In this document: positions 1 to 32,216 of the stretch, piece by piece
Position numbering within the stretch: the first letter of the stretch is position 1
Layout of the letters: each line of letters starts with the position of its first letter
Source: an uncultured Paracoccaceae bacterium
GTDB taxonomy: Bacteria; Pseudomonadota; Alphaproteobacteria; Rhodobacterales; Rhodobacteraceae
Direction of reading: 5' to 3'
Length of the DNA: 32,216 bases
Assembly (NCBI GenBank): GCA_903930735.1
Contig: CAIYZT010000150.1
Location: 1-32,216 of the forward strand
The notes under the pieces: generated by a model
The model's database searches: none
Seen by the model: only the letters and a program-made list of their open reading frames with translations
What the model was told of the DNA's origin: nothing
Position numbers and translations under genes: made by a program

Positions 1-2
1 AT

Positions 3-653
3 ATCAAGAAGCTCCGCGATAAGGTGGAACACTCTCTTCTCGAAAGAAGCGATGGCCTGTGGGGCTCACTCTTTCAGGCAAATTGTCTCAACTTTGATAA
101 GGCGATCTGTGACCTGTTCGACACCAGACTAACGCTTCAGGGAGAACTCTCATTTAGCCTACAATTCGCGAAGGCCAACTTGGAGCAACTTAAAGAGCTT
201 GGAAAGTACGATATACCTCCAGAAATTGCTGCACTTAACAAGGAGATGCTCGATGGAATGACTGATGATCAGAAGAACGATACAGAATATCAATTCTCAG
301 TTGTTTACACGATGGTTCCGTCTTCTAGGGCTTCTGCCCACTTTCATTTCTTGTCAGCTGAAAGTTTAGAGGGGCAGGACGTGAGTAATATTCTGACGAA
401 GTACAGACCTGCCGACGATCTTTTTCCATTTAAGGCGGAGATTGTAGCGAATTTAGTTTCGAAAGCTCTGAAAACAAATTTCTCCGTTTCAAAACATACG
501 AAGGCTTGGCAAACGCATAAGATTCGACCATCCGGAAACAAAGCCACGGCAAACCAAGTTAACACGAAGTATTGCCACTATCACAAGGCTCACAAGGACT
601 ACACATACAATCAAGTATGGGTCGATCTCTTAATCAGTGAGAATTCGCAGTAG
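3..653 (+). CDS. DUF3644-type protein, C-terminal part (5' truncated by window edge)
   Basis: The reading frame is open from base 3, so the gene starts outside the window; the GTG at 24 is internal. About 216 residues are visible. The fragment opens with IKKLRDKVEH, containing an R-x4-H motif like the catalytic motif of HEPN ribonucleases, and ends with a conserved-looking block (KAWQTHKIRPSG, then KYCHYHKAHKDYTYNQVWVDLLI) that I recall as typical of DUF3644 proteins. DUF3644 has no established biochemical function; members are often found in genomic islands. The gene is visibly AT-richer, with different codon use from the GC-rich genes to its right, which suggests horizontal acquisition. No partner gene is visible because the window starts here. 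Family assignment is from memory of the motif pattern; the HEPN link is inference. Confidence 0.7.
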   Translation: MKKLRDKVEHSLLERSDGLWGSLFQANCLNFDKAICDLFDTRLTLQGELSFSLQFAKANLEQLKELGKYDIPPEIAALNKEMLDGMTDDQKNDTEYQFSVVYTMVPSSRASAHFHFLSAESLEGQDVSNILTKYRPADDLFPFKAEIVANLVSKALKTNFSVSKHTKAWQTHKIRPSGNKATANQVNTKYCHYHKAHKDYTYNQVWVDLLISENSQ

Positions 654-1002
654 CGCACTTGGACGAAACGTAGTGCCGGGCTGTTTTGGGCGGATGTACC
701 TGGACATGCTTGCAGGCATTTGCGGCGTGGTTAACAAAACCTATCCGTATCAAAAGGTTAAGCATCGGTAAATTTTTAAAACCAACCCACTGATCTAAAA
801 GGCTTTTCGATTCTGTCCAGATCTGGACACTCCCCAAACCCCGCCCGCGCCCCATCGAGGCACAGACAAAAGCCTGCACTGCCCCCCTTCCCAAGCCACC
901 TATCAATCCCCCTCTTCCCCGATTAAGAATGGCCGGACCCTTCGGACCCCCGGGGCCCGGCCCGACCTGCGGACCCGCCCCACAAAACCAAAAAGGACTG
1001 CC
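654..1002. other. Intergenic stretch, no credible gene
   Basis: This 349-bp stretch lies between the AT-rich DUF3644-type gene and the ArsC-like gene. Both strands lack an ORF with a ribosome binding site and plausible codon use. It holds copy 1 of the palindromic element (767-828). To the right of that the sequence becomes very C/G-rich, with short GGGCCC-type self-complementary runs around 940-970. The composition step from AT-rich to GC-rich near 830 may mark the edge of the acquired segment. The promoter of the ArsC-like gene must lie in the right part, but I see no clear -35/-10 pair. Confidence 0.6.
767..828 (-). repeat. Palindromic intergenic element, copy 1
   Basis: On the minus strand the element begins with the perfect 14-bp palindrome GTCCAGATCTGGAC (815-828). 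About 26 nt further on comes GTGGGTTGGTTTT, followed by AAAAATTTACC. The copy at 27505-27567 has the same palindrome, GGGGTTGGTTTT at the same distance, and AAAATTAACC. The order and spacing are conserved while the intervening bases differ, which suggests a functional site (protein binding or processing) rather than a recent duplication. Function unknown. Confidence 0.6.
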
Positions 1003-1329
1003 ATGATCCTCTACGGCATTTCGACCTGCGATACCTGCAAAAAGGCCCTCAAAGCGTTAGAGCGGGCGGGCACCCCGCACAGCTTTCGCGACATCCGCGC
1101 CACTCCCCTGACCGAGACCGAGATCGACCAGATCGTCACCGAATTCGGTGACCGGGCGATCAACAAACAGTCGACCACCTATCGCGGGTTTTCAGATTTC
1201 CTGCGCGAATCCGAGCCCGAGGCCCAGATCGCTGCCCAGCCGACCGTGATGAAACGCCCGGTGATCCGGACGGACAAGGGCTGGTACCTTGGCTGGGACG
1301 AGACGATTGAGGCCGCGCTGACGGCCTGA
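1003..1329 (+). CDS. ArsC/Spx-family (YffB-like) thioredoxin-fold protein
   Basis: A 108-residue protein with a C-x-x-C pair near the N-terminus (STCDTCKKA, Cys9 and Cys12) and a later MKRPVI segment that matches the x-R-P motif of the ArsC/Spx fold. Length fits the YffB subgroup (about 105-120 residues). Family members include glutaredoxin-dependent arsenate reductases, but YffB-type proteins have no proven arsenate reductase activity. No ars genes (arsR, arsB, acr3) lie nearby, so an arsenic role is not supported by context. The ATG at 1003 is preceded by AAGGA at a suitable distance. The gene stands alone and converges on the cold-shock gene. Confidence 0.85.
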   Translation: MILYGISTCDTCKKALKALERAGTPHSFRDIRATPLTETEIDQIVTEFGDRAINKQSTTYRGFSDFLRESEPEAQIAAQPTVMKRPVIRTDKGWYLGWDETIEAALTA

Positions 1330-1374
1330 GCCGGGCAGGGGGCCCGCTGGTGCAGGCCCCGCTGTGTCCGCCGA

Positions 1375-1581
1375 TCAGAGCGGCCGCAGATCGCCCGCGG
1401 ATTCCTTGCCGTCCCGACCGGTCTGCAGCTCGTAGCCAATCTTTTGATTGTCCTGAAGCCCGGTCAGCCCGGCGCGCTCTACCGCCGAGATATGCACAAA
1501 TATGTCCTTGCCGCCGCTGTCCGGCGCAATGAATCCGTAGCCCTTGGTCGAGTTGAACCACTTGACGGTGCCTGTCGGCAT
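1375..1581 (-). CDS. cspA: CspA-family cold-shock protein
   Basis: A 68-residue single-domain RNA/DNA chaperone. It carries both nucleic-acid-binding motifs of the fold: RNP1 (KGYGFI, residues 16-21) and RNP2 (DIFVHI, about residues 32-37), after the typical start TGTVKWFN. The ATG at 1581 is chosen over the upstream in-frame one at 1599 because AAGGGGAG lies about 8 nt before it and the family starts there. Such proteins bind single-stranded RNA and melt structure during cold or growth transitions. The 5' leader has a perfect hairpin (1605-1626). A TTGACA hexamer lies further upstream on the minus strand (1700-1695), but no good -10 follows it. The sequence looks intact. Confidence 0.93.
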   Translation of the reverse strand: MPTGTVKWFNSTKGYGFIAPDSGGKDIFVHISAVERAGLTGLQDNQKIGYELQTGRDGKESAGDLRPL

Positions 1582-1604
1582 GCCGCTTCTCCCCTTCACA
1601 ACCT

Positions 1605-1626
1605 GCCTCGGCGGTATTGCCGAGGC
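1605..1626 (-). promoter_or_regulatory. Hairpin in cold-shock gene 5' leader
   Basis: Perfect 8-bp stem (GCCTCGGC / GCCGAGGC) with a 6-nt loop, ending 23 nt before the csp start codon and 10-15 nt before the Shine-Dalgarno. Cold-shock mRNAs often have structured leaders that control translation or stability, so a regulatory role is plausible. The hairpin does not itself cover the Shine-Dalgarno and has no U-tract. Confidence 0.5.
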
Positions 1627-1775
1627 CCGTGCGCCAATCTTTCAAGCGCTCGCATCCGAGGCGGCCTTAAAGTCTGTCGTCACGACTGAAATCATGTCAA
1701 AGCTTAACAGAAAATCAAGCCCGGAATCCGCGAGATGATTCGCTTTGGATAAGGCTATGATGGCAAAGGAAAATC

Positions 1776-2132
1776 ATGCGTAACGCAGCATTGGTTCTAG
1801 GGATCATTGGTGGAATCTGGGCGATGTTCGTGGGTTTTTTCGGCTATGGCTATACCCGGATCATCGCGGAAAACGCTGAGGTGGAAAGCTGGTTTTGGCA
1901 GGTGGATAACCCCGGATTGATCATGGTGGCCAGCTTTGCCGCCCCGGTCCTGGCCATCGCGGGGGCCGCCATGGCCCGCTCGCGCAACGTGCCCGCCGGG
2001 ATATTGGAGCTGACCGCGGCGGCGCTGCTGCTTTATGCCTTCGGGTTCAACGCCTTCACCATGTTCCCGATTGCCATGTTGGGTCTGGGCGGCGTTCTGG
2101 CCCTAGCTGCCCGCGAGCCGGACAGCCACTAG
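1776..2132 (+). CDS. Small integral membrane protein, unknown function
   Basis: A 118-residue protein with four probable membrane segments: about residues 5-26, 48-68, 76-92 and 94-110. AAGGA precedes the ATG at 1776. I do not recognise a named family, although the glycine-rich first helix and short polar linkers recall small DUF4064-like membrane proteins. The 3' end overlaps the 3' end of the convergent DoxX gene by 30 nt, so both genes share sequence at their C-terminal codons. The short tail RSRN between helices 2 and 3 suggests a cytoplasmic positively charged loop. Function not inferred. Confidence 0.75.
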   Translation: MRNAALVLGIIGGIWAMFVGFFGYGYTRIIAENAEVESWFWQVDNPGLIMVASFAAPVLAIAGAAMARSRNVPAGILELTAAALLLYAFGFNAFTMFPIAMLGLGGVLALAAREPDSH

Positions 2133-2633
2133 GTGGTCCAGCGACAGCGCACCTGCGCCTTTGACCAGCAAAAGCACGAAAAGCAGCATCCAAAAGACGC
2201 GTTGATCGAGGATCAGCGCGTCTGATTGCCGGTCAAAGAATGCGCCGATGGTGGCGGCGCTGGCGCCATGGCCAAAGATATCGGTCAGGCTTTGCAGCGC
2301 GACAAAACCGATCATCCCCAGCGCCGCCAGAGGTGCGGCGAGGCCCAGAATGATCAGCAGCGGCAGCACGATCTCGGCCAGCGCGCCGGCATAGGCGAAC
2401 AGATGCATCCACAGCGGCAGTTGGCTGGCATCATAGCCGACAGCCTCGATCGCCTTGGGAAAGATCTGGGCAAAGGCGCCGGTGGACAGCGCGAAAGGTC
2501 CGTCGAATTTGGTCAGGGCCGAGGCCCAGAAATAGCCCGCCAACACGGCGGCAAAGATCAGCCGAGCAAGGAGCGGCAGCAGGGCGTCGAGCCGCGACAA
2601 GGCCCCGGTGGTCGCAGTGAAAAGCTTGATCAT
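2103..2633 (-). CDS. DoxX-family membrane protein of the bufferin operon
   Basis: A 176-residue protein with four hydrophobic segments (about residues 18-36, 77-100, 102-120 and 145-162) and the DoxX-type N-terminal LARLIFAAVLAGYFWASALTK region. DoxX-family proteins are small quinone- or redox-linked membrane proteins of uncertain activity. The gene is the last of the buf cluster: its ATG overlaps the bufC stop codon by 4 nt (ATGA), which points to translational coupling. The same gene order (DUF2282, DUF692, DUF2063, DoxX) is known from gig/buf operons of Caulobacter and Legionella. The exact role in bufferin function is not established. The sequence appears intact. Confidence 0.88.
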   Translation of the reverse strand: MIKLFTATTGALSRLDALLPLLARLIFAAVLAGYFWASALTKFDGPFALSTGAFAQIFPKAIEAVGYDASQLPLWMHLFAYAGALAEIVLPLLIILGLAAPLAALGMIGFVALQSLTDIFGHGASAATIGAFFDRQSDALILDQRVFWMLLFVLLLVKGAGALSLDHLVAVRLAGS

Positions 2634-3358
2634 ATGATGTCCTGAAGGGCGTTATGGGTGATGAGTAGGGTCAAGAGCGCGGGCAGATCGGCCTCGTCCG
2701 TGCTCGCTTGGGCGGCTAGGCCAAGGGGTTGGCCACCCAGAATCGCAGTCAAGATCGAGGCCGCGCCCGGTGACAGCGGCAGGGGTTTGGGGTCAAATTC
2801 GGCGCGCAGGATCACCAGATCTTCGGGTTTACTATGGCCGAGACTCCCGCCGTCACGGTTCACCGCCCAGATCGACAGGAACGGCCAGTGCGAGCGGATC
2901 AGACGCAGGGAGGGCGCAAGGACGAGCTTGGCGCTCAGAAAGGCCTCTTCGGAAAGGCCGGCGAGGACCTGCGGTGCGATGGGTTTGGCGTCCGCCGAAT
3001 GATAGCTTTCGCGGATCGCCTGCTCCAGCCGGGCGACGTCCGGAAGGTAAGGCAGGGTGGCAACAGGCGGAAAGCTGTCCAGAAAGCTGGGGAAATCGGC
3101 CCCGTAGAGCATCATCAGCCGAGTTTGCGGCGGGTGTTTGCGCAGAAATTCGATTGCCATGGCCTGAAAGAAGGCAGCGCCAACCAGCTTTTCCACGACA
3201 GGAAAGGCGGCTTGCAGCACCCGCACCAGCGAGGCGGTGACATTGTTGCGGTAAACCCCGAAACGGGCCGGGGCAGGGCGACCCTGTGGGTCGACCAGCC
3301 CCGCGGGGGCAGTAGCCACGCCCGACAAAAGCGCCGCGGCAAAGTCAGACTGACGCAT
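2630..3358 (-). CDS. bufC: BufC-like DUF2063 protein, bufferin maturation partner
   Basis: A 242-residue protein matching the DUF2063/HvfC family: an N-terminal [11 protein letters not shown] helix, the [23 protein letters not shown] segment characteristic of the family (about residues 33-55), and a C-terminal alpha/beta domain ending in [14 protein letters not shown]. In MNIO systems this protein escorts the precursor peptide to the DUF692 oxidase. I use the ATG at 3358, not the upstream in-frame ATG at 3439, because the longer version would run deep into bufB and adds a Pro-rich non-family extension. The gene overlaps bufB by 14 nt and doxX by 4 nt, so it is co-translated. It has no visible lesion even though bufB is interrupted. 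Confidence 0.88.
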
Positions 3359-4202
3359 GGACCCGCTCCAGGATCGCGGCGGCAAGGGCGGCTTCGGCGG
3401 CCAATACAGGCCAATCGGGCACGTCATTATCCCATTCAATCAGCGTCGGCCGCGCGCCGCCAATTGTGATCACATGCTCGTAAAGCGCCCAGACCGGGTC
3501 TGCGACCGGGCGGCTGTGGCTGTCGATCAGCAAAGGCGCGGCATGATCATCCAAGTCCGATTCATGCCCGCCAAGGTGAATTTCTCCAACCAGATCAAGG
3601 GGAAAGCTGCGGATGTATTCCTCGGCGCTGGTCTGTTGATTGACGGCCGAGACATGGACATTATTCACATCGAGCAGCAGCCCGCAGCCGGTGCGTCGCC
3701 CGATTTCCCGCAGGAAATCCACCTCGGACATCGTTGTTTCGCTGAAGGCGAGATAGCTGGAAGGGTTTTCCAGTAGCATTTGCCGGCCCAGCACCGACTG
3801 CACTTCATCTATGTGATCACAAACCTGGGTCAGCGTCGCCTTGGTATAGGGCAGGGGCAAAAGATCGTTCAAAAACGCGCCCTCATGCGTCGATCAGGCC
3901 AGATGTTCGGAAAAGCTGGCGGGCGAAAGCCAGTCCAACAGGTGCTTTAGCCGCGCCAGATGACCCGCGTCCAGACGGCCCTCGCCGCCGATCGACAGGC
4001 CCACGCCGTGCACCGAAATCGCAAAACGTTCGGACAAATGCCGCAACTGGGCCAGCGGCCGCCCGCCATCGCCCATGTAATTCTCGGCATGAATCTCGAT
4101 CCAGGACACATCGCCCGGCGCGTTCAAAATGCCCTGCAGATGCTGCGGCTTGTAGCCAACCCCCGGAGCAAGCGGCAAACGGCTTTTGCGATTGTCCAAC
4201 AT
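3345..4202 (-). pseudogene. bufB: bufB (DUF692/MNIO oxidase) interrupted by in-frame TGA
   Basis: The product would be a DUF692 multinuclear iron oxidase that modifies Cys residues of BufA. Two collinear ORFs in one frame (N part to 3894, C part from about 3872) together give a family-length protein of about 285 residues. They are separated by TGA at 3896-3894, codon 103, within SEHLA[20 protein letters not shown]; relatives have Trp there (SEHLAW), so TGG became TGA. Conserved metal-site segments are split between the halves: WIEIHAEN, SVHGVGLS and SEH before the stop; [17 protein letters not shown] and IEWDNDVP after it. Neither half should be active alone. There is no other lesion, so the change is recent, a sequencing error, or read through at a low level. 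I prefer the ATG at 4202 (MLDNRKS), with GAGG upstream; a longer start at 4241 is possible. Confidence 0.88.
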
Positions 4203-4250
4203 ATCCGTACCTCGCGCTTTCAGCTGACACAAATATTCCACGGGGGGAGA

Positions 4251-4277
4251 GGCTCACTTGGCCTTGCCAAGTGAGCC
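4251..4277 (-). promoter_or_regulatory. Strong hairpin between bufA and bufB
   Basis: Perfect 12-bp stem (GGCTCACTTGGC / GCCAAGTGAGCC) with a 3-nt loop, 25 nt after the bufA stop codon. Runs of G (4242-4247) and C outside it could extend the structure. No U-tract follows in the direction of transcription, so it is more likely an mRNA-stabilising or processing element, or a partial attenuator, that keeps the precursor BufA more abundant than its modifying enzymes. Confidence 0.65.
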
Positions 4278-4302
4278 GAGGAGCGGCGTGAGTCCCCCCT
4301 TT

Positions 4303-4614
4303 TTAGCCTTCCATCGGCAGATCGCGTGGCAGAGCTTCCATCGCGCCCATACGCGCCACGCCGTCTTCAGCGGCTGGCAGTTCCATCGTCAGGCAAGTGC
4401 CAACCGGCACCAGCGTCCAGGCATTGCCCTGATAGTCAACTTTCGAGGTGCCAGCGCAGGTGGTGCCTTCGCCTGCAGCGCAGTCATTCTGGCCGGCCAT
4501 CGCCACGCCAAAGCACTTCTCCATAGCTTCTTCAGCCTGAGAGATCTGAGCGGTCGCCGACAGGGCAGCGGCCAGAGCGCCGACAGCGGCGAGGGCCTTG
4601 AATTGGATCGACAT
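4303..4614 (-). CDS. bufA: BufA1-type bufferin precursor (DUF2282)
   Basis: A 103-residue precursor with an N-terminal signal peptide (hydrophobic stretch about residues 7-22, then [11 protein letters not shown]) and four cysteines at about 34, 45, 53 and 74 in the arrangement [14 protein letters not shown]...[16 protein letters not shown]...GTC, which is the hallmark of the BufA1/DUF2282 family. In studied members the cysteines are converted to thiooxazole-type groups by BufB with BufC, and the exported peptide binds copper in the periplasm. The ATG at 4614 is chosen over that at 4626 because GGAG lies 6 nt before it. It is the first gene of the buf operon. With bufB interrupted, the peptide may be made unmodified. 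Confidence 0.92.
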
Positions 4615-4756
4615 GGTGTTCTCCATCAGTTGGTTGCGTCACTTGGGTTCAGTCTTTCGACAAATCCATCTCTACGCTGTCAGCCCGCTCACGGGCCAAT
4701 CACGCATTCGTTGCCCACCGTCTCGTGACCAGATTGCGCCCGCCGTGATCGCCTTG

Positions 4757-4797
4757 AAACGTAAAGGGCGCTAGGATGTTGCACGCCCTTTACGTTT
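4757..4797 (-). terminator. Likely thrS transcription terminator
   Basis: Perfect 14-bp inverted repeat (AAACGTAAAGGGCG / CGCCCTTTACGTTT) with a 13-nt loop, starting 22 nt beyond the thrS stop codon in the thrS direction. The stem ends in TTT only, so it is not a textbook U-tract terminator, but its position between thrS and the bufA promoter fits insulation of the two units. Confidence 0.6.
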
Positions 4798-4818
4798 AAA
4801 AACAAACTATGACCCCGT

Positions 4819-6762
4819 TCAATGCTGCGGTGGCAGGGCTTCGAGGCCGAAGGTCGCGATGGCGCTAGCCAGGCTGATTGTTTCAACCCGTGTTTCGCCC
4901 AAGCGGCGCACTGCAACACTGCGCTCTTCGACTTCCTTCATGCCGATCGCCAGGATCACGGGCACTTTACCCACCGAATGCTCGCGCACCTTGTAGTTGA
5001 TCTTTTCATTGCGGGTATCGGCCTCGGCCCGCACCCCGGCGCGGCGCAACTCGGTCACGATCTCAGTCACGAAGTCATCCGCGTCCGAGACGATCGAGGC
5101 CACCACCACCTGCCGCGGCGCGAGCCAGAACGGCAGCTTGCCCGCGTAGTTCTCCAGCAGGATGCCGATAAAGCGCTCAAACGAGCCCAAGATCGCGCGG
5201 TGCAGCATGACGGGGGAATGTTTGGCCCCATCCTCACCGACATATTCCGCCTCCAGCCGCACCGGCGTGTTGAAATCACACTGAAAGGTGCCGCATTGCC
5301 ATTCGCGGCCGATAGCGTCGGTCAGTTTGAAATCGAGCTTCGGCCCATAAAAGGCCCCATCGCCCGGATTGATCGTATAGGGCAGCGCTAGCCGTTCGAT
5401 GGCCTTTTGCAAGGCATCCTCGGCCTTGTCCCAAACTTCGTCCGACCCCACCCGCACATCGGGCCGGGTAGAAAGTTTGATGTCGAATTTGGTAAAGCCG
5501 AGGTCTTTGTAGACCGAGGACAGCAGCTCGATAAAGTCAGCGCATTCCTGCTGGATCTGATCGACGGTGCAAAAGATATGCGCATCATCCTGCGTGAAGC
5601 CGCGCACCCGCATCAGCCCGTGCATCGAGCCCGAGGATTCGTAGCGGTGGCACGACCCAAACTCCGCCAGACGCAGCGGCAGATCGCGATAGGACTTCAG
5701 CCCCTGATTGAACACCTGCACATGGCAGGGGCAATTCATCGGCTTCAGCGCATTGATCCGCTTTTCCTTGGCCCCGTCCTCGTCCACTTCGACGATGAAC
5801 ATATTCTCACGGTAAGCCTCCCAATGACCTGATTTCTCCCACAAAACCCGGTCCACCACCTGCGGCGTCCTGATCTCGCGGTATCCGGCCGCCTTTTGCC
5901 GCCCGCGCATGTAATCTTCAAGCTGGCGGTAAATCGTCCAGCCATTGGGGTGCCAAAACACCATGCCGGGCGCTTCTTCCTGCAGATGGAACAACTCCAT
6001 CTCGCGGCCGATCTTGCGGTGGTCGCGCTTTGCAGCCTCCTCCAGCATCAGCTGATGCGCCTTCAGATCCTCACGGTTTTTAAAGGCCAGACCGTAAATG
6101 CGCTGCAACATCGGGCGCGAGGCATCACCCAGCCAGTAGGCGCCCGCGACATGTGTCAACTTGAAACCATCCGCCGGAACCTGCCCCGTATGGGCCAGAT
6201 GGGGCCCGCGGCAAAAATCCTGCCAGCCCCCGTGCCAATACATCCTGAGATCCTCGCCCTCGGGGATCCGCGCGATCAGCTCCAGCTTGAAAGGCTCGCC
6301 GCGCTCCTCATAATAGGCAATGGCGCGCGCGCGGTCCCAAACTTCGGTCCTCACCGGCTCGCGGGCGTTGATGATCTGCTTCATCTTCGCTTCGATCGCG
6401 CCCAGATCTTCGGGCGTGAAGGGCTCGGCGCGGTCGAAATCGTAAAACCAGCCATAGTCGCGCACCGGGCCGATGGTCACCTTCACATCGGGCCAAATCT
6501 CCTGCACGGCGCGGGCCATGATATGGGCGCAGTCGTGCCGGATCAGCTCCAGCGCCGGGGCCTCGTCCTTCAGCGTATTGATCGAGATTTTGGCGCTCTG
6601 CGGGATCGGCCACTGCAAATCCCAATGCGCGCCGTCCAGTTGCGCCGAAATCGCCGCCTTGGCCAGCGAGGGCGCGATCGACATTGCCACCTCGGCCGCC
6701 GTCACTCCGGCCGCATAGATGCGGATATTGCCATCGGGGAAAGTCAGGGAAATCTGGGACAT
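4819..6762 (-). CDS. thrS: Threonyl-tRNA synthetase
   Basis: A 647-residue class II synthetase that charges tRNA-Thr, of usual bacterial length. Domains in order: TGS (about 1-62), editing domain with the HxxxH metal motif ([10 protein letters not shown], His76 and His80), catalytic core with the zinc-site Cys (PMNCPCHV) and motif 2 ([23 protein letters not shown]), then the C-terminal anticodon-binding domain ([11 protein letters not shown]... to the end). The ATG at 6762 is preceded by GAGGAGG at an ideal distance; the in-frame extension up to 6909 is not family-like. Essential housekeeping gene, monocistronic, divergent from the hydrolase operon. No T-box-like leader is visible, as expected for a proteobacterium. 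Confidence 0.98.
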
Positions 6763-6932
6763 ATCGTCCTCCTCGTCGTTTTGGCGCCTACGAAACGCCC
6801 GGTTGCGGGTTATGTAGCACCGTTTTTGGCGGGGCGGCGGTCGAATGTCAACCGGGGCACCTCGGCCAGCCCCTTGATGAATCAGAATTTCTTTCCGGCC
6901 GAAATGCATTAGGAAAAGGTTAGGAGAATCCG

Positions 6933-7685
6933 ATGACCGAATTGATCACCGAATCCGGGCGACGGATCGCCTATAGCCTTGAGCCCGGCGCGGGGCCCGT
7001 GGTGGTGTTTTGCGGCGGCTACGGCAGCGACATGCTAGGTACCAAGGCGACGGATCTGCAAGGTTGGGCGCGCGCGACCGGCCGGGCCTTTGTGCGGTTC
7101 GACTATTCCGGACATGGGCAATCGTCGGGAAACTTCCGCGACGGGACGATCACCGACTGGACGCAAGACGCCGTGGCGGTGATTTCAGCGGTGACCTGCG
7201 GTCCGCTGATCCTTGTCGGCTCGTCCATGGGCGGCTGGATCGCACTTTTGATTGCGCGCGCGATGCCAGAGCGGATTGCGGCCTTTGTCGGTGTGGCCGC
7301 CGCCCCTGATTTCACCCAGGATCTGATGTGGATGTCCTTTTCAGACGCCGAAAAGGATCAGTTAAAGGCCATCGGCTGGATAGGGCGCCCTTCGCCCTAT
7401 TCGCCCCAGCCCGAGGTCATCACGATGAAACTGATCGACGATGGCGCCCGGAATCTGGTGCTGCGCGAACCCTTGGACCTGCCCTTCCCGGTGCGGCTTT
7501 TGCACGGTTCGGCGGACAGCGACGTGCCGGTTTCCGTGGCCCGGCGGCTCTTGGACCATGCAAGCGGGCCGGATATGCGTCTGACAATCGTCAAGGACGC
7601 CGATCACCGCTTTTCATCGCCGCGATGCCTTGCCATGATTTCTGAGACTTTGAATGACCTCTTGAAAGGATCGAAAAATGCGTAG
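6933..7685 (+). CDS. Alpha/beta hydrolase (ABHD10/esterase-like), intact
   Basis: A 250-residue alpha/beta hydrolase. The nucleophile elbow is G-S-S-M-G-G ([11 protein letters not shown], about residues 94-100); an Asp in the ADSDVP segment and a His in KDADHRFS complete the triad. An oxyanion-type GGYGSD follows the first strand. The best-matching described group is the ABHD10-like thioesterase/carboxylesterase family; the substrate is unknown. AGGAG precedes the ATG at 6933. It is the first gene of a three-hydrolase operon; its stop overlaps the next start by 8 nt. Unlike its two neighbours it has no lesion. Confidence 0.85.
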
Positions 7686-8664
7686 ATTTGGCCGGATTTT
7701 GGGGCGTATCCTGCTGGTTTTGCTAGCGCTTTTCGCTGCGGCTTGGGCGCTTGCCCCGGTTGAGCCTGTCGACCGCGTGATCGCCTTTGACGCCGCGGCC
7801 ATCGGGCCGGACATTCAGGCCTGGCTCGATAGATCCGAATTTCAGCTTGCCGATCTGAACCCGGCGGCGGCCAAAAGAGTGGTCTGAGCCGGGAAAAAGG
7901 GCGCCAAAACCCCGCTCGCCCTGATCTATATTCACGGCTTTTCGGCCTCCGCCGAAGAGATCCGCCCGGTTCCCGATGATGTCGCCAAAGCGCTTGGCGC
8001 CAATCTGTTTTACACCCGGCTCAAGGGCCACGGCCTGCCCGGAGAGGCTATGGCCGAGGCCACCGCCGGCGATTGGATCGAGGATACAGCCGAGGCTATG
8101 GCCATTGGCCGTCTTCTGGGCGATCGGGTGGTGATCATCTCGACCTCGACAGGCGGAACGCTGGCCGCCATTGCAGCAACCGATCCTGCCCTGTCGCAAG
8201 ACCTCGCCGGTATCGTTATGATTTCGCCCAACTTTGGCATCAGATCGGCAGCGGCCAAGATCCTTGATATGCCTTTTGCGCGGGTTTGGGGCCCCATGGT
8301 TGCCGGGGCCACCCGCAGCTTTACCCCGCAGAACGCCGAACATGCCCGGTATTGGACCACCTCCTATCCCACCCTGGCCCTGTTCCCGATGGCGGCCCTA
8401 GTGCGTCATGCCAACAGCCTTGACTATAGCGCGGTCACGGTGCCCGCTTTGGTGCTTTATGCCCAGCAGGATCAAGTGGTTGACCCGGCCAGAACCGAAT
8501 CCGTGATGGCCGGCTGGGGCGGGCCCAAGCAGATGGAGCAGCGGGTTTTGACCCCGCCCGATGACCCTTATTCGCATGTGATCGCGGGCGATGTTCTGTC
8601 GCCGGGGCAAACGGCCGAGACGGTCGCGCTGATCGTCGCATGGGCCAAGGGCCAAGGATTTTGA
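7678..8664 (+). pseudogene. Membrane-anchored alpha/beta hydrolase with in-frame TGA
   Basis: A single frame of 329 codons is interrupted only by TGA at 7885-7887 (codon 70) in the context RVV-stop-AGKKGAKTPLALIYIHGF. The context (beta strand before IYIHGFSA) implies an original TGG Trp codon. The N-terminus has one signal-anchor helix (about residues 9-25). After the stop come the oxyanion HGF, a nucleophile elbow STSTGG (usual form G-x-S-x-G), an Asp (AQQDQVVDP) and a His (DPYSHVIAGD), so all catalytic residues lie downstream of the stop. The only start seen after the stop is an internal ATG at 8050, well inside the fold. The end overlaps the next start (TGATG). Loss-of-function mutation or sequencing error. 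Confidence 0.85.
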
Positions 8665-9373
8665 TGTCCAAGGCGCTGGTTTTTATCCCCGGACTGATGG
8701 CCGATGCGTGGCTTTTCCTGCCGCAGATCGTGCGGCTTGGGGCGGAACATGCCTGCTAGATCTTGCTGCCAACGCGGGGCGAAACGGTCGAGCAGATGTC
8801 CGAGGGTTGTTGCCGAGCCTGCCTGAAAGCTTTGTTCTGATCCGTCAGGGCCTCGGCGGCGATGTCGCGCTGGATATCGTGCGCCGCATCCCTACCCGGG
8901 TCTCGCGGCTGGTGCTGATCGGCACCGACCCGCTTTCCGAGCCGCCGCAAGCCGCCGTTAGCCGCGAAATACGGATGCAGGCGGCCCGCGTGGGGCGATT
9001 GGCTGATGCGATCCTGGGCGAGGTGCCGCCAAACTGCCTGGCCGACACCCCTTGGCGGGATGAGGTTTTGGCTTTGGTCAGCGATATGGCCATGGGGCTG
9101 GGCGAGGGGGTCTATCTGCGCCAGTCCCGCGCCCTGCAGCGCCGTCCCGATCAACAAAAGACCATGCGCCGGATCAAGTTGCCGACGCTGGTCATCGCCG
9201 GGGCCTGCGATACGCTCGTGTCCCTGCGGCGGCAGGAGTTTACCGCGAATCTGATGCCTTTTGGCACCTTTACCGTCATTGATCACGCCGGCCACCTGCC
9301 CACGCTGGAGCAACCGGAGGCGGTCCTGGCCGCGATGGAGACCTTTTTTAACGGCCCCGTCTTGCTGCGCTGA
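8664..9373 (+). pseudogene. Alpha/beta hydrolase with nonsense codon and 1-nt deletion
   Basis: Translation from the ATG at 8664 gives MSKALVFIPGLMADAWLF..., a normal start of a small hydrolase. It stops at TAG 8757-8759, where the context HAC-stop-ILLPTRGETVEQMSE suggests an original CAG (Gln). At 8805-8806 one base is missing; beyond it the homologous reading continues one frame back as GLLPSLPESFVLIRQGLGGDVAL to 9373. The restored length would be 236 residues. The nucleophile elbow reads RQGLGG, where active relatives have G-x-S-x-G, so the catalytic Ser also seems lost. Asp and His regions remain (GACDTLVS, DHAGHLPTLEQP). Two independent frame lesions make this a clear pseudogene. It overlaps the 3' end of phaZ by 26 nt. 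Confidence 0.9.
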
Positions 9374-10637
9374 TCCGCGTTACCTTGGTCGAACCGGCCG
9401 CTTCTGCCCCCGAATTGCCATCGATAAATGCCAGCACCAGAGGACGGATGTTCAATCGCCAGCTCTTGCCGGCAAAGATGCCGTAATGACCCGCGCCCGG
9501 CTCCAGATGCTGGGCTTTTTTCGCCTCAGGCAGGCCGGTCAACAGCGCCAGCGCCGCAAGGCATTGGCCGGGCGCGGAAATATCATCCTCCTCGCCTTCG
9601 ACCACCATGACCGCCACGCGGGTAATCGCCCCGATATCCACCTTCTTGCCCGCGACCGTGAAATCGTTTCGGGCAATCTCGCGGTTCTTGAAGATGCGTT
9701 CGACCGTGGACAGATAGAATTCGGCCGTCATGTCCATCACGGCCAGATATTCATCGTAAAACCGGTTATGGGCATCGTGATCGCTGGCCTCGCCCTTGGC
9801 GACGCGCATGATCTGGTCGGCAAATGCCTTGTTGTGCCGCTCTCGGTTCATCGAGATGAAGCTTTGCAGCTGCAAAAGCCCCGGATAAACCATCCTCCCC
9901 GCGCCCTTGAACTTGAACCCGACCTGCTGGATCGCGATCTGTTCCAACTGGCCCATGGTGATCCGGCGGCCAAAGTCGGTGACATCGGTGGCGGCGGCAT
10001 CGGGGTCGATCGGCCCGCCGATCAGCGTCAGGCTGCGCGGCTGGGCTCCCGGATCCTCGGCGGCCAGATAAGCGGTCGCGGCCAGGGTCAGCGGCGCCGG
10101 TTGGCACACGGCGATCACATGGATATCGGGGCCCAGATGGCGCATGAATTCAACGAGATAGAGCGTATAATCCTCGACATCGAATTTCCCGGCCGAGACC
10201 GGAATGTCACGCGCATTGTGCCAATCGGTCACATAAATATCGGCATCGGGCAGTAAGCTGTTCACGGTTGAGCGCAAAAGGGTCGCGTAATGTCCGGACA
10301 AGGGGGCCACGAGCAGGATTTTGCGGGCCATCGGTGCGCGCCTGCGCACTTGGAACTGGATCAACGATCCGAAGGGCTTTTCGACCACAGGAGTAATGTC
10401 GACCAGATGATCCTGCCCCTCGGGGCCGGGGATCGAGCGGATGCCCCAGTCCGGCTTGACGTTCATCCGGCCAAAGGTGCGTTCGGTCACTTCGCCCCAG
10501 GCTGCGGTAATTTGCAGCAGCGGATTCATCGTCAGGGCAAAGGCCGGATAGCTGGCCATGGCTCTTGCGGTGGCGCCCATCCACGCATTGGTGTTACGGG
10601 CGCTTTCCATCAAGTCATAAGTGGCCATATACTTCAT
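9348..10637 (-). CDS. phaZ: Intracellular PHB depolymerase
   Basis: A 429-residue protein of the intracellular short-chain polyhydroxyalkanoate depolymerase family, which releases 3-hydroxybutyrate from storage granules. The catalytic cysteine is in VCQPAP (Cys178), the family's version of the lipase box; an Asp (MVVEGEEDD) and a His (GAGHYGIF) follow. The N-terminal MKYMATYDLMES matches family starts. The ATG at 10637 has GGAG 5 nt upstream; an in-frame GTG one codon earlier is less likely. It is divergent from phaC across about 100 bp that hold a PhaR box. The 3' end overlaps the decayed hydrolase on the other strand. The C-terminal basic tail (RISAARRGR) may be non-conserved. Confidence 0.95.
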   Translation of the reverse strand: MKYMATYDLMESARNTNAWMGATARAMASYPAFALTMNPLLQITAAWGEVTERTFGRMNVKPDWGIRSIPGPEGQDHLVDITPVVEKPFGSLIQFQVRRRAPMARKILLVAPLSGHYATLLRSTVNSLLPDADIYVTDWHNARDIPVSAGKFDVEDYTLYLVEFMRHLGPDIHVIAVCQPAPLTLAATAYLAAEDPGAQPRSLTLIGGPIDPDAAATDVTDFGRRITMGQLEQIAIQQVGFKFKGAGRMVYPGLLQLQSFISMNRERHNKAFADQIMRVAKGEASDHDAHNRFYDEYLAVMDMTAEFYLSTVERIFKNREIARNDFTVAGKKVDIGAITRVAVMVVEGEEDDISAPGQCLAALALLTGLPEAKKAQHLEPGAGHYGIFAGKSWRLNIRPLVLAFIDGNSGAEAAGSTKVTRISAARRGR

Positions 10638-10701
10638 CACGTCTCCTGTTGCGACTTGGCGCGCGTTTGCCGCTGTGCCGCATTGCCGGGGCGGCTTGAT
10701 G

Positions 10702-10712
10702 CTGCGTAGCAG
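10702..10712. promoter_or_regulatory. PhaR operator between phaZ and phaC
   Basis: CTGCGTAGCAG fits the CTGC-N3-GCAG consensus described for PhaR of Rhodobacter/Paracoccus. It lies 25 nt before the phaC start, in the divergent phaZ-phaC region, and could control either gene. Confidence 0.7.
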
Positions 10713-10736
10713 AAAGAATAGGGGCGAAAGATAAGC

Positions 10737-12524
10737 ATGACAACATCTGATCGCGATCAGGACGGCATGCCCAGCCGTCTGGAGGAAAACCTCGCCAAGA
10801 TCGAGGCGCTTTCGGCGCGGATGATGCAGGCGCTTTCCCAGCGAAAGGCGGCGGATCCGGGGGTTGGCGGGCCGTCTAACGAGTTGTTCATGAAGGCGGC
10901 GGCGGCCTATGTCGCAACGATGATGCAGGATCCGGCGCGGGTCATGGAACAGCAGGTCGCCTATTGGGGCCGCACGCTAAAGCATTACGCCGCCGCACAA
11001 AACGCGCTAGCCTCGGGCGAATTCAAAGCGCCGGAGGCGGGTCCCGCCCCGAAGGACCGCCGCTTTGCCAATCCCTTGTGGGACACGCATCCCGGTTTCA
11101 ACTTTCTGAAATCGCAGTACCTGCTCAACGCCGATGCGGTGAAAGAAGCGGTTGGTGGCATGGATCTGGAGGAAAAGGAAAAGGCCCGCGTCGCCTATTT
11201 CACCCGTCAGATCGTGGACATGATGGCGCCGACCAACTTTCTGGCCACGAATCCGGACGCTTTGGAAAAGGCGGTTGCGACCGAGGGGGCGTCTTTGGTG
11301 CAGGGGCTTGAAAACCTCGTGGCTGATCTTGAGGCGTCCAACGGGGATCTGATCGTGACGTTGGCGGACAAAGAGGCTTTTGTCATCGGCGAAAACATTG
11401 CCACCGCGCCGGGCAAAGTCGTGTTCCGCAATCATCTGTTGGAGTTGATCCAGTACAGCCCCAGCACCCAGAGCACCTTTGAGACCCCGCTGCTGATCTT
11501 TCCGCCTTGGATCAACAAATTCTATGTAATGGATATGAAGCCGCAGAATTCATTGATCAAATGGATTGTGGATCAAGGGTTTAGCCTGTTCGTTGTCTCT
11601 TGGGTCAATCCTGATGCCAGCTATAGCGGGATCAGTATGGACGACTATATTGAGGACGGATTCATCGCAGCGATGGACCTGGTCCGCGAAGTCAGTGGGC
11701 AGGAACAGATCAACGCCGTGGGTTATTGTATCGCGGGCACGACGCTGGGCCTGACCCTTTCGCATCTGCAAAGCCTCGGGCAATTACCCCTGCGCTCGGC
11801 CACGTTTTTCACCACAATGACCGATTTTTCCGATCCGGGCGAGGTTGGGGTCTTCCTCGCCGCCGATTTTCTGGACGGAATCGGCCGCCAGATCGACACT
11901 GATGGCATCCTGTCCAAGACCTTCATGAGCCGGACCTTTTCCTTTCTGCGCTCCAACGATCTGATCTATGGTCCGGCGATCAAAAGCTACATGATGGGCG
12001 AGGCGCCGCCCGCCTTTGACCTTTTGTTCTGGAACGGGGACGGCACCAACCTGCCGGGCAAAATGGCCAAGGACTATCTGCTGGGTTTGTGCCGCGACGA
12101 TGGTTTTGCCCGCGGCGAATTTCTGGTCAAAGGCAAACCCACTGCCCTGTCGGGGGTCACCTTGCCGCTCTGCGCCATTGCCTGCGAGACCGATCATATC
12201 GCCCATTGGCGAGGATCGTTTAATGGAATCAAGCAGATGGGTTCTGACGACAAGACGCTTATCCTCTCGCAGTCAGGCCATATCGCCGGGATCATCAACC
12301 CGCCATCCAAGGGCAAATACGGCCATTACACGAATTCGGGCCCGATGAGCACCGCCGATGAGTGGCGCGCGGAGGCCGAATTTCACCCCGGCTCCTGGTG
12401 GCCGCGTTGGAGGACTTGGCTCGCGGGGCATTCGGGCGCGCAGGTGCCGGCGCGGCATCCGGACCCAAATCGGGTGCTTTGCGATGCGCCGGGTACCTAT
12501 GTTTCGGCGATTCCGGCCGCCTGA
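10737..12524 (+). CDS. phaC: Class I poly(3-hydroxybutyrate) synthase
   Basis: A 595-residue class I PHA synthase that polymerises 3-hydroxyacyl-CoA at the granule surface. The lipase-like box has the catalytic Cys (GYCIAGT, Cys331); Asp486 (CETDHIAHW) and His515 (QSGHIAGIINPP) complete the triad. The N-terminal helical region (about 1-200) and the PPWINKFYVMDMKPQNSLIKW block are typical. Length and motifs are normal. There is no strong Shine-Dalgarno before the ATG at 10737 (only GGGGCGAAAG), which may mean modest translation. It is divergent from phaZ and upstream of phaP and phaR. Acetoacetyl-CoA supply genes (phaAB) are not in the window. Confidence 0.97.
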   Translation: MTTSDRDQDGMPSRLEENLAKIEALSARMMQALSQRKAADPGVGGPSNELFMKAAAAYVATMMQDPARVMEQQVAYWGRTLKHYAAAQNALASGEFKAPEAGPAPKDRRFANPLWDTHPGFNFLKSQYLLNADAVKEAVGGMDLEEKEKARVAYFTRQIVDMMAPTNFLATNPDALEKAVATEGASLVQGLENLVADLEASNGDLIVTLADKEAFVIGENIATAPGKVVFRNHLLELIQYSPSTQSTFETPLLIFPPWINKFYVMDMKPQNSLIKWIVDQGFSLFVVSWVNPDASYSGISMDDYIEDGFIAAMDLVREVSGQEQINAVGYCIAGTTLGLTLSHLQSLGQLPLRSATFFTTMTDFSDPGEVGVFLAADFLDGIGRQIDTDGILSKTFMSRTFSFLRSNDLIYGPAIKSYMMGEAPPAFDLLFWNGDGTNLPGKMAKDYLLGLCRDDGFARGEFLVKGKPTALSGVTLPLCAIACETDHIAHWRGSFNGIKQMGSDDKTLILSQSGHIAGIINPPSKGKYGHYTNSGPMSTADEWRAEAEFHPGSWWPRWRTWLAGHSGAQVPARHPDPNRVLCDAPGTYVSAIPAA

Positions 12525-12542
12525 CCCCTCAATTTGTCATTG

Positions 12543-12611
12543 CTGCGTTGCAAAAATTTCTTACTGCAACGCAGAAAAACTCTTGAAATGCTGCGCTGCA
12601 GCATGTATCTG
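12543..12611 (+). promoter_or_regulatory. phaP promoter with three PhaR boxes
   Basis: Two perfect CTGC-N3-GCAG sites (12564-12574, N3 = AAC; 12591-12601, N3 = GCT) and one near match CTGC-GTT-GCAA (12543-12553), spaced 21 and 27 bp centre to centre. A TTGAAA hexamer (12583-12588) and a weak TATCTG (12606-12611) at 17-nt spacing could form a promoter, with the third box between them, so bound PhaR would block RNA polymerase. Box matches are seen directly; promoter assignment is tentative. Confidence 0.72.
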
Positions 12612-12658
12612 TCTCTTATGACGAAATGGAAGTTCACCAAAGTTTCAGGAGAGATCAA

Positions 12659-13108
12659 ATGACCAATACCCCGGACATGACCAAAGTCATGCAGGACATG
12701 ATGGCTTCCTTCCCGATGGACGCTTCGGCCTTCCAGAACGCTTTCAAAACCCAGGTCGCTTTCAGCGAAAAGCTGTCAGCCGTGGCTCTGGCCGCTGCTG
12801 AGAAGTCGACCGAAATCACCTCCAAATGGGCAAAAGACTCGCTGGCCAAAATGGCGACCGCGTCCAAGACCAAGGTTGAAGCTGCTGACTTCTCGAAAGC
12901 CGCTTCGGATTTCGCTACCCAAGCTGCTGAAATGGCTGCCGAGAATCTGGCTGCCTTCGCTGAAGTCGCCAAAAAAGTTCAGATGGACACCGTCGAGGTG
13001 ATGATGGCCGCTGGCAAGGACGCTTCGGCAGAAGCATCGGCTGTTGTAAAAAAGGCCACCGCCGACGTGACTGCTGCCGCCAAGAAAGCTGCAACCGCAG
13101 CCAAGTAA
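12659..13108 (+). CDS. phaP: Phasin
   Basis: A 149-residue Ala/Lys-rich, wholly helical protein of the phasin family, which coats PHB granules. Core features: PMDASAFQNAFKTQVAFSEKLSAVALAAAEKSTEITSKWA near the N-terminus, amphipathic heptad-like helices, and a Lys/Ala tail (VKKATADVTAAAKKAATAAK) resembling PhaP/PhaF tails. The ATG at 12659 is chosen because CAGGAGA lies 8 nt upstream; the longer start at 12626 lies in the leader. Codon use is strongly biased to a few codons (GCT, GCC, AAG), which fits high expression. Regulation by PhaR through the three upstream boxes is likely. A clear terminator follows. Confidence 0.93.
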   Translation: MTNTPDMTKVMQDMMASFPMDASAFQNAFKTQVAFSEKLSAVALAAAEKSTEITSKWAKDSLAKMATASKTKVEAADFSKAASDFATQAAEMAAENLAAFAEVAKKVQMDTVEVMMAAGKDASAEASAVVKKATADVTAAAKKAATAAK

Positions 13109-13150
13109 GATCACCGTTCGCTGCGCCCTCCCTCGCGGCGATCACGGTTC

Positions 13151-13184
13151 GGGCGGCCCATGCGGCCGCCCTTTCTTTTTTTCT
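13151..13184 (+). terminator. Rho-independent terminator after phaP
   Basis: GC-rich 8-bp stem (GGGCGGCC / GGCCGCCC) with a 5-nt loop, followed by a T-rich run (TTTCTTTTTTT). It lies 43 nt after the phaP stop and separates the highly expressed phasin from phaR. Confidence 0.88.
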
Positions 13185-13203
13185 GCGCCTCGCCTAAGCT
13201 TCT

Positions 13204-13214
13204 CTGCACTGCAA
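13204..13214 (+). promoter_or_regulatory. Near-consensus PhaR box before phaR
   Basis: CTGC-ACT-GCAA differs from CTGC-N3-GCAG at the last base. It lies 22 nt before the phaR start codon and would fit autoregulation, which is described for PhaR in related bacteria. Confidence 0.5.
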
Positions 13215-13235
13215 TATCCCAAAGGGAGATCTGTA

Positions 13236-13802
13236 ATGTCCGAGACTGCCAAACCATTGCTGATCAAACGCTATGCCAGCCGCCGTTTGTACAATACAGA
13301 AACCTCGGACTACGTAACCCTGGAGGATATCTCGGGTTTTGTACGCGCCGGGCGCGAGGTGCAGATCATCGATCTGAAATCGGGCGACGATCTGACCCGG
13401 CAATATTTGCTGCAGATCGTGGCCGAGCACGAATCCAAGGGCGATACTGTGCTGCCAACCAATGTCCTGACCGATCTGGTGCGCAGCTATGCGACCAATA
13501 TGCAGTCGGTCGTGCCGCAGTTTCTGCAGGCCTCATTCGATATGCTGCGCGAGGGGCAGACGAAGATTACCGAAAATTTGAACGTTATTCCCAATCCGCT
13601 TGCCGCGATGCCGGGGTTTGAGGCGATGCGCAAGCAGCAGGAAATGTTCATGAAGGGTCTCATGGGCGGTGTCCCTGGCTGGCCCCTACCGGGCGCTGCC
13701 AAGGCGGAACCAACGCCGGAACCCGCCGCCGATCCGACCGACGAGCTGGCCGAAATCAAACGCCAGTTTGCCGAGTTGCAAATGAAATTGTCAAAGCTCT
13801 GA
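13236..13802 (+). CDS. phaR: PHB synthesis repressor PhaR
   Basis: A 188-residue regulator that binds both DNA and PHB; it represses phasin and itself until granules titrate it away. The N-terminal DNA-binding domain is readable: LIKRYASRRLYNTETSDYVTLEDI (residues 9-32), then the PHB-accumulation domain (ITENLNVIPNPLAAMPGFEAMRKQQEMFMKG region), a Pro/Ala-rich linker and a short C-terminal coiled-coil helix (ELAEIKRQFAELQMKLSKL). AGGGAGA precedes the ATG at 13236. The LysR gene starts 4 nt after its stop, so the two may be cotranscribed. Confidence 0.96.
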   Translation: MSETAKPLLIKRYASRRLYNTETSDYVTLEDISGFVRAGREVQIIDLKSGDDLTRQYLLQIVAEHESKGDTVLPTNVLTDLVRSYATNMQSVVPQFLQASFDMLREGQTKITENLNVIPNPLAAMPGFEAMRKQQEMFMKGLMGGVPGWPLPGAAKAEPTPEPAADPTDELAEIKRQFAELQMKLSKL

Positions 13803-13806
13803 TCCG

Positions 13807-14754
13807 ATGGCCGAAACCCAAGGACGCGTGACGCTTTGGGGGATCGAGGTTCTTTTGGCTGTCGCCGAAGAGGGCTCGGTCTCCGGGGCCGCGCGCCGTC
13901 TGGGCGTCAGCCCGTCAGCGGTTAGCCAGCAAGTTGCGGGGTTGGAGCAGGCCCTTGGGGCGCAGCTTTTGGACCGAACCGCGCGCCCCGTGCGCCTGAC
14001 CCCCGCCGGCGCGATGTTCCGCCGCCACGCCCAGACTATCCTGAACGCCGAAGCTGAAGCGCGGACTGAATTGGCGGTTGCCGACCTGTCCGGCCTGACC
14101 ACCCTGCGCCTCGGCATGATCGAGGATTTTGACGCCGAAGTGACGCCGGCCCTGCTGACCGCCCTGTCGCGCGATCTGAAAACCTGCCGATTCCTTTTGG
14201 AAACCGGTGCCAGTCACCGCCTCTTGGACCAGCTCGAAGCCCGCGCTTTGGATATGGTCGTGGCCGCTGACTTGGCCTCGGGCAGCGCAGACGAGGGCTG
14301 GCGCGAAGTGCATCCGCTGCTGGCCGAGCCCTTTGTCGCCATCACGCCCAAGGGGCATGAGATCGGGGATCTGCCGCTAATCCAATATACCGCGCGCCAT
14401 CTGATGGGCCGACAGATCGCCGGGCATCTGGCGCGGCAAAACCTGCGCCCGGCGCATCGGTTTGAACTGGACAGCTACAGCGCCATTCTGGCCATGGTCG
14501 CGGGCGGAAACGGTTGGACGATCCTGACCCCGCTGGCGCTGCATTCCGCCGCGCGCTTTGCGGGTCAGATCGAGGTGCAGCCGCTGCCCTTCGCGCCGCT
14601 GGAGCGGACGCTGTCGCTTTCCGCCCGCGAAGGCGTGCTGCACGGCATCCCCGCCCAGGTCGCGGCCCAGCTGAAAACCCTTGTGCATCAGCGGGTCCTG
14701 GCCCCGGCGCTGAAATCCTGGCCTTGGATGCAGGGCCAGTTGCGGTCGCTTTGA
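13807..14754 (+). CDS. LysR-family transcriptional regulator
   Basis: A 315-residue LysR-type regulator. N-terminal winged helix-turn-helix about residues 9-67 (EEGSVSGAARRLGVSPSAVSQQVAGLEQALGAQLLDRTARPVRLTPAG), followed by the periplasmic-binding-like effector domain (about 95-300). The start is 4 nt after the phaR stop, and any Shine-Dalgarno lies inside phaR. LysR proteins often control an adjacent divergent gene, but here the next gene converges, so the target is not clear; PHA genes or the distant amine cluster are only possibilities. A small number of unusual features (short effector domain, Arg/Ala-rich) do not point to a known subfamily. Confidence 0.9.
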   Translation: MAETQGRVTLWGIEVLLAVAEEGSVSGAARRLGVSPSAVSQQVAGLEQALGAQLLDRTARPVRLTPAGAMFRRHAQTILNAEAEARTELAVADLSGLTTLRLGMIEDFDAEVTPALLTALSRDLKTCRFLLETGASHRLLDQLEARALDMVVAADLASGSADEGWREVHPLLAEPFVAITPKGHEIGDLPLIQYTARHLMGRQIAGHLARQNLRPAHRFELDSYSAILAMVAGGNGWTILTPLALHSAARFAGQIEVQPLPFAPLERTLSLSAREGVLHGIPAQVAAQLKTLVHQRVLAPALKSWPWMQGQLRSL

Positions 14755-14772
14755 CGGCGGGCCCCAGAGCGT

Positions 14773-14808
14773 GTTGCGCTCTATCGGGTTCACCCGATTG
14801 AGCGCAAC
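14773..14808. terminator. Bidirectional hairpin between convergent lysR and DegT-type genes
   Basis: A long stem: GTTGCGCTC / GAGCGCAAC (9 bp), one T-T mismatch, ATCGGG / CCCGAT (6 bp), 4-nt loop TTCA. It sits between two convergent 3' ends and has no strong T-run on either side. Position and stability suggest a shared terminator. Confidence 0.7.
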
Positions 14809-14876
14809 CGCAGTATTCCCGGCCTGTACTGGTCTTGGATTGCCTTCAATCTGAATTAGAAAGAGGCCAAGCCGCC

Positions 14877-16064
14877 CTAGGCCTTGACTGCCGACACCGC
14901 TGACAGGATCGCATCGGAGATATAGTCCAATTCTGCATTCGTCAGCCGGGTTGGCAGGCGCACATCGCAGGCCCGCATCAGCATGGCGCGGGTTTGCGGC
15001 AGATCATCCTGCGGGCCCAAAAACTCCCAATTCCAAAAGGCGCGCGCATTGCCTTCGGACAGGCCAAAGACCTGCACCGTGATGCCGCGCCGCTTTGCCT
15101 CGGCCTGAAACTGCAGGGCCTCAGTGTCGGTCCAATCACCTTTCAGGTTGAACTGAATGGAATCAGGCGCGCGCTGTTCGTGCGGCAGCGGCGGCGGGAC
15201 GATCAGATGCGGGTTTTGGTTCAACTGATCGCCGACGCGGTCATGCCCGGCGCGGCCCTTGGCCACCCGCTCGCCGACCAGCTCCAATTGCGGGCGGATC
15301 ACCGCCGCCGAAAGGTTTTGCATCCGCATGTTGTAGAGAGGCAGCTTGTTCTGCCACAACATATAGCTGTTCTGCATCCCCGGATGCTTTTTCCAGTTGC
15401 TTTCATAAGCCCCGGACATGATCACGCAGCGCGCGGCAATCTCGGGATCATCGGTGATCAGAATACCACCTTCGCCCGCATTGATCAGCTTGTAGGACTG
15501 AAAACTAAAGCAGCCCACGCGGCCGATGGTGCCGATCTTGCGCCCGTTCCATTCAGTACCCAGCGAATGCGCCGCATCCTCGACCACGGGGATTTGGCGC
15601 GCATCGCACAGCGCCATGATCGCATCCATATCCGAGGTATGGCCGCGCATATGGCTGATCAGCACCGCATCCGCGTCCGCCAGTTTAGCCTCGAAATCGG
15701 CCATATCGACGCGGTAATTCGCGCCCACTTCGACCAGAACCGGGATCATTTCGGCATGCACCACGGCGGAGGGCACGGCAGCAAAGGTGAAGGCCGGGAT
15801 CAAGACCCTAGCGCCGCGCGGCAAATCCAGCGCCTTTAGCGACAGGAAAAGCGCCGCCGAGCAGGAGGCCACAGCCAACGCATAGCGCGCGCCCATCATC
15901 TGCGCAAACTCTGCCTCCAGCAGCGCGACCGGGGCGCCTTCGGGGGCGGTATAGCGAAACAAATCGCCCGAGGTCAGCAGCCGGTCAATCTCGGCGCGGG
16001 CCGCATCGGGGATGGGTTCAGCATCATAACAATTGGGGGCGAACATCTGTCCATCTGGCGACAT
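14877..16064 (-). CDS. DegT/DnrJ/EryC1/StrS-family PLP aminotransferase-like enzyme
   Basis: A 395-residue PLP enzyme of the DegT family. The internal-aldimine lysine is in FQSYKLINAGEGG (Lys192); the PLP-contacting aspartate is in PVVEDAAHSLG (about Asp163), and the cofactor-phosphate region is ASCSAALFLSLKAL. Family members aminate keto-sugars or act in secondary metabolism. No nucleotide-sugar genes are near. It is the last gene of a minus-strand run with PuuB-like oxidase and glutamine-synthetase-like genes, so an amine-related role is possible. AAGGA lies upstream of the ATG at 16064. A 116-bp gap separates it from puuB, so it may have its own promoter. Confidence 0.9.
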   Translation of the reverse strand: MSPDGQMFAPNCYDAEPIPDAARAEIDRLLTSGDLFRYTAPEGAPVALLEAEFAQMMGARYALAVASCSAALFLSLKALDLPRGARVLIPAFTFAAVPSAVVHAEMIPVLVEVGANYRVDMADFEAKLADADAVLISHMRGHTSDMDAIMALCDARQIPVVEDAAHSLGTEWNGRKIGTIGRVGCFSFQSYKLINAGEGGILITDDPEIAARCVIMSGAYESNWKKHPGMQNSYMLWQNKLPLYNMRMQNLSAAVIRPQLELVGERVAKGRAGHDRVGDQLNQNPHLIVPPPLPHEQRAPDSIQFNLKGDWTDTEALQFQAEAKRRGITVQVFGLSEGNARAFWNWEFLGPQDDLPQTRAMLMRACDVRLPTRLTNAELDYISDAILSAVSAVKA

Positions 16065-16180
16065 TGTTAGGGTTCCTTCAACTCTTCTTTCGAAATGCTT
16101 AAACCCGCGAGACGTAACACGCTAGTGACACTTTGGCCGCCGAGCCAAAATCCGCCTTTGGTTTGCGAAAAAACGTGACG

Positions 16181-17482
16181 TTACAGCCCGAGCCTGTCGC
16201 GCATCGAGTACCAGGTCATCGCCAGCACCAGCAGCGGCCAGCGCAGTGCAACACCCCCCGGGAAACGGTGCTGCGGCAGGCTGGCCATCAGATCGAACCG
16301 CTCGGCGGTGCCGGCCACGGCTTCGGCAATCAACTTGCCCGCGAGGGTTGCCATCGCCACCCCATGCCCCGAATAGCCCGACGCCGAAAACACCCCCGGC
16401 GCGGGCCGGGTGAAACAGGGCATCCGGTTCATCGTGATCGCAAGCGTCCCGCCCCAGGCATAGTCGATCTTGACGTCGGCCAGGTCCGGATAGACCTGCA
16501 GCATGGGCTTGCGCACGGCTTTCAAGACATCACCAAACTTGTAGCCATAGCTTTCGCCGCCGCCAAAAAGCAGGCGGTTATCCTCTGACAGGCGCCAGTA
16601 GTTCACCACGAATTTGCTGTCCGCGACCGCCACCGGCTCGGACAAAACCTGCGCCGCGCGGGCGCCCAAGGGTTCGGTGGCAAGGATAAAGTTATTGATT
16701 GGCATGACCTTAGCCGCAACCTCGGCATTCAGTTGTCCCAGATATCCGTTGCCCGCCAAAATCACATGATCGCAAACCACATGGCCTGAGGCGGTATGCA
16801 CCACCGGCTTTTGCCCTGGCTCGACGCGCAGAACCTCGGATCCTTCATGGATCTGCGCCCCTGCACCCGCCGCCGCCCGCGCCAGCCCGATGGCATAGTT
16901 CAAAGGATGCAGGTGCCCCGCGCCCCGGTCAATCTCGCCGCCCTTATAGACGCCCGAGGGGACCAGCCGCGCCATGGCGTCCCGGTCCAGCGGCTCGATA
17001 TGGGGATAGTCATAATCGCGGCGCAGCTTGTCGCCGTAGGCATGGGTACCCTTCACCTCGGCATCGGTCCAGCAGGCATGGGCGACGCCTGGATAGAAGG
17101 TGACCGGCATGGCATGGTCCCTGATCAGCGATTTGACCAGCGCCTTGGCCTCTTCGGCCAGATCCCAAAGCCGGCGCGCGTCCCGGCTGCCAACCCTGTC
17201 TTCGACCCAAGTTTGATCCTGGCGCATCCCCGTTCCGACCTGGCCCCCGTTTCGCCCCGAGGCGCCAAAGCCAACGCGGTGCGCCTCGAGCACGATGACC
17301 GAGTAGCCCCGTTGCGCCAGATGAAGCGCCGCAGACAGGCCGGTATATCCAGCCCCGACGATGCAGACATCCGCCCGATGCGCGCCTTGCAGGGCCGCGA
17401 ACGGGGCCAGTTCCGTGCGAGTCGCATTGTAGTATGAGCCCGGATATTGCCCGGCTTGATCGTTCACATGCAGCAGGTTCAT
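16181..17482 (-). CDS. puuB: PuuB-like gamma-glutamylputrescine oxidase (FAD-dependent)
   Basis: A 433-residue DAO-family flavoenzyme. The FAD dinucleotide fold is near the N-terminus (VCIVGAGYTGLSAALHLAQRG, GxGxxG at about residues 36-41), then GRNGGQVGTGMRQ, and the C-terminal FAD-contact region GVFSASGYSGHGVAMATLAGKL. PuuB proteins oxidise gamma-glutamylputrescine to the aldehyde in putrescine catabolism. The ATG at 17482 overlaps the stop of the upstream ligase gene by 1 nt (TGATG), so the two are translationally coupled; an in-frame earlier start at 17515 would run into that gene. No PuuC aldehyde dehydrogenase is next to it. The substrate could be another N-methyl or gamma-glutamyl amine. 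Confidence 0.85.
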   Translation of the reverse strand: MNLLHVNDQAGQYPGSYYNATRTELAPFAALQGAHRADVCIVGAGYTGLSAALHLAQRGYSVIVLEAHRVGFGASGRNGGQVGTGMRQDQTWVEDRVGSRDARRLWDLAEEAKALVKSLIRDHAMPVTFYPGVAHACWTDAEVKGTHAYGDKLRRDYDYPHIEPLDRDAMARLVPSGVYKGGEIDRGAGHLHPLNYAIGLARAAAGAGAQIHEGSEVLRVEPGQKPVVHTASGHVVCDHVILAGNGYLGQLNAEVAAKVMPINNFILATEPLGARAAQVLSEPVAVADSKFVVNYWRLSEDNRLLFGGGESYGYKFGDVLKAVRKPMLQVYPDLADVKIDYAWGGTLAITMNRMPCFTRPAPGVFSASGYSGHGVAMATLAGKLIAEAVAGTAERFDLMASLPQHRFPGGVALRWPLLVLAMTWYSMRDRLGL

Positions 17483-18837
17483 CAGACGTTCAACAGCAGG
17501 TGCTCCCGCTCCCATGGGCTGATGACTTGCAGGAACTCTTTGTATTCATTGCGCTTTACAGATTCGTAAACCGCGATAAACTCGGTTCCCATCACCTCTT
17601 TCAACGATTCATCCTCGTCCAGAAGATCCAGGGCATCGCCCATGTTCACCGGGATATCGTCATTGTCGATATAGGCGGAGCCGGAAAACTCAGGGCGCGG
17701 CGCGCGTTTTTCCATAAGGCCCAAATAGCCGCAGGCGAGCGTCGCCGCGATCCCCAGATAAGGATTGCAATCCATGCCGGGCAGGCGGTTTTCCACCCGC
17801 CGCGCGGCGGGGCTGCTGATGGGAATCCGCAGGCCGGTGGTGCGGTTGTCGCGGCCCCATTCCAGATTGATGGGCGCGGCAAAATCCGGAACGTAGCGCC
17901 GGTAGCTGTTCACATAAGGTGCCAGCAGCGCGATCGCGCCGGTCAGATGGTTTTGCATGCCGCCGATAAAGTGTAAAAAGGCCTCGGTTTCTTCGCCCTT
18001 TTTGCCTGAAAAGATGTTCTTGCCGGTCTTGCTGTCCACGACTGAGGTATGGATATGCATCGCCGATCCTGGCTCGCCCGCGATGGGTTTGGCCATGAAA
18101 GTGGCAAAGCAATCATGCCGCAAAGCTGCCTCGCGGATCAGGCGTTTGAAGAAGAACACGTCATCGGCCAGACGGATCGGATCGCCATGCGCGAGGTTCA
18201 ACTCGATCTGCCCCGCGCCACCTTCTTGCAGGATGCCGTCGATCTCCAGACCCTGCGCCTCGGCGAAATCATAGATATCGTCGATCACCTTGCCGTATTC
18301 ATCGATGGCCGACAGCGAATAGGCCTGCTTGCCCGCCGCCCTGCGACCCGAACGGCCCATCGGCGGGATCACTGGCTGATTGGGGTCGATGTTGCGGGCG
18401 GTCAGGAAGAACTCCATCTCGGGGGCAACGACCGGGGTCCAGCCCTGATCGGCATAAAGCTTCATAATCCGGCGCAGCACGTTGCGCGGCGCGTAGGGGA
18501 TCAGATTGCCCTCCTGATCCTTGGCGTCATGGATCACCTGCAAGGTCACGTCAGCCGTCCAGGGGGCGGCGGTGGCGGTGGTGAAATCCGGTTCCAGAAT
18601 CATGTCCGGTTCGGTGAAGGCGTCAAAGGGATTGTCGGCCCATTCCCCGGTGATGGTTTGCAAAAAGATTGAATTCGGCAGGAAGTAATTGGTTTGATGC
18701 GCGAATTTCGCGGCGGGCATCGCCTTGCCGCGCGCGACCCCGGCAATATCGCCGATCACGCATTCCACCTCATCTACGCGCCGGTCGCCGATATAGTCAC
18801 GGGCTGCCTCAGGCAGCTGGTCGGTCCACTTGGACAT
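17482..18837 (-). CDS. puuA: Glutamine-synthetase-like gamma-glutamyl-amine ligase (PuuA-type)
   Basis: A 451-residue type I glutamine-synthetase-fold ligase. Catalytic segments: VAPEMEFFL (metal Glu), ILQEGGAGQIELNL, GSAMHIHTSV (His) and EWGRDNRTTGLRIPIS (Arg), then RRVENRLPGMDCNPYL. PuuA-type enzymes join glutamate to putrescine or other amines. True GlnA is typically longer with a different adenylylation loop, which is absent here. I use the ATG at 18837 (MSKWTDQ); a GTG at 18846 is the alternative, and neither has a strong Shine-Dalgarno. It directly precedes the PuuB-like gene, and this pairing supports an amine-catabolic role. Confidence 0.85.
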   Translation of the reverse strand: MSKWTDQLPEAARDYIGDRRVDEVECVIGDIAGVARGKAMPAAKFAHQTNYFLPNSIFLQTITGEWADNPFDAFTEPDMILEPDFTTATAAPWTADVTLQVIHDAKDQEGNLIPYAPRNVLRRIMKLYADQGWTPVVAPEMEFFLTARNIDPNQPVIPPMGRSGRRAAGKQAYSLSAIDEYGKVIDDIYDFAEAQGLEIDGILQEGGAGQIELNLAHGDPIRLADDVFFFKRLIREAALRHDCFATFMAKPIAGEPGSAMHIHTSVVDSKTGKNIFSGKKGEETEAFLHFIGGMQNHLTGAIALLAPYVNSYRRYVPDFAAPINLEWGRDNRTTGLRIPISSPAARRVENRLPGMDCNPYLGIAATLACGYLGLMEKRAPRPEFSGSAYIDNDDIPVNMGDALDLLDEDESLKEVMGTEFIAVYESVKRNEYKEFLQVISPWEREHLLLNV

Positions 18838-18863
18838 TTTCCACACTTTGTTTATACGGGTTA

Positions 18864-18888
18864 CCCCGGGGGCATCAGGCCCCCGGGG
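18864..18888 (-). promoter_or_regulatory. Hairpin overlapping the amidotransferase stop codon
   Basis: Perfect 10-bp stem (CCCCGGGGGC / GCCCCCGGGG) with a 5-nt loop spanning the stop codon of the amidotransferase gene, 27 nt before the next ligase start. It has no T-run. It may protect the upstream message or reduce read-through into the puuA-like gene. Confidence 0.55.
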
Positions 18889-19573
18889 AAGCTTGTGAGT
18901 TTGGGTTCTTGAAAAAGGTGGCTATCTGCCGGGCGATGGTCCGGTCGGCCAGATCATCCTCCAGCCGCGCCGCCGCCGCCGCCATGACATCGTCGGGAAC
19001 CAGACCTTTTCCCCTTGTCTTCATCAATCCATCGACGAATTCAGGACGAAATTCGGGATGCGCCTGCACGGTCAGCGCGTGGCCGGGATAGAGCAGCGCC
19101 GCATTGGTGCAAAAGTCGTTGGTGGCGATCACTTTGGCACCGTTTGGCACCCTTGTAATTTGGTCGCGGTGCCAGGCGTTGAGCACGAGGGTCTCGCCGC
19201 CAAAGTCATAATCTGTTGCTCCGATGGCCCAGCCGCCATCGAAACGTTCGACCTTGCCTCCCATCGCTTGGGCGATGATCTGATGGCCAAAACAGACCCC
19301 GACCATCGGCACCGTCCCGGCAAAGCAATCGCGGATGAACTGTTCGAGCGGCGGGATAAAGGGATGATCCTCGTAAACGCCGTGGCGCGATCCGGTGATC
19401 AGCCAGCCATCGCAAGCCTTGATATCGGCCGGAAACTGCCCCTCGATCACGCGATAGGTCTGAAAGGTAAAGCCCTGCCCGTCCAGCAACCGGGCAAACA
19501 TATCCGGATAATCCCCCATCTGCGGCGCGAGCGCCTCGGGGGCCAATCCGGTTTGAAGAATGCCGATCAACAT
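18875..19573 (-). CDS. Class I glutamine-amidotransferase-like hydrolase
   Basis: A 232-residue protein of the GATase1 fold in the stand-alone, GMP-synthase-like branch. The nucleophile is Cys94 (GVCFGHQ), with His172 and Glu174 (QAHPEF). In puu pathways a GATase1 protein (PuuD) cleaves gamma-glutamyl-GABA. Here the motif is GxCFGHQ rather than the PuuD-type GxCRG, so it is a different subfamily, and a gamma-glutamyl hydrolase role is an inference from context. It lies between two glutamine-synthetase-like genes on the same strand. The C-terminal tail (NPNSQASPGA) is encoded partly by the hairpin sequence. Confidence 0.85.
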   Translation of the reverse strand: MLIGILQTGLAPEALAPQMGDYPDMFARLLDGQGFTFQTYRVIEGQFPADIKACDGWLITGSRHGVYEDHPFIPPLEQFIRDCFAGTVPMVGVCFGHQIIAQAMGGKVERFDGGWAIGATDYDFGGETLVLNAWHRDQITRVPNGAKVIATNDFCTNAALLYPGHALTVQAHPEFRPEFVDGLMKTRGKGLVPDDVMAAAAARLEDDLADRTIARQIATFFKNPNSQASPGA

Positions 19574-19656
19574 GGGTAGGGTCCAGACTTTTGATGCTCC
19601 GAGGGTAGTCCAGCGCCCCCCTCATCCGTCAAGGGGGATGCTTGCCAGGCTTGGCC

Positions 19657-19724
19657 ACGATTTTCCTTCGAAAAATCAGGCCCATTCTGCGATGCCCGCC
19701 CCTGATTTTTCGAAGGAAAATCGT
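19657..19724. repeat. 24-bp perfect inverted repeat between ligase 2 and the amidotransferase
   Basis: Arms ACGATTTTCCTTCGAAAAAT(CAGG) at 19657-19680 and its exact complement at 19701-19724, separated by a GC-rich 20-nt loop. Each arm is itself nearly self-complementary around TTCGAA, so a cruciform or two small hairpins are also possible. It lies downstream of the second ligase gene and could act as a terminator in both directions, although no T-tract follows. I recall similar GATTTTTCGAAGGAAAATC-like repeats from roseobacter genomes, which would make it a dispersed repeat. Confidence 0.75.
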
Positions 19725-19753
19725 TGGGGCGGGTTTAGGGTCAACCTACGGGA

Positions 19754-21094
19754 TCAGACCGTATCGAGATAAAGCTCTACCCGTTCCTGATCCGACAGCT
19801 CGCCAATGTAATGCAATTCCTGGCGCTTGGTCGAGATCAGATTCTTGATCAGCTCGGGATGGATGAACCGCGATACGATCTCGCTACTTTCCAGCGCGTC
19901 AATCGCCTGTTCCCAGCCTTCTGGGATCTGCGGAAGACCTTCAACGGCATAGGCATTGCCCACCACCGGGCTCGGCGGTTCGATCTGTCTCTCGATCCCG
20001 TCCAGAGCTGCGCCCAAAATGGCCGCGAGCATCAGATAGGGGTTCACATCCCCGCCCGCGACCCGGTGTTCGATCCGCCGCGCGCTTGACGATCCGGCCG
20101 GAATTCGGATGGCCGACGTCCGGTTTTCATAGCCCCAGCAAATCGCCGTGGGTGCATGTTTGCCCGGCACCAGCCGCTCATAGCTGTTTTGATGCGGCGC
20201 AAAGATCAACGTGGAATCATGCATCGCGTTCAGGCAGCCACCCACCGCATGTTTCATCATCGCCGTGCCCTTAGGCCCGCCACTGTCAAACACGTTGTCA
20301 CCCTTTTCGTCGATGATGCTGAAATGGGTGTGCAGGCCCGATCCGGAATATTCCGGATAGGGTTTGGCCATGAAGGAGGCCGCAAAGCCGTGCCGCCGCG
20401 CCAGACCCTTGACTAGCATCTTAAAGAGCCAGGCATCATCCGCCGCGCGCAAAGCGTCGTCGCAATGCATCAAGTTGACCTCGAACTGCCCTAGACCGGT
20501 TTCCGAGGTCGAGGTATCGGCAGGAATATCCATGGCCTCGCAGGCGTCGTACAGATCGGTAAAGAAGGTGTCGAAGGCATCGAGCGCCCGGATCGACAGC
20601 GTCTCAGCCGCCTTGCGTCGCTTGCCTGAACGTGGCGAGGCCGGAACCTGCATCGTCTTGCCCGAATCGTCGATCAGGAAAAATTCCAGCTCGATGGCGC
20701 AGACCGGCGTCAGCCCGCGTGCCTTGAACCGGTCCACGACTGCGCGCAATGCGTGGCGCGGATCGCCCTCGTAAGGCGTGCCGTTTTCGCGGAACATCCA
20801 GATCGGCAAAAGCGCCGTAGGAGCCTCCAGCCAAGGCATCGGCATGAATCCGCGCTCAGTCGGCTTCAGCACCCCGTCCTGATCGCCCTGTTCAAACACC
20901 AAAGGGCTGTCGTCGATATCTTCGCCCCAGATATCAAGGCTGAGGACCGAAAACGGAAACCGGGTTCCGTCCTTTACAACCTTGTCTGCGTAGCGTGTCG
21001 GCACGCGCTTGCCGCGCGCCTGTCCGTTCAAATCCGCAGCGGCCACGCGAATGGTTCGCACGTCCGGATGCTTTCTTAACCAGTCTTTCATCAT
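19754..21094 (-). CDS. Second glutamine-synthetase-like ligase (PuuA-type)
   Basis: A 446-residue protein with the same fold as the ligase at 17482-18837 but clearly diverged: IELEFFLIDD, SETGLGQFEVNL, GSGLHTHFSII, ENRTSAIRIPAG and RRIEHRVAGGDVNPYL. It keeps all catalytic residues. Two PuuA paralogues around one amidotransferase suggest two amine substrates or two steps. The start is uncertain: GTG at 21100, ATG at 21094 or 21091, all without a good Shine-Dalgarno on this strand. The region upstream (21095-21241) holds two TTGATCAA palindromes and probably the promoter of the whole ligase-oxidase operon. Confidence 0.88.
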   Translation of the reverse strand: MMKDWLRKHPDVRTIRVAAADLNGQARGKRVPTRYADKVVKDGTRFPFSVLSLDIWGEDIDDSPLVFEQGDQDGVLKPTERGFMPMPWLEAPTALLPIWMFRENGTPYEGDPRHALRAVVDRFKARGLTPVCAIELEFFLIDDSGKTMQVPASPRSGKRRKAAETLSIRALDAFDTFFTDLYDACEAMDIPADTSTSETGLGQFEVNLMHCDDALRAADDAWLFKMLVKGLARRHGFAASFMAKPYPEYSGSGLHTHFSIIDEKGDNVFDSGGPKGTAMMKHAVGGCLNAMHDSTLIFAPHQNSYERLVPGKHAPTAICWGYENRTSAIRIPAGSSSARRIEHRVAGGDVNPYLMLAAILGAALDGIERQIEPPSPVVGNAYAVEGLPQIPEGWEQAIDALESSEIVSRFIHPELIKNLISTKRQELHYIGELSDQERVELYLDTV

Positions 21095-21186
21095 GATCAC
21101 TTAAGGAGGCTTATGACCCACCCGCGCCAGCGCCCCAAAAGGTCCGGCTTGCAGGTTAGCGGATCATGCCCTTGACCCTTTCCCTG

Positions 21187-21234
21187 TTTGATCAACGGCG
21201 CCAAGCCTGGTGGCCCGCACAATTTGATCAAATT
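21187..21234. promoter_or_regulatory. Paired TTGATCAA palindromes upstream of the ligase operon
   Basis: TTTGATCAA at 21187-21195 and the perfect 14-bp palindrome AATTTGATCAAATT at 21221-21234, with centres 36 bp apart. They lie about 95-140 bp upstream of the second ligase start, in the only sizeable gap between the ABC transporter genes and the ligase operon. This arrangement fits a dimeric repressor binding two sites. No regulator gene of the amine cluster is in the window. The regulator is unknown. Confidence 0.5.
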
Positions 21235-21241
21235 CAGCCTA

Positions 21242-22069
21242 CTATCGGATCAGCCCCGCGCGCAAGCGAATTCTGCTGCGTTGGTTTTGGGGAACATAGC
21301 GGTTTAAATGCCGGTTGATGCGGCCGAAGACAAAGGTCACCAGCAGGGTCAGCAGGATGAAATAGAAGGCGATGATCGGATAGGGGACGAAGGGGTTAAA
21401 GGTCTTGTCGGCAAAGTAGTTTGCATAATAGAGCGCATCGCCCTTTTGGCCAAAGGCCGGAAAAGACGAGAAAAAAACCAAGGTAGTAGCGTGAAAGAGA
21501 AAGATCGCCTCATTGGTATAGGCAGGCCATCCTAGGCGCAGCATGGTAGGCCATTGGATGCGCCGGAACTTTTGCCAACCGGTGATACCATAGGCCTCCG
21601 CTGCCTCAAGATCGCCCTTGGGAATCGAGCGCAGCGCTCCAAAAAAGATTTCCGCTGAATAGGCGGCGGTGTTCAAAAACATCACAAACAGCGCCCCGGC
21701 CCAGGCTTTGGTGGTCCAGCTGGTAGCGATGGTCAGCCCAAAGACCTCGATTCCCGCCCGAGGCAGCAAGACCAGAGTCTCGTAGGCCAAGAAGAATTGG
21801 ATAAACAATGGCGAGCCGCGGAACACGAAAACGAACCATTCGGCGGGTTTGCGGGTCCAGGGGCTGTGCGAGGCCTTGGCCAGCGCAAGGGCATTGGCCA
21901 GAACAAAGCCGGCAATCAGCGCCAGCGCGCCGAAATAGATGTTCCAGATCATGCCGGAGCCGATCAGCGTGAACTGCTGGCACAAAGTGAAATCCGATTT
22001 TGGCAAGAGATTCTCGCCAATCCCGATCGAGCGTAGCCCGTAAGCTTGGATGGTTTCAAAACAGGTCAT
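21242..22069 (-). CDS. ABC transporter permease, polar/basic amino acid type (HisM-like)
   Basis: A 275-residue inner-membrane permease with several hydrophobic segments and the EAA-loop signature of the HisQM family (EAAEAYGITGWQKFRRIQWPTMLRLGWPAYTNE, about residues 165-197). The ATG at 22069 overlaps the stop of the upstream permease by 4 nt (ATGA), which fixes the start; the ORF extends further upstream only inside that gene. It forms the transmembrane channel with the partner permease. It is the last gene of a four-gene transporter operon (ATPase, binding protein, permease, permease). Substrate by family: basic or polar amino acids or opines, possibly amines given the neighbours. Confidence 0.92.
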   Translation of the reverse strand: MTCFETIQAYGLRSIGIGENLLPKSDFTLCQQFTLIGSGMIWNIYFGALALIAGFVLANALALAKASHSPWTRKPAEWFVFVFRGSPLFIQFFLAYETLVLLPRAGIEVFGLTIATSWTTKAWAGALFVMFLNTAAYSAEIFFGALRSIPKGDLEAAEAYGITGWQKFRRIQWPTMLRLGWPAYTNEAIFLFHATTLVFFSSFPAFGQKGDALYYANYFADKTFNPFVPYPIIAFYFILLTLLVTFVFGRINRHLNRYVPQNQRSRIRLRAGLIR

Positions 22070-22947
22070 GCGCCGGCCCTGCGCATGGCTTCGCCAGCGG
22101 CGGTGGCCTGACCTTTGGATAGGTTGGCCGAGAGGCGGCCCAGCACTTTTTCGGAAATCTTTGTCATTGTCAGGTAGAAAATCAGCAGGCCGATGAAGTA
22201 GATCAGCCGCCAATCACCATGCGGATAGGCGTAGGACTGGGTTTTTGATCCGCCCAATTCGCGCGCGTAGTAGACGATATCTTCGACCCCCAGCAGGAAC
22301 AGCAGGGGCGTCGCCTTGATCAGGATCATCCACAGGTTCGACAGCCCCGGCAGGGCAAAAACCCACATCTGCGGCACCAGAATGCGGCGGAAAACCTGGG
22401 CGTGGCTCATCCCGTAAGCCTCGGCGGTTTCCAGCTGCGCCTTGGGCACGGCCTGCATCGCGCCGAACATGACATTCGCGGTAAAGGCGCCAAAGACGAT
22501 GGCAAAGGTGACCACCGCCAGCGCGAAACCATAGGCATTATGCCAAAAGGCCGAGGAGGCGCCCAAAGGCACTTTGGCCTCCTGACAGACCCGAAACTCC
22601 AGCCCCTGCCAAGGCCAGAGGGATCCGGCGGGGCAGACGGCAAGGCTTTTCAGATATTCGATGCCCTGATCCAGCGCGATCACGAAAAACAGGAAAAAGA
22701 TGATGTCCGGGATGCCGCGCACCATGGCGATATAGGTCTTGCCAATGATCCGCAGCGCCAAGACCTGCGAGCGTGCCGCCGTCGCACCGCCAAATCCCAG
22801 CGCCAATGCGCAGGGCGCGGTGATAACAAGTAGCAGGATGACCGTCAGAAATGAGCCATAAAAATCAAGATGCTTGCCGGATGTCAGATAGCAAAAGGCC
22901 CAAGTCAGCCCCTCTATCGTTTTTGGATCGGCGCAAACGGCAAACAT
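22066..22947 (-). CDS. ABC transporter permease, polar/basic amino acid type (HisQ-like)
   Basis: A 293-residue permease. Hydrophobic segments near residues 30-52, 70-95, 140-165, 200-222 and 250-270; the EAA loop reads ETAEAYGMSHAQVFRRILVPQMWVFALPGLSN. It is longer than most HisQ proteins because of an insert around residues 100-135 (AVCPAGSLWPWQGLEFRVCQ), which has two cysteines and may be a periplasmic loop. It follows the binding-protein gene after 58 bp that include a strong hairpin, and it overlaps the next permease by 4 nt. Confidence 0.92.
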   Translation of the reverse strand: MFAVCADPKTIEGLTWAFCYLTSGKHLDFYGSFLTVILLLVITAPCALALGFGGATAARSQVLALRIIGKTYIAMVRGIPDIIFFLFFVIALDQGIEYLKSLAVCPAGSLWPWQGLEFRVCQEAKVPLGASSAFWHNAYGFALAVVTFAIVFGAFTANVMFGAMQAVPKAQLETAEAYGMSHAQVFRRILVPQMWVFALPGLSNLWMILIKATPLLFLLGVEDIVYYARELGGSKTQSYAYPHGDWRLIYFIGLLIFYLTMTKISEKVLGRLSANLSKGQATAAGEAMRRAGA

Positions 22948-22969
22948 CGGTATTCCTTGGCGAAAAGGT

Positions 22970-22996
22970 GGCCCGCCCTTTGGTCTGGGGCGGGCC
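22970..22996 (-). terminator. Hairpin after the binding-protein gene (attenuator)
   Basis: Perfect 9-bp stem (GGCCCGCCC / GGGCGGGCC) with a 9-nt loop, 9 nt after the binding-protein stop; in the transcribed direction it is followed by ACCTTTTCG. Such hairpins behind periplasmic binding protein genes commonly stabilise that part of the mRNA and reduce expression of the permeases. Confidence 0.7.
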
Positions 22997-23005
22997 GGGA
23001 GGGAT

Positions 23006-23731
23006 TTACCAGGACTTGGATTCGGGTCCGAAGTATTCCAGAATCAGCGCGTTCAGCGTGCCATCCTCCTTCATCGAGGTGATTGCCGCGTCGAATTTTT
23101 CGCGCATCGCATCGTCGCTGTCGCGGAAGGCCATGCCAACGCCGCCGCCGATGGATTCTTCACGCTCCATCAGCACCAAGGTGCCGCCCGATTCTGCTGC
23201 GATCGGCCGCAGGAAATCCTTGTCGGCCAGAACAGCGACCGCTTCGCCGTTCTTGACCGCAGCAACGGTTTCTTCGGGCGTGGCATATTCGACCACGGCC
23301 ATGCCGTTTTCAGCCACAAAGGCCGCCTGAATGGTCGAAGTTTGGGCCGCCACCGGGCCGCTCATCAAGTCGGTATCCATCGACAGGGCCAGATAGGCCG
23401 AGGAAGCCGGCGGGATATAGGCTTGGGTGAAATCGACGATCTCTTCACGCTCGGCGGTGATCGACATGCCGGCGATGATCACATCATAATTGCCCGACTG
23501 CAGGTTCGGAATGATGCTGTCCCACTCGTTTGTGGTCCATTCGCAGCTCAGTTCGGCGCGCTTGCACAGCTCGTCGCCGAACTTGCGCTCAAAGCCGTCA
23601 ACTTCGCCCGCGTCATTGATGAAGTTGTAGGGAGGATAGGCGCCCTCCGTGCCCAGACGCACAACGTCCTGCGCGGCGGCAAAGCCCGCGGAAAAGCCGA
23701 TCAAGGCAGTAGCAAGCATCAGTTTTTTCAT
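23006..23731 (-). CDS. Periplasmic amino-acid-binding protein (SBP_bac_3 type)
   Basis: A 241-residue periplasmic binding protein. Signal peptide MKKLMLATALIGFSAGFAAA-Q (cleavage expected near residue 20/21). The mature part begins VVRLGTEGAYPPYNFINDAGEVDGFE, the typical HisJ/ArgT-like ligand cleft, followed by GNYDVIIAGMSITAEREEIVDFTQAY, the family signature. Cysteines (ELCKRAELSCEW) match the disulphide seen in LAO-type binding proteins. The ATG at 23731 is preceded by GGGGAA; the longer ORF upstream belongs to the ATPase region. By family it binds lysine, arginine, ornithine or histidine; the neighbouring amine genes make cationic substrates attractive. The specificity is not decided by sequence. 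Confidence 0.93.
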   Translation of the reverse strand: MKKLMLATALIGFSAGFAAAQDVVRLGTEGAYPPYNFINDAGEVDGFERKFGDELCKRAELSCEWTTNEWDSIIPNLQSGNYDVIIAGMSITAEREEIVDFTQAYIPPASSAYLALSMDTDLMSGPVAAQTSTIQAAFVAENGMAVVEYATPEETVAAVKNGEAVAVLADKDFLRPIAAESGGTLVLMEREESIGGGVGMAFRDSDDAMREKFDAAITSMKEDGTLNALILEYFGPESKSW

Positions 23732-23762
23732 GATATTTCCCCGTTTTGAGTTGTCGTAAAGG

Positions 23763-24557
23763 TTATGCCGTCGCGGATAGAAAGCCCCGTAAACGGTCGG
23801 TCGTTGGATTGGCGAACAGATCGCCAGGTGCGCCCTGTTCTTCGATTTTTCCTTGATGCAGAAAGATGACATGGTCCGACACATCGGCCGCCAGCCGCAT
23901 GTCATGGGTGACCAAAATCATCGTGCGCCCCTCATCGGCCAGCGCCTTGATCACCCGCACCACCTCTTGTTCCAGCTCCGGGTCCAGCGCGCTGGTAGGC
24001 TCGTCAAACAGCAGCGCCCGCGGCTCCATGCACAGCGCGCGCGCGATCGCCGCCCTTTGCTGCTGGCCCCCCGACAGCATCGCGGGCCAGGCATCGGCTT
24101 TTTCGCCAATGCCGACCTTGTCCAGATAGTACCGCGCCTTGGCTTCGACTTCCGCAGGATCGCGTTTTAGCACCGTCAGCGGCGCTTCCATGACGTTTTG
24201 CAAAATGGTCATATGCGACCATAGGTTAAACTGCTGAAACACCATCGACAGATTGGTGCGCATCCGGGTGACTTGCGCCTTGTCGGACGGGTGGCGTTGC
24301 AGCCCCTGACCCTTCCAGACCACGGCTTCGCCTTCGAACCTGATCTCGCCCTGCTGGCTGTCCTCAAGCAGGTTGCAGCAGCGCAGCAAGGTCGACTTGC
24401 CCGACCCCGAAGAGCCGATCAAGGACACAACGGACCCGCGCGGGGCCACCAGATCCACGCCTTTCAGCACCTCAAGCGCGCCATAGCTTTTGTGCAGATC
24501 GCGGATCTCAATGACGGGGGTGTCTGCTTGGGCCAAAGGGCCACCTTTCATGATCAT
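23763..24557 (-). CDS. ABC transporter ATP-binding protein, polar amino acid type (HisP-like)
   Basis: A 264-residue ATPase. Walker A is GSSGSGKST, the Q-loop region is VFQQFNLW, the signature is LSGGQQQRAAIARAL, Walker B is LLFDEPTSALDPE, and the switch His is in VTHDM. It matches HisP/GlnQ types. The start is taken as the ATG at 24557 (MIMKGGPLAQAD), with 24551 as an alternative; neither has a clear Shine-Dalgarno, and the N-terminal extension to 24740 would overlap the neighbouring gene. It powers uptake with the two permeases and the binding protein downstream. First gene of the transporter operon. Confidence 0.93.
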   Translation of the reverse strand: MIMKGGPLAQADTPVIEIRDLHKSYGALEVLKGVDLVAPRGSVVSLIGSSGSGKSTLLRCCNLLEDSQQGEIRFEGEAVVWKGQGLQRHPSDKAQVTRMRTNLSMVFQQFNLWSHMTILQNVMEAPLTVLKRDPAEVEAKARYYLDKVGIGEKADAWPAMLSGGQQQRAAIARALCMEPRALLFDEPTSALDPELEQEVVRVIKALADEGRTMILVTHDMRLAADVSDHVIFLHQGKIEEQGAPGDLFANPTTDRLRGFLSATA

Positions 24558-24636
24558 TTGTGGTGCAATAGTGCGCAGGCTCTGCGGGTTTGCAACGCTC
24601 TTTGTGCCAGAAATGTGTAGAGACTGCGCAAAACGG

Positions 24637-25407
24637 TCATTCCAATCGCGCAATTTGATCCGGTGAGGGCGGCGATGGCACGGCCAGATAGGCCGCGCTG
24701 TGGATTTCGACAAGGCCGCGCAGGGACAGGGTTTGGGCATCCTCGGGGGTCAGGGCCGTGATCGCCTCGGCCAGGGCGGCAAAGCTTGCGTCGTGGTCGG
24801 CGCCCAGGGCGGCGATATAAGGCAGAGCCGGGGTCGGCACGGTGCGGCCGATTTCGCGAAGGTGCCCCATAAAGGGGTCATGACGCTGGCAGAGGGCAAA
24901 GGTCAGCGCGTCCATGGCGGCGATATCGGCCCGGCCGTCGGCCACGGCCATGGCAGACAATCGGTGGCCGCCCGATTGCAGGCTCGGCTGGAAATGAAAG
25001 CCCAGATCCGCCGCGTGATTTTGCGGCGCGGCCCAGCCGGACTGGCTGAGCGCCTCGTTATAGGCAAAGCGGGCGTGGCGGAAATCCGCGAGCCCCGTTC
25101 GCGGATCATCGGCGCGCACCACAAAGACCGAGTTGTAGTGACCGGGCGGGCACCCCGGCAGCCCATAATCCGGCGTGCCGATCAGCGTGACGCGGCCGTG
25201 CAGAATTGCCCGAAAGGGATAGCCGCAGGTCTGCGACAGGACCAGATCGGGTGCCTCCCAAGCGGGCCAAAAGGCCGCTGCGCCGCGCGTCAGCTCCTGC
25301 GGCGCCTGCAGCCCTAGCGCGCGTAATCCGCCGCGGACAAGCGCCCAAAGCCGATCATTCGCCGGGGCGGTTTCGGCCCGGTCATACATGCCAAGCGCGG
25401 CAATCAT
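24637..25407 (-). CDS. PhnD-like (phosphate/phosphonate-binding type) protein without signal peptide
   Basis: A 256-residue protein similar to the periplasmic component of phosphate/phosphonate ABC systems: MIAALGMYDRAETAPANDRLWALVR..., QTCGYPFRA, SVFVVRADDPRTGLADFRHARFAYNEALSQSGWAAP, GGHRLSAMAVADGRADIAAMDALT. These match the PhnD fold ligand-site regions. No signal peptide is present, so it would stay in the cytoplasm, and no phn permease or ATPase genes are nearby. The start overlaps the TerB-like stop (ATGA). Stand-alone forms like this exist in other Rhodobacteraceae; their ligand is unknown. Confidence 0.8.
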   Translation of the reverse strand: MIAALGMYDRAETAPANDRLWALVRGGLRALGLQAPQELTRGAAAFWPAWEAPDLVLSQTCGYPFRAILHGRVTLIGTPDYGLPGCPPGHYNSVFVVRADDPRTGLADFRHARFAYNEALSQSGWAAPQNHAADLGFHFQPSLQSGGHRLSAMAVADGRADIAAMDALTFALCQRHDPFMGHLREIGRTVPTPALPYIAALGADHDASFAALAEAITALTPEDAQTLSLRGLVEIHSAAYLAVPSPPSPDQIARLE

Positions 25408-25844
25408 GCCTTGGCCTCGGCCCTTTGCCGGGCCAGGGAGCTGTCGATATCGCCGAGGCCCAAAAGTTTCGAGACCATGCGCAGGATCTGATCTTCATGC
25501 GCATCGCGCAGCCCATCGGCGAGCGCGACCGACCAAAGCGCCTCCATCAGCGCGGCGCGGTCCTCCACCGGCACCGCCTGCTTCAGCGCGCGGGTAAATC
25601 GCACGGTGTCGGGGGCTTCAATTTCCAGCTTTTCGGCTTCGGCGCGCAGACGGGCGGCGGCAAAGGCATCGATGTCAAAACGGATTTGCAGCACGCGGTC
25701 GATCCGCTCCACCTCTTCGCCCGAATACAGATCGTCACTCTTGGCGACCCGGATCAGCAGGGCAGCCATTGACAGGCGCGCCTCGGCATCGGGCAGGTGG
25801 GCAGGGGCGGGGGCAAGCAGCCGTTGGAGCAGATTCTGGAACAT
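25404..25844 (-). CDS. TerB-family protein
   Basis: A 146-residue all-helical protein of the TerB/DUF533-like family: LSMAALLIRVAKSDDLYSGEEVERIDRVLQIRF and LMEALWSVALADGLRDAHEDQILRMVSKLLGL are paired helical repeats with acidic metal-binding-type residues (D, E) typical of TerB. Despite the family name, a single chromosomal TerB without terC/D/Z/A does not predict tellurite resistance; the TerC-family gene at 26793 is on the other strand and belongs to a different subgroup. It overlaps the PhnD-like gene by 4 nt, so the two are cotranslated. No Shine-Dalgarno is obvious before the ATG at 25844. Confidence 0.82.
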   Translation of the reverse strand: MFQNLLQRLLAPAPAHLPDAEARLSMAALLIRVAKSDDLYSGEEVERIDRVLQIRFDIDAFAAARLRAEAEKLEIEAPDTVRFTRALKQAVPVEDRAALMEALWSVALADGLRDAHEDQILRMVSKLLGLGDIDSSLARQRAEAKA

Positions 25845-25891
25845 GGGGTTATTCTAAGCAACTGCGCCGCCTGCGCCAAGCCCCCGTCAGG

Positions 25892-25928
25892 CTATCCCGC
25901 ACAGACTATCCCGCACAGACTATCCCGC
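25892..25928. repeat. Triplicated 14-bp tandem repeat at the rlmJ stop
   Basis: The unit CTATCCCGCACAGA is present twice, followed by CTATCCCGC (25892-25928). On the minus strand the first unit contains the rlmJ stop (GCG GGA TAG), so the end of the gene, GCGGGATAGTCTGT, is repeated downstream. It is a local slippage-type expansion of non-coding sequence that does not alter the protein. Confidence 0.85.
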
Positions 25929-26693
25929 GATTGCTTTTGCGATCCCTTTGGCAGCGGCTTCCAGCCCGTAAGGCGGATTGACCACGAACATGCCCGAACC
26001 GACCATCCGGTGCCCATCGCGGGCCGGGGGGAAGCGGACCTCATTGGCAAAGCCTTCGGGAAAGGCGATATTCAGCGCGCGCACCATTTCTGCCTGCGGA
26101 TTGCCGCTAAGAATCGGATACCAAAGCGCCAGCACCCCGACATTCCATTTACGCGCGACGTTTTGCAGGAAGTTCGGGATCGTTTCGTAATCCGCCTTCA
26201 CCTCATAAGACGGATCTACCAGCATCAGGCCGCGCCGGGGCAGGGGCGGGGTCAGCGACAAAGCAAATTCGAACCCGTCCTTTTGCTCCAGATGCGGCTC
26301 CCAGAGGGCGAGGTTTTCCTTCAGCGCCCGAAACTCTTGCGGATGCAACTCGGCCAGATGCAGCCGATCCGCCTCGCGCAGCGACAGGCCGGCGATCAGG
26401 GGCGAGCCGGGATAGGCCTGGGGCCCCCATTGCGCCCGAACTTCGGCCAAGCGCTGGCGATACGGATGATCGGCGGCAAAGCGCGCCTCGACCCGCTCGA
26501 TCCCCGTCGCCGCCTCACCGGTTTTGATCGCCTCATCGCTGCCCAGATCATAGATCCCGCGGCCCGCATGGGTTTCGATATAGCTCAGCGGTTTGTCCTT
26601 TTGCGTCAGATAGTGCAGCATCCACGCCAGAAGGGCATGCTTGTGGACATCCGCCAGATTTCCCGCGTGATAGATGTGTTGATAAGACAGCAT
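25920..26693 (-). CDS. rlmJ: 23S rRNA adenine-2030 N6-methyltransferase RlmJ
   Basis: A 257-residue SAM-dependent methyltransferase that modifies A2030 of 23S rRNA. It begins MLSYQHIYHAGNLADVHKHALL, the conserved RlmJ N-terminus; YIETHAGRGIYDL is the SAM-binding region, and LMLVDPSYEVKADY contains the catalytic D-P-x-Y motif (usually DPPYE; here DPSYE). The ATG at 26693 is chosen because it begins the conserved region; the frame opens earlier at 26735. A tandem repeat surrounds its stop codon. Neighbours are unrelated; it probably has its own promoter. Confidence 0.95.
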   Translation of the reverse strand: MLSYQHIYHAGNLADVHKHALLAWMLHYLTQKDKPLSYIETHAGRGIYDLGSDEAIKTGEAATGIERVEARFAADHPYRQRLAEVRAQWGPQAYPGSPLIAGLSLREADRLHLAELHPQEFRALKENLALWEPHLEQKDGFEFALSLTPPLPRRGLMLVDPSYEVKADYETIPNFLQNVARKWNVGVLALWYPILSGNPQAEMVRALNIAFPEGFANEVRFPPARDGHRMVGSGMFVVNPPYGLEAAAKGIAKAIAG

Positions 26694-26792
26694 CCCCCCG
26701 ATTACCCCGCCCGCCGCCGCGTCACAAGCCAGCACTTGGTTGATAATTGCCGCGCCGGTCGTTAGATTCGCCCCAACATCATAGGAGCGCCC

Positions 26793-27488
26793 ATGCTAGA
26801 GATCTTTACCCCCGACGGCTTTGCCGCCCTCATGCAAGTCATCGGCATCGACCTTGTGCTGGCGGGCGACAACGCCGTTGTCATCGGGCTGGCCGCCGCC
26901 GGCCTGCCAAAGGAACAGCGCAATCGGGCGATCCTGATCGGCATCATCGCCGCGACCGTGCTGCGCATCTTCTTTGCCTTGATCACGACAACGCTGCTGG
27001 GGATCACGGGCCTTTTGCTGGCGGGCGGGCTGTTGCTGCTGTGGGTCTGCTGGAAGATGTACCGCGAATTGCGGTCGGGTCACGGCCAGATGGACGAGGC
27101 CGCGATGGAGGCGCTGCAAGACGCCGACCTGAACGCTGACGGTACGGTCGCCAAGGGCGCGCCGAAAAAGACGCTGATGCAGGCGGCGATCCAGATCATC
27201 ATCGCGGATGTGTCGATGAGCCTTGATAACGTGCTGGCCGTGGCCGGGGCCGCGCATGACCACCCCACGGTGCTGATCATCGGTCTGGTGCTGTCCATCG
27301 CGCTGATGGGCCTGGCCGCGACCTTTGTGGCGCGTCTTTTGTCAAAACACCGCTGGATAGCTTATGTGGGTCTGGTGCTGATTTTCTATGTGGCGGTCAA
27401 GATGATCTATGACGGCACTCTGGACATCCGGGGAATGGACCCCCACGCTTGGGCACCGGCTCGGGAGGCTGTGGTCGCCACTGCCTGA
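26793..27488 (+). CDS. TerC/YjbE-family integral membrane protein
   Basis: A 231-residue membrane protein of the TerC superfamily. It has the two signature acidic membrane motifs LAGDNAVVIGLAA (about residues 23-35) and SMSLDNVLAVAGAA (about 140-153) in inverted halves, separated by a hydrophilic loop (GHGQMDEAAMEALQDADLNADGTVAKG). The YjbE-like branch includes manganese exporters (MneP and YkoY-type proteins), so Mn efflux is a reasonable inference. AGGAG precedes the ATG at 26793. No yybP-ykoY-type Mn riboswitch can be recognised in the short upstream gap. The element copy at 27505 begins 17 bp after its stop. Confidence 0.88.
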   Translation: MLEIFTPDGFAALMQVIGIDLVLAGDNAVVIGLAAAGLPKEQRNRAILIGIIAATVLRIFFALITTTLLGITGLLLAGGLLLLWVCWKMYRELRSGHGQMDEAAMEALQDADLNADGTVAKGAPKKTLMQAAIQIIIADVSMSLDNVLAVAGAAHDHPTVLIIGLVLSIALMGLAATFVARLLSKHRWIAYVGLVLIFYVAVKMIYDGTLDIRGMDPHAWAPAREAVVATA

Positions 27489-27811
27489 GGGGCCTTTGGG
27501 AGGCGTCCAGATCTGGACGTTTTCCGAAAACCTTTGATTTCAAGGGGTTGGTTTTTGAAAATTAACCTGTTGGTAAGGTTTGGCCCCGGACTGGCGGCCT
27601 GATCGGCCAATGGTGTGGAGACATTGGCCTCCCCCTAAAGCGACGGCGGGGTGCAAATCTTACCGCGACCGGTACGCAAGGGTGGGGGCTAGACATCGCG
27701 CCCGCCATCGGGGGGCGGGTCGGGCGCGGTCATTTTTGCTTTGAAATCTGACAGGGGAGGGAGAAAGGGGGCGAAGTGGTCGTGCGCAAATGTAAGCGCA
27801 CCACTAGCTTG
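27489..27811. other. Intergenic stretch between terC-like and zinc-ribbon genes
   Basis: This 323-bp gap has no plausible ORF. It contains copy 2 of the palindromic element (27505-27567); a hairpin GGCCAATG / CATTGGCC with 9-nt loop (27605-27629); a GC-rich stretch around 27695-27735 that can fold (GCGCCCGCC with GGCGGG...GGCGC) and is followed by ATTTTT, a possible terminator for terC; and a bulged hairpin (GTGG...TGCGC / GCGCACCAC, about 27776-27804) just past the end of the zinc-ribbon gene. Several folded elements in one gap could also indicate a small RNA, but no promoter is evident. Confidence 0.55.
27505..27567 (+). repeat. Palindromic intergenic element, copy 2
   Basis: GTCCAGATCTGGAC (27505-27518), followed after 26 nt by GGGGTTGGTTTT and AAAATTAACC. 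It matches copy 1 (767-828, opposite strand) in order and spacing. An imperfect TTAACC-TGT-TGGTAA dyad follows in this copy, reminiscent of GntR-type operators. In both copies the palindrome faces the core gene (arsC-like or terC-like) and the tail faces an AT-rich accessory gene. Confidence 0.6.
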
Positions 27812-28270
27812 TTAACTCCGTGACGCGATCAACTTCATCTGTTCTATGACTTTTGCGACCTTTTTATTCGCCTCATTGAACAGATTCGGCGCGATCATCT
27901 GACCCCCTCGAACATTCTGTTTGCCAGCTCCCGTTACTGAAAACTTTCCAGTTGTCATCTCAGAAATCACAATCGTGCCTGATACTCCGCTGAACGAACC
28001 CCATGTCATTCCCGTGGTAAATGAGACCAGGCCGCTAGCCTCGTCAGCGCTATCCACCCGCCAGCCGACATCAACAACTGCCTGTACCGCCAGCCTGGCC
28101 ATTAGCTGTTTGGTTCCATTAAACGCCTCCGATTTCTGATCGAAACTCGACCTCGTAGCAACGATATTCTTTTCAGAATCTGAGGTCCCAATTGGGGCGC
28201 CACATCCAATGCAGGTCAATGCTTTGTCTGAAATCTCTTTGCCGCACTCGGAACATACAACTAGGGCCAA
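27812..28270 (-). CDS. Zinc-ribbon protein of unknown function, TTG start
   Basis: A 152-residue protein. N-terminal zinc ribbon C-x2-C...C-x2-C (VCSECGKEISDKALTCIGCGAPIG, residues 5-28), a short linker, then a beta-rich domain of about 95 residues (MARLAVQAVVDVGWRVDSADEASGLVSFTTGMTWGSFSGVSGTIVISE) ending in a helix. The start is TTG at 28270 because no in-frame ATG or GTG gives the zinc ribbon, and AGGAG lies 8 nt upstream. That Shine-Dalgarno is held in a perfect hairpin (28278-28302). The gene is AT-richer than its neighbours, suggesting acquisition. I do not recognise the C-terminal domain. It has no visible partner genes. Confidence 0.8.
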   Translation of the reverse strand: MALVVCSECGKEISDKALTCIGCGAPIGTSDSEKNIVATRSSFDQKSEAFNGTKQLMARLAVQAVVDVGWRVDSADEASGLVSFTTGMTWGSFSGVSGTIVISEMTTGKFSVTGAGKQNVRGGQMIAPNLFNEANKKVAKVIEQMKLIASRS

Positions 28271-28277
28271 AATTGCT

Positions 28278-28302
28278 CTCCTATTTTTTCAACCGATAGG
28301 AG
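28278..28302 (-). promoter_or_regulatory. Shine-Dalgarno-sequestering hairpin of the zinc-ribbon gene
   Basis: On the transcribed strand CTCCTAT pairs exactly with ATAGGAG over an 11-nt loop, and the AGGAG in the 3' arm is the only Shine-Dalgarno for the TTG start. In the closed state the ribosome site is masked. The seven-pair stem is short and A/U-rich, so it might open with temperature, a ligand or a protein. Confidence 0.65.
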
Positions 28303-28326
28303 TATCACTTCTAAACGTCAACCCCT

Positions 28327-29970
28327 TCAAACCAACCGCTCAACCTCCTTCGCCGCCCGCACGAAATCCGCAAACAGCGGATGCGGGGCGAAGGGTTTGC
28401 TTTTTAGCTCCGGGTGGAACTGCACGCCGATAAACCAGGGGTGGTCTTGGACCTCTACGATCTCGGGCAGTTTGCCGTCGGGGCTCATGCCGGAAAAGAT
28501 CAGGCCGCACTTTTCCAGCCCCGCGATGTATTTCGCGTCCACCTCATAGCGGTGGCGGTGGCGTTCTTCGATCACGGTGCTGCCGTAGATTTGGGCGACG
28601 TGGCTGCCCGGTTTCAGATTGGCTGTATAGGCGCCCAGACGCATGGTGCCGCCCTTGGCGTCCGAGGCTTTGCGCGTCACAGTATGATTGCCCTGCACCC
28701 ATTCCTTCAAATGGTAGACCACGGGCGTAAAACGCTTTTCACCGGCCTCCACGTCGAATTCCTCAGAGCCGGCATTAGAAACGCCCGCCAAATTCCGGCT
28801 GGCCTCGATCACGGCCATCTGCATGCCCAGACAGATGCCCAGATAGGGGATCTTTTTCTCGCGGGCGAATTGGGCGGCCTTGATCTTGCCTTCGGTGCCG
28901 CGCTCGCCAAAGCCGCCGGGGACCAGAATGGCGTGGAAGTTTTCAAGATAGGGGGCGGGATCTTCGCGCTCGAAAATCTCGGCATCGATCCATTCAGCCC
29001 GAACGCGCGTCCGGTTGGCCATGCCGCCATGGGTCAGCGCCTCGGCGATCGATTTATAGGCGTCTTCGAGCTGGGTATATTTGCCGACGATGGCGACGCG
29101 CACCTCGCCTTCGGCATGGGTCAGACGGTCCATCACATCGGTCCAGCGCGACAGGTTCGGTTTGGGCGCGGGCGAGATGCCGAAAGCGTCCAGCACCGCC
29201 TGATCAAGGCCGGCGGCGTGATAGGCGAGCGGGGCGTTGTAGATGGTTTTCAGATCATAGGCGGGGATCACATGCTCTTTGCGGACGTTGCAGAACAGGG
29301 CGATCTTTTCCAACTCGCGCTCGGGGATCGGATGTTCGGAGCGGCAGACGAGGACATCGGGGGCAAGGCCGATGCTTTGCAACTCTTTGACCGAATGCTG
29401 GGTCGGTTTGGTTTTCAACTCGCCCGAGGCCGCCAGATAGGGCAACAGGGTCAGGTGCATCAGGATCGACTGGCCGCGCGGGCGTTCGTGGATGAACTGG
29501 CGGATGGATTCAAAGAAGGGCAGGCCTTCGATATCGCCGACGGTGCCGCCGATCTCGCAGAGCATGAAATCGACCTCGGTGTCGCCGATGCGCAGGAAGT
29601 CTTTGATTTCATTGGTCACATGCGGAATGACCTGGATGGTTTTGCCCAGATAGTCGCCCCGGCGTTCCTTTTCCAGGACGTTGGAATAGATGCGGCCCGA
29701 TGAGATGCTGTCGGTCTGGCGAGCATGAACGCCGGTGAATCTCTCGTAATGGCCGAGGTCCAGATCGGTCTCGGCGCCGTCATCGGTAACAAAAACCTCG
29801 CCATGTTCAAAGGGCGACATCGTGCCGGGGTCGACATTCAGATAGGGGTCGAGTTTGCGCAGGCGGACGGTATAGCCGCGGGCCTGCAATAGCGCGCCCA
29901 ATGCGGCCGAGGCCAGGCCCTTGCCGAGCGAGGAAACGACGCCGCCGGTGATGAAAATATAGCGCGCCAT
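28327..29970 (-). CDS. pyrG: CTP synthase
   Basis: A 547-residue enzyme that converts UTP, ATP and glutamine to CTP. N-terminal amidoligase domain with the P-loop-like [14 protein letters not shown] (residues 6-19) and the [25 protein letters not shown] region. C-terminal glutamine amidotransferase domain with Cys in LGICLGMQ and His/Glu in VQFHPELKS. Length is normal. GGGAG precedes the ATG at 29970. secG lies upstream on the same strand with a 153-bp gap. Housekeeping gene with no anomalies. Confidence 0.98.
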
Positions 29971-30123
29971 GCGGCAACTCCCGTGGTTTGGTTCGGACGA
30001 TTCGGGTTCAGGGAATCAGACCATCACGGGAATTGAGCAATAGCCTAGACAAAGCCGTTGCGCAACCTAACCGCAAGATGCTGTCAGGAATTCCTTTTTG
30101 ACGTCTAGATTTTGCGGTTTGAC

Positions 30124-30477
30124 TTACGGCGTGGCGGGGGGCGGAGCTGCCGGCTCGTCGGTGCTCAAAGGCGCGGTCAGATCGCCCGACAGCCCGCTTT
30201 CGGTGGCGGGTGCGGCTTCGGGATCGGTGGCAATCTGATCAGCGATCGAGCTGACACCGGCTTTTTCAGCGGCGATGAAGGTCAGGGTGATCGAGGTGGC
30301 GATGAACAGCCCCGCGATAACCCAGGTCACCTTGGACATGGCGGTTGCGGCCGATCTAGCGGAGGTGGCGCCGCCTTGCGAGGTCAGGCCACCGCCGCCT
30401 TCGGAGCGCTGCAACAGCACCGCGCCGATCAGCAAAAAGGCAAGGATCAGGTGGACGGCGAGAACGACAGTTTCCAT
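30124..30477 (-). CDS. secG: Preprotein translocase subunit SecG
   Basis: A 117-residue SecG protein of the SecYEG channel. Two membrane helices (about residues 2-22 and 53-73) flank the conserved LLQRSEGGGGLTSQGG loop. The C-terminus is an acidic, Pro/Ala-rich tail as usual in alphaproteobacteria. I use the ATG at 30477 (METVVLAVHL); the ORF extends seven codons further without family support. The order secG-pyrG is common in Rhodobacteraceae. Confidence 0.93.
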   Translation of the reverse strand: METVVLAVHLILAFLLIGAVLLQRSEGGGGLTSQGGATSARSAATAMSKVTWVIAGLFIATSITLTFIAAEKAGVSSIADQIATDPEAAPATESGLSGDLTAPLSTDEPAAPPPATP

Positions 30478-30552
30478 GGGGGCGCTTCTTGACTGCAAAT
30501 GACGCGCCTATCTAGGCGCATCCGGGCCCTGCCGCAACCCCTGACGGGCGCG

Positions 30553-30936
30553 CTACTGCGTCGTCTCGCAAACCACCGAGATTTTGTTGCCATCGGGGTC
30601 GCGCAAGTAGCAGGCGTAGAAACTTGGCCCATAGGGGCGCAGGCCCGGAGCGCCTTCGTCGGTGCCGCCCGACGCGAGCCCGGCCGCGTGAAACGCATCG
30701 ACCGCGCTGCGGCTTGCGGCCGAAAAGGCGGGCATGGAGCCGTTGCCAACCGTCGCGGGCGCGCCGTTATGGGGCTGGGTGACCCAAAAAGTGATACGCG
30801 CTGGGGCCGGGGCGCCGTAGCCGACCTCCTCATCCTCAACCGCGCGCGCAACATGGCCGAGGGCGGGCATTACGGCGTCGTAGAACCTTTTTGCGGCAGG
30901 CAGATTGTTGGTGCCGAGCGTGATATAGAGAAACAT
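30553..30936 (-). CDS. VOC-family (glyoxalase/dioxygenase fold) protein
   Basis: A 127-residue vicinal-oxygen-chelate protein: MFLYITLGTNNLPAAKRFYDAVMPALG at the N-terminus and SFYACYLRDPDGNKISVVCE at the C-terminus are classic VOC halves. One candidate metal-binding His is VDAFHAAGLASGG, and the terminal Glu in VVCE is the usual metal ligand. The N-terminal half lacks the usual His near residue 5 (Tyr here), so it may not be a typical enzyme; substrate unknown. The start overlaps the stop of the DUF6524-like gene (TGATG), so they are coupled. Confidence 0.85.
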   Translation of the reverse strand: MFLYITLGTNNLPAAKRFYDAVMPALGHVARAVEDEEVGYGAPAPARITFWVTQPHNGAPATVGNGSMPAFSAASRSAVDAFHAAGLASGGTDEGAPGLRPYGPSFYACYLRDPDGNKISVVCETTQ

Positions 30937-31331
30937 CAGTTTTCAACCTCATCTACAGTGGCCTGGCCCGAGAGCCTTTGGCGGATGATCGACCAGGACA
31001 GGCCCAGGCCCATGATTATGGCCAGCGCGAAGAGCGCAAGCCAGGTGTTCAGCGCGGCATTTTCGAGCGAGAGCACGCCCCAATCGGTCAGCATCCAAAT
31101 GCCGGCGCCCAGGATCGCGGCCAGCAGCAGCACGCCGAGCACGCCGATCGATCGCATGGTCGCCATGACATATATCAGGAACCCGACCGCCAAAAGCAGC
31201 CCCAGAAAAATCGCCAGCGGCATCTGGGTGGACCAGTTCGCATCGACCCAGCGGATATAGTTCCACGAGGTCGAATTATAGCTGGCGGCCATAAGCACAA
31301 AAGCCCCCAGAAAACGCAAGATGATGCCCAT
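30936..31331 (-). CDS. DUF6524-like small membrane protein
   Basis: A 131-residue protein with four membrane segments (about residues 5-22, 38-60, 62-84 and 92-110). The start MGIILRFLGAFVLMAASYNSTSWNYIRW matches DUF6524 proteins of Rhodobacteraceae as I recall them. The ATG at 31331 is supported by AGGAGG ending 6 nt upstream; the longer ORF to 31532 is not real. It is coupled to the VOC gene. Function unknown. Confidence 0.8.
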   Translation of the reverse strand: MGIILRFLGAFVLMAASYNSTSWNYIRWVDANWSTQMPLAIFLGLLLAVGFLIYVMATMRSIGVLGVLLLAAILGAGIWMLTDWGVLSLENAALNTWLALFALAIIMGLGLSWSIIRQRLSGQATVDEVEN

Positions 31332-31474
31332 GGCCCCCCTCCTGTTCTTTCGTCCTTGGTGGCGCAAGAACGGGCTTCTGTCCAGTGCGGGGCGCGCGGT
31401 TTTCAGGCTAAGGAGGGCTCGGAGCGGCGCAGGGCGATCCAAATCAGCCAAATCGCGAGGATGATTTCGCCGAT

Positions 31475-31717
31475 ATTGATTTAGTAGTTCTCGGGCGATA
31501 GGTGTTGCCCATGGAAAAAAGTACTCAGGCATGACCGTTAAAGAACGGTTTCACGCTAGTTGTATGATGGATGAATTTGACAAGGCCGTTCGGGAGCGAG
31601 ACGTTGAGAAGCTGCTTAGCATCCTCAACGAGGTCGAACAGACTGACGAGTCCACATGGCCAATTCTTAACCAACTGGGGCTGGGACCTCAGGTTGTCCG
31701 TAACTTGCCATTGTTTA
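31475..31717. mobile_element. 243-bp AT-rich insertion in the membrane-protein gene
   Basis: The segment's limits are defined by the reading-frame junction of the split gene. The ends carry imperfect direct repeats: ATTGATTTA at the left (31475-31483) and ATTGTTTA at the right (31710-31717). These could be remnants of a target duplication or recombination site. No transposase or terminal inverted repeats are present. It carries most of the small ORF at 31531. The type 'mobile_element' is a working label; the mechanism of insertion is unknown. Confidence 0.5.
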
Positions 31718-31761
31718 AGAGACATAAAGTGCGATGGTCAGGCTGTAGCCGGGCACCATGA
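31531..31761 (+). CDS. Small ORF within the insertion, unknown helical protein
   Basis: A 76-residue ORF starting with ATG at 31531 after CTCAGG. Residues 1-62 (MTVKERFHASCMMDEFDKAVRERDVEKLLSILNEVEQ...) are encoded by the insertion, are charged and probably helical, and have AT-rich codon use. The final 14 residues (from KRH on) come from the antisense strand of the interrupted gene, so the original C-terminus may be missing or changed. I do not recognise the family. It may be a captured small gene or a fragment. There is no second gene that would make it a toxin-antitoxin pair. Confidence 0.45.
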   Translation: MTVKERFHASCMMDEFDKAVRERDVEKLLSILNEVEQTDESTWPILNQLGLGPQVVRNLPLFKRHKVRWSGCSRAP

Positions 31762-31995
31762 CATGGCCGACCGCGTCGGTCAGATAGCCCGCGCCCGCCA
31801 ATAAGATCAGCGCCGTGATCCAGTGCTGGGCGCGGGCATTGGCGATCATCGCCGTGCCCAGCAGCAAAATGGGCAGGGGGTTTTGAGGCATCGGGGCGGC
31901 CTTTGTGCAGGTTTTGGGCGTCAGGCATTCCAATCGGGGTAGGCTGGTCCTGGCGGTGAGGCTTGTCAACCTTGGTGCCCCCGGCCTTGCAAGAC

Positions 31996-32042
31996 GCGGA
32001 TTTGCAATCCGCTGCGATTTAGCGGTTTCAACCGGGATCGCG
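31996..32042 (+). promoter_or_regulatory. Two hairpins and a possible promoter before purA
   Basis: Hairpin A: GCGGATT / AATCCGC, 7 bp, loop TGC (31996-32012). Hairpin B: TGCGAT/ATCGCG outer and CGGTT/AACCG inner stems (32013-32042). A weak promoter, TTTCAA (32026-32031) with TATAGC (32049-32054), overlaps hairpin B, so the dyad could be an operator for purA. Alternatively they are the end of an upstream unit. The 73-bp segment 31974-32046 superficially resembles a tRNA but lacks a proper T arm. Confidence 0.35.
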
Positions 32043-32090
32043 CACCGCTATAGCACAGGCGGTTTTTCCAAAAGCTCGAGAGGATACACC

Positions 32091-32216
32091 ATGGCCAATG
32101 TCGTCGTTGTCGGCGCCCAATGGGGCGACGAGGGGAAGGGCAAGATCGTTGACTGGCTGTCCGAGCGGGCCGATATCATCGCCCGCTTTCAGGGCGGTCA
32201 TAACGCGGGCCATACG
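32091..32216 (+). CDS. purA: Adenylosuccinate synthetase, N-terminal part (3' truncated by window edge)
   Basis: The frame is open to the window edge and gives 42 residues: [36 protein letters not shown], then HNAGHT. The GDEGKGK phosphate-binding loop and the GGHNAGHT motif are diagnostic of PurA, which makes adenylosuccinate from IMP, aspartate and GTP in AMP synthesis. GAGAGGA precedes the ATG at 32091 at a normal distance. The rest of the gene lies outside the window. Confidence 0.97.

Follow-up and report, generated by a model that had tools for sequence, protein, structure and literature searches.

A premature TGA in the bufferin maturase gene bufB of an uncultured Paracoccaceae bacterium: probable recent inactivation in an apparently dispensable operon

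We analyzed a window, i.e., a contiguous stretch of 32,216 nucleotides, from the draft genome of an uncultured Paracoccaceae bacterium (3.65 Mb, 441 contigs, completeness 100, contamination 4.45). Its bufB gene, coding for the MNIO/DUF692 maturase of bufferin, a copper-binding peptide, is interrupted by an in-frame TGA at codon 103. This probably reflects a nonsense mutation of recent date, in an operon that the bacterium can do without and within a genus that is shedding its bufferins. Four parts of this reading are what we infer: that the base is real, that the enzyme has lost its activity, that the stop is polar on bufC and that the operon can be dispensed with. Within the species, of which no second strain was seen, the TGA may be confined to a minority or to a single strain.

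Reading frame of bufB and layout of its operon

Read on the minus strand, bufB comprises 285 codons, one of them the internal stop, and a terminal TGA. The stop falls between the segments SEHLA and STHEG, with 102 residues preceding it in the gene as assembled. With TGA read as Trp, the frame matched Pfam PF05114, and the read-through product scored above the cut-off of 310 for NF050167 (MNIO_BufB), which marks it as a BufB-type MNIO enzyme (Table 1). The solved structure nearest to this product in sequence was that of a DUF692 protein from Histophilus somni (PDB 3BWW, E 1.4e-38); 3BWW has Phe where the window protein aligns Trp103.

In the 80 Rhodobacteraceae relatives that we fetched, codon 103 of bufB was TGG without exception, and none of them had a stop at this site. 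Moreover, 79 of the 80 were free of any internal stop in bufB, so the lesion affects a gene that is intact elsewhere. The original prediction, i.e., a TGA where Trp is expected, at codon 103 behind SEHLA and before STHEG, was thus borne out, also by the comparison with other genomes that it had proposed. It had further suggested looking for a second bufB able to act in trans. Searched with PF05114, our 441-contig assembly gave one match, the broken bufB itself, and no second MNIO gene was seen. Selenocysteine at codon 103 was ruled out by the Trp found in all 80 relatives.

Table 1. Coordinates of bufB, its operon neighbors and the other broken genes in the window
Feature	Position	Strand	Remarks
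bufB (MNIO/DUF692 bufferin maturase), interrupted, probable recent pseudogene	3345..4202	-	PF05114 340.7 bits, NF050167 368.8 bits, TGA read as Trp
In-frame TGA, bufB codon 103	3894..3896	-	Trp (all TGG) in 80/80 relatives
bufA, bufferin precursor (DUF2282), four Cys and hydrophobic N-terminal segment intact	4303..4626	-	PF10048 87 bits
bufC, DUF2063 partner protein, intact; likely start 3358	2630..3358 (start about)	-	PF09836 91 bits on longer ORF 2630-3439
doxX, intact	2103..2633	-	PF07681 32.4 bits
thrS, open conserved neighbor, upstream side of operon	4819..6909	-	
DUF4064-like gene, open, downstream side of operon	1776..2132	+	sub-threshold Pfam match
17-nt inverted repeat between thrS and bufA	4754..4800	not assigned	94% complementary, arms 13 nt apart
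Second broken gene, alpha/beta hydrolase-like	7678..8664	+	TGA at 7885-7887, Trp in sister
Third broken gene, alpha/beta hydrolase-like, 5' limit approximate	8667..9373	+	TAG at 8757-8759 (Gln in sister) and frameshift near 8804-8813

On the minus strand, thrS, bufA, bufB, bufC and doxX follow each other in this order, and the DUF4064-like gene and arsC come next on the opposite strand. The overlaps amount to 14 nt for bufB/bufC and 4 nt for bufC/doxX. The genes around bufB had been described as intact and still coupled. Their reading frames are indeed open, with few near-invariant columns changed (0/30 in bufA, 0/29 in bufC and 1/31 in doxX). Coupling holds for the gene arrangement only; translation of bufC is presumably weakened, as the stop lies about 180 codons ahead of its start. 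The inverted repeat is probably the thrS terminator; bufA would then be cut off from thrS transcription and left with a promoter of its own.

The nearest known system is the bufABC-doxX cluster of Bufferin-1 (Buf1, DUF2282; PMC12452194). The two share the family of the precursor with its four Cys, the DUF2063 partner, DoxX and, if TGA is read as Trp, the type of MNIO enzyme; bufABC stand in the same order, here with doxX behind them. A Sec signal peptide on the window BufA was judged by eye, and DUF2282 matched only once in our assembly, in the same operon as bufB. The difference from the Buf1 cluster is the premature stop in the MNIO gene of the window. For precursors without linked MNIO genes, the same paper considers that an enzyme encoded elsewhere might modify them, or that they might stay unmodified (PMC12452194).

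Constraint along bufB and decoding of UGA

Codon 103 aside, 87 columns were invariant in the 80 relatives, and bufB of the window has kept every one, 41 before the stop and 46 after it. Constraint past the lesion, which is relaxed in a pseudogene, hence appeared undiminished. Among the near-invariant columns 1 of 117 was changed (Leu to Ile at 35), which is the median of 81 sequences. Neutral drift of a few percent would hit several invariant columns, and the lesion would therefore be very young, or a consensus error, or tolerated by way of read-through. Neutral divergence since the lesion can be roughly estimated at less than about 1.5-3%. The 87 intact columns are equally expected from a one-base consensus error and from functional read-through.

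The open thrS gene had 6 of 313 near-invariant columns changed (median 1, maximum 33 in 74 sequences). By these counts the ThrS of the window appears more divergent than most, and bufB typical; the comparison speaks neither for nor against a nonsense mutation.

UGA is an ordinary stop in this genome. RF2 gave a match of 480.8 bits (cut-off 370) without stops, and TGA was the terminator of 356 of the 618 genes predicted in the sampled stretches of our assembly. At 708 positions, in 133 aligned genes, where the sister species has Trp, our genome had TGG in 662 cases and TGA in three, among which only the one at 7885 lay in a good alignment. We hence reject a genome-wide reassignment of UGA. Read-through of UGA had been offered in the original prediction as an alternative to an unmodified precursor; as a normal feature of the genome it finds no support in these numbers.

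None of the 28 tRNA loci matching RF00005 in our assembly had a UCA anticodon, in a list that is incomplete, given that tRNA-Trp is absent from it. With so few tRNA genes and none for Trp, some of the sequence is probably missing in spite of the completeness value. A suppressor tRNA was also sought with an anticodon-stem pattern. The lone TCA match was not a tRNA by ARAGORN or Rfam and lay in a stretch that reads as protein-coding, ftsA-like by eye, and this candidate was rejected.

Read-through might still be functional at the level of single genes, if tRNA-Trp misread UGA at low frequency so that a little full-length BufB and some maturation resulted. Near-cognate misreading of UGA inserts Trp, i.e., the very residue replaced at codon 103. 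Also, the 46 invariant positions past the stop are intact, and a second gene of the window has TGA at a Trp position. RF2 is intact, however, and the codons behind the two TGAs differ (TCG and GCC). Moreover, the TAG and the frameshift of the third broken gene are beyond repair by UGA read-through, the incomplete set of tRNA loci is devoid of UCA anticodons, and the premature bufB stop of a relative sits at another codon (52). Taken together, we consider functional read-through quite improbable. A variant of it, to which we attach very little credence, holds that the TGA is real and leaky and that this native nonsense codon keeps the maturase dose low and BufA in excess; it would imply a trickle of full-length BufB through misreading by tRNA-Trp at codon 103.

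Translation could also restart past the stop, e.g., at the in-frame TTG of codon 111, and the two fragments could together form an active enzyme. A GAGG stretch is found 8 nt ahead of this TTG, but it lies within codons 107-108 of an ordinary bufB, and GAG stands at 107 in five of the 80 relatives, all without a stop at codon 103. A gene split at codon 103 had no counterpart among the 80, and the break would come right behind the invariant SEH segment. We deem such a split gene hardly credible.

Relatives, sister species and other broken genes

The best BufB relatives found, which have thrS as a neighbor too, were mostly Rhodobacteraceae by name. thrS followed by bufA-bufB-bufC was seen at 73 of the 80 loci, and the complete eight-gene pattern hydrolase-thrS-bufA-bufB-bufC-doxX-(DUF4064-like)-arsC at 36. 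In the sister species (G001) both flanks of the operon match (10720-10830 of locus L093 against 2122-4823 of the window), but they lie 36 nt apart and bufABC-doxX is gone. Neither a BufB/MNIO gene nor DUF2282 was found in the sister genome. The simplest reading is that bufABC-doxX is an ancestral operon that was deleted in the sister; with a sister lacking all of it, the operon appears dispensable in the genus.

In a survey of the family, 278 of 394 genomes, some of them incomplete, had BufB. The other 116 gave no match, so that BufB is often lost or else absent from draft sequences. Should the base be real, the operon of the window would have been caught just after its inactivation, beside a sister species that is wholly without it, and this would fit bufferins being readily lost in Rhodobacteraceae.

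Premature stops in bufB are rare, not unique. One of the 80 relatives, a Boseongicola MAG (locus L036, 2891-3715), shows a premature stop too, at codon 52. By position, contig C288 of genome G161 is the same place, with one TAA inside bufB; among the family-survey matches listed, our own genome aside, G161 was alone in having a bufB stop. Like the window gene, this bufB is otherwise normal, has a single premature stop and is accompanied by matches to bufA, bufC and doxX. It differs in the site of the stop, i.e., codon 52 (TAA in the G161 match) instead of 103.

Two further genes of the window are broken. Adjoining thrS, three consecutive alpha/beta-hydrolase-like genes occupy 6933-9373 on the plus strand, and the last two of them carry lesions, 4.0 and 4.9 kb from the bufB stop. 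The first (6933-7685) is open and showed the highest pN of 129 own/sister gene pairs (0.282; pN/pS 0.456). The two broken genes ranked 111 and 113 of 129 by pN.

The main rival to a nonsense mutation is a sequencing or assembly error, i.e., a single wrong consensus base in an organism that has TGG and an intact bufB. TGA is one base away from TGG, and invariant residues are kept on both sides of it. Also, the draft is fragmented, and all accepted lesions share one contig, whose local consensus is possibly poor. We compared 683.8 kb of our assembly with 1,200.4 kb of the sister genome, whereby 134 sister genes (46,024 aa) were matched; bufB, absent from the sister, is outside this census. Judged by eye, only the two hydrolase genes of the window were broken among these 134 ortholog matches, which argues against an error. 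Among the ABC-transporter matches listed, from totals of 120 in our assembly and 132 in the sister, stops were given as 'none' throughout. Moreover, scattered errors should spread evenly, yet one neighboring gene holds two lesions.

The census counts themselves were higher before inspection. On our side it returned six 'OK' stops, eight 'weak' stops and one frameshift, from which we accepted the stops at 7885 and 8757 and the frameshift. We set aside the four other 'OK' stops because they precede the likely start, at positions 18-58 of ORFs that had been extended automatically. The eight 'weak' ones were set aside because the ends in which they lie align poorly or because a likely start follows them; we are least certain about two of these, at positions 186 and 194 in an ORF of 732 residues. 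The sister side yielded ten 'OK' and two 'weak' entries (128 genes, 43,688 aa). Seven of the 'OK' entries fell in two multi-stop ORFs that look like wrong-strand calls, and the others lay nearer to N-termini. The entry at position 91 of 845 is possibly a true lesion of the sister.

A codon-usage scan pointed the other way. It flagged in-frame stops at a density of 0.139 per kb in our assembly (51 in 367.6 kb, including stretches that read as N) and of 0.054 per kb in the sister (22 in 407.0 kb). This 2.6-fold excess favors an error and speaks against a nonsense mutation. Six of the stops fell in the window: two were the TGAs of bufB and the hydrolase gene, one was the regular stop of doxX and three lay opposite a predicted gene. 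With false entries among these six, the scan is unreliable and poor evidence for an error-ridden assembly. The homology census showed no general excess of lesions, and we hence rejected the assumption of an error-ridden assembly. Overall, stops do not abound in the assembly, and the lesions that we accepted share a single contig, in the neighborhood of the bufferin operon. A wrong base at codon 103 is possible, but we consider a real mutation more likely.

Expected consequences for the bufferin system

Under a recent nonsense mutation, a single base change would have turned the Trp codon into TGA within the ancestral Rhodobacteraceae bufABC-doxX operon. The ribosome would halt after 102 residues, and nearly two thirds of BufB would be lost. 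The fragment would keep the invariant residues H65, E99 and H100. It would miss the invariant acidic, Asn and His residues beyond the break (E145, N146, D178, N180, N181, H209, D227, H229, E256 and D258) and would presumably be inactive. Output of BufC and DoxX should fall as well, because bufB overlaps bufC. Production and export of the BufA precursor would probably continue to some extent, but the Cys-derived thiooxazole rings would be missing from it. The likely phenotype is an unmodified precursor with little BufC and DoxX, i.e., loss of the system.

The original prediction had expected an unmodified precursor if the stop is real, and had seen in it an informative natural knock-out that would also test whether unmodified BufA keeps a function. 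We agree insofar as BufA is probably made unmodified, but the levels of BufC and DoxX should be lowered too. As a natural knock-out the gene has become less informative. With two hydrolase genes broken as well, bufB does not stand out; the operon as a whole is missing from the sister; and a stop that is polar on bufC and doxX would not give a clean knock-out. With BufC and DoxX affected, it would also be a poor test for a function of unmodified BufA. Taken as a recent nonsense mutation, the case is an unremarkable loss of a gene from a system of known type, and the bufB stop leaves the knowledge of MNIO enzymes and of the genetic code unchanged.

An orphan bufA in genome G278, which has DUF2282 and is not BufB-positive, was considered as another test of unmodified BufA and rejected, since the match ends 100 bases before the contig end. 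Genome G131 looked similar. Three of the relatives' loci (L012, L014 and L018) have two tandem bufA matches ahead of bufB.
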